Assembly: GCA_025355955.1 (NCBI GenBank)
Contig: JANXYP010000006.1
Location: forward strand, 1-59,826
Direction: 5' to 3'
Source of the DNA: Chloroflexota bacterium
GTDB lineage: Bacteria > Chloroflexota > Chloroflexia > QHBQ01
DNA length: 59,826 nucleotides
Shown here: positions 1-59,826 of the stretch, piece by piece
How positions within the stretch are numbered: position 1 is the first letter of the stretch
Layout of the letters: each line of letters begins with the position of its first letter
Translations under genes and position numbers: made by a program
The notes under the pieces: model-generated
The model's database searches: none
The model's input: the letters and a program-made list of their open reading frames with translations, nothing else
What the model was told of the DNA's origin: nothing

Positions 1-35
1 AAAGGGCGAACCGTTGTTCGCCCATCGGCATCTAA

Positions 36-188
36 TACCAATTAGCGATGGTGCTGCAATAGATTGAGGCAGGGCGAACAACGGTTCGCCCCTACAGAGC
101 TATTTAGCGATGGTGCCGCAATAAATTGAGGCAGGGCGAACAACGGTTCGCCCCTACAGAACTATAATATCACCTCGGCTAATTGGTA
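36..188. mobile_element. MITE-like element B3 (TIR TACCAATTAGC) containing two palindromic cores
   Basis: taaTACCAATTAGC..GCTAATTGGTAtaa. Confidence 0.65.
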
Positions 189-197
189 TAACTAAGC

Positions 198-399
198 AAA
201 CAGCCCGCCTACATCATGCTAATTTGTGCCTAATGGTGATGGCTCTCTGGGGGTCTGGGGGTGCAGCCCACAGCTGCTGCCCGCCCGCTATGCTGTGGGT
301 TGGCCTCACCTTTGCACTTACCGCCCCCAAAGACACTGATTACGATGGGCTTTGATACGCTTAAGCAGATGGGGGCTGCACCCCCAGACCCCTAAGCTC
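198..399. repeat. About 200-bp repeat, left copy flanking mazG
   Basis: Near-identical inverted copy at 2262..2463 (agcccgcctacat..tgtgcctaatggtgatggctctctgggggtctgggggtgcagcccacagctgctgcccgcccgctatgctg). Confidence 0.85.
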
Positions 400-499
400 A
401 TTCCCCTACTTTCTTAGCTTGATGCCTATGTGGCGAACAACAGTTCGCCCTGGCCAATTTATATCACTGCTCGGCTAATTGGTATCAGACACGTTCTTA

Positions 500-2137
500 C
501 TATTCCCCACTGGTACTTCGCTCATCTGCCTTGACCTCATCCCAGAGTGCGTCCATCTCTTCGAGGGTCATTTCCTTTAGCTGGCGACCACTGGCTACCG
601 CTTTGGCTTCGACGGCGGTGAAGCGGCGGATGAACTTGCGGTTCGCCAGGCGCAGCGTCTCCTCCACATCGAGATCCATCCAGCGGCCCAGGTTGACGAT
701 GGCGAAAAGAAGATCGCCGAACTCCTCGCGCTTGTGCGACTCGTCGGCCTCGGATACCTCAGCGACCTCCTCGCGTACCTTGTCCAGCGCCCCACTGATG
801 TTGGGCCAGTCGAAGCCGACGCGGGCGACCCGCCTCTGCACCTCTTCGGCATAGTGCAACGCGGGCAACTGGCGCGACACTCCCTGCAGCCCCTCGCTCA
901 TCGGCAGGCGTGGAGCATCAAAGGTGGCTTTGGCCGCCCGCTCCGTTTTCTTGATCTCCTCCCAGTTTTGCAGTACCTCACCACTGCCGCTGACCTGGGT
1001 ATCACCGAACACGTGGGGATGGCGGCGCACCAGCTTGCTGCTAACGTGTTGTGCCACGTCGCCCAGGGTGAACTCACCATTTATAGTCGCCATCTGCGAC
1101 TGGAACACCACCTGCAGCAGCACATCGCCTAGCTCCTCGGCAAACTTATCCAGGTCCGCGTTGCGCTGCTCGCCGCTCACATCGGCAGTCAGCGCATCGA
1201 GCGCATCGACCGCCTCGTAGGTTTCCTCGATCAGGTTCTGCTTGATTGATTGGTGGGTTTGCTCCCGATCCCAGGGGCAGCCGTTCGGCCCTTGCAACCG
1301 CCCGGTGATGTAGACGAGCGTATCGAGCGACCGCATCGATGCGAGTACGGGCAACGGCGGCACGTACAGGCAGGTAAGCGGGCTGAACAGCGCCGCGCCC
1401 TCGCTGTCCAGTTCGCCTAGCGCCAACTCCACCACCTGCTCACCTTCGCTGCCCGCCGATCGCACCAGGCTGACCCGATGCTGCGGGGGATAGAGTTCCA
1501 ACAGGCTGCGCTGCACCGCACCCGCAATCGCCGCATTATAGACCTGGGCTAGCAGCAAAGGCAGGTTGGGCGATAGCGCTAGCAGGGTAGGCAGTTTGCT
1601 GCTGTTGAACGGCAGGCTGAAGCTGCTGAAGTAGAAATCGCGATCGCGATCGCCGGTGCCAGTCTCCAACTCGGCGGCTAGCTGGTTGCTATCCACAATC
1701 TGCAAGCCGGTCGCCAACGGATCGAGGCCTAGCGCAGCGCAAACCGGCTCGATGAAGCTGATACCGGCAACAATACGAACGGCGATGCCGCCAATCTGCG
1801 CCCGATTGAGCAGCCGCTTGACGCTGGCCTCGCCGACTAGAGGATGGCCGGGTACGGCGTAAACAATCGGCTGACCACCTGCGCCGTTGCGGGCAGCGGC
1901 AATTAGTTGCGCGGCAATCTCGGTTTGCACCGCCTCGAAGGCCGGGCTACCCTCGAACAATGCGTCGAAGCTGTGGCAATTCTCGCGCACTGCGCGGGGT
2001 AGGTTATCGATGGTAGGATGCTGGCGGGTTCGCAGATAGAGTCGCTCCGCATTAGTCTTGTTCAGAATGTCGTGGGCCTCGCCGGTTGCCTGTCCCCAAC
2101 TCTGACCCAGGCCAACTACGATGATGTCGGTTGCCAT
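500..2137 (-). CDS. mazG: MazG-type nucleoside triphosphate pyrophosphohydrolase with N-terminal tetrapyrrole-methylase-like domain
   Basis: ORF 500..2221; internal Met at 2137 begins MATDIIVVGLGQSWGQATGEA; C-terminal MazG motifs (LQGPNGCPWDREQTHQSIKQNLIEETYEAVDAL, EELGDVLLQVVFQS). Confidence 0.9.
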   Translation of the reverse strand: MATDIIVVGLGQSWGQATGEAHDILNKTNAERLYLRTRQHPTIDNLPRAVRENCHSFDALFEGSPAFEAVQTEIAAQLIAAARNGAGGQPIVYAVPGHPLVGEASVKRLLNRAQIGGIAVRIVAGISFIEPVCAALGLDPLATGLQIVDSNQLAAELETGTGDRDRDFYFSSFSLPFNSSKLPTLLALSPNLPLLLAQVYNAAIAGAVQRSLLELYPPQHRVSLVRSAGSEGEQVVELALGELDSEGAALFSPLTCLYVPPLPVLASMRSLDTLVYITGRLQGPNGCPWDREQTHQSIKQNLIEETYEAVDALDALTADVSGEQRNADLDKFAEELGDVLLQVVFQSQMATINGEFTLGDVAQHVSSKLVRRHPHVFGDTQVSGSGEVLQNWEEIKKTERAAKATFDAPRLPMSEGLQGVSRQLPALHYAEEVQRRVARVGFDWPNISGALDKVREEVAEVSEADESHKREEFGDLLFAIVNLGRWMDLDVEETLRLANRKFIRRFTAVEAKAVASGRQLKEMTLEEMDALWDEVKADERSTSGE

Positions 2138-2261
2138 TATGTTCCTTTGCCGCAGGGCGAACCACGGTTCGCCCCCAATGATTTTATGACTACCAGATGC
2201 GGTAGTCGGGAGGACAAGCACTGCCCATACCCATCAAGTTAATAAAGTTGGGCAACAGTGC

Positions 2262-2463
2262 GAGGGTCTTGGGGGTTCAGCCCCCAGCGGCTGAATAAGT
2301 GATAATGCCCATCGTAATCAGCGTCTTTGTGGGTCGGTAAGTGCAAAGGTGTGGCAAACCCGCAGCATAGCGGGCGGGCAGCAGCTGTGGGCTGCACCCC
2401 CAGACCCCCAGAGAGCCATCACCATTAGGCACAAATCAGCATAATGTAGGCGGGCTGTTGTTT
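2262..2463. repeat. About 200-bp repeat, right inverted copy flanking mazG
   Basis: Reverse complement of 198..399 with scattered mismatches. Confidence 0.85.
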
Positions 2464-2609
2464 AGTATGATGGCAAAGGTTGAGTGCAGCCCGCCCCTAC
2501 CTCTGCTTCATTACTGGTTTTGGTGGTCAAAACTCATCAGATAGGAAAATGAGCTTCCAGCAATAGTCTGGAGGCTCATTATACCGCTTGCTGAGGGTGG
2601 AAACAAGGT

Positions 2610-3485
2610 TCAGAAGTTGCCGACCATCAGTATGTTGCCGGTTGGTTTGGGCAGGCCACCCGCTGGCTCGATTGTCACCGCGCCCGCTGACAGGTTGCTA
2701 ATCGGCACATCCTTGGGCATATTCACGTTCAACACACCCTTGCCGGTCTGGTCTACGTTGAAAGTGCCAGCAGGGATGGGGTTGCCGCTCTTGTCCAGCA
2801 GCCAGAACTCGTATGTCTTATCGCTGGTGACCGGCTGCAAATTGTAGGCCAGCAGCACGCCGCGCTTCTGTGAATCGTTGGCGATTAGCTGGCTGTAGGC
2901 GGTAGTCTTGTTGCCGGGCAGCGCCTTGACCACCGTGCCGGGCTGACCTAGCAGGTCGACCGCCGCCTGTACCTGCGCCATTTGGTTCGCGCTGGTGTTA
3001 ACCTGCTGCTGATACCTGGTTACATCGGATTGCAAGCCGAGGTTCCAGAAGATCAGCCCGATCACTAGCACCAGCGATAGGCCCGCAAGGGCGAAGCCGG
3101 GGCGATTCGGTAGGCTGAACCAGGCCGTGATGCGTTGCATCATGCCCGGCTGAGGCGACTTGCGGGCGGTGGGCGGCAATATGGCAGCCAGCGGCACACC
3201 AGCAGTAGCCTGGGCCATCGCTGGGGCGGTCGCCCGTGCAGGCGCGGCGGCGGGGGCGGCATTCAGCTTCGCCATCATTCGCTCCCGATGGCCGACCGGC
3301 TCGGCGACTGCTGGGGTCAGCGTGGCAAGGCTTGCCAGCATCTGCTCGTAGGCAGAGAGCTGCGCCTGATACTCCGGCTTGGCGGCCAGTTGCGCCTCGA
3401 ACGTAGTCCGCTCCTGCGGCTCCAGCACATCGAGTGCGTAGGCGGCCAGCATCTCTTCAAATTGTTCAGCATTGAGGTTCATCAT
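2610..3485 (-). CDS. Anti-sigma factor, RskA-like (zinc-finger-like N-terminus, single TM, anti-sigma-K C-terminal domain)
   Basis: ORF; N-term AYALDVLEPQERTTFEAQLA, central TM, C-term QPVTSDKTYEFWLLDKSGNPIPAGTF; overlaps the upstream sigma gene by 4 bp. Confidence 0.85.
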   Translation of the reverse strand: MMNLNAEQFEEMLAAYALDVLEPQERTTFEAQLAAKPEYQAQLSAYEQMLASLATLTPAVAEPVGHRERMMAKLNAAPAAAPARATAPAMAQATAGVPLAAILPPTARKSPQPGMMQRITAWFSLPNRPGFALAGLSLVLVIGLIFWNLGLQSDVTRYQQQVNTSANQMAQVQAAVDLLGQPGTVVKALPGNKTTAYSQLIANDSQKRGVLLAYNLQPVTSDKTYEFWLLDKSGNPIPAGTFNVDQTGKGVLNVNMPKDVPISNLSAGAVTIEPAGGLPKPTGNILMVGNF

Positions 3486-4177
3486 TGTTCTGCTCCAAGC
3501 CCCTCGGCTTCCAGGGCTAGCCTTAGCTTCTGCAAGGCCAGCCTTATGCGTGTCTTCACCGTTCCCAGTGGTTCGCCCAGGTAGCTGGCAATCTCCATTT
3601 GCGTCATGCCACCAAAGTAGGCCAGCTCGATTACCCGCCGCTGCACGTCGGAAAGTTTGGTCAAGGCGCGACGCACATTGGCCCGCTGTTCGCTGATCCA
3701 GGCCACCTCTTCGGGGCCTTTTTGCTCGTCCGGTATGCGGGTGATAAAGTCGTCACCACCCTCGGCATCGAGGCTAATGTTGCCACTGATTACCCGCTTA
3801 TTCTTGCGTAGCTCGTCAATGCAGCGGTGATGTACTACACTCAACAGCCAACTGGCAAATCGCCCGCGCTGCTGGTCGAAGCTCTGCGGCGCTTGCCAGA
3901 GTTTAAGGAACACTTCCTGCACCACTTCTTCGGCCATCGCCGTGTTGCTGAGGATGCGTACCGCCAGCGCGTAGCATTGACGGAAGTAGCGATCGTACAG
4001 CACTTCCAGAGGGCCGCTGTTACGCTCGACCATTGGTTTGCTCCCGTTACCCTTATCGGTAGGGCTGGCGGAGGAGCGCGGGGTACTGACGCTATCCGCG
4101 ATTGGCTCGTACAGGTTCGAGCGTAGTATCTCGACGAGTTCTTCGTCGGTTAGGCTTATATAGTTCGCAGTTGGCAC
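3482..4177 (-). CDS. ECF RNA polymerase sigma factor (SigK-like)
   Basis: ORF; LYDRYFRQCYALAVRILSNTAMAEEVVQEVFLKLWQ and ELAYFGGMTQMEIASYLGEPLGTVKTRIRLALQKLR. Confidence 0.92.
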   Translation of the reverse strand: MPTANYISLTDEELVEILRSNLYEPIADSVSTPRSSASPTDKGNGSKPMVERNSGPLEVLYDRYFRQCYALAVRILSNTAMAEEVVQEVFLKLWQAPQSFDQQRGRFASWLLSVVHHRCIDELRKNKRVISGNISLDAEGGDDFITRIPDEQKGPEEVAWISEQRANVRRALTKLSDVQRRVIELAYFGGMTQMEIASYLGEPLGTVKTRIRLALQKLRLALEAEGLGAEQ

Positions 4178-4361
4178 GTTGTTTTATCTCCGCTAGGATT
4201 GGGGCAGCAGCACAGTCGCTGTGCTGTGGCTTATTATACTCCAACCTACGGATTTATCAAATCGTGCATAGCGAACCATACCTGGGAACGTGTAAGGCTG
4301 CCTACGAGTCCCCTCCAATCAAACTTACGTAACAAATCATCTTCTGGATCTCCGTTGGCCC

Positions 4362-4446
4362 ACTAGTCACGTTTTTGCATACCCAACCAGGGCGAACCAT
4401 GGTTCGCCCCTACGTGCGTTGGCCTTGTAAAAATGTGACGCGCATC
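4362..4446. mobile_element. B1 element, diverged copy
   Basis: ctagtcacgtttttgcatacccaaccagggcgaaccatggttcgcccctacg..aaaatgtgacgcgcatcc. Confidence 0.55.
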
Positions 4447-4494
4447 CCTGGGGATGGTAGCTGGTCGAGTTCTCCCCAGCGCTCAGTCCTAAAC

Positions 4495-6858
4495 TCATCG
4501 ACGGATGGCCGCCTGGTAGAGGATCTGGGCCATCTCGTCACGACGGATGTTGGTGTTGGGGCGGAAGGTGCGGTCGGGATAGCCGTTGACCAGCCCCGCC
4601 GCGTGCGCCGATTCGATGCTGACGTAGAAGATGTTACTGGGCGGCACATCGGTGAAGGTGGGGATGCCGCCGGTGGGGGTGAGTAGCGCGATGTGGAAGG
4701 CGCTGACCACGATCTTAGTTAGCTGCCCACGGGTGATCGGGTCGCCAGGGTGGAAGTAGCAGGGGCCGGGGTTGCACGATTGGTAGCCGCCGATGATGCC
4801 CGCAGCGTAGGCCGACTCGATATAGACGTAAGCCCAGTAACTGGCTGGCACGTCGGCGAAGGTGGGGCCGCCCGCCGGGGTGGTTAGCGCTGTGCCGGAG
4901 GCTAGCACCGCGATTTTGGTGAACTGCGCCCGCGTTGCGGTGGCCGCCGGTGAGTAGTGGGTCGCGTTGGTGCCGTTGACGATGCCGCGACAATTGAGGT
5001 AGTGGATGGCGACGTAGAAGATATTACCCTGGATGTCCACAAAGCGGTTGGCGCAGTCGGTGGGGGTTATGGTCGGCGGTGCGGGCGTGTTGGTGGCTGG
5101 CACAGTGGTGCTGGTGGGGGGCGGCGTATTGGTGGGGCCACCGGGGGTGCTGGTGGGTGGCACAGCGGTGCTAGTCGGGGTTGGAGTATTGGTTGCAGCC
5201 AGCGGGGTATTGGTGGCGGGCGCGGGCGTGTCCGTTGCCGGGATGGTCGTATTGGTCGGCGTACTGGTGGGCGTGCTGGTCGCACCACCGGGAGTGGGCG
5301 TGTGGGTGGCGGGGCAGGGGGTTAGCGCTGGCGTGGGTGTATTGGTGGGCAGAGCAGTCGCGGTAGCCACCGCCGCATTGGTATGCCAGGCGTTGAGTTT
5401 GCCATTTTCATCGGTGAGATACAACATCCCGTTCACCACAATCGGGCTTTCCCAGTGGATGCCGCCAATGCTGGAGTCGCTCCACAGCGGGGTGCCGCTG
5501 GTGGGGTCAACTGCATTGATCTGGCCGCCGTAGGTATAGAACAGCACGTTGTTCGCCACAATCGGTGAACTGACGCTGCCGGAGGTATCCTGCCAGCGGA
5601 AATTGAGATGGGGGTTGCCGCTACAATCGGCGCTCAGTTGCAGCGCGGAGATGCCGCTGCCGTTGGCGACGAACAGCCAGATGCTGCCATCGGTGGGGTT
5701 GGTCCACACCGCAGGGGTGGGGAGAACTTCACCGCCCTGCGGCACGTCAATCTGCTCCAGCTCGCCGCCGGTATGCCCCGGCCCGCCCTGTCCGCTCAGG
5801 TTATCGAGATTGAGCAGATTGATTTTGCCTTCCTTGCCGCTCTGCACGGCGACGTGGGGAAAGCGGCTGCCGGAGATGGGGGGCAGCATTACCGGGCTGG
5901 TGCTGCCCAGGTCGGCATCGCTGTTGTCAAGATTCTGAAAGTTGGTGGGGGTGTAGCTATCGAGCGGCGTGCCGCTGTTGCTGGTGCCATCGGGGTTGAG
6001 CGCGATTACGCTCTCCGACCAGTCGTGACCGCCTGTGTTAGCATTGTAATGACCATTGCCGGTGGCGAAGTAGATGCGATCAGTAGTCGGGTTGTAAACT
6101 ACACCTGGCCGCGCCCAGACCGCGTTCTGCACGGTTGGGCAATCTGGAGTGCCGTTCTCGACAAAGTGAACGGCCTGGTCGCTGCACGCGGCGTTGAACA
6201 CGGCTTGTGCGCCAGTGTTCAGGTTGATGGTGGTGATGTGGCCCTGGTAATCGCCCGCATCGCCGGGGTAGCCGCCGTTAGCGACATAGAGGCGGGGGAT
6301 GCCATCGTGGGCGGTGGCGATTGCCAGCGCCGCCGAGCCTTTCTCCACATCAGGCTTGAGAGTGGCGATCTCCGGCCAGCCTCCGGTAGTCGTCTCGCTG
6401 CCGTTGCTGACGTTGTACTTGTGGGCCTTGCCATCCAACCCGTAGCTGTAGACATACTGGCCGCTGGGGTCTATCGCGGGCGAGGAGGTAGTGTAGTTGG
6501 GGCCGGTTGCGGGGCGACGCACCCAGATGGTCGCACCGCTGTCGGCATTCAGGGCAACCAACCGTCCCGCTTTGGTGGTAACGTACATCATGTTAACGGT
6601 GCTACTGCCGGTTATCACGTTGCTGAGGTAAACGGGAGCGCCATCAGCAATGTCGGGCAGGCTCACTGGAGCGAAGGCTTGCTGCAAGCTGAGGGCGTTG
6701 CGGGCGTTGATGATGGTCTCCTGGGTATTGTTGCCGCTGTGCTGGGGGTCGAGGTTGAACTGCGGCCAGTCGTAGGCGGCGGCCAGCATTGGCGATAGCA
6801 GCAGCATCGCCACAACGCTAGCCAGTACAACCCTGACGGTAAACCGTTTGGTACGCAT
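4495..6858 (-). CDS. Secreted PQQ-type beta-propeller protein with Thr/Pro-rich linker and C-terminal SLH domains
   Basis: ORF with signal-like start MRTKRFTVRVVLASVVAMLLLSP at 6858; propeller-like repeats; TNTPTPTS linker; SLH-like triad (FADVPASYWAYVYIESAYAAGIIGGY). Confidence 0.8.
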   Translation of the reverse strand: MRTKRFTVRVVLASVVAMLLLSPMLAAAYDWPQFNLDPQHSGNNTQETIINARNALSLQQAFAPVSLPDIADGAPVYLSNVITGSSTVNMMYVTTKAGRLVALNADSGATIWVRRPATGPNYTTSSPAIDPSGQYVYSYGLDGKAHKYNVSNGSETTTGGWPEIATLKPDVEKGSAALAIATAHDGIPRLYVANGGYPGDAGDYQGHITTINLNTGAQAVFNAACSDQAVHFVENGTPDCPTVQNAVWARPGVVYNPTTDRIYFATGNGHYNANTGGHDWSESVIALNPDGTSNSGTPLDSYTPTNFQNLDNSDADLGSTSPVMLPPISGSRFPHVAVQSGKEGKINLLNLDNLSGQGGPGHTGGELEQIDVPQGGEVLPTPAVWTNPTDGSIWLFVANGSGISALQLSADCSGNPHLNFRWQDTSGSVSSPIVANNVLFYTYGGQINAVDPTSGTPLWSDSSIGGIHWESPIVVNGMLYLTDENGKLNAWHTNAAVATATALPTNTPTPALTPCPATHTPTPGGATSTPTSTPTNTTIPATDTPAPATNTPLAATNTPTPTSTAVPPTSTPGGPTNTPPPTSTTVPATNTPAPPTITPTDCANRFVDIQGNIFYVAIHYLNCRGIVNGTNATHYSPAATATRAQFTKIAVLASGTALTTPAGGPTFADVPASYWAYVYIESAYAAGIIGGYQSCNPGPCYFHPGDPITRGQLTKIVVSAFHIALLTPTGGIPTFTDVPPSNIFYVSIESAHAAGLVNGYPDRTFRPNTNIRRDEMAQILYQAAIRR

Positions 6859-6947
6859 GGTTAAGACTCCTCTCTTCTTTCTGCCAAAAGGCATCGTAGG
6901 GCGAACAACGGTTCGCCCCGGATACTTAAATCTAAAATCCAAAATCT

Positions 6948-7650
<703 letters not shown>

Positions 7651-7670
<20 letters not shown>

Positions 7671-8697
7671 CTCCTACGCCGCTGTGTCGATACTGCGTCC
7701 ACAGCGGGGTGAAGTCGAGGTGCGGCCAGAACTTGCTGGAGAGAGGATTGGCGGGCATATACCAGAGGCCGAAAGCGTCCACCCGATAAGGCGCGAACGC
7801 TTCGATTACTCCCTGGGTGAGCAGCCGCCCAATGCCTTGTCCGCGCTTGTCGGCCCGCACGCTGACGCTGTTGAGGTAGCCATAGCGCCCTGTCGGGAAG
7901 CGACTGAGCGCGCCCCAGCCGGGGCTTTGCTCGATGTAGTTCTCAGACATCGCCACTACTTCGCCATTTTGCTCCACCACCACTACCAGCGGCGCACCTA
8001 TCTCCGGCGATTGGCCCTGCCACAATCGTGCCAGCTTCTCGCGGAAATCCTCCTCCACCCCCGGCACGATGCGTACATGAGCGACGTGGTCGGCGTGGAA
8101 CTGGATCTCGCCGAGGTGGAGGGCGATCAGGCTCTGCTCGTCGGCAGGATGGGCGGGGCGCACGCGCAGGCTGGGGTCGGGCGGACGTGACGATGGCGGC
8201 AGCGGCGCGTTGGGATGCCAGGCAACGATGCTATCGGCGACGAAGTTGTGGCCGTGCAGCAGCGGGTCGAGCCAGCGGTCCACACTAGGCCAGGTGAGCA
8301 GGTTGGCATAGGTCTGGCTAGCTTGCCACTGGCGGTCCAGCGCGATCAGCAGCGTATCGGCTACGGCCGCTGCGTCGGAGGAGGCGGGGTCGGGCAGGGT
8401 CAGGGCGCGATGGCTGCCGTTACGGGTGGCGTAGAAACAGAGCATTGCGTTGCCAGGTGGTATCTCGAAGATGCGGGCAATGACGAAGCCGCGCACCGCG
8501 CCGTTCTGGTCGCGAGCGATCAGCGGTACGCCCGCGTCCTCAAGCTCCTCAGCCAGCATCTGGCGGATTGCTTGCGCGGTGCGTGGCCGCTCCAGGCGTG
8601 GGTCAAGCGCGTAGTGGCGGGCCTCCTGCGCGGCAAAAAGCGGCACAATCGCGTCGAGGTCGTGGCGGCTGGCCAATTGCACGCTGATCTGCATCAT
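7651..8697 (-). CDS. GNAT family N-acetyltransferase (two-domain)
   Basis: ORF; start MMQISVQLASRHDLDAIVPLF at 8697; motif VSVRADKRGQGIGRLLTQGV; overlaps livF by 20 bp. Confidence 0.8.
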
Positions 8698-8698
8698 G

Positions 8699-10585
8699 TT
8701 AATCGCTCCCCAGGTAGGCTTCGATAACAGCCGCATCCTTGCTGATTGCAGATGGCGTATCTTCGGCGATGGTGCGGCCAAAGTTCAGCACCGCGATGCG
8801 ATCGCAGACGCTCATCACCAGCGCCATGTCGTGTTCGATTAGCAACACGGTCAAGCCGGTTGCGGTCAGTTCGCGCAGCAGGTCACGCAGGCGATCGCTC
8901 TCGGCCTGGTTCAGCCCGGCGGCGGGTTCATCGAGCAGCAGCAAGGTGGGGTCGGTCGCCAGGGCGCGGGCCATCTCCAGGCGGCGCTGATCGCCATAGG
9001 CCAGCGCGGTGGCGGGCAGGCTGGCGCTAGCAGCCAGCCCGAAGCGGGTGAGCAGCTCAAAGGCGCGGTTGCGGCTGGTCTGCTCCTCGCGTCGCGCCGT
9101 GGGGCTGAACACGAGTCGGGCCAGCAAACTGGCACGAGTGCGACTGTGCATCCCTACCATCACGTTTTCCAGCACGCTGAGGCTGGGAAAGAGGCGGATG
9201 TTCTGGTAGGTACGCGCGATGCCACGGCGCACGATGTTGTGCGGGGCGAGACCGTCAATCCGTTCGCCCCTCAGGTAGATGCGCCCGCTGGTCAGCGGCA
9301 GCACGCCACTGAGCAGGTTGAGCAGCGTAGTCTTGCCCGCGCCGTTCGGCCCGATCAGCCCATATATGCTGCCTGGCAGGATGGCGATGTCCACATCGTC
9401 GACCGCGATTACGCCGCCAAAGCGGCGGGTGGCCGCCTCGGTGTGGAGTAGGGGTGCTGCAGTTTTGAGTTTTGAGTTTTGAGTTTTGACTTGTTGATTG
9501 TCGTCGTAGGGGCGGGATTTATCCCACCCTGGTTGGTCAACAGCGGGCGCAATGAATTGCGCCCCGATATCGGTATCCCCAGTATCGGCTGATGGATGCG
9601 CGTTACGCACTGGCAAAGCAAGCCTCTGTAGGGGCGAATCGTTGTTCGCCCGTGTCGGATCTGCAAGAACGTGAGGCACCCCCTCTGCTGCTTGCTGCGG
9701 CGCGGGCTGCCAGCGACGGCGGATGCCCAACGCGTTGCCTAGCAAGCTGAACAGGCCGCTGGGCAGAAACAGGATGGTCAGCAGCAACACCACGCCGGTG
9801 AAGATGTCGCGGTAGTCGTGCAGCGGGCGCAGTAGCTCCGGCAAGGCGGTGATCAGGGCTGCGCCGAGGATGGGGCCAGGGAAGCCGAGCGTGCCGCCGA
9901 CCACCGCATAGACCAGGATGTTGACCGCCTGCGAGAAGCCAAAATCGGCGGGCGAGATGAAGTTGTAGAGGTGAGCATCGAGCGCGCCCGCCCAACCCGC
10001 GATCGCCGCGCCGATGATGAAGACGAGCAGCTTGTAGCGGGTAACGTCGACTCCGCTGCTCTCCGCCGCCGCCTCGTCCTCGCGGATGGCGGCCAGGGCC
10101 AGGCCCATGCGCGAGCCGCGTAGCCGCCAGAAGAAGTAGATGAGTAGCAGCAACGTGCCGTAGGTCAGCCAGCCGCTGGTACTGGCGGGCGGCGGCAAGC
10201 GCAATCCTTCCGCACCGTTGGGGTAATCTTGCTGCTCGAAGGGCAGGGTGACACCAGGTTGAAAGTTCAGAATGAAAATACGCAGTATCTCGCCGAAGCC
10301 GATAGTAGCGATGGCGAGGAAGATGCCGCGCAGCCGCAGCACTGGCGCACCCAACAATGCCCCCACCAATGCGGCCATCCCCGCGCCCACCAATGCGGCA
10401 GGGATGAGCGGCCAGCCGAAGTATTGGGTGAACAGGATGGCGGTATACGCGCCAATGCCCATGAACGCCGCGTTTGCCAGCGACAACATCGCCGCCGACA
10501 GCGTGATATAGATGCTCAACGCCAGTATCGCGTTGATGGCAATCAGGTTGATCAGCAAGCTGTTGGCGGCGTAGAAGTCTATCAT
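8699..10585 (-). CDS. livM-livG: Fused LivM permease / LivG ATP-binding protein, with repeat-derived linker
   Basis: N-terminal polytopic LivM; C-terminal GPNGAGKTTLLNLLSG, MARALATDPTLLLLDEPAAGLNQAE; linker about 9461..9682 composed of repeats. Confidence 0.9.
   Translation of the reverse strand: MIDFYAANSLLINLIAINAILALSIYITLSAAMLSLANAAFMGIGAYTAILFTQYFGWPLIPAALVGAGMAALVGALLGAPVLRLRGIFLAIATIGFGEILRIFILNFQPGVTLPFEQQDYPNGAEGLRLPPPASTSGWLTYGTLLLLIYFFWRLRGSRMGLALAAIREDEAAAESSGVDVTRYKLLVFIIGAAIAGWAGALDAHLYNFISPADFGFSQAVNILVYAVVGGTLGFPGPILGAALITALPELLRPLHDYRDIFTGVVLLLTILFLPSGLFSLLGNALGIRRRWQPAPQQAAEGVPHVLADPTRANNDSPLQRLALPVRNAHPSADTGDTDIGAQFIAPAVDQPGWDKSRPYDDNQQVKTQNSKLKTAAPLLHTEAATRRFGGVIAVDDVDIAILPGSIYGLIGPNGAGKTTLLNLLSGVLPLTSGRIYLRGERIDGLAPHNIVRRGIARTYQNIRLFPSLSVLENVMVGMHSRTRASLLARLVFSPTARREEQTSRNRAFELLTRFGLAASASLPATALAYGDQRRLEMARALATDPTLLLLDEPAAGLNQAESDRLRDLLRELTATGLTVLLIEHDMALVMSVCDRIAVLNFGRTIAEDTPSAISKDAAVIEAYLGSD
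9594..9682. mobile_element. B1 element inside the livM-livG coding sequence
   Basis: gatgcgcgttacgc..gcaagcctctgtaggggcgaatcgttgttcgcccgtgtcggatctgcaagaacgtgaggcacc, homologous to the other B1 copies. Confidence 0.65.
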
Positions 10586-10589
10586 AAAT

Positions 10590-10650
10590 GAGTTTTGAGT
10601 TTTGAGTTTTGAGTTTTGAGTTGTCCGAATCTAACTCAAAACTCAAAACC
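10590..10650. repeat. Heptanucleotide (GAGTTTT)n repeat with inverted partner, intergenic livH/livM
   Basis: gagttttgagttttgagttttgagtt-gtccgaatct-aactcaaaactcaaaac. Confidence 0.85.
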
Positions 10651-10655
10651 CAGCA

Positions 10656-11585
10656 CTAACCCGTGCGGGTGGCGCGTGCGCCGAACAGGCCGTTGGGGCG
10701 CACCAGCAGCATCAGGAAGAGGACGATGAAGGCAACCGCATCGCTCCAGTTGCTGCCGCCCAGCGCGATGCTGAGTACCTCGGCCAGACCGATGATGAAG
10801 CCGCCCACCACCGAGCCGACTATGCTGCCCATGCCGCCCAGGATGATGGCGGCTAGCCCCTTTAGTTCGACCGCGTTGCCCATATCGGAGGTGAGGGTGT
10901 TATAGGTGAGCGCATACAGCACGCCCGCCACCCCACCTAGCGCCGAGGCGATGAAGAAGGTTTTGGCGAACACCGCCTCGATGTTGATGCCCAGCAGGGC
11001 GGAGGCTTTGGGCGACTCGGCTACCGCCCGCATCTCGCGGCCCAGGCGAGTGCGGCGCAGCATATATTGCAGCCCAAACATCAGTAGCAGAGCGACAACC
11101 AGCACCAGCAGTTTGATCGGCGGTAGGCTCAACATCGTGCCAAAGTTGAGATTGCCGCTGGGGATGCTGCCCGCCGGAAAGTGGTGCAGGTCGGCTCCGA
11201 TGATGCGGCTATCGGCATCTGCGCCCAGGGTAGGCAGCAACACCACCATGCCCTCGAAGATGGTTGCCATCGCAATGCTGCTGATCAGGGCGGAGAGGTG
11301 CGGCGCGTGCTGCTGGCGTAGTCGCCAGAAGGCGACCCGATCCAGCAGCACGCCGAGCAAGCCGCCGACGATGCTAGCAATGATTAGCGCGACGACGAAG
11401 TTAAGCCCCAGCCCGGCGATCAGATACCAGGCGGCTACCGCCGTCATCATAAAGATGGCAGCATGGGCCAGGTTGAGGATATCCAGCACGCCGAAGATCA
11501 AGGTGTAGCCGAGGGCGAACAGCGCGTAGATGCTGCCCTGGAAGATACCGTTGGCGAGCTGCTGTGGGAGCGTTTGCCAGTTCAT
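10656..11585 (-). CDS. livH: Branched-chain amino acid ABC transporter permease LivH
   Basis: MNWQTLPQQLANGIFQGSIYALFALGYTLIFGVLDILNLAHA; start placed at 11585 because the upstream ORF extension is repeat sequence. Confidence 0.9.
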   Translation of the reverse strand: MNWQTLPQQLANGIFQGSIYALFALGYTLIFGVLDILNLAHAAIFMMTAVAAWYLIAGLGLNFVVALIIASIVGGLLGVLLDRVAFWRLRQQHAPHLSALISSIAMATIFEGMVVLLPTLGADADSRIIGADLHHFPAGSIPSGNLNFGTMLSLPPIKLLVLVVALLLMFGLQYMLRRTRLGREMRAVAESPKASALLGINIEAVFAKTFFIASALGGVAGVLYALTYNTLTSDMGNAVELKGLAAIILGGMGSIVGSVVGGFIIGLAEVLSIALGGSNWSDAVAFIVLFLMLLVRPNGLFGARATRTG

Positions 11586-11591
11586 AGTTTT

Positions 11592-11830
11592 GGAATGTAG
11601 GAGGTAGAATGTAGAAGGTAGTAAGTGAGTTGAAGATTGAGATACAAGGTATGAGTACCAGATAAACAATGTTCTGATGACTCCCCTCCCGCCGGGAGGG
11701 GTTGGGGTGGGACCGTGCAGCGCTACCCGCACCCTCCCCTACCCCTCCCGATGGAAGGGGAAACTTCACCCCACCATCAAAACTTCGTTTATGCGGTACT
11801 CATGCCTCATGCCTCGTGCCTCATGCCTTC
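11592..11830. repeat. Heptamer arrays (GAATGTA-type, CTCATGC-type) and CCCTCCC..GGGAGGG palindromes between livH and livJ
   Basis: gaatgtaggaggtagaatgtagaaggta; ctcccctcccgccgggaggggttggggtggg; ctcatgcctcatgcctcgtgcctcatgcc. Confidence 0.75.
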
Positions 11831-13116
11831 TATTGCACCACCACGAACTTGCCGCCCTGCACCATCTGCACTACGGGGGTGTGGTTGGCATCGCGGGTGG
11901 GCAGGAAGGTGAAGTCGCCGAGCGGCACGGTAATCTTGGTGGTCTTTAGCGCGTCGCGCACATCCGCGCCGCTCATGCTCTTGGCCCGCTTCAGCGCGTC
12001 GGCGAGGATGTAGACTCCGCTATAAGCCTGCGCTGCAAACTGGTCGGGAGCATTGCCGTACTTGGCGGTGAAGTTCTTGACGAAATCCTGGCTCGCCTGG
12101 TTGCCGCCCGCCGAGTTCCAGGCGGCACCGACGTACACACCTTCGGCCTGCTGCCCCAGGTCGGACATCAGCTTGGCCGAGTTGAAGCCGTTGCCACCAA
12201 TGATCGGCACGGTCATACCCTGGTTGCGGGCTTCCTTGATCATACCTTCGCCTTCCGGTAGCAGCGCCGAGGCAACGATTGCGTCAGGGTTGCTACCTTT
12301 AATCGCGGTGATCTGGGCGCTGAAGTTGATGTTGCCCTTCTGGAAGGTTTGCTCGGTGGTGATGGTGATGCCATTGGCGGCCAGCGCTTGCTTGAACACA
12401 CTGTAACCCGCCTTGGTGAAAGCATCGTCGTTACCGTAAATCAGCGCGACCTTGCTGATGTTCAGCTTGGCCTTCGCCACCTTGATGGTGTTGGGGATAA
12501 CCTGGGCCTCGGACAGCGAGTCGCGGTAGATGTAATCGCCAATGTCCACGATGCCGCCCGCCGTGTTGCTGACTGCTAGCACCGGGATCTGCGCTTGCTG
12601 CGCCAGGGGGTCGGCGGTCGCCGCCGAGTTGCTCAGGGTTGGCCCGATGATGGCGATCACCTTGTCGTTGATGAACTTCTGGTAGACGGTAGCCGCCTGC
12701 TTCGGATTGCTGGCATCATCCTGAATGTCAATGGTGATCTGCTTGCCGTTGATACCGCCCGCCGCGTTGATCTCGTCCATCGCCATCTTGATCGCCTTGC
12801 TCTGGCTATCGCCGTAGACTTTGGCCGTCTTGCTCTGGCTGAGGGCCGCGCCCAGCATCACCGTATTCGCCATGTTGTCGCCGCCCATGCTGGCGGTGTT
12901 GGTCATCGCCGTGCCGCCGCCCATGCTGGCGGTGTTGGTCATCACCATACTGCTGCCCGCAGTGGTGGGACTGGCAGTCACGGCGTTGCTGCCTGCTGCG
13001 GGGGTGGCCGTCGGTGCGGTGCTACTGGCGGTGCCGCCCAGATCGCAGGCCGAAAGCGCCAGCGCCACCAGCGCGACCAGCGCCAGCCTTGAGCCAAACT
13101 TCTTATTACTCGACAT
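11830..13116 (-). CDS. livJ: Branched-chain amino acid ABC transporter substrate-binding lipoprotein (LivJ-like)
   Basis: Lipobox-like LALSACD; GAALSQSKTAKVYGDSQSKAIKMAMDEINAAGGINGKQI typical Leu/Ile/Val-binding protein. Confidence 0.88.
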   Translation of the reverse strand: MSSNKKFGSRLALVALVALALSACDLGGTASSTAPTATPAAGSNAVTASPTTAGSSMVMTNTASMGGGTAMTNTASMGGDNMANTVMLGAALSQSKTAKVYGDSQSKAIKMAMDEINAAGGINGKQITIDIQDDASNPKQAATVYQKFINDKVIAIIGPTLSNSAATADPLAQQAQIPVLAVSNTAGGIVDIGDYIYRDSLSEAQVIPNTIKVAKAKLNISKVALIYGNDDAFTKAGYSVFKQALAANGITITTEQTFQKGNINFSAQITAIKGSNPDAIVASALLPEGEGMIKEARNQGMTVPIIGGNGFNSAKLMSDLGQQAEGVYVGAAWNSAGGNQASQDFVKNFTAKYGNAPDQFAAQAYSGVYILADALKRAKSMSGADVRDALKTTKITVPLGDFTFLPTRDANHTPVVQMVQGGKFVVVQ

Positions 13117-13250
13117 ACTGACTTTCCTCCGTTTCTTTACTGTGCCGCTGTTTGCTGGAGCCATGCTGCTCTCAGCGTAGTTTCCAGGGGCGCGGTGTCT
13201 ATCATTATAGGGCATAAGCAGGTGGCGTGCAACCGCCGGGGTGCAGTTAG

Positions 13251-13351
13251 CATTACAGCCTCAGTTGGCATTAACGCGCCAGATTGTTGTAGGGGCGAAT
13301 CGCATACGCCCTGCCACCCCTGTCAAAGCCAATCGTAACTTCGCTGTAATA
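13251..13351. mobile_element. MITE-like element B2 copy a, apparent TSD TTAG
   Basis: TTAG|CATTACAGCCTCAGTTGGC..GCTGTAATA|TTAG; contains GTAGGGGCGAATCGCATACGCCC core. Confidence 0.75.
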
Positions 13352-13355
13352 TTAG

Positions 13356-13445
13356 GTTGTGCGTCACATTATTGCAGAGCAAGCGTTCAGTAGGGGCGAA
13401 CCGTTGTTTGCCCTGGTTGGGGATGTAAAAAACGTGACGCGCACC
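13356..13445. mobile_element. B1 element abutting B2 copy a
   Basis: gttgtgcgtcacattattgcagagcaagcgttcagtaggggcgaaccgttgtttgccctgg..aacgtgacgcgcacc. Confidence 0.65.
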
Positions 13446-13526
13446 TGCTTCAGCCCATTAAATTGCCCAACCGCACCAATGTAATGTGGCTGGACGAGCC
13501 GAGCCGCCACAAGCGCATTAACCTCA

Positions 13527-13648
13527 GCCCCAGCGGGGGTTGGGGAGAATCTCGCCTGCTGCTAATGCGTGGGGTAAGCAGGATTAGCTAACGTGCTTAC
13601 CCCGGCATCTTGCGCTTCAAGATTCTGCCCCGACCACCGCTGGGGGCT
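13527..13648. repeat. Long nested palindrome (about 122 nt)
   Basis: agccccagcgggggttggggagaatct..ggggtaagca..tgcttacccc..agattctgccccgaccaccgctgggggct. Confidence 0.7.
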
Positions 13649-13729
13649 TAGTTGATCAGGCTTGGCGACGACTCGTGCTACGCACAATCGAACAGCTTTT
13701 CAGACACTTACGCATCGCTTCGTCCTCAC

Positions 13730-16651
13730 CTAGTGACAGGCAAGTGACACATCGTCGACGTACATATAGGTGGGGTCGCCCGCGTAGCCATCGTCGTGCG
13801 CCAGGAACTTGATCCGCACGGTCTGCCCAGCGTAGGCGCTCATGTTGAAGCTGACGTTGGTCCAAGCCTGGGCGTTGGAGTCGACGTGCATGATGGTGGC
13901 AAGGGTAGTGCCGCTGGTGTTCTGCACGTAGGCATCCTGCCAGTCGTACTGGATGGTGTCCAGAGTCGAGGGCCAGTACCAGAACGACAGCGTGCTAGCG
14001 CCGGTTGGGATGGTGATAGTTTGATAGAGCGAGCTATCACCTGCCGGTGAAGTCGATCCCACCAGCGCAGAGTAGCTGCCGCTGTGGTGCTGGGTGGTGC
14101 TGGCCGTCGGCGACGGATTGGTGCCGTCTACCGTCCACGAGCTAAGATTGCCGCTCTCGAAGCCGGGGTTCTGGAATGGGTTGCTGCAAGTTCCTGGTGT
14201 ATTAGTCGGGGTAGGCGGCACTGGTGTATTGGTCGGGGTAGCTGTCTTGGTCGGCGTGTTGGTTGGCCCCGGCGTTGAGCAGGAACTTGCAAGCGATACA
14301 TCGTCGAGGTACATATAGGTGGGGTCGCCCGCGTAGCCATCGTCGTGGGCCAGGAACTTGATCCGCACGGTCTGTCCAGCGTAGGCGCTCATGTTGAAGC
14401 TGACGTTGGTCCAAGCCTGAGCATTGGAGTCGATGTGCATGATGGTGGCAAGGGTGGTGCCGCTGGTGTTCTGCACGTAGGCATCCTGCCAGTCGTAGGT
14501 GATGGTGTCGAGGGTCGAAGGCCAGTACCAGTAGCTGAGAGTGCCGCCACTCGCTGGCACGGTGATGGTCTGATATAGCGAGCTATCACCACCTGAAGTG
14601 AGCGAACCCACCAGCGCGGAGAAGCTGCCGCTGTGATGCTGGGCGGTGCTGGCAGTCGGCGAGGGGCTGGTGCCATCTATCGTCCACGAGCTAAGGTTGC
14701 CGCTCTCGAAGCCAGGGTTCTGGAAGAGATTGCCACCGCAGCCGCCAGGGGTGGGCGTGTTGGTGGGTGTGTTGGTCGGGGTGTTGGTTGCGCCAGGGAG
14801 CGGGGTATTGGTGGGGGTATTGGTTGGGGTATTGGTAGGAGTGTTGGTTGGCGTATTGGTCGGCCCACTGGTGGTTACGTTGAGGAATACGGCGGAGACA
14901 GTACCCCAACTCTGGAAGCCACTATAGCTGTTCACCCCACGCCCACGCACGAAGATGATGTGGCGACCGGCGCTCAACGCCCCAGTCGGCACACTGGCGC
15001 TAGCCGATACCGTCTGCGAGGTGAACGAACCGTTCATCGGCACGGCGATGCCGCCCGCCCAGGGCGGGGTGTCGACATAGTATTCGGCTGCGCCGACGTT
15101 TTGGGCGTAGCTGTTGCTGGTCCAGGCGTAGTTGAGGCTGGCGCTGAGGCTGGCGGGTGTACCCTGGGCCACGCTGGTTGGCGAGACGTTGACGTTGTTG
15201 CTGTCGGGGCCGCGATTAGTCAGGTAGGGGGTGCGGGCCAGCTTTGCCAGGTAGAGCAGCATTCCCTGGTTCTGCGGCCAGATGGTGCCATTGGTGAAGG
15301 AGAAGGCCGGGAAGAAGCCGCCACCGTCGTCGCTCAACTCGGTGGTGAAGGCTACCGCGCCCAGTTCGCCATAAGCCCAGTCAACCGAGGTGCCATCGGT
15401 GGCATAGAGGTTGATCGATTGCTCCGAGGTATAGCCATTGCCTGGTGGGTTGGCATTGGTAGCGCTCATATGGCTGCCAATGTTCGCCAGGTCGGTGCCG
15501 TTGGGTGCGGCGTTGCCTACCCCACCCCAGGCGTACAGGTTCAGTTGAGCATAGGAGTGCATCCCCATCACCACACCAGTCGCCGTAATCGGGGCGGCGT
15601 TCACCGTGTTCTCGGTAGTGCCGGGGCCGTTCTGATCGGGGATTAGGCTACGTATCTTGCTGGTTACGGCTTGAACCTCCACCTCGTTGGGGTTGGGGCC
15701 ACGATAGGTTTGGTCGCAGGTGTTGCTGCTAGAACCGCCATGTGCGCCCCATTGGAACGGGTAGTTGCGGTTAAGGTCAATGCCGAATTGGCTACTGACG
15801 CTGGGCGGCCAGTTGTTGCAGCCGTTGGTGTAGTTGGCATTCTTGCGCTGGTAGTAGGGGCTACTGCCGCCCGACTCGACAATATGGTGGCCGTCGGGGT
15901 TGAACATCGGCATTACCCAGATATCGTGATAATCCACCAGCCAGTGAGCATCGGCGTTGGTGTTGTAGCTATCCAGCAGGTAGCTGATGAAGTGCATTGC
16001 CACCTCTGGTGTAGCGATCTCGCGGGAGTGGATACCAGCATCGTACCAGAACACCGGCTTGGGGCCGGGGACACTGCGGTTGGTAATATGCAGCGCCCAG
16101 AGGGTGTAGCCATTATTGGCATCGGGCTGAGTGCAACTGCCCGCGTTGACCTTGCACCAGGATGAGCCGACGTTTATCTTCTCCACCAGGCTTGGGTAGG
16201 CGGCCACGTACTGATCGAGGAATGATTGCATCTCTTCAACGGTGTGATAGCCGCCAAAGAAGCTATCGGGGCTGGCCTGGCCGAATAGGTTGGGGTTGTT
16301 GGCCTGTTTGGTGGTCTTCTCATTTATCGCCACCTTCAGGCCTTTCGCCAGCATTCGGTTGTACGTCGCCTGGTCGGTCCAGACTGTGATGAAACCCTTG
16401 GAGGTGTCCACCTCGTCCGCGCCCCATTCGGTGGCAAGGCGGTCGCGCTCGGCCTGATTCTTGAAGTATATCTGCACCACCAGCACTTCGGGTCGCGGTG
16501 CGGGAATCGTCACCCCGCTGCTGCCTGCGCCCGCCGCTTTGACTGCGCTGCTACCCACTGTCGGGTTGATGAGACTGAGCAGCCCCAGGTTGAAGACCAC
16601 CAGGAGCAACACTACCGCGATCTGGCGGAACCGCCTGTTTGTCCGTTTCAT
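13730..16651 (-). CDS. Secreted M14 zinc carboxypeptidase with TNTP linkers and two tandem C-terminal jelly-roll-like domains
   Basis: PVFWYDAGIHSREIATPEVAMHFI, FGIDLNRNYPFQWG; duplicated GFESGNLSSWT...YLDDVSLA domains. Confidence 0.88.
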   Translation of the reverse strand: MKRTNRRFRQIAVVLLLVVFNLGLLSLINPTVGSSAVKAAGAGSSGVTIPAPRPEVLVVQIYFKNQAERDRLATEWGADEVDTSKGFITVWTDQATYNRMLAKGLKVAINEKTTKQANNPNLFGQASPDSFFGGYHTVEEMQSFLDQYVAAYPSLVEKINVGSSWCKVNAGSCTQPDANNGYTLWALHITNRSVPGPKPVFWYDAGIHSREIATPEVAMHFISYLLDSYNTNADAHWLVDYHDIWVMPMFNPDGHHIVESGGSSPYYQRKNANYTNGCNNWPPSVSSQFGIDLNRNYPFQWGAHGGSSSNTCDQTYRGPNPNEVEVQAVTSKIRSLIPDQNGPGTTENTVNAAPITATGVVMGMHSYAQLNLYAWGGVGNAAPNGTDLANIGSHMSATNANPPGNGYTSEQSINLYATDGTSVDWAYGELGAVAFTTELSDDGGGFFPAFSFTNGTIWPQNQGMLLYLAKLARTPYLTNRGPDSNNVNVSPTSVAQGTPASLSASLNYAWTSNSYAQNVGAAEYYVDTPPWAGGIAVPMNGSFTSQTVSASASVPTGALSAGRHIIFVRGRGVNSYSGFQSWGTVSAVFLNVTTSGPTNTPTNTPTNTPTNTPTNTPLPGATNTPTNTPTNTPTPGGCGGNLFQNPGFESGNLSSWTIDGTSPSPTASTAQHHSGSFSALVGSLTSGGDSSLYQTITVPASGGTLSYWYWPSTLDTITYDWQDAYVQNTSGTTLATIMHIDSNAQAWTNVSFNMSAYAGQTVRIKFLAHDDGYAGDPTYMYLDDVSLASSCSTPGPTNTPTKTATPTNTPVPPTPTNTPGTCSNPFQNPGFESGNLSSWTVDGTNPSPTASTTQHHSGSYSALVGSTSPAGDSSLYQTITIPTGASTLSFWYWPSTLDTIQYDWQDAYVQNTSGTTLATIMHVDSNAQAWTNVSFNMSAYAGQTVRIKFLAHDDGYAGDPTYMYVDDVSLACH

Positions 16652-16854
16652 CCTGCTTTCCCTTTCTGATGTCCACCACTAAACACAAATTGACGCTGCC
16701 GTATGGGTCAGCGTCAAGCGCAGGGAGAGTGGCTGAAGGTGTGGAAAAAGGGGCAGGGGCGGTTCAGGACTTTCCCGCTGCGACGACGCTGTCGCAAGGC
16801 CCACCGAGTATAGCAGCAAGATCTGAATAATGCAACTTGCCATTAACCTCCGAG

Positions 16855-16940
16855 TGTGGGTCACGGTTTTGCATACCCGATCAGCGCGAACAACAGTTCG
16901 CCCCTACAGATGCCTGCTCTGCAAGAACATGACGCACACT
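16855..16940. mobile_element. B1 element, diverged copy
   Basis: gtgtgggtcacggttttgcatacccgatcagcgcgaacaacagttcgcccctacag..gcaagaacatgacgcacac. Confidence 0.6.
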
Positions 16941-16959
16941 GCGAACCCCATTTGTTGCT

Positions 16960-18918
16960 CTACCGAGGTGAAGCTGGGATGACCGCCGCATAGACAATCT
17001 CAGCCATCTCGTCGCGGCGCACTTCGGCGTTGGGGTGGAAGCTGTGGTCGGGATAGCCAGCGATGATGCCCATGTGGTAGGCAGTCTCGATGCTGGTATA
17101 GAACACGTTGCTGGGCGGCACATCGGTGAAGCTCGGCCCGCTAGCAGGTGTGGATAGCGGATAGTGCGCGGCGGCGACGACCAGCTTGGTAAGCTGCCCG
17201 CGAGTGATCGACACGTTCGGCAGGTAGCAAGGCCAGATCGCACCCGCCACCGCGCAACTGGCGGGGTCGAAACCGCTGAGGATGCCCTGCAAGTAACCGC
17301 TCTCGATGTACAGGTAGGCAAAGTAGGTGGGCGGCACGTCAGTGAACGTCTGGCTCCCTTGCGGCGTACTCAGTGGCAGGCCGAAGCCCAGCACGATAAT
17401 CTTGGCGAATTGTCCGCGAGTTGCGCTGCCCGCGGGCGCAAAATGGATGGCATCGCTACCGCTGATTACCCCCTGACAATACAATTTATGGATGGCTGCG
17501 TAGAAGGCGTTGCCACTGATGTCTACGAACGGATTAGCGCAATCGGTTGGGGTAGGCGCGGGCGGCGTGGCCGTGTCGACCGGAGTTGGGGTAAGGGTTG
17601 GGGTCGGAAGCAAGCTGGTATTGACCTCGCGTTCCTCTGCCGGATAGCCAGCCCGCCCATCGCTGGTGCCGACCACGGTTATAAAGTAGTCGCCAGCAGT
17701 GGGCGGGGTGAAGGTATAGCTCTCTACGCCGCTGACATCGAGGGTTGCAGTATAAAACTGGCTGGCTACGCCATAATCCAACTGATACGACTGGGCATCA
17801 GTCACGACATCGTGCCAGCTAACGCTGATGCTGCCGTTGGGGTTGCCCTGCGCGGCGAAGTTGGCGGGGGTGTTGCCCACCGTAATCGCCGGGTTGTCGG
17901 CTCTGGGGGTAAAGTGGATAAGGTCGGGGCTGGTGGCAATCCCGATCATACCGAAATCGGCGTTCTGGCCGGGGATGCCATTGTAGTACATCTTATAGCT
18001 ACCATCGTCGGCGCGCCGCACGAACGCGCCATATACCAGCCCCGCATCCCAGCCGTTGCTGGTGGAAGGGCTGAGGATGGGGTCGCTAGAGTAGGGGGTG
18101 AAATGGATGCCATCCTGGCTGGTGGTGAGATAGATGCCGTTGTTGGTATGATAATAAAGGTAGGTGGTGCCGCTCTCGGTGATGGCGAAGCTGGTGTAGA
18201 TGCCGTTCGTATCGGTGACAATCGGGTTGCCCGCGTAGCGCTGCCAGGCGAGGCCATCACTGCTATAGGCCAGGCCGATCGCTGAGTCGTCACTGCCGAA
18301 GCCGTTGTAGTACATCATATACAGGCGCGAGGTAGCGCTAGCTAGCTTGAGCGCCTGCAGCGCTTGCACACTGGGGTTGACCACCTCGACAATCGAAGGA
18401 CGCACCACCTCCACGTTGTCCCAGTAGTTGCCAATCTCATAGGAGAGGACGGGCTGCTGCTGGGCGGTGAAGTTGATGCCATCGATGCTGGTGGCATAGC
18501 CAATCTGGTACGGTACGTTGCCTCCATAGTAGAGCTTGAACAGGCCATCCTCGTAGAACACGAAAGGGAAGGCGCGTTGGTCGGCCCAACCATCGTTAAT
18601 GTGGATTGGCCCCTGCTTGTTGAAGTGGACGCCATCGCTGCTGGTGGCAAGGTAAATCTGCCAGGTGCAACCGAAGCCACTGTAATAAGCATAATAGATA
18701 CCGTTCACCTCGACCATGCCCGGATACTCGCTATGGATGCTGTCACAATAATCGGCGGGCAGAGGGTTGGCTTTGACGGGCGGGGTGACTGGCGAGAAGA
18801 TATGATCGGGAGGCTGGCTGATTTGGCTTATCAGTCTGGCTGGAGCAGCGGGGGCAGCGAACAAAGAGGTGAGTACCAAAAGCAGAATGCTGAATGCCAA
18901 AAAATAGGTTGATTTCAC
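16960..18918 (-). CDS. Secreted five-bladed-propeller (GH43-like) protein with C-terminal SLH domains
   Basis: Signal peptide MKSTYFLAFSILLLVLTSLFAAPA; repeated YYSGFGCTWQIYLATSSDGVHF motifs; SLH triad at C-terminus. Confidence 0.7.
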   Translation of the reverse strand: MKSTYFLAFSILLLVLTSLFAAPAAPARLISQISQPPDHIFSPVTPPVKANPLPADYCDSIHSEYPGMVEVNGIYYAYYSGFGCTWQIYLATSSDGVHFNKQGPIHINDGWADQRAFPFVFYEDGLFKLYYGGNVPYQIGYATSIDGINFTAQQQPVLSYEIGNYWDNVEVVRPSIVEVVNPSVQALQALKLASATSRLYMMYYNGFGSDDSAIGLAYSSDGLAWQRYAGNPIVTDTNGIYTSFAITESGTTYLYYHTNNGIYLTTSQDGIHFTPYSSDPILSPSTSNGWDAGLVYGAFVRRADDGSYKMYYNGIPGQNADFGMIGIATSPDLIHFTPRADNPAITVGNTPANFAAQGNPNGSISVSWHDVVTDAQSYQLDYGVASQFYTATLDVSGVESYTFTPPTAGDYFITVVGTSDGRAGYPAEEREVNTSLLPTPTLTPTPVDTATPPAPTPTDCANPFVDISGNAFYAAIHKLYCQGVISGSDAIHFAPAGSATRGQFAKIIVLGFGLPLSTPQGSQTFTDVPPTYFAYLYIESGYLQGILSGFDPASCAVAGAIWPCYLPNVSITRGQLTKLVVAAAHYPLSTPASGPSFTDVPPSNVFYTSIETAYHMGIIAGYPDHSFHPNAEVRRDEMAEIVYAAVIPASPR

Positions 18919-19133
18919 TTGGGTGGTCTCCTTTGAGCTAGTTGAGCTTAACTATAGCGGGGTCATGTAAAATGCTTGCAACAAATGGGTAAGAAGCAGG
19001 TAAAATGATCGCAATTGCGGCAGTCAGTGTGCCTGCTACGCCAGGGTTGGATCATGCGTAAGCCTGAGCTTGCAGCATCATGCTATAATAGGCTTGAAGT
19101 ATTGAGAATCTGGAAGCAGATAGGAGGCGTGCA

Positions 19134-20906
19134 ATGACTAGACTGGCACAGTGGATGGATAGGGCAATAGAGGGGCTATGGCTAGCGGCGCTGGTGTATA
19201 CGCCACTGTTCTTCAACGTCTACAGCAGCCGCGTGTTCGAGCCGGACAAGGTGGCGCTGCTGCGTGCGATTGTCGCGCTTGCGGCAGTATGCTGGGCGAT
19301 CAAGACCCTGGAGCATCGTCGGGTGCCACAGGATGCGATAACCCAACCTGATGCTGAGGTGGATAGCGCGGGAGTAAAAGACGACCCCGCCAGCTACCAA
19401 AATGGGCAGGGCAAGGTGGGGGCGTGGTGGCGAGCGCCGCTGGTGCTGCCGCTGCTGCTGTATGCGGGTTGGTATCTGGTCAGCAGCCTCACCTCGGTGG
19501 ATGTCTACATCAGCATTTTCGGCTCGTACCAGCGGCAGGAGGGCTTCCTCACCCAGCTAGCCTACATCGTGCTGGGGCTGATCATCCTTTTCAATCTGCG
19601 GACCCGCGCTCAGGTGGAACGCATCATCACCTTCTGCGTGGCAACCGCCGCGCCTGCCGCTCTTTACGGTCTGATGCAGCACCAGGGCTGGGATCCGCTG
19701 CCCTGGGCGGGCGATGTAACAACTCGCGTGGCCGGACCAGCGGGCAACGCGACTGCATTTGGCAATTGGTTGGTGATGGTCGCGCCCCTCATCCTCTACC
19801 GCATCGTCACCGTCGCTACCTGGCTGCGCGATCCTGCCAACCGTGCCGAGCTCGACGACTACGATGGCCCGCGCATCGCGATCTATACCATCTCCATCGC
19901 CGCGCAGAGCTTCGTACTGTGGCTGGCGTTGGCGCTAATCGCATCCAATCAGCGGCCCGACTTTGGTCTCTGGTTCATCCTGCCTACTGGCATCCTCATC
20001 TTCTACGCGCTGACCTTCCTCTACGCCAACGCTAGGATGACTCATGCGCTTGCCACCACCGCGCTTGTTGCCCTGATCCTACTGTTCGCCCTTGTAGTGG
20101 CGATAATCTTCTACACCCAATCACGCGGGCCGTTGGTGGCGCTAGTTGTGGAAATGATGGTGTTTGCGCTGGCCGCCTTGTGGTTGCAGCGTAGTCGCGT
20201 CGGGTTGAGCCTGGCTGGCGTGGCGTGTGCTGCAGCGCTGCTCTTCCTGGTGGTGTTCAATCTGCCCAGTTCACCGCTGGCCTCACTGCGCGAGATGCCA
20301 TACGTTGGCAGGCTGGGCGTGCTTACCCAGTTCGACATTGGCAGCGGCAAAGTGCTGGCATCTGTCTGGCAAGGTACCGCCAATATGCTCATCTCTGACA
20401 CGACTCGCCTGGCGATCGGCTATGGGCCGGAGACCACGTACCTTACCTACAACCCCTACTACCCCGCTGGCCTACAGAACATCGAACTGCGGAACGCCAC
20501 CCCGGATATGAGTCACGACTGGATCCTTGATCAGCTTGCCTGGGGTGGTATCATCATGCTCGGCCTGCTGATACTACTCATCTTCGCCTTCTATTCGTTT
20601 ACCTGGCAGCAGGCTAAACGCGACGAGTGGCTGCCAAAGCAGTTGCTGCTTGTCGCGCTCGGTGTGGGGATAAGCGGTTACCTGGTCACCTTGCTGGTGT
20701 CGCACTTCACTGTCGCTACCTATACCTACTTCTTCGCCTATCTCGGCCTCGCGGTGGCGGTTGGCTACTTTGGGGCGATGCGGGCCAGCCCGCCGCTGGC
20801 AACTAAGTCAGCCGACGAATCACCAGCAGTAGAATCACGAAGCACATGGATAGGACGAAGGACACGGAGAAGTTGGAGCAGCGTTGCCAGTTACGATGAG
20901 CATTGA
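19134..20906 (+). CDS. O-antigen ligase-like polytopic membrane protein
   Basis: About 12 hydrophobic segments; RVAGPAGNATAFGNWLVMVAPLILY; ETTYLTYNPYYP...SHDWILDQLAWGG. Confidence 0.7.
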   Translation: MTRLAQWMDRAIEGLWLAALVYTPLFFNVYSSRVFEPDKVALLRAIVALAAVCWAIKTLEHRRVPQDAITQPDAEVDSAGVKDDPASYQNGQGKVGAWWRAPLVLPLLLYAGWYLVSSLTSVDVYISIFGSYQRQEGFLTQLAYIVLGLIILFNLRTRAQVERIITFCVATAAPAALYGLMQHQGWDPLPWAGDVTTRVAGPAGNATAFGNWLVMVAPLILYRIVTVATWLRDPANRAELDDYDGPRIAIYTISIAAQSFVLWLALALIASNQRPDFGLWFILPTGILIFYALTFLYANARMTHALATTALVALILLFALVVAIIFYTQSRGPLVALVVEMMVFALAALWLQRSRVGLSLAGVACAAALLFLVVFNLPSSPLASLREMPYVGRLGVLTQFDIGSGKVLASVWQGTANMLISDTTRLAIGYGPETTYLTYNPYYPAGLQNIELRNATPDMSHDWILDQLAWGGIIMLGLLILLIFAFYSFTWQQAKRDEWLPKQLLLVALGVGISGYLVTLLVSHFTVATYTYFFAYLGLAVAVGYFGAMRASPPLATKSADESPAVESRSTWIGRRTRRSWSSVASYDEH

Positions 20907-20963
20907 TGCGCTGCACTCGGGCGAGCGCCGCCCGCCCCTACATCAACATTATCGTCATGAAGG

Positions 20964-20998
20964 AGCCGACGCTGCTTAGATGCAACGTCGGCCTTTTT
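20964..20998 (+). terminator. Rho-independent terminator downstream of the O-antigen ligase-like gene
   Basis: gccgacgctgc-ttaga-tgcaacgtcggc stem followed by ctttttcc. Confidence 0.65.
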
Positions 20999-21046
20999 CC
21001 GCATCCTCCGCGATTCAAAGCACTGCCCCGTGTGCTTGGGCGGGCG

Positions 21047-21784
21047 CTAGAGCGCAGGTACCGGGCGGAGCGCTTGTGCGCCGTACCAGGCGTGTTCGAT
21101 GCCGCGCATAAGCAGGGCGCAATCAAAGGTGCAGGTGCCTGGCGGAAACTGCTTAGGGTTGTCAAAAAAGCTGGACTCGACCTGCTGGATCGCGAGTGGC
21201 ACCACTTCCCAGTTGAAGGCGTGCAGCCGAATGCCCTGCAACGGACCACCGCTCTGCGCGGGCGAATAGCCGATGGACCCATGTTCGAAGAAGGCGGAGG
21301 CTTCCGCTACTGTCTTGAAGACCGATGTGGATGGTAGGGCCTCGGCGATATCGGCCTCGACCACGACATGGGTGCGCTGATCATCACTGTCCAGCGCCAC
21401 GAAGAAATGTTTGGCCTGTTCGGCCACGCGGAAGTGGGCGTGCTGGTGGAAACCGGGAACGATGCGGCCACCCAGCCAGGTATTCAGCCGTGAGGCAGTA
21501 TCGCGACGGGGGATATAAACCCCCTCATGCCGCTGACCCTGTTCATCCCACTCGACGGCGATGCGATGGGCGGCGTTTTCCGAGCTGACACCCAGGAATG
21601 CGGGGATGCCGCGTGGGCGCAGATGCGCCAGGCGGATCAGGCAAATGCCCGCGATACCACTGCCCTGCACCAACTTGGGGCGGAACGGCGATGGCAAGAT
21701 CGCGGCAAGCACATCGGGGTCGACCCGATAGTTGACCAGGATACGTCGGTCAATCACGCCGCGCATGGCGGGAAAAAGCATCAT
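21047..21784 (-). CDS. DUF2071 / YqjF-like family protein
   Basis: RRILVNYRVDPDVLAAILPSPFRPKLVQGSGIAGICLIRL. Confidence 0.75.
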   Translation of the reverse strand: MMLFPAMRGVIDRRILVNYRVDPDVLAAILPSPFRPKLVQGSGIAGICLIRLAHLRPRGIPAFLGVSSENAAHRIAVEWDEQGQRHEGVYIPRRDTASRLNTWLGGRIVPGFHQHAHFRVAEQAKHFFVALDSDDQRTHVVVEADIAEALPSTSVFKTVAEASAFFEHGSIGYSPAQSGGPLQGIRLHAFNWEVVPLAIQQVESSFFDNPKQFPPGTCTFDCALLMRGIEHAWYGAQALRPVPAL

Positions 21785-22046
21785 ATCATTGCCTCCATTG
21801 CTGATCTAACGCTCGCCCGGGGCAAAATGAATGTTCGGCAGCCCACGGGAGGCGGGACTAATATAACAGCAGCGGTAGCGTTGGGCTTCAATGCACTTAA
21901 CTGTTGGGTTGGAGATCGCAACCAATACATTGTAACATAAATAACAAACAAACACAAAATTAGAGCAGCGAGTTGAGGCACCGAAGACGCGGAAAAAGAT
22001 GGGGAAGACGCGGAAAATTGTCGTCGGCGGCAGGGTGTGCGATAAT

Positions 22047-22135
22047 ACCAATTAGCCGTGGTGCCGCTATAGTTTCTGTAGGGGCGAACCGTTGTTCGCC
22101 CTGGCCCAATTTAACTATCTGCTCGGCTAATTGGT
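22047..22135. mobile_element. MITE-like element B3, second copy
   Basis: taaTACCAATTAGCCG..core..CGGCTAATTGGTAtaa. Confidence 0.65.
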
Positions 22136-22294
22136 ATAAGATAATTGATAGGCATTGCAAAGACCTCCTGTGGTGTAATGGTTGTGGTAAAACCCATCTC
22201 ACCTCAGAAGGTCTCTTTTTACATCCCTAAAATACGGGATGACTGTGTGATCCGCATTGCCGAGGTACCGGGATGCCTATGCGATGGGCATCTC

Positions 22295-23338
22295 TTATTT
22301 CACGTTGTTCACGAACTCGTTGGTAAACGTCTTGCCCAGGTCAATGGTTGCCGCTTTGACATCCGGGTTGATCTGCTGCTCGAACTTCAGCACAAACGGC
22401 GGCCCGCTGTCCGGCATCTTCCCGTCTGGGCTGTACATGGCGAACTGGTTAGTCAGTGCAGTGACGTAGAGGGTTTTATCGCCAGCGTAGTAGTCTGCGG
22501 GCATCTTGTCCGCCACTTCCTGCGGCGTGTGTGTGTTGATCCACTTGAGCGTCTTCACGTAGGCATTCACCAGCCGCTGCACCAGATCCTTGTGGGCGGC
22601 AACATAGTCCGCCTTCATGAACACGCAGATAAAGGGGTAGTCGGAACCGAGAGCGGCGCGGGTAGCATCGGGCGTGCGTAGGTCAATCAGCACCTTGGCA
22701 TCCCCAGTCTTAAGCAGGCGGGAGATAGTCGGCTCTGTGGTCATGCCTGCGTCGATCTTGCCCTGCTTGATACCCGCGATGAAGGTATCACCCGCGCCAA
22801 CAGGCACGAACTGCACCTGATCGGCCGCGATGCCCTTCTGGCTAAGCATATACTGGGTTAGGGTTTGCGTGCCTGAGCCAAGTTCCGTGACACCCAGGTT
22901 CTTGCCTTTGAGGTCGTTAATTGACTTAATCGTGTCGGCCGCTTTGCTGGAGACCATCTCCGCCTCGCCGGGTGAGATCAAGAGTTGGACAACTTCGACA
23001 ATTCCTTTGCCCTTCGCCTGCAGCTCGAGGGTGTGGTTGTAGGATCCGGACCCCGCATCTACGCCGCCCGATAGAACTTCCGTCTCCGCAGACTGGCCGG
23101 AGGCTTCGTCTATCAGATCAACCTGGAGGTTCTGCTCGTCAAAGTAGCCGAGCTGCTGCGTCAGCATATTGGGCAAGTAAATCTGCTTGCTCATCCCACC
23201 AACCAGGATTTTGATATGATCCTTCTGGGCGACAGGGGTGGTGCCAGTTCCCGCATCCGTCCCGCAGCTACTCAGGGTCAGGATTAGGACCAGGATGGTG
23301 CCGACTGCGGGGCCGACTCGTCGTTTCATGTGCGGCAT
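22295..23338 (-). CDS. NitT/TauT-type ABC transporter substrate-binding lipoprotein (SsuA/THI5-like)
   Basis: Lipobox-like LTLSSCG; GGMSKQIYLPNMLTQQLGYFDEQNLQVDLID; DLKGKNLGVTELGSGT. Confidence 0.82.
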   Translation of the reverse strand: MPHMKRRVGPAVGTILVLILTLSSCGTDAGTGTTPVAQKDHIKILVGGMSKQIYLPNMLTQQLGYFDEQNLQVDLIDEASGQSAETEVLSGGVDAGSGSYNHTLELQAKGKGIVEVVQLLISPGEAEMVSSKAADTIKSINDLKGKNLGVTELGSGTQTLTQYMLSQKGIAADQVQFVPVGAGDTFIAGIKQGKIDAGMTTEPTISRLLKTGDAKVLIDLRTPDATRAALGSDYPFICVFMKADYVAAHKDLVQRLVNAYVKTLKWINTHTPQEVADKMPADYYAGDKTLYVTALTNQFAMYSPDGKMPDSGPPFVLKFEQQINPDVKAATIDLGKTFTNEFVNNVK

Positions 23339-23357
23339 ATGCTTCACTATTCCTTTC

Positions 23358-24233
23358 TTAGATCGATACATCAGTAATTGTATTAGGCCGCCAGCGGATC
23401 AGGCGATTCTCCAACGCCGTGATTATGGCCTCGGCAGTCAAGGATATAGCGGCAAGAATCACCATCGCTGCGAAGACACCGTTGGCATTGAAGGTGTTCT
23501 GGGCCGTGGAGATCAGCAAACCAAGTCCCTTGAGCGCCCCCAGATATTCCCCTACCACAGCGCCTACCAGCGCAAAGCTGAAGCTGGTGTGCAGGCTTGC
23601 AATGATCCAGGATAGGGCTGATGGAATGATGATCTCGGTCGCAAGTTGGCGCGAATTGGCTCCCAAAATCCGCGCATTGGCGATCAGGTTGCGGTCAACC
23701 TCGCGCACACCCTGGAAAGCATTGAAGAAGACGATAAAGAAGACGAGGACGACGGCCAGGGCGATCTTGGAGCCAATGCCCAGCCCCAGGGAGATAGCGA
23801 AGATCGAGCCGAGCACTATGCGCGGAATCGAATTCGCTACTTTAATGTAAGGGCTTAGAATGTCGGCCAAGAGCCTGCTGCGCCCAAGCGCCACACCGAA
23901 AACGACACCTAGCACAACCCCAATCAGAAAGCCGATGACCGCCTCTTCCAGGGTGACTGCGATCTGCTGCCAGAGCGGCCCCTGTGCCGTACCCTGCGTG
24001 ATCCAAGTCCAGATCTGTTGTACGATCGCGGTAGGCTGGCCGAAAAAGAAAGCATCGATCCAGCCGATGCGCGCTCCCAGCTCCCAGCCCCCGATGATTA
24101 CGATCAGAAGCAATACCCGCAAGCTAGTTACGATGATGCGGTAGCGCCGGGCTGCAGTGCTGGCAATCCATACTGGCTCATCGTCCGCAAGGTCAGTGCT
24201 GTCAACTGATGGTGCGTTTTTTATCGCGTTCAT
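23358..24233 (-). CDS. ABC transporter permease (SsuC/TauC-like)
   Basis: ANSIPRIVLGSIFAISLGLGIGSKIALAVVLVFFIVFFNAFQGVREVD. Confidence 0.85.
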   Translation of the reverse strand: MNAIKNAPSVDSTDLADDEPVWIASTAARRYRIIVTSLRVLLLIVIIGGWELGARIGWIDAFFFGQPTAIVQQIWTWITQGTAQGPLWQQIAVTLEEAVIGFLIGVVLGVVFGVALGRSRLLADILSPYIKVANSIPRIVLGSIFAISLGLGIGSKIALAVVLVFFIVFFNAFQGVREVDRNLIANARILGANSRQLATEIIIPSALSWIIASLHTSFSFALVGAVVGEYLGALKGLGLLISTAQNTFNANGVFAAMVILAAISLTAEAIITALENRLIRWRPNTITDVSI

Positions 24234-25083
24234 AGCTCACCATAACCTCGTCGCGCAGCGCGCCCCAGATTTCCTGATATAGCTGCACAAACCGCGGCGC
24301 GAAGCGGATCTCTGCCACCTGGCGCGGTCGGGGTAGGTCAATGGTATAGATGCCTTTGACCGTAGCTGGCCCTGCCGTCAGCACACACACCCGATCGGCC
24401 AGGGCGATTGCCTCCTCCAGATCGTGCGTTACGAACACCACCGAGGCAGAGGTGCTAGCCCAGAGCGCGAGCAACTCATCCTCCATCAGCGCACGGGTCT
24501 GCACGTCCAGGGCGCTGAATGGTTCATCCATCAACAGGATTTGAGGGCCGGTAATCAGCGTTTGGGCGAGGGCAACCCGCTTACGCATTCCACCCGATAG
24601 CTGGTGCGGGTAGTAATACTCGAACCCGCTTAGGCCAACCCGGCTAATCCAGTCGCCAGCGCGCTCAATCGCCTCGGTTTTTGACATACCGCGAAACAAG
24701 GGGCCAGCCGCAACGTTCTGCAGCACATTCTTCCAGGGAAAGATGGCATCAGTCTGAAACATATAGCCAATGCGGGCATCGATGCCTTTGACGGGTTGGC
24801 CCATTAGCAACACCTCTCCGGCGCTGGCGGGTTCCAGTCCGGCGATGAGGGCCAGGGTTGTAGATTTCCCGCAGCCAGTGGGGCCGACCACGGCGCAGAA
24901 CTCGCCGGGCTGGACGCTTATGTTGAGATTCCGCAGGGCTGTGTAAGCGGAGCCGGTAGGCGTGCGGAATCGCTTGTACACACCCCGCAGCTGAATGGCC
25001 GGGTCAGTTGGGATGTCGGGCATCGGCAACCTCCGCAAAAAGATCCGGGCTGGCCCGATCAGTGCAGGCTCTGCGCTCATCAT
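24202..25083 (-). CDS. ABC transporter ATP-binding protein (NitT/TauT type); start may be internal at 25023
   Basis: GPTGCGKSTTLALIAGL, LSGGMRKRVALAQTLITGPQILLMDEPFSALD. Confidence 0.88.
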   Translation of the reverse strand: MMSAEPALIGPARIFLRRLPMPDIPTDPAIQLRGVYKRFRTPTGSAYTALRNLNISVQPGEFCAVVGPTGCGKSTTLALIAGLEPASAGEVLLMGQPVKGIDARIGYMFQTDAIFPWKNVLQNVAAGPLFRGMSKTEAIERAGDWISRVGLSGFEYYYPHQLSGGMRKRVALAQTLITGPQILLMDEPFSALDVQTRALMEDELLALWASTSASVVFVTHDLEEAIALADRVCVLTAGPATVKGIYTIDLPRPRQVAEIRFAPRFVQLYQEIWGALRDEVMVSYERDKKRTIS

Positions 25084-25199
25084 AGCCGAAGCGGCATAAC
25101 TAGTGGTAAGTATAGGGAAACGTGTGGAACTCTAGCTCTTATTATATATTAATTAGAATAATTACGCAACACCTTTTGCCATCAATTTAAGTCCTGTTG

Positions 25200-27425
25200 C
25201 TATTCCCGCTGCAGATGCACGATCAGCACGGCAATATCCGCCGGGTTGACCCCCGCGAGGCGGGCGGCCTGGCCCAGGGTGGCGGGGCGCATCTGCTGCA
25301 GCTTTTGCTGCGCTTCGCGGCGTAGTCCGGTCATGGCGAGATAGTCGAAGTCGGCGGGTAGACGGCGCTCCTCCATGCTGCGGGCGCGCTCCACCTCGAA
25401 GCGTTCGCGCTTGATGTAGCCAGCGTACTTGGCGATTAGCTCGACCTGCTCGACCACCTCCTGTTGGAGTTTTGAGTTTTGAGTTTTGAGTTTTGAGTTA
25501 AATGCTGAGTATTGGGCATTATCGGTAGGGGCGAACCGTTGTTCGCCCTGCATCCCGGCATCGGCATTATCGGTAGGGGCGAACCGTTGTTCGCCCTGCA
25601 TCCCAGCGCCGGCCTCATCTGTAGGGGCGAACCGTTGTTCGCCCAGCTCCCCCACCCAGCCTCCCTCGGTGGGGGATGGGTTTTCCTTATCTACAATCTG
25701 CAATCTATAATCTACAATCACTGGCAGCACATGGTAGGTTACATCCTGGCGCTTGAGGTAGTCCATTACGCTGCTGGCATGGGTGACGGGCGGGAAGCCA
25801 GCGGCGGTCAACGCCGCATTGAGGCCCGCGTTGGGGTTGATGCGTTCGCGGCTTAGGCGGGTGACGGTGGTGGCGATCAGTTCTCGCTTTAGCTCGACCG
25901 CTTCGTATTGCTGTTCGTCCAGCAGACCGAGGCGGTAGCCGATTGCGGCAAGGCGCAGGTCGGCGTTGTCAGTGCGTAGCAGGGTGCGATGCTCGGCGCG
26001 GGCGGTCATCAGGCGGTAGGGTTCGCGGAGCTCCTTGGTGGTGAGGTCATCGGCCATCACCCCGATGTACGCCAGGCTGCGCGGCAGGATAAGCAGTTCG
26101 CCGCGCTCAAGCTGCTCGATAGTCGCCCGCGCCTCAGTTGGCATATCCGTGTCGCGCACGGTGCGATTGGGCAACCCGCCAGCACGGAGCGCGGCGTTGA
26201 TGCCCGCAAGGATGCCCTGGCCTGCTGCCTCCTCGTAGCCGGAGGTGCCATTAATTTGCCCAGCGAGGAACAGGTTGGCGACCCGTTTGCTCTCCATGGT
26301 CGCCTGCAATTCGCTGGCTTGCACTGCATCATACTCTACCGCGTAGCCGTTACGCATAACCTCGACGTGGCGCAAAGCCGGGATGGTACGTAGCATTGCC
26401 AGTTGCACATCTTCGGGCAGGCTGGTGTTCGCGCCCTGCACGTATACCTCGTTGGTCTGCCAGCCTTCCGGCTCCAGGTATAGCTGCTGCCGCTCCTTTT
26501 CGGGGAAGCGCGTTACCTTGTCCTCGATGCTGGGGCAATAGCGCGGTCCCACCCCTTCGATGATGCCGCTGAACATGGGGGCGCGGTCGATGTTGTCGCG
26601 GATCAGCTGATGGGTGTCGGCGTTGGTGTGGATCAGGTAGCAGGCCATCTGCGGTCGCCACTCGCTCGGCTGGGGGTTGGGATAGATGGGTAGCGGTTCG
26701 AGCATGGTCGGCGTGGTCGGCCAGTGGCTGAAGTGCAGCGGGGTGGGGCTGCCATACTGGGGGGCGGTTTGGCTGAAGTCCAGGCTACGCGCATCCACCC
26801 GTGGCGGGGTGCCGGTCTTGAGCCGCAGCAGCTTGAAGCCAAGGCTCTCCACCGTCTCGCCAAGTTCGACCGCAGGCGCTTCGCCAGCGCGACCGGCGGC
26901 CATGGTCATCTCGCCCATCACAATGCGTCCGCGCAGGAAGGTGCCAGTGGTCAGCACCACCGCAGTCGCATAATAGGTTACGCCGCCATTGGTGACAATG
27001 CCGCGCACGATGCGCCGCCCGTCTGCCTCACCAATGATCAGCTTGCTGACCATTGCCTGCTTGAGATAAAGGTTGGGTTGCTGCTCGACCGCCTGCTTCA
27101 TCGTGGCGGCGTAGAGGCGCTTGTCGCTCTGCGCCCTGAGCGCCTGCACCGCCGGGCCTTTGCCGGTGTTGAGGGTGCGGATCTGGATGAAGGTGCGATC
27201 GGTGACGCGGGCCATCTCGCCACCGAGCGCATCGAGTTCGCGCACTACATGGCCCTTAGCTGGCCCGCCGATGCTGGGGTTGCAGGGCATCAGCGCGACG
27301 GTATCAAGGTTGGCGGTGAGCAGCAGGGTCCGCCGTCCCATGCGGGCAGCGGCCAACGCGGCCTCGCAGCCTGCGTGTCCGCCCCCGATCACGATTACAT
27401 CGTAGTTGTCGGTGAGAGGTGGCAT
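25200..27425 (-). CDS. mnmG: tRNA uridine-5-carboxymethylaminomethyl modification protein MnmG/GidA with about 84-aa repeat-derived insertion
   Basis: DVIVIGGGHAGCEAALAAARMGRRTLLLT; MPCNPSIGGPAKGHVVRELDALGGEM; C-term EQVELIAKYAGYIKRE; insertion about 25466..25722. Confidence 0.95.
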   Translation of the reverse strand: MPPLTDNYDVIVIGGGHAGCEAALAAARMGRRTLLLTANLDTVALMPCNPSIGGPAKGHVVRELDALGGEMARVTDRTFIQIRTLNTGKGPAVQALRAQSDKRLYAATMKQAVEQQPNLYLKQAMVSKLIIGEADGRRIVRGIVTNGGVTYYATAVVLTTGTFLRGRIVMGEMTMAAGRAGEAPAVELGETVESLGFKLLRLKTGTPPRVDARSLDFSQTAPQYGSPTPLHFSHWPTTPTMLEPLPIYPNPQPSEWRPQMACYLIHTNADTHQLIRDNIDRAPMFSGIIEGVGPRYCPSIEDKVTRFPEKERQQLYLEPEGWQTNEVYVQGANTSLPEDVQLAMLRTIPALRHVEVMRNGYAVEYDAVQASELQATMESKRVANLFLAGQINGTSGYEEAAGQGILAGINAALRAGGLPNRTVRDTDMPTEARATIEQLERGELLILPRSLAYIGVMADDLTTKELREPYRLMTARAEHRTLLRTDNADLRLAAIGYRLGLLDEQQYEAVELKRELIATTVTRLSRERINPNAGLNAALTAAGFPPVTHASSVMDYLKRQDVTYHVLPVIVDYRLQIVDKENPSPTEGGWVGELGEQRFAPTDEAGAGMQGEQRFAPTDNADAGMQGEQRFAPTDNAQYSAFNSKLKTQNSKLQQEVVEQVELIAKYAGYIKRERFEVERARSMEERRLPADFDYLAMTGLRREAQQKLQQMRPATLGQAARLAGVNPADIAVLIVHLQRE
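25466..25722. repeat. Composite repeat insertion within mnmG: heptamers, 3x palindromic core (48-bp period), PSPTEGG-type palindrome, second heptamer array
   Basis: gagttttgagttttgag; gtaggggcgaaccgttgttcgccc at 25525, 25573, 25621; cccacccagcctccctcggtggggga; ctacaatctgcaatctataatctacaatc. Confidence 0.9.
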
Positions 27426-27763
27426 ATCGCCTTTGCTAACTTTAGCTCGGCTATAGTGTCGCTGCCGGTGCCAGCGTAGAAGCCATAGCGGTTGGCGATG
27501 CGCTCATAACCTGGGAAGGGATGTTCGTAGACCCAGGCGACGTTTTGTGCGGTGCCGTCGGCGCTGACCAGATCCACCCAGAAGCAGATCCCCTTGTACG
27601 AGCAGTTATAGGTTCGCTCCGTGACCTTCAGCATCTCCTTGTTCACCTTGTCGGGGTCGAAGTACCAGTAACCTTCAAAGCCAAAGACTTCCACTGGCTC
27701 GATGCCGCTTGCCAATATCGCACCACCCCGACGCTGGCTAATCGTTATTTTGCGCTCGCTCAT
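27395..27763 (-). CDS. DUF427 family protein
   Basis: EVFGFEGYWYFDPDKV...TYNCSYKGICFWVDL...NVAWVYEHPFPGYERIANRYGFYAG; start MSERKITIS at 27763; overlaps mnmG start. Confidence 0.8.
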   Translation of the reverse strand: MSERKITISQRRGGAILASGIEPVEVFGFEGYWYFDPDKVNKEMLKVTERTYNCSYKGICFWVDLVSADGTAQNVAWVYEHPFPGYERIANRYGFYAGTGSDTIAELKLAKAICHLSPTTTM

Positions 27764-27882
27764 TTTATATCCCCTTATTTGATGGTTGGCTGCCAATTAC
27801 ACTATTGCCCTCTTATTCTACCAATATCATAAGGGCAAGGTCAAGCTGGACAAAGCGGGACGGATGCGGTAAGCTATGCCCT

Positions 27883-28920
27883 ATGAACATCATTATCACC
27901 ACATCGCAGGTTCCGTTCGTGCGCGGGGGCAACGAGGCGCTGGTCGACGGCCTGAGGGATGCGCTGGCCGAGCGCGGGCATCGCGTGGATGTCGTGGCCC
28001 TGCCCTATCGCTGGTACCCGCACCATGAATTGGTCAAGAGCATGGCCGCCTGGCGGCTGCTCGATTTGAGCGAGAGCAATGGCGTGCCAGTTGACCTGGT
28101 GATCGCCACCAAGTTTCCCTCTTACCTGTCTGTTCACCCCAATCGCGCCCTCTGGCTGGTGCATCAGCACCGCCAGGCGTATGACTGGTACGGCACCCCC
28201 CTCAGCGATTTCGCCAACACCACGGAGGATAGGCGAGTACGCAAGATGGTGCAGCAGGCGGATCGGCTCGGTATCGGCGGCACCCCCGCCAGCCACCGCT
28301 TTGCGATCAGCCGCAACGTGGCGGGCAGGCTGCAGCGCTACAATGGCTTCACCGCCCAGCCGCTCTATCCACCACTGGCCCACGATCGCTGGCAGGTGGG
28401 CGACTATGGCGATTACATCGTGTTCGTCAATCGGCTCGATGCAGCCAAGCGACCGGCACTGCTGCTGGACGCGCTTGAGCAGGTGCCGGAGGCAAAAGCG
28501 GTGGTCGCAGGCAGCGGCCCGCTGCTTGAGTCGCTGCGGAAAAGGGTGGCGGATGGGCCACTGCAAGGGCGGGTCTCACTGCCTGGCTACGTCAGCGAGG
28601 AGCGTAAGATTGAGTTGCTGGCAAATGCCCGCGCCGTCTACTACGCGCCAGTGGATGAGGATTACGGCTTCAGCACCCTGGAGGGGATGGCGAGCGCCCG
28701 CCCCATCGTCACCACTGATGATGCGGGCGGCGTGTTGGAGTTCGTGCGCGACGGCGCGAACGGCCTGGTCAGCCCCCCCGATGTCATCGCGCTTGCCGCC
28801 AACATTCGCCGCCTGTATGCGGAAACGGAACTAGCCGCCACGCTCGGTCAGCAAGGGCTAGCCGATTATCGTGCCGCCGATATTAGCTGGGACAAGGTGA
28901 TTGCTGCGCTGCTGGGTTGA
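27883..28920 (+). CDS. Glycosyltransferase family 4 protein
   Basis: MNIIITTSQVPFVRGGNEALVDGLRDALAERGHRV; VNRLDAAKRPALLLDAL; YYAPVDEDYGFSTLEGMASARPIV. Confidence 0.88.
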   Translation: MNIIITTSQVPFVRGGNEALVDGLRDALAERGHRVDVVALPYRWYPHHELVKSMAAWRLLDLSESNGVPVDLVIATKFPSYLSVHPNRALWLVHQHRQAYDWYGTPLSDFANTTEDRRVRKMVQQADRLGIGGTPASHRFAISRNVAGRLQRYNGFTAQPLYPPLAHDRWQVGDYGDYIVFVNRLDAAKRPALLLDALEQVPEAKAVVAGSGPLLESLRKRVADGPLQGRVSLPGYVSEERKIELLANARAVYYAPVDEDYGFSTLEGMASARPIVTTDDAGGVLEFVRDGANGLVSPPDVIALAANIRRLYAETELAATLGQQGLADYRAADISWDKVIAALLG

Positions 28921-28932
28921 GATATAAAGAAT

Positions 28933-28957
28933 GAGGGCGCACATCAGTGCGCCCTCG
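28933..28957. terminator. Palindrome between convergent genes, likely bidirectional terminator
   Basis: gagggcgcacatcagtgcgccctcg just 3' of the GT4 stop codon. Confidence 0.45.
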
Positions 28958-28984
28958 TGTCTCTATTGTTTGGTGCTGGTCTGT

Positions 28985-29503
28985 TTAGCCCCGCTTGGTT
29001 ACGCTCTCGCCTTCGCCTTGCTCAGGCGCATTGTGCTGCCAGTGGCGATGCCCGAACGGGCCGTGAAAGTGTTCACCGCTGCGGCGTTGGCCGGGGTGTT
29101 CGCCCCAGCCTTGCGGGCCAGTGGGCGGGCCGCCCCAGGGCCGACCCCCGCCGAAGCGCGGGCCAGCGAACGGGCCACGGAAGCCCCACCAGCCACCGCC
29201 GAAGCGATAGCCGGGGCCGCCCTGTCCAGGGCCGAAGCCAGGACGTGGGCCGGGGCCGAAGCCGTGGCCTTGACCGCCGGGGCCAAAGCTGGGGCGACCC
29301 TGCCAACCACCGCGTCCTTGCTGCTCACGGGCCTGCCGCCAGTCGTTGATGCCAGCGGCCTGCTCCTCATCTACCTCGCCGTCCTTGACCGCCTGGGTCA
29401 GCGTGTCTTGCCACGCTTGCTTGCGGGCCTCGTCCAGCTTTTCGCGGCTGATGCCGAGAGTGTCGGCCAGCTTCTGCCAGTATGTATCTCTGTTGAATGC
29501 CAT
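28985..29503 (-). CDS. Hypothetical protein with Gly/Pro/Phe-rich low-complexity C-terminal region
   Basis: MAFNRDTYWQKLADTLGISREKLDEARKQAWQDTLTQAVKDGEVDEEQAAGI; repeated GFGPGP segments. Confidence 0.6.
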   Translation of the reverse strand: MAFNRDTYWQKLADTLGISREKLDEARKQAWQDTLTQAVKDGEVDEEQAAGINDWRQAREQQGRGGWQGRPSFGPGGQGHGFGPGPRPGFGPGQGGPGYRFGGGWWGFRGPFAGPRFGGGRPWGGPPTGPQGWGEHPGQRRSGEHFHGPFGHRHWQHNAPEQGEGESVTKRG

Positions 29504-29689
29504 AGGTATTGTACCTCTTTCTGTATATAATAAGCGCTCTCTTGTATAGGCGCTTTACGGTTAGTCTAAGGGAACGCTGCAGTCATCCCCATGCTAGATT
29601 ATACCGCTGCACTGCGCCACTTGTTTCGCTGGCGGCCGGAATCTAACACGCTTCTAACACCAATACGTCATGATGCTGGTGGAAAACGG

Positions 29690-29849
29690 ATGGGCGCGGA
29701 TTTATCGCGCATCTACGGAAAACACCATCTCCTTGCTGAGTAGGTGTAAATTGCACCAGGGCGGGCGGCCGCCCGCACCTACGGTTGGTGTGGACATTGC
29801 TGGCGCTGCACCAGGGCGGGCAGCCGCCCGCCCCTACGATTGGTGTGGT
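29690..29849. repeat. Array of variant palindromes, two near-identical direct copies
   Basis: gcaccagggcgggcggccgcccgcacctacggttggtgtgg and gcaccagggcgggcagccgcccgcccctacgattggtgtgg. Confidence 0.8.
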
Positions 29850-31996
29850 TAGCGGGGGAAGGCTTCGCGTAGGCCGCCGTCTACCGGCATCATACTGCCG
29901 GTGGTCTTGGCAGTGCGGTCGGAGGCGTAGAATAGGGCGGCCTCGGCCACATCCTCAGCGGTTACTTCGACGCGCAGCAGGTTGCGCTGGCGGTAGAAAT
30001 CCTCAAGTTGGTCAGGAGCAATGCCGTAGGAGCGGGCGCGCTCGGTACGCACCTCAGCGCTCCACAGCCCGGAGCCGGAGAAGATTGCGTCGGGGTTGAC
30101 CATGTTCGAGCGGATGCCAAATGGCCCGCCTTCAAGGGCCAACACCCGCGCCAGTTGCGCCTCTGCCGCCTTCGCCGCGCTATATGCGCCGAAATCCTTG
30201 CCCGGCGCGGTCACGTTCTTGGTGGCGATGAACACCAGGCTGCCGCCCGTACCTTGCGCCTTCATCACCCGCAGCGCCTCGCGGGCCACCAGAAAGTGGC
30301 CGGTGGCGTTGACCGCGAAACTGCGCTGCCAATCCGCCAGGGTAAGCTCGTCAATCGGGCAACTCTGGGCGATGCCCGCATTGGATACCAGCACATCGAG
30401 GCCGCCATATTCCAGCAGCATCCGTTGATAGGCCGCCTGCACACTAGCCTCGTCGCTGACGTTCATCTCCACTGCGATGGCGCGATTGTTGGGGTTGGCC
30501 TTGTTTAGTTCGTCGGCCAGCGTCACCGCTTTGTCAATATCCAAATCAGCGCAGACCACGTGTGCGCCCGCAGCGGCGAAGCGGTGGGCGATGCCCGCAC
30601 CGATGGCTCCCGCCGCGCCGGTGAGCAGCGCCACCCGCCGCGCTAGCTCTTTCTCTGGCGGCGCGAGGGTTAGCTTGTATAGCTCCAGCGGCCAGTATTC
30701 CGCCGCAAACGCATCCTTGTCGGACAGCGAGCGATAACCGCCAGTGCGCTCCGCCGCTGCGATGATGGCGATGGTGTGATGGTAGATGTCGTTGGCGATC
30801 ATCACCGCCTTGCTGTCGCGGCCCACGCTGAACATCCCTAGCCCGCGTATCAACACCACGCGCGGCACTGCTGGCAGCATCGGCTCACCCGTCTGATGCT
30901 GCTGGTAGTAGGCCACATATTCCTTAGCCCATTTGTCATACGCCTGTCGTGCTGCCGCGATGAGTGCGACTGGGTCGGTTGGGTCAGCGGCATCAATCCA
31001 CAGTGGGTGGCGTTTGGTGTTGAGGATATGGTCGGGGGTGGCTGCGCCCTCGCGCAACACAGCGGGCAGCCGCTCTAGGCTGATAGTCTCGCCATTGACG
31101 AAGGCCAGCACGTCCTCGCTATCGTCAAAGCGCATCACCACCCGCTCGACTTGTCCGCCCTGGCTCAGTATCCCGCGCAGGGTGGGGGCGAGGGTGGAGT
31201 TTTGAGTTTTGAGTTTTGAGTTTTGAGTTGGGTTGGCTGTTTCCACGCTGACAGAAACGTGCTGGCTACTCCCCTCCCGCCGGGAGGGGTTGGGGGTGGG
31301 TGTACCTGGGGTAATGAATTGAGCAGCATAGCGGGCGGCACGGTCTACCATCTCGATGTGGCGTTGGTAGGCCTCGTGAGGGTCATCGGCCCAGGTGATC
31401 AGGCCGTGGTTGAGCAGGATTACGCCCTTGATTGTGGGTCTGCTGAGGGCGGACGCGCCCACCAGTTTCGACAGGTAGAAGCCGGGACGGTGGTAGGGGA
31501 TGATCGCCAGCTCGTCGCCGTAAAGTTCGGCCAGGATCTCGGTGCAGCGTTGGTTGTTGGTTACAGCAAGGATGGCATCGGCGTGGCTATGCACTACGCT
31601 GCGGGCGGGAACGAAGCCGTGTAGCAGCGTTTCAATCGAGGGGCGGCTGGAGTTCGGTTCGATCAGGGTGTGGGCCAGATACTCTACCATCTGCTCGTCG
31701 CTCATCGACCCTTGTTCAAACAGGGCAAGCACATCGTCCATCCGCACGCCAGGGAAGTCGCGCTGCGTCACTGCCTTGAGGTCGGAGCCGCTGCCTTTCA
31801 CCCGCATTACGTAGGTGTCGCGGCCACGAAAGTCGGTTTCGTGCAGCTTCAGCGAGGTGTTACCGCCGCCCCAAACCACCAGGCGCGGGTCGCTGCCCAC
31901 CAACCGTGACTGATACACCAGCAGATCCAACCCCGCCAACCCAGCCACCGCCTGCCCATCCCAGCGGTCGGCGATAATTCGCTCCTCTGTCATCAT
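29849..31996 (-). CDS. Bifunctional rhamnulose-1-phosphate aldolase/short-chain dehydrogenase with repeat-derived insertion
   Basis: N-term class II aldolase (GGGNTSLKLHETDFRGRDTYVMRVKGSGSDLK), C-term SDR (ALLTGAAGAIGAGIAHRFAAAGAHVV ... YSAAKAAEAQL); insertion about 31197..31310. Confidence 0.9.
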   Translation of the reverse strand: MMTEERIIADRWDGQAVAGLAGLDLLVYQSRLVGSDPRLVVWGGGNTSLKLHETDFRGRDTYVMRVKGSGSDLKAVTQRDFPGVRMDDVLALFEQGSMSDEQMVEYLAHTLIEPNSSRPSIETLLHGFVPARSVVHSHADAILAVTNNQRCTEILAELYGDELAIIPYHRPGFYLSKLVGASALSRPTIKGVILLNHGLITWADDPHEAYQRHIEMVDRAARYAAQFITPGTPTPNPSRREGSSQHVSVSVETANPTQNSKLKTQNSTLAPTLRGILSQGGQVERVVMRFDDSEDVLAFVNGETISLERLPAVLREGAATPDHILNTKRHPLWIDAADPTDPVALIAAARQAYDKWAKEYVAYYQQHQTGEPMLPAVPRVVLIRGLGMFSVGRDSKAVMIANDIYHHTIAIIAAAERTGGYRSLSDKDAFAAEYWPLELYKLTLAPPEKELARRVALLTGAAGAIGAGIAHRFAAAGAHVVCADLDIDKAVTLADELNKANPNNRAIAVEMNVSDEASVQAAYQRMLLEYGGLDVLVSNAGIAQSCPIDELTLADWQRSFAVNATGHFLVAREALRVMKAQGTGGSLVFIATKNVTAPGKDFGAYSAAKAAEAQLARVLALEGGPFGIRSNMVNPDAIFSGSGLWSAEVRTERARSYGIAPDQLEDFYRQRNLLRVEVTAEDVAEAALFYASDRTAKTTGSMMPVDGGLREAFPR

Positions 31997-32014
31997 CCCT
32001 GCCCTTTCTGCAAA

Positions 32015-33280
32015 TCAGTCGTCTTGTGGCGCAACCGCAATGCTGAGGTCGAGGCATAGGCTCTGCGCGGGTAGCACATCGCGCCACTGGCGCACCAAAT
32101 CGCGGTAGGCACGCCCCACCGGGCGCATCTGGCGGTGCAGGTCGTAGAGGCCCAGCGGGTTGATATGGTTGTTATCTTCGCGTAGAGCGGTATCCCAGTC
32201 CACCTGATCGGTGAGGCTGTACCAGGTGAAGCCGATTATCGGCACTCCGGCATCGCGCAGATGCACCATGTTAGTCCACTGCTTCCACAACCACAGCGGC
32301 GCTTCAGCCGCGTTCTGCAAGTTAGTCTCGGTGTGCATAACTGGCAGGCGATAGCGATCGAAGTAGTCTTTGGTAATCATGTAGTAGCCGAGCGTTTCGC
32401 CAGCGGGCCGCTCGAGACCATCGGAGTCTACCAGGTGTTCGTTGGTGATATAGTAATCATTGCCCATAATCTGGTAGGGGCGCAACGCACGTCCCTCTTT
32501 GCTGAACCAGTGAAACTCCTCGCGGCTCATGCCATTATCCAACAGATACTCGTAGCTGCACTGGCAAACCCCGTGATGCCCATAGCAAAGATCGAGCGAG
32601 AGGAAGCGGCGGTGGTTGAGTTCATCGCTTAGTTCCTGCACTGAGGGGTTGGCGGGGTGGAAGTATTCGCTCGATTCGCTTTGCACGAAGTAAGCCTTCG
32701 GCTGCACCTTTAGTATCGCCTGCTCCGCCAGTATGTTTGCCTTTGCCATATGCTTAAGGGCGGTGACAAACGCATGGTCGCTACGTAGCCGCTCATTCCA
32801 CCAACCCAGCAGCGCGGAAAACTTGGCGCAGACGTAGATCTCGTTGACTGGAGTGTAGAGGTGGACCCAGGGATAACGCGCCGCGAATGCGCCCGCATAT
32901 TCGGCAAACAAGGCGGGCCAGTCGGGATTCTGAAAGTTGCCCACCCAGTCGGGTACGCCAAAGTGGCAGAGGTCGACGATGGGGATGATGTTACGATGGC
33001 GCAGCGCTGCGAACGTGGCATCGGCAAACGACCAATCGTACCGTCCTGGCCCAATGTGGGTCTTGTAATAAGGCGGACCGTAGCGTAGATATTCTAGCTC
33101 AAGCTCATTTACCAGGGCAAAGTCGTCCTGCCAGTAGTCATAGTGGCCGGTCTTCGCCATCTCGTCAACTCGAAGGTCAAGCCCGTTGCGGTCGGTAATT
33201 ATCGGGTAACTGTTCTCGATGCCGGTGGCGAACATAAATCGCCCCCCTTGCTGGGTTGGCCTTGAAGTCAACTTTGGCAT
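32015..33280 (-). CDS. Glycoside hydrolase family 1-like protein
   Basis: FATGIENSYPIITDRNGLDLRVDEMAKTGHYDYWQDDFALV; HLYTPVNEIYVCAKFS; VMHTETNLQ. Confidence 0.75.
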   Translation of the reverse strand: MPKLTSRPTQQGGRFMFATGIENSYPIITDRNGLDLRVDEMAKTGHYDYWQDDFALVNELELEYLRYGPPYYKTHIGPGRYDWSFADATFAALRHRNIIPIVDLCHFGVPDWVGNFQNPDWPALFAEYAGAFAARYPWVHLYTPVNEIYVCAKFSALLGWWNERLRSDHAFVTALKHMAKANILAEQAILKVQPKAYFVQSESSEYFHPANPSVQELSDELNHRRFLSLDLCYGHHGVCQCSYEYLLDNGMSREEFHWFSKEGRALRPYQIMGNDYYITNEHLVDSDGLERPAGETLGYYMITKDYFDRYRLPVMHTETNLQNAAEAPLWLWKQWTNMVHLRDAGVPIIGFTWYSLTDQVDWDTALREDNNHINPLGLYDLHRQMRPVGRAYRDLVRQWRDVLPAQSLCLDLSIAVAPQDD

Positions 33281-33470
33281 AGCTAGTTTGCTCCTGGTTG
33301 GATTTTAGCGGCTGAAGCTGCAAGCGAACACATCCGGTGCAACATCGCTCTGCTGCAAAATTGTAAGGCATATTGGTTGGTTCGTCAATGCGCCGTGTCA
33401 TCGAGATTGGTGGCACGGATATTGATGAAAACGTGCTAATATAGAGCTACGAATAGCGAGGGGAGAAAAT

Positions 33471-33698
33471 ATGATGGCAGATGAAATCACCAACGTCGAG
33501 GTAGGAAACCATCTATCGACTCAAGGGAGTGATGATGAGGTATACGGGCCAGAACAGCGAACCTGGAGCAACGTCAGTCGTGGGTTCGCCGAGGATAGCC
33601 AGGCCAGCGATTATGTTCGTCACGAGGCCCGCCTGGCTGATAGCCGCAGCCGCCCGCGATCAAGCACTGCGATAGACGAAACGGGTGAGACGGTTTAA
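33471..33698 (+). CDS. Small hypothetical protein (75 aa)
   Basis: ORF preceded by SD-like agggga upstream of ATG; no recognised domain. Confidence 0.35.
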   Translation: MMADEITNVEVGNHLSTQGSDDEVYGPEQRTWSNVSRGFAEDSQASDYVRHEARLADSRSRPRSSTAIDETGETV

Positions 33699-33758
33699 TC
33701 ACTGTCATGGTAAGGTGAAGCCACCGTTAGCAGCACACCCGCACCAGGACGCTAAACA

Positions 33759-34196
33759 CTATATTTGCTTCAGCAGCTTGTTGGGGGTTAGCGATTTGAT
33801 GTTAGCCCAACGGAAATCTTTATCGCGGGTTACGATCGCATCGAGACCTGCTGCCAGTACAGCTGCGGCCTGCAGCTGATCTTCCAAGTCGTTCCCAGGT
33901 TGCAGCATTGCGCTTCTTATCATCGGCTCGTCCAGTGCGACTATGCCGAAAGAGTCTATACAGAGCTTCGTCGCCTTATATGCCTCTTTCGTTGCTTGTA
34001 CCTCGCCCAGCGTAGCTTTCAAGTCCCGGCGAACAAAATAGAAAACGTTAGGTATTGACGATGCAGCGATATAGCCCTCTAACCTACCTTTGTCATTTGC
34101 CTGGAAGATGCGTTTGGCTTCAGCAGCGAAGGGTTGACGAGCAAGGATGAAATCAAGAATCACATTGACATCTATGAGCAACCTGAGAATGGTCAT
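33759..34196 (-). CDS. PIN-domain protein (VapC-like toxin)
   Basis: LRLLIDVNVILDFILARQPFAAEAKRIF ... DLEDQLQAAAVLAAGLDAIVTRDKDF. Confidence 0.85.
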   Translation of the reverse strand: MTILRLLIDVNVILDFILARQPFAAEAKRIFQANDKGRLEGYIAASSIPNVFYFVRRDLKATLGEVQATKEAYKATKLCIDSFGIVALDEPMIRSAMLQPGNDLEDQLQAAAVLAAGLDAIVTRDKDFRWANIKSLTPNKLLKQI

Positions 34197-34588
34197 CGGT
34201 TATATCTTTCCCATCGCTCATCATCAATCATCTGCCAGACCTGCTCTTCCGTAGGAGTCGAACCCTCATGCGCCAGCAAGCCATACAGAGCCATACTGTT
34301 ACGCTGATTCACTGGCGGCGGTTCTTTTATCAAGCCTCTGGCAATGCGCTCCTCGACCTCTTCGGCAGTGGCAGGACGCAGGAGCGATGATACCATCTCC
34401 GCATCGCTATTACTCGTATGCTTTTGCGCCAGGCTATCTTCGCCAGCCAGTTGGTTAATCACATCATGTACCAACTGCGCTTGGGCAGCGGGCGGCCAGT
34501 TTAGAACCACCTCACGCACGTGATGATAGTTAGGGGCTGGCTCACCTGGGGTTGAATCGGCTATGTGCCGCGGTTCAGTTGCAGTCAT
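34193..34588 (-). CDS. Putative antitoxin partner of the PIN-domain protein
   Basis: ORF overlaps toxin start by 4 bp; small, hydrophilic, acidic C-terminus. Confidence 0.5.
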   Translation of the reverse strand: MTATEPRHIADSTPGEPAPNYHHVREVVLNWPPAAQAQLVHDVINQLAGEDSLAQKHTSNSDAEMVSSLLRPATAEEVEERIARGLIKEPPPVNQRNSMALYGLLAHEGSTPTEEQVWQMIDDERWERYNR

Positions 34589-34607
34589 GTTGTGCCTCCT
34601 ATCTTCG

Positions 34608-34730
34608 TATTACAACCTCAGTTGGCAGGCAGATGATGTAGTTACGATTTGTTTAGATACTTGGCGGCAGGGCGTATGCGATTCGCCCCTACACCAATAT
34701 GACGCTACTATGCCAGGTGAGGCTGTAATA
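34608..34730. mobile_element. MITE-like element B2 copy b, imperfect TSD (TTCG/TTAG)
   Basis: TATTACAACCTCAGTTGGC..GTGAGGCTGTAATA. Confidence 0.75.
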
Positions 34731-34788
34731 TTAGCTGCCCATATTATAGCATAATTGTAGCTCTGATAAAATGGATTCGGTTAAAAGG

Positions 34789-34878
34789 GGTGTGCGTCAC
34801 GTTCTTGCATACCCAACCAGGGCGAACAACGGTTCGCCTCTACTGAACGCTTGCTCCGCAAGAACTAGACGCGCACCC
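34789..34878. mobile_element. MITE-like element B1 with 9-bp TSD GGTTAAAAG
   Basis: GGTTAAAAG|GGGTGTGCGTCACGTTCTTGCA..core..CAAGAACTAGACGCGCACCC|GGTTAAAAG. Confidence 0.75.
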
Positions 34879-34923
34879 GGTTAAAAGTAGTAGGCGCACC
34901 AGACGGTGCGCCTCATCGTCCTA

Positions 34924-36363
34924 CTAATCGTAATCCTCTTCACCGTAGCTCTCCGGCATCTCCGCTAGCTCCGGTTCGCCCAGCAGCGCATCCTCGATAG
35001 TCTGGGCCAGGCTGGCAACCCCCTCACCATTGAAGTCGGTGGCGAGCGCAGGCGGCTTGGGGGATAGCGGGTAGAAGCCCTTGCTGAAACCGAGCTTGGC
35101 CGCCTCTTGCAGCCGCCGCTCCAACTGGCTGACCTGACGTAGCTCCCCGCTCAGGCCGATCTCGCCAATAAACACCGCGCCGGGGTCCACCATCTGGCTG
35201 CGGAAGCTGCTGGCAATCGCGGTCGCCACCGCCAGGTCTACCGCCGGTTCGTCCACCTTCATCCCGCCCACTACATTGACGTAAATATCCTGATTCGACA
35301 GCGCCAGCCCAACCCGCTTGGTCAGCACCGCGATCAGCATCTGCAGGCGGTTGTTGTCTACGCCATTAGCGGTGCGGCGGGGCATCCCAAAGCTGGTGGT
35401 GCTGGTCAGCGCCTGCACCTCGACTAGCAGCGGGCGGGTGCCTTCCATCGTCACCGCCACCGCGCTGCCAGGTATGCCCATGCTGCGCTCGGCAAGGAAG
35501 GCGGCGGAGGGGTTAGGCACCTCGATCATGCCGTCGCTGCTCATCTCGAACACTCCCACCTCGTTGGTGCTACCAAAGCGGTTCTTCACCCCGCGCAGCA
35601 GGCGATACTGGTGGTAGCGGTCGCCTTCGAGATACAGCACGGTGTCCACAATGTGTTCCAGCACGCGCGGCCCCGCCAACGCCCCCTCTTTGGTAACGTG
35701 GCCGACCAGGAACATGGGGATGTTGCGACTCTTGCCCATACGCATCAGCCTGCTGGTACACTCGCGCACCTGGCTGACGCTGCCCGCCGCCGAACTCACG
35801 TCCGGCACGTAGACGGTCTGTATCGAGTCTATGATCACCAGTGCGGGCTGCATCTGCTCGATGTGCTGCAAGATGTAGTCCATGTTGGTCTCGGCTAGCA
35901 GATAAAGTTCGTCCGGCGCGATGTTGAGGCGGTCGGCCCGCAGCTTGATCTGCTGGTTGGACTCCTCGGCGCTGACGTACAGCACCTTACCGCTGGCCGC
36001 CAGCAGCCCGCTGATCTGCAGCAGCAAAGTGGATTTGCCGATGCCGGGGTCGCCACCGATCAGAATGAGGCTGCCCGGCACAATGCCGCCGCCCAGCACG
36101 CGGTTGAACTCGGCAATCGGCACCTGCATCCGGTTCCAGCCTGCGTTGCTGATTTTGGTGATCGGCTCCGGCTTGCTCATCGTCGCGGCGGAACCAAGCC
36201 AGGCGTTGTGGCTGCTCAGGCTGCTGCTAGGCGCGACCGCCTCGCTAAACGTATCCCACTCGCCGCAGTCGGGGCATTTGCCCTGCCACTTGGGCGACTC
36301 GCTGCCGCAGTTCTGGCAGACGTAAATTGTCTTAGGCTTGGCCCCCATCGCGTTCTTCGCCAC
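34924..36363 (-). CDS. radA: DNA repair protein RadA
   Basis: CQNCGSESPKWQGKCPDCGEWDTF zinc finger; GGDPGIGKSTLLLQISG; LLRGVKNRFGSTNEVGVFEM. Confidence 0.95.
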   Translation of the reverse strand: MAKNAMGAKPKTIYVCQNCGSESPKWQGKCPDCGEWDTFSEAVAPSSSLSSHNAWLGSAATMSKPEPITKISNAGWNRMQVPIAEFNRVLGGGIVPGSLILIGGDPGIGKSTLLLQISGLLAASGKVLYVSAEESNQQIKLRADRLNIAPDELYLLAETNMDYILQHIEQMQPALVIIDSIQTVYVPDVSSAAGSVSQVRECTSRLMRMGKSRNIPMFLVGHVTKEGALAGPRVLEHIVDTVLYLEGDRYHQYRLLRGVKNRFGSTNEVGVFEMSSDGMIEVPNPSAAFLAERSMGIPGSAVAVTMEGTRPLLVEVQALTSTTSFGMPRRTANGVDNNRLQMLIAVLTKRVGLALSNQDIYVNVVGGMKVDEPAVDLAVATAIASSFRSQMVDPGAVFIGEIGLSGELRQVSQLERRLQEAAKLGFSKGFYPLSPKPPALATDFNGEGVASLAQTIEDALLGEPELAEMPESYGEEDYD

Positions 36364-36469
36364 GCTGGTATCCCCTCGCTATGTTCTCAATATGCAGCAC
36401 ATCTGTTCTAATTGCGTATTGCATTATAGCATATTTGGCGGCAGAGCGCAATAAAAAAAAGGCATCACC

Positions 36470-36592
36470 GTAGGGCAGTTGCAAAGTCGGCTGCTTAGGC
36501 GTGATAAATCACCGCCCCTACATGGGTTTGTGCTTGCAAGGGCGCAATCTCATTGCAGCCTGGCCGGCTTTGCAACAGCCCTAGTATTACAG
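36470..36592. mobile_element. MITE-like element B4 (TIR TAGGGC[A/T]GTTGCAAAG), abutted by B2 copy c
   Basis: tagggcagttgcaaagtcggct..gccggctttgcaacagcccta. Confidence 0.6.
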
Positions 36593-36594
36593 CC

Positions 36595-36708
36595 TCAGTT
36601 GGCATAAATGGGCCAGAATGGTGTGGGGGCGAATCGCATACTCCCTGTTGCCGAGCGTCCAGGCCAATCGTAACTACCGCACCTTGCCTGGCAACTGAGG
36701 TTGTAATA
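36595..36708. mobile_element. MITE-like element B2 copy c, apparent TSD CTAG
   Basis: CTAG|TATTACAGCCTCAGTTGGC..GGCAACTGAGGTTGTAATA|CTAG. Confidence 0.75.
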
Positions 36709-36715
36709 CTAGTCA

Positions 36716-36901
36716 TCACCGTTTGTCCTTCGCCATCGCATCATCTTTACGCCGGTTGACAATGGTTACTCTTACCTCGGTGCTGAACAGCTTGATGCTA
36801 ACCGAACCCTCTTTCCTGGCTGCGCCGAAGGCGTAGCCCAGCAGCAGGCTAATGAGCATCGCCAGCACAATTACAAACTGATTACCCAACCCCTTGCCCA
36901 T
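36716..36901 (-). CDS. Small single-TM hypothetical protein (61 aa)
   Basis: MGKGLGNQFVIVLAMLISLLLGYAFGAARKEG; SD-like gaggaggcgg upstream. Confidence 0.45.
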   Translation of the reverse strand: MGKGLGNQFVIVLAMLISLLLGYAFGAARKEGSVSIKLFSTEVRVTIVNRRKDDAMAKDKR

Positions 36902-36919
36902 CTGTCCGCCTCCTCTTTT

Positions 36920-37462
36920 TCACTGTTGGCCGGTAAGCTCATACTGAGGGCCGAGATACTGCTTACTGCCCTTTGCATAGATTGTGCCGATGCTGCTTAT
37001 CTTTATCTCCCAACCGAGCGGTTGCTGGTTCAGCCAGGCGACAATCGCGGGCAGATTGTCTCCGGTAATATCGGATTGCCCGATAGTGATGTGCGGCATC
37101 CACTGTGCGGGGTTGTAGTATTCGACTGCACCCTGCGCCACGCTCTCCGCTTCCGGACATATTGCGGTGTGCAAGAGGCTAAGTTCCAGGTTACGTACTA
37201 TGGGGATGAACAATATGGGGTTGGTGGCGGTGAAGATGCCGAGGCCGCTGGTTCTGATACTGAAGGGGGCGGTGTTTGCGGCGAATAGCGCCAGGATTGC
37301 CGCAAGCTTCTGCTCATCGTACTGCTTTGCCACATGGTAGGAGAAATGGGGGAAGGGCGTGATGTACACGCCGCGCACGCCGAAGCTGCTGGACAGTTCG
37401 GCCCAGATGCGCTCTACCTTGTGCTGATGCTCCTCATCTAGCAGCGAGACGATGCCTTGCAT
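36920..37462 (-). CDS. 2'-5' RNA ligase family (LigT-like phosphoesterase) protein
   Basis: Two HxT/S-like motifs (FPHFSYHV, MPHITIGQ). Confidence 0.7.
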   Translation of the reverse strand: MQGIVSLLDEEHQHKVERIWAELSSSFGVRGVYITPFPHFSYHVAKQYDEQKLAAILALFAANTAPFSIRTSGLGIFTATNPILFIPIVRNLELSLLHTAICPEAESVAQGAVEYYNPAQWMPHITIGQSDITGDNLPAIVAWLNQQPLGWEIKISSIGTIYAKGSKQYLGPQYELTGQQ

Positions 37463-37556
37463 ATAAATCCCATCTCATAAATCAAGTGGTTGGCGTGAGG
37501 ATGCGTGCCACTTGGTTCACTCCCCCACCCTGCCTCCCCCCTTTGGTGAGGTATGA

Positions 37557-38390
37557 TCAGACCACGCCTGCCAGCGCCTTCATTGCCGCGCCGACATGGT
37601 AATGCTCGAAGTCGGTCGTGCCGCCCATGATGAACATACAGAGGCAGTCAATGTAGCTGCGGGCGGGGTTGGCGCACTGCTGCAGCAGTTGGCGGTAGCG
37701 GTTCACCTTCTCAGTGTCATTTGTCGGCCGGTCGCCCGGCACCATCTGGATGCTGTCAATACCATACTCGGTGACGTAGAGTGGCTTGGTGGGGAACAGC
37801 AGGTGGTAGCGCCAGATTTTGTCGAGTAGGGGTTGCCAGTCGGTGTAATGGTAGACGTGGACCCCGATGGCATCGCATTGCGCGTATGCCTGCATCAGGT
37901 GCGGCTGGGTGGCTAGCCATTCCAGATCAATGCCACCCCACTGATAGCTAGAGTTGGGCGAACCCCACAGGCCGGGGCTGATCACCTTGGTGCTGGGGCT
38001 GGCCGCCTTGATTTTAGTCAGCGTATCGTTGATGTAGAATTGGTGGGTGTAGCAGTTATCCTTGTTATGGTAAGCGTTGGCTACGGTGGCGGCATCGGGG
38101 CTGCCCAGGTTGGGCTGCTCGGCGATGTTGGGCTCGTTGCCCAGTTCGATGACGATGTTGGGGCCGAACTCGTTCAAAATTGCCTCCGCGTCGGAGAAGA
38201 AGACGTTGACCGTCCCCGGCAGGCGCACGATGATCTGCTCCACGCCCAGGCTTAGGGCGCGCACCATATCCGCCTTCTTGTGGTCAGGCCAGAGCAGCTT
38301 CAGGGTCTTGAAGCCCGCCGCCTGCAGGTTAGTCCAGTCGTCACTGGTAAAAGGCGCGTTCGGCGCGTGCGCCCCGTTCAGATGGCTCAT
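37557..38390 (-). CDS. TIM-barrel glycosyl-hydrolase-like protein
   Basis: NIVIELGNEPNIAEQPN, LYVTEYGIDSIQMV; start MSHLNGAHAPN at 38390. Confidence 0.6.
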   Translation of the reverse strand: MSHLNGAHAPNAPFTSDDWTNLQAAGFKTLKLLWPDHKKADMVRALSLGVEQIIVRLPGTVNVFFSDAEAILNEFGPNIVIELGNEPNIAEQPNLGSPDAATVANAYHNKDNCYTHQFYINDTLTKIKAASPSTKVISPGLWGSPNSSYQWGGIDLEWLATQPHLMQAYAQCDAIGVHVYHYTDWQPLLDKIWRYHLLFPTKPLYVTEYGIDSIQMVPGDRPTNDTEKVNRYRQLLQQCANPARSYIDCLCMFIMGGTTDFEHYHVGAAMKALAGVV

Positions 38391-38478
38391 CGCGATCCCC
38401 TTTCCCGTTGAACTTATCACATCCGTGTTGTAGAAGTATAGAACAAGGGCCATCTGCTGTCAAATAGCGACACCAGTC

Positions 38479-38669
38479 GGGTGCGCGTCACGTCCTTACG
38501 GAGCAAGCGTTCAGTAGGGGCGAACCGTTGTTCGCCCTGGTTGGATATGCAAGAACGTGACGCACACCCTTCGTTTGTGGTGCGCGTCACGTTCTTACGG
38601 AGCAAGCGTTCAGTAGGGGCGAACCATAGTTCGCCCTGGTTGGATATGCAAGAACGTGATGCACACCCA
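38479..38669. mobile_element. Two tandem B1 elements upstream of the subtilase gene
   Basis: gggtgcgcgtcacg..aagaacgtgacgcacaccc twice, separated by about 10 bp. Confidence 0.75.
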
Positions 38670-38770
38670 CAACTATTACCAAGGTTGACACTGCCCCAGT
38701 GCCGTGCTACTATGCCCGCACCGCATCCGCGGTGTATGTTTGCCTCTGGTTTATAGAAAGGATTGCAGAA

Positions 38771-41700
38771 ATGAAGACTAGGATCGCGTTTTTCGTTATG
38801 GCGCTGGCAATGGTCAGCCTGCTGATCGGCAGCGCCCAGGTAGGAGCCAACCAGCCAACCGCCCCAGCTAGCGCCCCCACGCTGACTCAGGCCCAGATTG
38901 AGGCTAAGATTGAGCCGATGCTGCTCGACCAGTTGCGATCTAACTCCGACGGCAACGTTCGCTACATGGTCTACCTCAGTGAGCAGGCCGATACCAGCAA
39001 CAGTATCAGCCCGCTGCAGTGGAAGCAGAAGGGCGATTACGTCTACAACAAGCTGCGCGAAGTTGCCAACCGCACCCAACCAGGGATACGCGCCCAGCTT
39101 GCCAGCCTCACCAGCCAGGGCAAGGTTGGCAAGGTCGAGTCGTTCTACATTACCAACGGCTTCTACGTCGAGGCGACGGCGGATACCGCCTACACTATTG
39201 CCGCCAGGCCCGATGTCGCCAGCCTGAATGCGGTACGCACCTACCATATAACTGACCAACTGCAGGCAGCGCCAGCGCTGCAGGCGGCACCGATTGCCCC
39301 CACTACGGTGATTACGGACTACGGTATCACCATCATCAACGCGCCGCAGGTGTGGGCGCAGGGCTACCTCGGCCAGGGTGTCACTATCGGCGACATCGAT
39401 ACCGGCGTGCAGTATGATCACCCGGCCATCCAGCCACACTGGCGCGGTACTTATGCGCTGCCCGGCATGAACTACAACTGGTACGATGCGGTCAATCATC
39501 AGCCAGTCGCTTACGATGACAACAGCCACGGCACGCACACCGCTGGCACGACCGTTGGCGTGGATGCTGCTGGTCAGAATGTGATCGGCGTTGCGCCAAA
39601 GGCGACCCTGATTGCTTGCAAGGGTCTCGACAACGGTCAGCTTGGTGGCGATGTCAACGAACTGCTGCACTGCGCGGAATGGATGCTGGCTCCCACCGAT
39701 GTCAATGGCAACGATCCCCGCCCAGAGTTGCGCCCCAACGTAATCAACAATAGCTGGGGCGGTGCGGATGGCAGCGACAACAACTTCCAATACCCCATCC
39801 AGCAGTGGATCAACGCGGGCATCTTCCCCAGCTTCGCCAACGGCAACTCTGGCCCTGGCCCCTCCACGGTTGGCAATCCGGGCAGCAGCCCGCTGGCCTT
39901 CGGCGCGGGCGCGACTGATAATACCGACCAGATCGCGGGCTTCAGCAGCCGCGGACCGTCGCCAGTGGATGGCAGTGTCAAGCCGAATATCTCCGCACCG
40001 GGTGTCAATATCCGCAGCAGCATTCCTACCAATCAGTACGCCAACTTCAGCGGCACCTCTATGGCTTCGCCACACGTAGTTGGAGTCGTGGCGCTGCTGC
40101 TTTCCAAGAACCGTACCCTGACCGTAGATCAGCTGAAGAACGTAATTACCAGCACTGCTTACTTCACCAGCTTCATGGGTACCCGGCCCAACAACAACTA
40201 TGGCTGGGGGCGGATTGATGCGCTTGCCGGTGCCAACAGCGTGCCTGCCGACAGCGGCACAGTGATGGGCCATGTCACCGACGGCAGCAACCCGATTGCT
40301 GGCGCGTACATCGTGCTGACCATGACCGCTGGCCTGCCCAACTTCTACGGGGTGAGCGACGCAACCGGCGCATACACCATCACCGTGCCGTCAGGCGCTG
40401 ATCAGATTGGCGCACGCAAGTTCGGCTACACCGAGCAGGATGTCAGCATCAACGTCACTAATGGCATGACTGTAACTCAGGACTTTACCCTACCACTAGC
40501 CGCCGCTGGCAGCCTGAGCGGGGTGATTCAGCTGGCCTCCAACAATTCGCCGATCAGCGGCACATTGCTGGTTGGCGCGCCTGGCTACACCCCTACCTTG
40601 TACACCGGCAGCTATAACATCAACATCCCCAACGGTGCCTACACCGTCACCCTACGCCCCAGCGACAATTGTCTAGCGCCACAGACTGCGGTGGTGCAGG
40701 TAAATGGCGCAACCACCCACGACTTCCTGATCAGCCAGAAGACTGACGGGTTTGGCTACAGCTGCCAGACCGCGACCCTCTCCAACTACATCACCGCCGC
40801 CAACGTTGTCGCAGGCTGGGCCAGGCCGCCTTTCCCGCCCAACAACAATACCAACCCCCGCGACGATGGCGTGGTTACCACCACCTTGCCCTTTAGCTTC
40901 CACTTCTACGGCAATAACTACAACCAGATCCATCTCGGCACTAACGGCCTGGCTTTCTTCAGCGCACCCAACTGGTCGGAGAGCGGCGGCTTGATCCCCT
41001 ATCCTCAATTGCCGAACGCGGGCATCTACCCATTCTGGGACGACCTCAACCTCGACCTTAACAACGCCCACCATGGTGATGTCTACACCGATGTGCTTGG
41101 CACCGCCCCCAATCGCCAGTACGTGATCGAGTGGCGACACGTGATTATGAATGTCGACCTCGCCAGTGACGACAACTTCGAGATCCTGCTAAACGAGACT
41201 GGTGGCGGCATCGCCATGCAGTACCAGCATATGGTCAATGCTCGCGGCGCGAATCTGCAGGTTGTCGGCATCGAGGATATGCAAGGGACGGCTGGCATCC
41301 TGCACTCGTGGAATATCCCTGGCGCGATCCACGATAGCCTGGTCATCAACTGGATCCCGCCGACGGTCGAACCGACCCCCACGATCACTCCCACTCCTCC
41401 GCCCAGTAACACCCCAGCGGCAACCAACACGCCATTGGCGACCACCACGATGACCGCCACCAGCACGCCAGCCGCGACCACCACGATGACCGCTACCAAC
41501 ACGCCCAGCCTACCGACGGTCACGCCCACCGACTGCGCCAACCCGTTCATCGACATCACTGGCAATATCTTCTACACCGCCATCCACTATCTCAACTGCC
41601 GTGGCGTGGTCAATGGCCTCGACCCCAGCCACTACGGTCCGGCTGGCACCAGCACCCGCGGCCAGTTCGCCAAGGTGGTGGTGCTAGGCTTCGGCACGCC

Positions 41701-42109
41701 GTTGTTCACCCCCACCACCCAGGACTTCGTGGACGTGCCACCCAGCTACTTCGCCTACGTCTACATCGAGAGCGGCTTCCATGCGGGCATCCTCAGCGGC
41801 TACGACCCCGCCACTTGCGCGGCACATGGCCTGGGGACCCCGTGCTACTTGCCCAACCTGCCGATCACTCGCGCCCAGCTTACTAAGCTGGTGGTCAATG
41901 CGGGCGCCTACACCCTGATTACCCCTCAAGGCGGCGTTCCCGACTTCGTTGACGTACTGCCCAGCAACGTCTTCTACGTCAGCATCGAGACCGCCTACCA
42001 CGCAGGCATCGTCAGCGGTTACCCCGGCCATCTCTACCTGCCCAACCAGAACATCCGCCGCGACCAGATGGCCCAGATCGTCTATGAGGGCATCATTCAT
42101 CGGCCCTGA
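38771..42109 (+). CDS. Secreted S8 subtilisin-like serine protease with TNTP linker and C-terminal SLH domains
   Basis: Catalytic motifs DIDTGVQYDHPA, NSHGTHTAGT, GTSMASPHVVGV; SLH triad at C-terminus; signal peptide MKTRIAFFVMALAMVSLLIGSAQ. Confidence 0.92.
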   Translation: MKTRIAFFVMALAMVSLLIGSAQVGANQPTAPASAPTLTQAQIEAKIEPMLLDQLRSNSDGNVRYMVYLSEQADTSNSISPLQWKQKGDYVYNKLREVANRTQPGIRAQLASLTSQGKVGKVESFYITNGFYVEATADTAYTIAARPDVASLNAVRTYHITDQLQAAPALQAAPIAPTTVITDYGITIINAPQVWAQGYLGQGVTIGDIDTGVQYDHPAIQPHWRGTYALPGMNYNWYDAVNHQPVAYDDNSHGTHTAGTTVGVDAAGQNVIGVAPKATLIACKGLDNGQLGGDVNELLHCAEWMLAPTDVNGNDPRPELRPNVINNSWGGADGSDNNFQYPIQQWINAGIFPSFANGNSGPGPSTVGNPGSSPLAFGAGATDNTDQIAGFSSRGPSPVDGSVKPNISAPGVNIRSSIPTNQYANFSGTSMASPHVVGVVALLLSKNRTLTVDQLKNVITSTAYFTSFMGTRPNNNYGWGRIDALAGANSVPADSGTVMGHVTDGSNPIAGAYIVLTMTAGLPNFYGVSDATGAYTITVPSGADQIGARKFGYTEQDVSINVTNGMTVTQDFTLPLAAAGSLSGVIQLASNNSPISGTLLVGAPGYTPTLYTGSYNINIPNGAYTVTLRPSDNCLAPQTAVVQVNGATTHDFLISQKTDGFGYSCQTATLSNYITAANVVAGWARPPFPPNNNTNPRDDGVVTTTLPFSFHFYGNNYNQIHLGTNGLAFFSAPNWSESGGLIPYPQLPNAGIYPFWDDLNLDLNNAHHGDVYTDVLGTAPNRQYVIEWRHVIMNVDLASDDNFEILLNETGGGIAMQYQHMVNARGANLQVVGIEDMQGTAGILHSWNIPGAIHDSLVINWIPPTVEPTPTITPTPPPSNTPAATNTPLATTTMTATSTPAATTTMTATNTPSLPTVTPTDCANPFIDITGNIFYTAIHYLNCRGVVNGLDPSHYGPAGTSTRGQFAKVVVLGFGTPLFTPTTQDFVDVPPSYFAYVYIESGFHAGILSGYDPATCAAHGLGTPCYLPNLPITRAQLTKLVVNAGAYTLITPQGGVPDFVDVLPSNVFYVSIETAYHAGIVSGYPGHLYLPNQNIRRDQMAQIVYEGIIHRP

Positions 42110-42150
42110 TGGGATGAAGGATTAAGGGCGAAGGATTAAGGATGGAAGGG
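42110..42150. repeat. Heptamer-period repeat abutting the subtilase stop codon
   Basis: ggatgaaggattaagggcgaaggattaaggatggaagg. Confidence 0.7.
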
Positions 42151-42276
42151 CGCATCGAGAGTTGCGCTCTTCCTTCGCTTGTATCGCTTGACAATGCCCC
42201 ACCCGCGTGCTAGACTTCGACCCATCAAGTGGGTAACATCCCGGCGGCGCTGAACATCGTTTAGCCCAGTCTTTAA

Positions 42277-42400
42277 TATTACAGCCTCACTTGCTGGGCA
42301 GCATAGCGTAGTTACGATTGGCTTTGACACAGGGCGGCAGGGCGTATGCGATTCGCCCCTACACCAGTCTGGCGCATTAACACCAACTGAGGCTGTAATA
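42277..42400. mobile_element. MITE-like element B2 copy d, apparent TSD TTAA
   Basis: TTAA|TATTACAGCCTCA..CCAACTGAGGCTGTAATA|TTAA. Confidence 0.75.
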
Positions 42401-42456
42401 TTAACTCAAAACTCAAAACTCAAAACTCATCACTACATAGCAAGGGGGCAATCAGC

Positions 42457-43272
42457 TTGGAGCAAGATAGCAACATGGCGAAATGGGCTCTGATCCTGGG
42501 CGCGTCGAGCGGCTTTGGTGCGGCCACCGCCCGCGAACTGGCTAAAAACGGCTTCAACATCTGCGGCGTTCACCTTGACCGCCCCAGCACGATGCCCGAT
42601 GTGGAGAAAGTCAAGGCCGACATCGAGGCGACTGGCCGCGAGGCGCTCTACTTCAACGTCAACGCCGCCAATGCCGAGAAGCGGGCGCAGGTGCTTGATG
42701 AGCTTGTCTCCCGCCTGGCGGTAAAGGGCGACTCGCGCAACGGCAGCGTCGCGGTGATGATGCACTCGCTGGCCTTCGGCTCGCTCAAGCCGTTCATCAC
42801 CGACAATCCCGACGAGGCCATCACCCAGCAGAACATGGACATGACCCTCGACGTTATGGCTCATAGCCTGGTCTACTGGACACAGGATCTCATTCGTCGC
42901 AATCTGATGATTAAGGGCGGCCACATCTTTGCGATGACCAGCATGGGAGCGCGGCGGGTATTTGGCACCTATGGCGCGGTCAGCGCGGCGAAGGCAGCGC
43001 TGGAGTCGCATATGCGCCAGCTTGCCCTGGAACTCGGGCCGCATGGTATCAGCGTCAACTGCATCGAGGCGGGCGTGACCGACACCCCCGCCCTACGCAA
43101 GATTCCCGGCAACGAGCGGATGGCAAATCGCGCCCTGGAGATGAACCCTGGCGGCAGGCTGACCTTGCCGGAGGACATTGCCCGCACCATTGCCGCGCTC
43201 AGTCACCCCGACCTGGCCTGGATCACCGGCGATGTTATCCGCGTGGACGGTGGCGAGGCGATTGCCAGCTAG
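42457..43272 (+). CDS. SDR-family oxidoreductase (enoyl-ACP reductase/FabL-like); TTG start, or ATG at 42475
   Basis: ALILGASSGFGAATARELAKNGFNICGVHL; YGAVSAAKAALESHMRQLALELGPHGISVNCIEAG. Confidence 0.85.
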   Translation: MEQDSNMAKWALILGASSGFGAATARELAKNGFNICGVHLDRPSTMPDVEKVKADIEATGREALYFNVNAANAEKRAQVLDELVSRLAVKGDSRNGSVAVMMHSLAFGSLKPFITDNPDEAITQQNMDMTLDVMAHSLVYWTQDLIRRNLMIKGGHIFAMTSMGARRVFGTYGAVSAAKAALESHMRQLALELGPHGISVNCIEAGVTDTPALRKIPGNERMANRALEMNPGGRLTLPEDIARTIAALSHPDLAWITGDVIRVDGGEAIAS

Positions 43273-43281
43273 CCGCGCTGC

Positions 43282-44181
43282 ATGAACAACCCCGTCACCC
43301 GCGTGCTGCTGCTCAGTAGCTTCGGTGCGTATGCCTTCATCTACGTCCCTGGCGTGATCTTGCTGGCCCTCGACATCAAGTACCCCAACAGCGAATGGGT
43401 GAGCAGCCTGCTGCTCATCCTCGCTGGACTCAGCGCCGCGCTGTGGGTAGTGGTCAATCGTGGGCTGGGGCGCGGCCTCGGCTTCGCAGGCGCGGTGCTG
43501 TTGCTTTCCTTCAGCGTCGAGTACCTGGGGGTTAGCACTGGGTTTATCTTCGGGCCATATCAGTACACCACTGTCCTCGCCCCATTGTTGTTCACCGTTC
43601 CCCTCGCCATCCCCTTTGCCTGGCTCACCGTCGTCCTCGCCTCCTGGTACGTTGCCAATGCGTTCACCCCTCCCCAGCCCTCCCCTAAGATCGGGGAGGG
43701 GGTAAATATCACCCTTCCCCAGCCCTCTCCTATGATAGGGGAGGGAGGATTGCCCGCACCAGCACTCAAAACTCAAAACTCAAAACTCAAAACTCTCGCG
43801 CTGGCGGGGTTGTTGACTGTGCTGCTGGATCTGCTAATCGAGCCAGTCGCCGTCTACGTTAGCGGCTACTGGCTCTGGCAACGTGGAGGGATATATTATG
43901 GCATCCCTGCACAGAACTTCATTGCCTGGGCAGTGGTTGGGGGGCTGATGGCGCTGCTGGCCGCCCGCTTCATCGGCAACCCTACGTCGCGCTCCGCTTA
44001 TGCTTTCCTGCCACCAATGTTGTATATCATGAACGCGCTGCTTTTCGGCGTGGTTGCCCTGGCGCACGGCTACGTTGTCACCGGCCTGCTGGCCGCGCTT
44101 GCCCTCACGCTGGGTGGGTGGGCGTTGTACTCCACCTTGCCGCACGCCCCCTCCCAGCCTCCCCCGGTGGGGGAGGAGTAA
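43282..44181 (+). CDS. Carotenoid biosynthesis-type (CruF/DUF422-like) polytopic membrane protein with repeat-derived insertion and tail
   Basis: Hydrophobic protein with VSTGFIFGPYQYT, LLDLLIEPVAVYVSGYWLWQRGGIYYGIPAQNFIAW. Confidence 0.75.
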   Translation: MNNPVTRVLLLSSFGAYAFIYVPGVILLALDIKYPNSEWVSSLLLILAGLSAALWVVVNRGLGRGLGFAGAVLLLSFSVEYLGVSTGFIFGPYQYTTVLAPLLFTVPLAIPFAWLTVVLASWYVANAFTPPQPSPKIGEGVNITLPQPSPMIGEGGLPAPALKTQNSKLKTLALAGLLTVLLDLLIEPVAVYVSGYWLWQRGGIYYGIPAQNFIAWAVVGGLMALLAARFIGNPTSRSAYAFLPPMLYIMNALLFGVVALAHGYVVTGLLAALALTLGGWALYSTLPHAPSQPPPVGEE

Positions 44182-44370
44182 AGCAACCGCTGTCCGATAA
44201 GCATAGTAGCATTGCGCGCATGTGGCTGCGTCCCAACCCCCTGAAACTCGTCAGCGTGCTGTCAAATCCAAACGATACTACTGTTCACGTTATTATGGCG
44301 TAGCTCACGGCGTGCCGACTAACCCCCAACCATCCCACTTTTCACGTTATATGAGGTAGCTCATGCCACA

Positions 44371-46329
44371 CTAAAAACTATTTGGCTCACTGATGCGGTA
44401 GGCTTCCACCTTGCCAGTGCGCCCGCGAATGTTGATGCTGCCCAGCGTCTCAGCCTTGAACCGCTGGCTCACCAGTGCATAGGTTTGTTCGCCGATCACG
44501 ATGCTGCCACCAGCGGCGCTCTCCTCCATGCGGCGGGCCAGGTTCACTGCATCACCAATCGCGGTGTAGTTGCGTAGGGCGGCGGTGCCGATGTTGCCGA
44601 CCACCGCCTCGCCAGTGTTGATGCCGATGCCGAACTCCAGCTTGACCGTGCGCTCCTGGTTGAACACGGCCATTTTGCGCTGTATCAATAGCGCCGCCAT
44701 CACCGCACGGATAGCATGGTCGGGCTGCGCCGCTGGCGCGTTGAACAGGGCCATCACCGCGTCGCCCATGAACTTATCAATGGTGCCGCCACAGGCGTTG
44801 ACTGCCTCGGCAGCGATGCCCAGGTAGGTGTTCAGCGCCTCCAGCAACTGCTCCGGTTCGCTGCTCTCCGCATAGCTGGTGAAGCCGCGCAGATCGGCGA
44901 ACATCACAGTGACTATTTGCCGCTGTCCACCCAGGCTCGCCATACCCGGATCGGTGAGCAGATGCTTTGCCACTGCTGCTGGCACGTAGCTGTTGAACAG
45001 CCGATTGATCTCGCGATATAGGAGGCTGGTGCGACTGCGCTCTGCCGATAGCGCGTCCTGGCTACGCTTAAGCCGCAGCAACGCCCGCACCCGCGCCAGC
45101 AATTCGGGGTAGTTGATCGGCTTGGTTAGGTAATCGTCGGCCCCCTCCTCCAGACTGCGAATCTTGTTGCCCATATCCGCCCTGGCCGTGACGATGATGA
45201 TGGGGATAAATGGCAGCAGCGGGTTCTGGCGGATACGTGCGGCAACCACATGACCGTCTATGTTGGGCATCATCAGGTCGAGTAGCAGCAGGTCAGGCGG
45301 AGTGCGCTCAATCGTCGAGAGCGCAACTGCGCCATTGTTGGCGGTGACAATCTCATAGCCCTCGCGTTGCAACATAAGGGACAGTAGTTCCAGATTGTCC
45401 TCGTTGTCGTCGACGATCATGATGCGTTCGCGGGTGGGGGCAGTTGGCTCCAGCGGGGTGTTCTCGACCATCTGCCCTTTAGTAAGATGGCGCAGCTCCT
45501 CGGCAATCTGGGTGTAGAGGTTGGCGTTCCTGGTAGCTATCCCAATCTGGTTGGCGAGCATGGTAAGCATTCGCAATTCGGGTTCGCCATAGAGCTGTTC
45601 GCCTATAGCCATCACGCTCATCACACCCACGATCTGATCGGCATAGAGCGGTACGCAGACCAGCGAATGGCCGCCCAGCTCACGCAGCCTCACATCGTTG
45701 GGATCGCTGATCAGCAGCGGTTGACCATTGTCGGCCACGAAATTCGCCAGGCTACTGCGTAGCGCGAACACGCCGATCGCTTTCTCGCCCCCTAGCAGCG
45801 GGCGCTTGCGCTCGACCGCCAGCCGCAGCCGCCCATCGCGGGGCTGGTAGAGGTGGATCCATGCGTATGCGACCGTATCCAGCACCTCAAGCACGCTGTC
45901 GAGCGTGCCGCGCATCATCTCATCCACATCCAGCGACTGGCTGAGAGCTACCGCGATCAGGTTGATCGCGGTCAGCTCATGATTGCGCTGCGCCAGATCG
46001 GATTCCAGTTGTCGCTTTTCGTTGCTCGACCGCTCGGGTTCCGCTTCCCCCCCGTTGGCTCCGCTCTGTTTGTTTGTGTCCTCCACCCTGCTCAACCCCG
46101 CTTCCTTACCTGGCATCTTGTCCCATCCCCTCAGCCCCAGGTCATCATCGCGCCACCTGGTCAGCCAACCTTCTCCCGGTGCAAATCGGGAAACTATCCA
46201 GATTATACCACAAGCGGAGTTGGTGTGGTGGTACGATTCACCGATGTAAACACCAACCATGCCGAAAGCAACCGGCCTCTGCAATCGCAAAACCATGAAT
46301 GCACCTAACATATGGCAGCGGCGCGGCAA
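44371..46329 (-). CDS. GAF - response-regulator receiver - class III adenylate/guanylate cyclase protein; start probably internal
   Basis: IMIVDDNEDNLELLSLMLQREGYEIVTANNG; VTVMFADLRGFTSYAESSEPEQLLEALNTYL. Confidence 0.88.
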   Translation of the reverse strand: MPRRCHMLGAFMVLRLQRPVAFGMVGVYIGESYHHTNSACGIIWIVSRFAPGEGWLTRWRDDDLGLRGWDKMPGKEAGLSRVEDTNKQSGANGGEAEPERSSNEKRQLESDLAQRNHELTAINLIAVALSQSLDVDEMMRGTLDSVLEVLDTVAYAWIHLYQPRDGRLRLAVERKRPLLGGEKAIGVFALRSSLANFVADNGQPLLISDPNDVRLRELGGHSLVCVPLYADQIVGVMSVMAIGEQLYGEPELRMLTMLANQIGIATRNANLYTQIAEELRHLTKGQMVENTPLEPTAPTRERIMIVDDNEDNLELLSLMLQREGYEIVTANNGAVALSTIERTPPDLLLLDLMMPNIDGHVVAARIRQNPLLPFIPIIIVTARADMGNKIRSLEEGADDYLTKPINYPELLARVRALLRLKRSQDALSAERSRTSLLYREINRLFNSYVPAAVAKHLLTDPGMASLGGQRQIVTVMFADLRGFTSYAESSEPEQLLEALNTYLGIAAEAVNACGGTIDKFMGDAVMALFNAPAAQPDHAIRAVMAALLIQRKMAVFNQERTVKLEFGIGINTGEAVVGNIGTAALRNYTAIGDAVNLARRMEESAAGGSIVIGEQTYALVSQRFKAETLGSINIRGRTGKVEAYRISEPNSF

Positions 46330-46388
46330 ATGGTGTATACTATGCTATAAACGAACGGTTGTTTCATCCCTGAAAGGTAACTTCTACT

Positions 46389-47615
46389 ATGCCAAACTCA
46401 AAGAGCAATATTCGCGCAGTGGTCAGTGCCGGCCTGGCGGCAGGCGCAACCCTGGGCGCAGTCGCCACTACCGTCGCCCGCCAGCGGGCCGGTGAGCGCA
46501 CTGCTGGCAATCCATCGCTGATCAACTGGCGGCGGGCGCAGTCGATCGCCACCGCGCTCAACCGCAACGACTCTTTCGCCAATGCCCCCCGCGAGCAGTT
46601 CAACCAGTATTACGCCGCGATGGTACGGCAGGCCGCGCCGCTAGTGGCCGCCGCGATTGGCAGCGAAATGCCCGATCGCGTGCTGCACGTCGCAGCGGTT
46701 AGCCGCGCCCAGTGGGTGGCCGCCAACATCAGCAGCTTCCGCAATCTGTTCGCCCCCATCGAGCGCTTCCACGCCGAAGGTCAGGAGCAAGACGGTCAGA
46801 GCGGCGCGATTGGCAGCTTGCTGTTCGGTGGCATCAACCAGGCGCTCCTCAGCGCGGAAGTGGGTGCGCTGCTCGGCTACCTGGCCCGCCACGTCCTCGG
46901 CCAGTACGACCTCAGCCTGCTGGCCCCAGAGATGCGTAGCGGCAAGCTCTATTTCGTGGAGACGAACATCAGCGCGCTGCAGACCCAGCTTGGCCTCGAC
47001 CCCGACGACTTCCGCCTCTGGATTACCCTACACGAAGTCACCCACGCTTACCAGTTCCAAGCGCACACCTGGCTGCGTCCCTATTTCGACCAGTTGCTCA
47101 ACGAATACTTCGATACCCTGCGCGAGGATATGGGAGCGCTGCGCGAGGGCGCAATCGGACTGCGTACCTTCTTCGACCGCGCCCGCAATGATCGGCGCAA
47201 GGGTCAAGGTTGGATCGAGATGGTGATGACCCCGCAGCAGCGCGACATATTCCAGCGCATCCAGGCGTTGATGACCATTGTCGAGGGCAGCGGCAACTAC
47301 GTGATGAACAGCGTGGGCAAGGAGTTGCTGCCCAGCTACGACTATATCCACGACCGGGTGGAAAATCGCCAGGGCAACCGCAAGCCGATCGAAAAGCTGA
47401 TCATGCGACTCACCGGCCTGGACATCAAGATGGAGCAGTACGCCCAGGGCGAAGTGTTCCTCAAGGCGGTAGCCGAGGCAAAGGGGCAAGCGTTCACCAA
47501 CCTGGTCTGGCGCGGCCCCGACTTTATGCCCACCGTCGAAGAGATCAAGAATCCCGCTGCTTGGATCGCCCGCGTCTCTTTAATTGCAGATTGCAGATTG
47601 CAGATTATAGATTAG
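46389..47615 (+). CDS. Zincin-like metalloprotease (DUF2342-like, HEVTH motif)
   Basis: LWITLHEVTHAYQFQAHTWLRPYFDQLLNEYF; last residues LIADCRLQIID encoded by a heptamer repeat. Confidence 0.8.
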   Translation: MPNSKSNIRAVVSAGLAAGATLGAVATTVARQRAGERTAGNPSLINWRRAQSIATALNRNDSFANAPREQFNQYYAAMVRQAAPLVAAAIGSEMPDRVLHVAAVSRAQWVAANISSFRNLFAPIERFHAEGQEQDGQSGAIGSLLFGGINQALLSAEVGALLGYLARHVLGQYDLSLLAPEMRSGKLYFVETNISALQTQLGLDPDDFRLWITLHEVTHAYQFQAHTWLRPYFDQLLNEYFDTLREDMGALREGAIGLRTFFDRARNDRRKGQGWIEMVMTPQQRDIFQRIQALMTIVEGSGNYVMNSVGKELLPSYDYIHDRVENRQGNRKPIEKLIMRLTGLDIKMEQYAQGEVFLKAVAEAKGQAFTNLVWRGPDFMPTVEEIKNPAAWIARVSLIADCRLQIID

Positions 47616-47683
47616 GCAGTATTGGCCCAGTCGTGCATCTGCTTTGGCAATCGGCAATCTAAAATCTGAAATCTGAAATCAAA
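47575..47683. repeat. Inverted heptamer arrays between the metalloprotease gene and nurA
   Basis: gcagattgcagattgcagattatagatta .. ggcaatcggcaatctaaaatctgaaatctgaaatc. Confidence 0.8.
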
Positions 47684-47685
47684 CT

Positions 47686-48903
47686 ATGCCCTACGAATCC
47701 AGCGAGGTACTTAGCCAGATAAGGGAGCGGGCGCAAGATGCCCGTTTCCTGCTCGATCAGCAGCGCGGCGCGTTGGAGTTGGCTGCCGAGCTATATCAGC
47801 GTGCCTGCGAACGGCTGGCTGACTGGCGCGAGATCGTGCAGAGCAAAGAGAACAACAAGTACCGCCTCTACGCCAACCCACTTATGGGCAGCCGCGAGGT
47901 GGCGCTGGATTATCCTTGTGTTCCTGCGCTACCCGCCGAGGGTTATTGTGTGGTGGCGACCGACTCCTCGTTCATCGAGCCAGACAAGCATCGCGGCGCG
48001 TTCTGCCACCTGATCAACGTGGGGCGGGTGATGATTAAATACGGTGACCACCAGGAGGCGACTCTGGAGGCGCGACCCTCTCACCACCCTGACTACCTCA
48101 ACAGCATAGAGGAGCGTTACGTTGGCTTCGGTCGCGCCTTGCAGGCGGAGTGTACCGCCAAGGAGATGGAACACCTGCTCGATCTAGCAGTGACGCACCG
48201 TGCCGACATCGCCTTCTTCGACGGCCCACTCAACCAGACGGTGTTGCTGCTGGAAAACGCCCCCGTGATCAGCAAGCATATCAAGGAGAACCTGACCATA
48301 TACTACGATTACCTGCGGGCATTCGAGACGGTGCTGGGTGGCAGCGGTATCCCGGTGGTGGGCTACAACAGCCGCACCAACTCCGACCTGGTGATGCGTT
48401 CGCTACGCAAGGCGGTGGAATCGAAAGCCAGCTTTTTCAACGCAGCAGTCAAAAACGACCCTCGCGTGCCGATGTTCAGCTATCTCGATGACGGCGACCT
48501 GTTTAGCTACGCCCTCGAACCGGGAACGCGCTCGATTACCTTTCAGCCCTGGGAGGCAAAGAAGGATAGCGATAAGGATACCGCTAGCGGGGAGATCAGC
48601 AGCGGGCTGCATGAATACGAGGTGGATATTCGCGTCTTCTACCTCAACGTGGCGGGCAGCGCCGAGCGGGTGGATGTGCCAGCCTGGTGCCTGCCGCAAC
48701 TAGACCGCATCCACCAATTGTTGCTCAGTCAATGCACCCTGGGCGATGACTTCCCCGCCGCCCTCAGCCTGGCCGACAAGCAGGCGGTGTTGACGCGGGG
48801 CGAGGATCGCGAAACTTATTATACCCTTCTGGAGATGGAGGATCTGCTGCGCCCAGTCTCCTACAAGGCCCGCAGCAAGCGCGAGGCGGGGAGGAACATA
48901 TGA
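47686..48903 (+). CDS. nurA: NurA-domain nuclease
   Basis: YCVVATDSSFIEPDKHRGAFCHLINVGRVMIKYG; IAFFDGPL; VVGYNSRTNSDLVMRSLR; genomic association with HerA. Confidence 0.82.
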   Translation: MPYESSEVLSQIRERAQDARFLLDQQRGALELAAELYQRACERLADWREIVQSKENNKYRLYANPLMGSREVALDYPCVPALPAEGYCVVATDSSFIEPDKHRGAFCHLINVGRVMIKYGDHQEATLEARPSHHPDYLNSIEERYVGFGRALQAECTAKEMEHLLDLAVTHRADIAFFDGPLNQTVLLLENAPVISKHIKENLTIYYDYLRAFETVLGGSGIPVVGYNSRTNSDLVMRSLRKAVESKASFFNAAVKNDPRVPMFSYLDDGDLFSYALEPGTRSITFQPWEAKKDSDKDTASGEISSGLHEYEVDIRVFYLNVAGSAERVDVPAWCLPQLDRIHQLLLSQCTLGDDFPAALSLADKQAVLTRGEDRETYYTLLEMEDLLRPVSYKARSKREAGRNI

Positions 48904-49514
48904 CCAAGCGGCAACTGGTTGGCGAGGTTGTGGTCGCCGAGTACACCACCTTCTGCGCCGAGAGCTTCAAGCTGCACCAGGCTCCGCCGCTTGGCGGGCT
49001 GGTAATCGCTGACAACGTGGTGGGACTGGTTTACTCGGCCCGCACCGAGGGGCTGGGGCCGATCATTCGCAAGGGCAAGGAGGACAACGCCGATGGCGAA
49101 GTCTACAACCTGCATCCCGAACTGGAGCGCACCCTGCGTACCCAGTTCACCGCCCTATGTGTCGGCTACTACGCGGGCAAGGATGGCTACAAGCATATCT
49201 ACCCGGAGCGCCCGCCACGGGTTCACTACCAGTGTCACCTGCTGGACGATGCCGCCCTCTGCCAGTTCACCGAACGGCCCGATTACCTACGGGCGTTGCT
49301 CAACGCCAGCGAACCGGCAGTAGATCAGGCGCTAATCCACCTGCTCTACCGTGCCTACACCATGCGCGAAGCGGCCCCCACCCGCCGCGCCCACCTGCTG
49401 GCCGCCACCACCTTCCTCAGCCGCTTGCTCAAGGGGCAGTATGACCGCCTGCTCGCCATCCTCGAAACCCTCGAAGGAATGCTGGGCGAAGACTATGCAT
49501 CGGCTGGTGAGTAG
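48900..49514 (+). CDS. HAS-barrel-like accessory protein of the HerA/NurA system
   Basis: 4-bp overlap with nurA; GEVVVAEYTTFCAESFKLHQAPPLGGLVIADNVVGLVYSARTEG resembles a HAS-barrel N-terminus. Confidence 0.55.
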   Translation: MTKRQLVGEVVVAEYTTFCAESFKLHQAPPLGGLVIADNVVGLVYSARTEGLGPIIRKGKEDNADGEVYNLHPELERTLRTQFTALCVGYYAGKDGYKHIYPERPPRVHYQCHLLDDAALCQFTERPDYLRALLNASEPAVDQALIHLLYRAYTMREAAPTRRAHLLAATTFLSRLLKGQYDRLLAILETLEGMLGEDYASAGE

Positions 49515-49541
49515 TAAAAGATAAATTGGCTCAACCCTTCG

Positions 49542-52500
49542 GTGGAGATAGATATAATGGCTGAACTAGACGCAGCACTGTTCGAGTTTGCTCCCAGCGC
49601 GATGCTGTACTTTGACGCTGACCTGTGCCTGCAACGTATTAATCGCCAGGCCCAACTCTGGTGGCAGCTTTCCCCCGCTGCGGGGCTGAACCAGCCGCTG
49701 AGTTCACTTGCACTTACCGGCATAGACGAGCAGCGGCTGCGGGAGGCGATCAGCGGGCTGGCGGGCAACGGGCTAGCTACGCTTGAGAATGGTGAACGCT
49801 ACCTCGATATTATCTATACCCCCATCCCTGAGCAGGCAGGTGGTCACAGCGTGCTGGTATCAGCCACCGATGTTAGTGAGCAGTACGCACTTGAGCGGGA
49901 GCTAAAGCGTAGAGGCGATGAGCTGCAAGCCGTCCTGGATAATCTTGGTGAAGGCGTACTCCTGGCCGACACCCACGGCAATCAGCTCTATCTTAACGAA
50001 GCTGGGCGTACCATGCTTGGCATGGTGGCAGGGACGGAACTGCCCAACCTGGAGAGCTATAAACGGCCCAGCGTGCATGACCTCTCCGGCAACGAGATGC
50101 CGATTAATGAATACCCGATTAGCCGTGCGTTGCGCGGCGAACGCTTCACCGATGCAGAACTCTACTTCAGTGGGCAGGATGGCATTGCCCGGCGGCTCTC
50201 CTCGAGCGGCTCATCGCTCAAGGATGAAGAGGGCCGAGTGCGGTTGGGTATCTCAGTCTTCCACGATGTCAGTAAATTGCACGATCTAGAGATGCGCCTC
50301 AAAGAAAGCCGTGATGAACTTCTCGCTGTCCTCGACAATATGACCGATACTGTCTCGCTAGTGGAGGCAAACGGGCAGATCCGTTACATCAACCCTGCCG
50401 CACGCAAACTGGTGGCACTAGCTCCCGATCAGCCGCTGGGTAGCCTTTCGCCTGCGGATACGGCAACGCCAAACGATAGCGGGAACGGCTTTGCAGCAGC
50501 TCGTGAACTAACCCACAGGGCGCTAAGTGGTGAAATATTCACCGATGCCGAAATCACCATGCGCGCCGCTGACACTACCCAGCACATTTTCAGCGTCAGC
50601 GGCAGTAGCGTGCGCGACGATGCAGGCCGGGTGCGCCTGGGTATCACCGTTGGTCGTGATATGACCGCGCAGCGCAATCTGGAGCAAGAACTTAAGAACA
50701 AAAACGACGAGCTACAGGCAGTGCTGGACTATATGCCCGACTCGGTGGTTCTATTCGAGTCCGATGGTCGCATCCGCTATCGTAATCGCGCCAGCCAAAA
50801 CTTCCTCGGTCAGAGGCTGTCTGAGGATGTGAACCAGATTGAAGATTATGGCCAGCGCATCGATGTGCGCGATGGGGACGGGCAGCCACTTTCGGTCGCT
50901 GATTACCCGATCAGCCACGTGCTGGAGAGTGCCGAGGCTGCCGAAGGTGAGATGACAATCACCTTTCCCGACGGCACCTGGAAGAGCCTGCGCCAGGCCG
51001 CCGCCCGGGTGCGCGATCAGGCAGGCAATTTGCGTCTGGTCGTTTCCATCGTGCAAGATATTACCAACCAGGTGCGGCTGACAAATAGCCTGCGCGAGAG
51101 CCGCGACGAGTTGCAGGCTGTTCTCGACAACATGACTGAGGGAGTATTGCTGTTTGAAGCGAACGGACAGGTGCGGTACCGTAATGCGGCCCAACTGCGG
51201 CTGATGGGGATGACTTCGGCATCCGCGCTCGCGGTTCCTGGACAGATACTCAATATTCGCCGAGCCGACGGTAGCCCAGTAGTGCCTGGGGAGTTTCCAT
51301 TGGAACGTATTCTCAAAGGCGAGGTGTTTAGCACGGTCGAGTATCTATTCACCAGTCTGGGCGGGGAACAGATCGTAGTCGCTTGCAGCGGTTCGAGCGT
51401 GCTGCGCTCTGATGGCAGCATCGGCCTCGGCATCTTCGTAATGCATGACATCAGCAAACTTCGTGAAGCTGAACAGCAAGTCGTCACCCTGTTGCAGGAG
51501 GCGGAGCAGGAGCGTAACCGGCTCGATAGTGTTATTGAGCAGATGCCTGAAGGGGTAATTATTATTGCCGCACCGAATGACCGGCTGGTGCGGATGAACC
51601 GGGTGGCATCAGAGATTTACGGTCTTGATGCCGACCTCCTGCCACGTATCAACCCCACTAATCTTACTCATTACGAAACCTTCAGTCCCGAAGGGGAAGC
51701 GCTACCCCCCGCGGCAAGGCCGCTGCAGCGTGCAATGAGCGGTGAAGTAGTAAAGGCGGCACAGCTACGAGTGCGCCGTGCGGACCAGAAGGAGGTGGAC
51801 CTGCTGGTTAGCGCTGCTCCCATTATCGAGGGGAGTGGGGAAAATGAGCGCATCAGCGGGGCCGTCAGTGTCTTCCAGGACATCAGCGAACTCAAGGAAC
51901 TCGATCGGATAAAGGATGAGTTCATCTCGATCACCTCCCACGAGCTACGCACGCCGCTAACCAGCATTAAAGGTTATGCTGAAGTCATGAGCCGCAGGCT
52001 CCAGCGGATGGATGACAACGTAAGGACTACACTACAGAAGCCACTCAATACCATCATTGAGCGTACTGAGCGGATGACCCAGTTGGTCAATGATCTGCTC
52101 GATGTTTCCAACATCGCCACGGGCCGTCTTGAGGTAGTGGGCAGTAGCCTCGATCTATCCTCCATCATCACGAAGCTGGTAGCCGAGGCACGGCTGACCA
52201 GTCAACGCACCTTCCACCTGGCGCTGTCGAATGGGCCAGTTATAGTGCTTGGCGAAGAGCGTCTTATCGAGCAGGTGCTGACTAATCTAATCGGCAACGC
52301 GGTTAAGTACAGCCCGGCTGAAGGAATCATCACGATAAGGTTGACCAAGGAGACACGCCACGCCGAGGTAAGCGTTACCGATCAAGGTATCGGCATTGGT
52401 AATGAGCAGCAGACGCATCTTTTTGAGCGTTTCTATCGAACTAAACAGGCAAAAGACCATGCGTCAGGGCTGGGATTGGGCTTGTACATCGCTAGCTCAA

Positions 52501-52601
52501 TCGTCACGGCGCATGGGGGACGTTTGTGGGTAGAGAGCGAAGGCGCGGGTAAAGGCTCGACCTTCATCTTTACCGTGCCACTGGCCGAGCAGCAATCTTG
52601 A
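49542..52601 (+). CDS. Multi-PAS sensor histidine kinase (about six PAS units, no TM seen); GTG start, or ATG at 49557
   Basis: Repeated RDELQAVLDNMTEGVLLFEANGQ units; HisKA ITSHELRTPLTSIKGYAEV; HATPase GLGLGLYIASSIVTAHGG. Confidence 0.9.
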   Translation: MEIDIMAELDAALFEFAPSAMLYFDADLCLQRINRQAQLWWQLSPAAGLNQPLSSLALTGIDEQRLREAISGLAGNGLATLENGERYLDIIYTPIPEQAGGHSVLVSATDVSEQYALERELKRRGDELQAVLDNLGEGVLLADTHGNQLYLNEAGRTMLGMVAGTELPNLESYKRPSVHDLSGNEMPINEYPISRALRGERFTDAELYFSGQDGIARRLSSSGSSLKDEEGRVRLGISVFHDVSKLHDLEMRLKESRDELLAVLDNMTDTVSLVEANGQIRYINPAARKLVALAPDQPLGSLSPADTATPNDSGNGFAAARELTHRALSGEIFTDAEITMRAADTTQHIFSVSGSSVRDDAGRVRLGITVGRDMTAQRNLEQELKNKNDELQAVLDYMPDSVVLFESDGRIRYRNRASQNFLGQRLSEDVNQIEDYGQRIDVRDGDGQPLSVADYPISHVLESAEAAEGEMTITFPDGTWKSLRQAAARVRDQAGNLRLVVSIVQDITNQVRLTNSLRESRDELQAVLDNMTEGVLLFEANGQVRYRNAAQLRLMGMTSASALAVPGQILNIRRADGSPVVPGEFPLERILKGEVFSTVEYLFTSLGGEQIVVACSGSSVLRSDGSIGLGIFVMHDISKLREAEQQVVTLLQEAEQERNRLDSVIEQMPEGVIIIAAPNDRLVRMNRVASEIYGLDADLLPRINPTNLTHYETFSPEGEALPPAARPLQRAMSGEVVKAAQLRVRRADQKEVDLLVSAAPIIEGSGENERISGAVSVFQDISELKELDRIKDEFISITSHELRTPLTSIKGYAEVMSRRLQRMDDNVRTTLQKPLNTIIERTERMTQLVNDLLDVSNIATGRLEVVGSSLDLSSIITKLVAEARLTSQRTFHLALSNGPVIVLGEERLIEQVLTNLIGNAVKYSPAEGIITIRLTKETRHAEVSVTDQGIGIGNEQQTHLFERFYRTKQAKDHASGLGLGLYIASSIVTAHGGRLWVESEGAGKGSTFIFTVPLAEQQS

Positions 52602-52707
52602 TGGCAGGGACAAAAGCAGGCATGAGCTATGTTAGTGCGGGGCAAGCAAAAGGAGCGTACATCAGTACGCCCCTAAGCCCGGCAAAGTAACTTTGCTTGA
52701 TTATCGC

Positions 52708-52899
52708 TTAAATCTTGAAGTTGTCCTTGTTGTAGTAGTCGGTACCCCACTTGCCGCTGGCCTTCATTACCTTGACCACTAGCAACTTACGCTGAGGGAT
52801 CGGCTTGCCGTCTACCTTGCAGACGTGACCGCTATCGGCCTCGTCAATCTTGCCGGTAGGCACTGTCTTCGACAGCTTAACGTCTTTCTTACCAGCCAT
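52708..52899 (-). CDS. Small hypothetical protein (63 aa)
   Basis: MAGKKDVKLSKTVPTGKIDEADSGHVCKVDGKPIPQRKLLVVKVMKASGKWGTDYYNKDNFKI with SD-like gaaaggaag upstream. Confidence 0.55.
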   Translation of the reverse strand: MAGKKDVKLSKTVPTGKIDEADSGHVCKVDGKPIPQRKLLVVKVMKASGKWGTDYYNKDNFKI

Positions 52900-53052
52900 C
52901 GCTTTCTTCCTTTCTGAATAACCTGCCGCGTGCGCTACATATAGTTGCGGCATTACGGCTTGCTTACGTGTTATAATAGTGCCTGCAAGGATGCTGACAC
53001 GTACGGTATTATACCAGTTTTTTCCAAGCGGCGCAAGTTTTAACTAGAGGAG

Positions 53053-54669
53053 ATGTTTATGCCCATCAATGAACAGCAGATTATCGGCCAGGTCACTGCT
53101 GCCGATAGCGAACGCGGTGTCACCGTCCATCTCGACCCCCAAATCAGTGTGGAGGGTCTATCGCAGGGCCAGTTCGTGGTTGTCGATGGCCGCAGCGGTA
53201 AGTTCTACGGTACGATTAGCGGCTTCAAGCTGGGAATCACCGACGCGGGCATTGCCATGAACCCACCCGCCACGACTTCCTCGCTGGTGCGCGACACGCT
53301 GCTACGCACCGCCGCTTACGCTGATTGCACCGTGCAGTTGTCGCTGGCCGAACCCCACGACGGCGGTAGCGCCCCTATGCCCGCCCGCACTATCCCCAGC
53401 CACTTCAGCAGCGTGGCAATCGCCAAAGAGGACGACTTCACCTCGGTGTTCGGCAACAAGGATGGCGGCGGCTACTTCGTGATCGGCAGCCCCCGCGATA
53501 TGCCCGGCCTGCCCATCCCCATCGACCTGAAGAAGTTCGTGGAGCGCAGCAATGGTATTTTCGGGCGCAGCGGCACCGGCAAGAGTATGTTTACCCGCCT
53601 ACTGCTCTGCGGCGTGATTGATGCGGACTCCTGCGTCAACCTGATCTTCGATATGCACAACGAGTACGCCTTGAGCAAGGACACCGAGCAGCCGGGCCAG
53701 TCGGTCAAAGGGCTGGAGGAGCTGTTTGGCAGTTCCCGCGTGTTGGTCTGTACCCTCGACCCCTCCTCGCCGCGCTATCGTCAGTTCAAGCCGACCTCAG
53801 TGTTCATCCCCTTCAGCTACCTGACCATGGATGACCTGCTTACCGTGCGCGACGAACTGGACCTGAACGATTCGGCGACCAGTACCGCCTATCTGCTGGA
53901 GGAGCATTGGCACGACGGCTGGATTGGTCAACTGATAAGTATGGAGAGCGGTGCGCTGAAGGATGCGGCCAGCGACGTAGGCGCGAACGAGGCATCGCTA
54001 AAGGCGCTGTGGCGCAAGCTGCGCCAGTTGAAGCGTTTCAACTTTCTGAGCGATAGCGACCACGACTCCAGCATCAGCAGGTTGCTGACCGAGCTGCAGA
54101 ACGGGCGTAACGTGGTGCTGGAGTTTGGCGGCTACGATACGAACCTCGCCTATATGCTGGTTGCCAACGTGATTACCCGCCGCATCTACAAGGGCTGGAA
54201 GGATCAATACGAAAAGTTCGAGCGCAGCCGAAGCGAGGGTGACCGCCCCCGCCAGCTGATGGTGACAATCGAAGAGGCGCACAAGTTCCTCTCCGGCAAG
54301 AGTGGCATCTTCAGCATCATCGCCCGCGAGATGCGTAAGTATTACGTTACCCTGCTGGTGATCGATCAAAGGCCCAGCAGCATCGACCCCGACGTAATCA
54401 GCCAGCTAGGCACGCGCATTACTGCGCTGCTCTCCGACCAGCAGGATATTGATGCGGTGTTCACCGGCGTATATGGCAGCAGCCACTTCAAGCAGATCCT
54501 CGCCACATTGGACACGCGGCAGGAGGCGCTTATCTTCGGCCACGCGCTACCGATGCAGGTGGTTATCCGCGCTCGCGACTTTAATGATGAGTTCTGCAAC
54601 TCACTGAAGAATGTGGTATGGAAGCGGCGGCACGATCCAGTTCAGGATAAGAATGAGTTGAACTTCTAG
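53053..54669 (+). CDS. herA: HerA-like ATPase
   Basis: IIGQVTAADSERGVTVHLDP (HAS barrel); GIFGRSGTGKSMFTRLLL; VTIEEAHKFL; ISQLGTRITALLSDQQDIDAV. Confidence 0.88.
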   Translation: MFMPINEQQIIGQVTAADSERGVTVHLDPQISVEGLSQGQFVVVDGRSGKFYGTISGFKLGITDAGIAMNPPATTSSLVRDTLLRTAAYADCTVQLSLAEPHDGGSAPMPARTIPSHFSSVAIAKEDDFTSVFGNKDGGGYFVIGSPRDMPGLPIPIDLKKFVERSNGIFGRSGTGKSMFTRLLLCGVIDADSCVNLIFDMHNEYALSKDTEQPGQSVKGLEELFGSSRVLVCTLDPSSPRYRQFKPTSVFIPFSYLTMDDLLTVRDELDLNDSATSTAYLLEEHWHDGWIGQLISMESGALKDAASDVGANEASLKALWRKLRQLKRFNFLSDSDHDSSISRLLTELQNGRNVVLEFGGYDTNLAYMLVANVITRRIYKGWKDQYEKFERSRSEGDRPRQLMVTIEEAHKFLSGKSGIFSIIAREMRKYYVTLLVIDQRPSSIDPDVISQLGTRITALLSDQQDIDAVFTGVYGSSHFKQILATLDTRQEALIFGHALPMQVVIRARDFNDEFCNSLKNVVWKRRHDPVQDKNELNF

Positions 54670-54699
54670 CTAAACGCCGCTAATCTCCAATCCCTATAT

Positions 54700-55293
54700 C
54701 TATGCGCTGGCGGTGCGACTGCGCTGCACCAGGATGAAGCTGGACGCAATTGCCAGGATGATCACGACACCGAGTACGCCCAGCATGATGTAGGTGCTGG
54801 TGTAGTCAGTGGTGGCGCACGGCTTATCGGGATCGCAACCGGCAGCCGCGGCAGCACCAGTGTTTCCCGCTGAGGCGACAGCGGTATGGTCGACGGTGAA
54901 GTCGAATTGATCATCCAGCGCAGTGCCTGATGCTTTGGCGACGCTGTGCCACTTGACGAAGTAGACCCCGTCGCCCAATCCACTCTTCAACGTTGCATTT
55001 ATAGTATCCGGGTTAGCGGAGTCGACCTTGCCGTCACCGTTATCCGCAGGAGTCTGTGCGGCATTGCGATCCTTGGCAAAGAACACCTGCATCGTCGTCT
55101 TGGCTGCGTCGGTATCCTCGGAGAACGTGACTGATACCTTGGCCGGTTCGTTCTTGATCACCGCGCCGTCGCCAGGGTTGGAACTCTGCAGCTTGGCCTG
55201 CGCGAAAGCCGAAGGCGCGACAAGAATCGCGACAATTGCAATAGCGAAGAACGGTGCCACAATGCGAACGCCGGTCTGTTTTAGCACTTTCAT
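54700..55293 (-). CDS. CopC-domain copper-resistance-like protein with C-terminal TM anchor
   Basis: AQAKLQSSNPGDGAVIKNEPAKVSVTFSEDTD; TYIMLGVLGVVIILAIASSFILVQRSR. Confidence 0.8.
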   Translation of the reverse strand: MKVLKQTGVRIVAPFFAIAIVAILVAPSAFAQAKLQSSNPGDGAVIKNEPAKVSVTFSEDTDAAKTTMQVFFAKDRNAAQTPADNGDGKVDSANPDTINATLKSGLGDGVYFVKWHSVAKASGTALDDQFDFTVDHTAVASAGNTGAAAAAGCDPDKPCATTDYTSTYIMLGVLGVVIILAIASSFILVQRSRTASA

Positions 55294-55413
55294 TCCTCTG
55301 AACTTCCTTTCGTAATTACTGCCATAGTATAAGGACACCCATCCACGAGTGTCCTCTTTCCTCCTCTTAAGAGTAGACCTGGGCAGCTTGCATCGAACGG
55401 TGCAAGCTGCTGC

Positions 55414-55725
55414 CTACCTCTGCCCGCCCTTCGGCGTGGAGCGCTGCTGCACCAGGGCGACACTGCACACGACCGCCAGAATCACCACGACCGCGAGTAC
55501 CCCCAGCATGGTATAGGTACTGATGTCGTTGCGTGTGCTGATGTCTTGCAGGTTAGTAGCAATGTTCCTGCTGTTGTCGCTCGCGTTACTGGTGGTTACG
55601 CTCGCAGTCGCGGTGGGGTCAACAGGGGAGGCCCAGGCGGGGGACGCTAGCAGCATGATAACTAGCGCCATTGCCCCCAGAAGTAGACTGAGCCGGGCGC
55701 AGTGGCGCTTTAGCTGCTGCATCAC
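55414..55725 (-). CDS. Small secreted/membrane protein sharing the CopC C-terminal TM module
   Basis: Signal peptide; TYTMLGVLAVVVILAVVCSVALVQQRS. Confidence 0.6.
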   Translation of the reverse strand: MMQQLKRHCARLSLLLGAMALVIMLLASPAWASPVDPTATASVTTSNASDNSRNIATNLQDISTRNDISTYTMLGVLAVVVILAVVCSVALVQQRSTPKGGQR

Positions 55726-55727
55726 CT

Positions 55728-56039
55728 TTAGCTAACCCTCTGGCTCGACTTCCCAGGCTGCGTCAGCATCGCCAGCAGTGGCTTCCAGACCAGATGATAG
55801 CCCAGCTGCGTGCCGAGGAAGAGGGTCGAGCTATCAATCAATACAGCAGTCGCTCCAGCCTGGAAGCCGAAGGCTAGCTCACCCATCACCATGGCGGTAG
55901 AAACACCCAGCACCAGCGACGGGACACAGACGTAAAGGAACTTGCGCTGGCCCGACCACAACTTATTAATGACTAGCATGAACAACGGGGGCAGGAAGCC
56001 ACCGATGAAGAACGGCACGAACTCACGTAGCAGATCCAT
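55728..56039 (-). CDS. Small polytopic membrane protein
   Basis: MDLLREFVPFFIGGFLPPLFMLVINKLW, several hydrophobic segments; next to the preceding gene. Confidence 0.55.
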   Translation of the reverse strand: MDLLREFVPFFIGGFLPPLFMLVINKLWSGQRKFLYVCVPSLVLGVSTAMVMGELAFGFQAGATAVLIDSSTLFLGTQLGYHLVWKPLLAMLTQPGKSSQRVS

Positions 56040-56720
56040 ATCGACCGACCGCCTTTCTCTTCCTCTAACTGAGGACTAGGGGATACACTGGACGAACCAT
56101 CAAACCACATTGCTTGCTGGTTAAACCCATTGTACGTCAACCGCGCCCGTTTGTCAATAGCTAAGGGAGATTATAACAAAATTGCTACGATTCTAATTAT
56201 ACTTCTACTTGAGGAATGTTTATTACAGAATTAGAAGTTTCCACTGATTATCAAAGTAAGTTCTTTCCCACCTAGTAATATTGCTCAAAGCCATAACTTA
56301 CTAGCGATACGCTTGCGCTTATCTTCCCTGCCCCACTCCGCACGCTTGCCGATCGGCCTGACCAGTTGTTCGCTGCTGTAGGCGACCTCGAAGCGGTTAC
56401 GCTCCGGGTCGCGCTGGGCCTCGCTGCCCGGTAGGGCGCGGCAGTAGATAAGTTGCGCCCCTGCCTGCACCGCATCGCTAAGGCGACGGCGGGTTAGTAG
56501 AGGGGCGGATACCGCACTTGCGCCGGAGGGGCAAGGTGCTGGTGTTGTATAGCCCCGCGCTGGTCTCGCGGCTGACCACCCGTCGCGGAGCAACCCTCTT
56601 GATAAGGCGCGGCTTACCAGGCGCTCTAGTTCACCCCACAACTGGTAAGCCACTCGCGTATTTCGTTGCCTCTGCCCCCTTGCATTTTTCGCGTTGTTGT
56701 GGTAAAATTGCAAATGCAAC

Positions 56721-56792
56721 GGGGGCGTAGCTCAGCGGGAGAGCATCACACTGGCAGTGTGGGGGTCAAGGGTTCAAATCCCTTCGTCTCCA
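56721..56792 (+). tRNA. tRNA-Ala (anticodon GGC)
   Basis: Full cloverleaf GGGGGCG..CGTCTCC acceptor with G3:U70 pair, anticodon loop CTGGCAG, T-loop TTCAAAT, discriminator A. Confidence 0.9.
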
Positions 56793-56867
56793 CCCGTTTT
56801 TAATATAACTTACAAGTATGCTGACAGCAAGTTGCGTGCTTGCTTATTCAACATTATAAATCAAGGC

Positions 56868-57152
56868 GTTGAACAGGAGTAGTAAGCCATCTTCCCAACC
56901 CAGAGAGTTGCCGGTCGGTGCGAGGCAGCAGCGGGAAGTCCGCCATTAGGCGTAGAAGGCTGAACTCGCCTGGGAGCCGCAGCGGTGAAATCAAGTAACC
57001 GCGCCGGGTTTGCGCCCGTTATCGCGCACTTGAGCGGATGGTCGTCGCTCTGCAATCGCAGAGGGCGGACGACATCAACCAGGGTGGTACCGACGGAAGG
57101 AACAACCTTTCGCCCCTGACTTTGTGTAGTCAGGCGGGCGAAGGGTTTTTAT
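56868..57152 (+). promoter_or_regulatory. T-box leader, putative specifier CUC (Leu), with intrinsic terminator
   Basis: Stem I-like aggagtagtaa, agagag, ggtgcgaggcagc; tgaaCTCgcctggg; T-box signature agggtggtaccg at 57081..57092; terminator cctttcgcccctgac..gtcaggcgggcgaagggttttt. Confidence 0.85.
57105..57152 (+). terminator. T-box terminator
   Basis: cctttcgcccctgac-tttgtgta-gtcaggcgggcgaagg + gtttttatttt. Confidence 0.8.
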
Positions 57153-57250
57153 TTTGCCCTTTTAGAAGCAACTTTCGGCCCCCGACTGCGTACCATAATA
57201 TAGCGGTTAATCTGAACTACAGGTATGTGTTAAGCGAAAGGAGCAAAACC

Positions 57251-57556
57251 ATGAATCAGCAACCAGATTGGCAACCTCAGCAGGCCCAGCAGACGAGTGC
57301 CTGCCCCAAGTGCGGCGGCGTGATGATTGAGGCCCAAGTGCCATGGTACGGCGATGCCTCTGCACACCTGGTATCGGCGAATAATAACAGTCTTTTCTCG
57401 GGCCTGCGTTGGTCGGGCCTGTCGGCGCTGGTCTGCCGCAACTGCGGTTTCGTCGAGTTCTACGCCCAGAAGCCGAGGGAGATTGACTCAGGAGCAACCG
57501 CATTGAAACACAATGCCGCGCCCTGGACTAACTTGAGTGAGGATGTAGCAAAATGA
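57251..57556 (+). CDS. Small zinc-ribbon protein 1
   Basis: TSACPKCGGVMIEAQVP...ALVCRNCGFVEFYAQKP; paired CxxC. Confidence 0.75.
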   Translation: MNQQPDWQPQQAQQTSACPKCGGVMIEAQVPWYGDASAHLVSANNNSLFSGLRWSGLSALVCRNCGFVEFYAQKPREIDSGATALKHNAAPWTNLSEDVAK

Positions 57557-57801
57557 GTGACCAACCGAAGGATGACCCGCAGACGATTGCCTGTCCCAAA
57601 TGCAGTGACTATATGATAGAGCGCAACTTTATGCCTGGCACCTTCGGGATATTCACCCGCGCTGATGTGCGTGTGCCGCTACCCTTCACCCCCACCTCGG
57701 ATGCGATAGCGCTGGTCTGCGACAACTGCGGTTACGCCGAGATCTACGCCACCAACCCGGAGAAGCTGCGCGAGTTAGCCAAGCCGCTAGCGGATTCGTA
57801 A
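57553..57801 (+). CDS. Small zinc-ribbon protein 2
   Basis: TIACPKCSDYMIERNF...[20 protein letters not shown]; 4-bp overlap with previous gene. Confidence 0.75.
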   Translation: MSDQPKDDPQTIACPKCSDYMIERNFMPGTFGIFTRADVRVPLPFTPTSDAIALVCDNCGYAEIYATNPEKLRELAKPLADS

Positions 57802-57957
57802 AAGCGGATAAACGGATTGGGCCAACGGATTGTAAAAGCGGATAAACGGATTGGGCCAGGGCTAGTGTAGGGGCGCATGGCATATGCCCCGGTGAAGCGC
57901 ATCAAGGCTCATCGCAGCTACTAATGCTGCACCCTCTTCATCCGTTTATCCGCTTGC
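57798..57957. repeat. Direct plus inverted repeat unit (AAGCGGATAAACGGATTGGGCCA) between zinc-ribbon genes 2 and 3
   Basis: gtaaaagcggataaacggattgggcca twice, then atccgtttatccgctt. Confidence 0.8.
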
Positions 57958-58005
57958 CCGCTGACCACGTCTGCTGGCTAGACCAGCACCGAAGGAGAAG
58001 ACAAG

Positions 58006-58245
58006 GTGAACGAGCAACCGAAGAACGACCCCCAGCCCCAAACCTGCCCTAAGTGCGGCGGCAACTGGCTTGATTGCACCACCTTTCCTGGTAGCTCAAA
58101 CAGCGGCTACTTTCGTCTCTTTCCTGCCGATGGGAGCTTTCTCAGCTTTTGGCGCTCGTCTAACGCCAAGGCACTAGTATGCGAACAATGTGGCTATACC
58201 GAGCTGTATGCTTCAAACCCTAAGGCACTGAAGCCGAAGCGTTAG
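58006..58245 (+). CDS. Small zinc-ribbon protein 3 (GTG start)
   Basis: [16 protein letters not shown]...ALVCEQCGYTELYASNPKAL. Confidence 0.72.
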   Translation: MNEQPKNDPQPQTCPKCGGNWLDCTTFPGSSNSGYFRLFPADGSFLSFWRSSNAKALVCEQCGYTELYASNPKALKPKR

Positions 58246-58288
58246 CGCTAATCTGCCAGCAATCAACCAGAAAGGAGGGCCATTCGCC

Positions 58289-58513
58289 ATGCAAGAGCAA
58301 CCAAAGGATGAGCCGAACGCTCAGGCTCAGACCTGCCCCAAGTGCGGCGGCAATATGCTTAGGAGAAGTATCTCATCAACAGGTGGCGTTTATTTCATGA
58401 GGTATCTATCAACGGTATTCACCACTCATATAAGTGCCTCTGTAGCCCTAGTCTGCGACAATTGTGGCTATGCCGAGATTTACGCCACCAACCCGGAGAA
58501 ACTTCGAGATTGA
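58289..58513 (+). CDS. Small zinc-ribbon protein 4
   Basis: [15 protein letters not shown]...[24 protein letters not shown] aaaggagg upstream. Confidence 0.75.
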
Positions 58514-58601
58514 TACTGTAGGGGCGGGTTGCACTCGCCCGTACTCCCCCACCCAACCTCCCCCTTTGGGGAGGGGTAAATGCACAAGGAGACAACCAAC
58601 C

Positions 58602-59826
58602 ATGGAAGGAAGATACAACCCCCAGGAGATTGAACCCCGCTGGCAGCAGTGGTGGCAGGCGCAGGAGATTTACTTTGCGCCCGACCCCACTCCAGCGGAG
58701 ATGGCCGACCCCAGCAGCGGGCCGCGCAAGTTCTACACCATGTCCATGTTCCCCTACCCCAGCGGCGACCTGCACATGGGCCATATGCGTAACTACACCA
58801 TTGGCGATGTGCTGGTGCGATATCACAAGATGCGCGGCGAACGGGTGCTGTCACCGATGGGCTGGGATGCCTTCGGGCTGCCCGCCGAGAACGCCGCGAT
58901 TAAGGACGGCATCCACCCCGCGATTCGCACCCCGCAGAACATCACCGAGATGAAGCGCCAGTTCGAGAAGATGGGCGCAATGTTCGACTGGCGGCGCGAG
59001 GTCAACTCCTCCACGCCTAATTACTACAAGTGGACGCAGTGGCTGTTCCTCAAGCTGTACGCGCGCGGGCTGGCCTATAAGCGCAAGGCTCCAGTCAACT
59101 GGTGTCCCAAGGATGAGACCGTGCTGGCGAACGAGCAGGTGGTCAACGGCCACTGCGAACGCTGCGGCACCCAGGTGATCAAGCGCGACCTGTCGCAATG
59201 GTTCTTCAAGATCACCGCTTATGCCGACCGCCTGCTGAACGACCTGGACAAGCTGCCCGACTGGCCGGAGCGGGTTGCCACGATGCAACGCAACTGGATT
59301 GGCCGCAGCGAGGGGGCCGAGGTGGACTTCCCCATCGTCGGCAGCGATGAAAAGGTGCAAGTGTTTACCACCCGTCCCGACACACTGTGGGGCGCAACCT
59401 TTATGGTGCTGGCCCCGGAGCATCCGCTGGTGGATGTGATTACCAGCGCGGCGCAACGCGAGGCGGTGCAAGCCTATAAGCAGGAGGCCAGCAAGGAGAC
59501 CGAGATCGAGCGGATGTCCACGGTCAAGGAGAAAACCGGCGTGCCGACCGGCGGCTATGCTATCAATCCAGTCAACGGTGAGCAGATACCGATCTGGATT
59601 GCCGATTACGTGCTGATGGGTTACGGTACTGGTGCGATCATGGCCGTTCCTGCCCACGATCAACGAGACTACGAATTCGCCAACAAGTTCAGCCTACCCC
59701 TCGTCGAGGTGGTCAGCAGCCCCGACGCAAAGCTGGAGACGGAAGCATGGGCGGGCGAAGGTACGATGGTCAACTCCGGCCCGCTGAACAGCGTGGCCGC
59801 TGGTAAAGGCGAGGGCCAGAGCGTCA
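58602..59826 (+). CDS. leuS: Leucyl-tRNA synthetase, 5' portion (runs off the window)
   Basis: Translated from 58602: [18 protein letters not shown]...[60 protein letters not shown]; absent from the ORF track because no stop lies in the window. Confidence 0.93.

Follow-up and report, generated by a model that had tools for sequence, protein, structure and literature searches.

The mnmG (gidA) gene at 25200..27425 on the minus strand of the window (by which we mean the whole 59,826-nucleotide stretch of Chloroflexota DNA analysed here) contains a segment that the initial annotation described as an in-frame insertion of about 84 residues, built from repeats that also occur between genes. This raises the question of how such a segment arose within a conserved enzyme, and whether the protein that carries it still acts as MnmG. 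In our reading, which we consider very probable, the insert consists of stacked dispersed genomic repeats, which were taken up without loss of frame by a permissive loop between helices of MnmG and could be tolerated owing to the polar and disordered nature of the peptide that they encode.

The mnmG gene and its insert

The host gene is an unbroken ORF of 741 aa, whose product scored 770 bits against the TIGR00136 equivalog in a profile search (cutoff 525), and in which PF01134 and both C-terminal domains (PF21680 and PF13932) were recognised. It is present in single copy, no second mnmG being found in the assembly, which also encodes MnmE, the partner of MnmG. The motifs of the catalytic domain and of the C-terminus are conserved, and mnmG sequence on both sides of the insert looks coding. 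The insert itself comprises residues 571-654 (25464..25715, minus strand; 84 aa, 252 bp) and splits the Pfam domain GIDA_C_1st, of which profile positions 1-68 match at 25716-25916 and positions 61-96 at 25401-25511. It is missing from other MnmG: no counterpart was found in an alignment with 69 other sequences (two of which, L039 and L063, look like one gene), while the flanks do align, and the insertion site is occupied in these proteins by a short linker of variable length. A homologous conserved domain at this position, for which a check of the orthologues had been proposed, is ruled out, since none is carried by any other MnmG aligned. The corresponding C-terminal segment of the E. coli protein had been described as short, and in the comparison with E. 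coli MnmG (3cp2) the matches on either side of the insert are indeed contiguous, meeting at chain residue 556. Allowing for an apparent 20-residue tag this would be approximately native residue 536, so that the insertion site would precede by about 20 residues the arm (554-629) which takes on order when E. coli MnmG binds MnmE (PMC12397908). A comparison of the insert DNA with plasmids gave no match.

Followed in the direction of translation (all features on the minus strand), the insert starts with an AATCTAC/AATCTGC heptamer array (25689..25715, read VDYRLQIVD) and a CCCCACC..GGTGGGG palindrome (25644..25685, read ENPSPTEGGWVGEL), continues with three units of a GTAG-tagged palindrome, namely unit 1 (25596..25643, read GEQRFAPTDEAGAGMQ), unit 2 (25548..25595, read GEQRFAPTDNADAGMQ) and unit 3 with a partial spacer (25515..25547, coordinates taken from the 48-bp period, read GEQRFAPTDNA), and ends with a single degenerate ACTCAGC heptamer unit (25500..25514, read QYSAF) and an ACTCAAA heptamer array (25464..25499, read NSKLKTQNSKLQ). 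For the repeat-encoded stretch of MnmG the tryptic peptide FAPTDEAGAGMQGEQR is predicted. Peptides, frame and the exact 48-bp period are thus all as initially described, but we count five repeat families instead of four, having added ACTCAGC, which ranks second in abundance among the heptamers of the sampled sequence, in a weak assignment made from one unit. As had been claimed, members of these families also occur at other places in the window, and much more often than expected by chance: in counts that include the insert itself, and palindrome sites on both strands, the main (GTAG-tagged) palindrome gave 38 strand hits at ≤3 mismatches (0.46 expected), the ACTCAAA heptamer 20 (0.00), the AATCTRC heptamer 6 (0.01) and the CCC palindrome 3 (0.02).

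MnmG could be impaired by a large insert in its helical domain, a part of the protein that becomes ordered in E. coli when MnmE is bound (PMC12397908), in which case the open gene would be a recent loss-of-function allele heading for decay. We regard this as improbable, as the frame has been kept over 252 bp, where the mnmG frame is the sole open frame among six, as the C-terminal domain downstream of the insert is fully conserved, and as many other conserved genes bear such inserts and cannot all be dying. A disordered loop, for which a structure prediction had been suggested as a check, is also what AlphaFold returned: the model (22 aligned sequences; mean pLDDT 85, pTM 0.85) retains the MnmG fold and had MnmG structures ranked first in a Foldseek search, while pLDDT falls to about 30 in the insert and lies below 50 for residues 582-639 and 642-649. 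The 84-residue loop is probably floppy. MnmG most likely keeps its function, with the insert as a near-neutral loop.

Structure, abundance and tandem growth of the repeats

MnmG is not an isolated case among the genes of this genome: 1.75 Mb of sampled sequence (about a third of the genome) held 610 repeat clusters, 41 of them in coding frames of 32 ORFs, with coding context judged from flanks only and with most contigs in part of the sample picked for carrying repeats, so that these rates are not genome averages. From aligned copies of the main palindrome we derived the consensus TYYGTAG-GGGCGAAC-CGTT-GTTCGCCC-TG, a stem-loop (stem 8 bp, loop 4 nt, unit about 30 bp) with an unpaired GTAG tag at one end, GTAG being present in 273 of 331 aligned copies. 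Such a tag, a stem of 5-13 bp, a loop of 2-20 nt, many copies and a mostly intergenic location are the features of GTAG REPs, and all of them were found. The assembly has 501 exact cores, whereas the count per genome was 0-2 in 399 further Chloroflexota genomes, which belong to the same class at best and none to the same family. Among 430 sampled copies 41 lie in called genes, a marked depletion given that 79% of the DNA is coding. Between genes the palindrome shows no strand preference (74:62), and a general strand bias of the element is thereby rejected. No match to RAYT (PF01797) was obtained in the assembly, which is 84% complete, and palindrome neighbours within 200 bp form 97 direct and 10 inverted pairs, so head-to-head arrangement does not predominate. 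At least 12 heptamer families (ACTCAAA, ACTCAGC, AATCTGC, AAAGTTG and others) are present in the sampled sequence, where a period of seven dominates; a control in which the heptamer was read backward is uninformative, since reversing the pattern gives a phase of that very repeat. Clustering of ACTCAAA arrays with palindromes was rejected, 15 lying within 150 bp of a palindrome where 13.7 were expected.

The close direct pairs also indicate how arrays grow. In 59 of the 97 the spacer is repeated together with the palindrome on one side, and for 53 of these 59 repeated spacers the core was found nowhere else in the sample. As spacers are repeated and yet locus-specific, tandem copies arise by local duplication of the palindrome plus its flank. 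The 48-bp period and the spacer identity of 0.79 between the palindrome units of mnmG fit local duplication, and the three palindromes look as if a single copy had inserted and had then been duplicated in tandem on the spot, together with its flank, with hairpin-provoked slippage as the likely cause. Intergenic arrays of the main palindrome with locus-specific spacers are found at 42-165 (period 62) and 38480-38668 (period 99) of the window and represent a non-coding counterpart of the mnmG array.

Reading frame and other host genes

As a rule, five of the six frames of the main palindrome are free of stops. At coding loci one frame was used in 10 of 11 cases (18 of 19 copies), read as GEQRFAPT or GEPLFAPT-like, a preference well above the share of 0.206 under an open-frame null (P=1.3e-6). 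Likewise, neighbouring palindromes are spaced at a period divisible by three in 11 of 11 coding pairs versus 20 of 86 others (P=3e-4 for an estimated six independent coding loci, in a test mildly biased by ascertainment, since a cluster was called coding only if one frame was open throughout). From the one-frame preference in genes, the multiple-of-three periods and the lack of strand bias outside genes we infer selection at the protein level.

These observations also bear on whether the insert could be an assembly or binning artefact, with repeats misjoined into mnmG. The assembly is fragmented (420 contigs), short repeats can mislead assemblers, and errors are conceivable above all in the number of tandem copies; however, both flanks are mnmG, in frame and with nothing missing, and the same pattern recurs in 32 ORFs with a consistency of frame that random joins would not produce, as they would not hold one of five frames. 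We therefore consider an artefact extremely improbable.

In-frame repeats were found in RlmD (L207:4009-5619) and HisH (L188:13769-14731), both scoring over the equivalog cutoff, in YbeY (L227:9027-10118) and in a poly(A)/CCA polymerase (L157:17290-18654) with a poly(A) polymerase head domain. Within the window, a bifunctional rhamnulose-1-phosphate aldolase/dehydrogenase (over the equivalog cutoff) carries the CCC palindrome plus an ACTCAAA array at 31197-31289, and a CruF-like carotenoid protein an in-frame ACTCAAA array at 43764-43795; a MobA-like transferase is also among the hosts. Several hosts are RNA enzymes (RlmD, YbeY, the poly(A)/CCA polymerase and MnmG), and others are sugar, carotenoid and membrane proteins. 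The longest stretch need not be that of MnmG: a 1069-aa ORF (L136:11948-15154) holds six palindromes and an ACTCAAA array, amounting to ~90 repeat-encoded aa. In two paralogous STAND ATPases (cyclase, NB-ARC and TPR domains; L228:857-3907 and L163:9278-12547) different repeats occupy the same inter-domain loop, which suggests permissive sites.

The repeats might alternatively be kept for a role, either as mRNA hairpins or as a functional peptide loop common to several RNA enzymes. The insert RNA folds better than shuffled sequences (z=-3.0), so that an effect on the mRNA may exist, RlmD and other RNA-related enzymes contain the same peptide, and one frame is strongly preferred. Yet tolerance alone explains the frame preference, genes as a whole contain far fewer palindromes than their share of the DNA would predict, the insert is predicted to be disordered and the range of hosts extends beyond RNA enzymes, all of which makes retention for a role very improbable. 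A broader proposal, that this lineage routinely builds protein segments from unrelated repeat families with one preferred peptide selected per family, and that conserved enzymes, notably RNA enzymes (MnmG, RlmD, YbeY and the poly(A)/CCA polymerase), share possibly functional repeat-encoded loops, is in our view rather unlikely.

Our preferred reading, the stepwise gain of tolerated repeats, would comprise the following events. The REP-like palindrome with its GTAG tag would have spread through the genome, as would several heptamers in tandem; that they are abundant there is observed. Copies may then have reached the MnmG loop one after another. The palindrome with its flank would then have been locally duplicated to the three copies whose pattern is seen today, probably by the slippage considered above. 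Finally, only events that kept the frame would have survived, with the palindrome accepted essentially as GEQRFAPT or GEPLFAPT, a bias that is observed and for which selection would be the cause.

Comparison with known repeat systems

In cyanobacteria, very small dispersed repeats (SDR) and tandem repeats (STRR), heptamers included, occur as a mixture, in part within genes; by description they resemble the situation found here, in another lineage and with other sequences. In the open-access literature we found no published account of in-frame repeat insertion in Chloroflexota beyond the GTAG repeats listed for the phylum. The insert extends this phenomenon to Chloroflexota, in stacked form, and the 32 host ORFs make the conversion of repeat DNA into protein countable, with frame, period and host site all testable. 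It also carries a warning for annotation, as peptides of the GEQRFAPT or NSKLKTQ type represent repeat DNA and no homologous domains.

The initial annotation likened the insert to the peptides created by Rickettsia palindromic elements (RPEs). The likeness holds for the way of working, genomic repeats that give rise to an in-frame peptide in a loop between helices: as with RPEs (PMC3767692), palindromic repeats lie in ORFs without breaking the frame, and the insert is predicted in an exposed loop. It does not hold for the element, since RPEs are 100-150 bp long and confined to Rickettsia and relatives such as Wolbachia (PMC3767692), whereas here units of ~30 bp with another sequence are found in Chloroflexota, several families at one site. 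Heptamers such as TAACTGA of Beggiatoaceae and cyanobacteria (PMC4679880) are likewise tandem 7-bp units, mostly intergenic and sometimes in ORFs in a stop-free orientation, but most of their coding insertions affect hypothetical proteins or the termini of proteins, whereas the present ones have other units and lie inside conserved domains.

Because the main palindrome is short and GTAG-tagged, intragenic GTAG REPs (PMC3733652), clusters of which can encode 43-82 aa, are a nearer comparison than RPEs. In both cases a short palindrome carries an unpaired GTAG on one of its ends, is present in many copies and lies mostly between genes, with some copies in ORFs, and the hosts include RNA-modifying enzymes (PMC3733652). 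Different are the predominance of direct tandem pairs, where head-to-head dimers predominate in GTAG REPs, the lack of a detectable RAYT in this incomplete assembly, and the stacking with unrelated heptamers. In the GTAG REP superfamily RAYT is usual, although some species are reported to lack it, and head-to-head dimers are typical, though not strictly defining. The palindrome has the structure of GTAG REPs; as both RAYT and head-to-head predominance were looked for and not found, it is not firmly filed as a member. Set against these systems, the novelty lies in the occurrence in Chloroflexota, in unrelated families being stacked at a single site and in a frame preference that can be counted.
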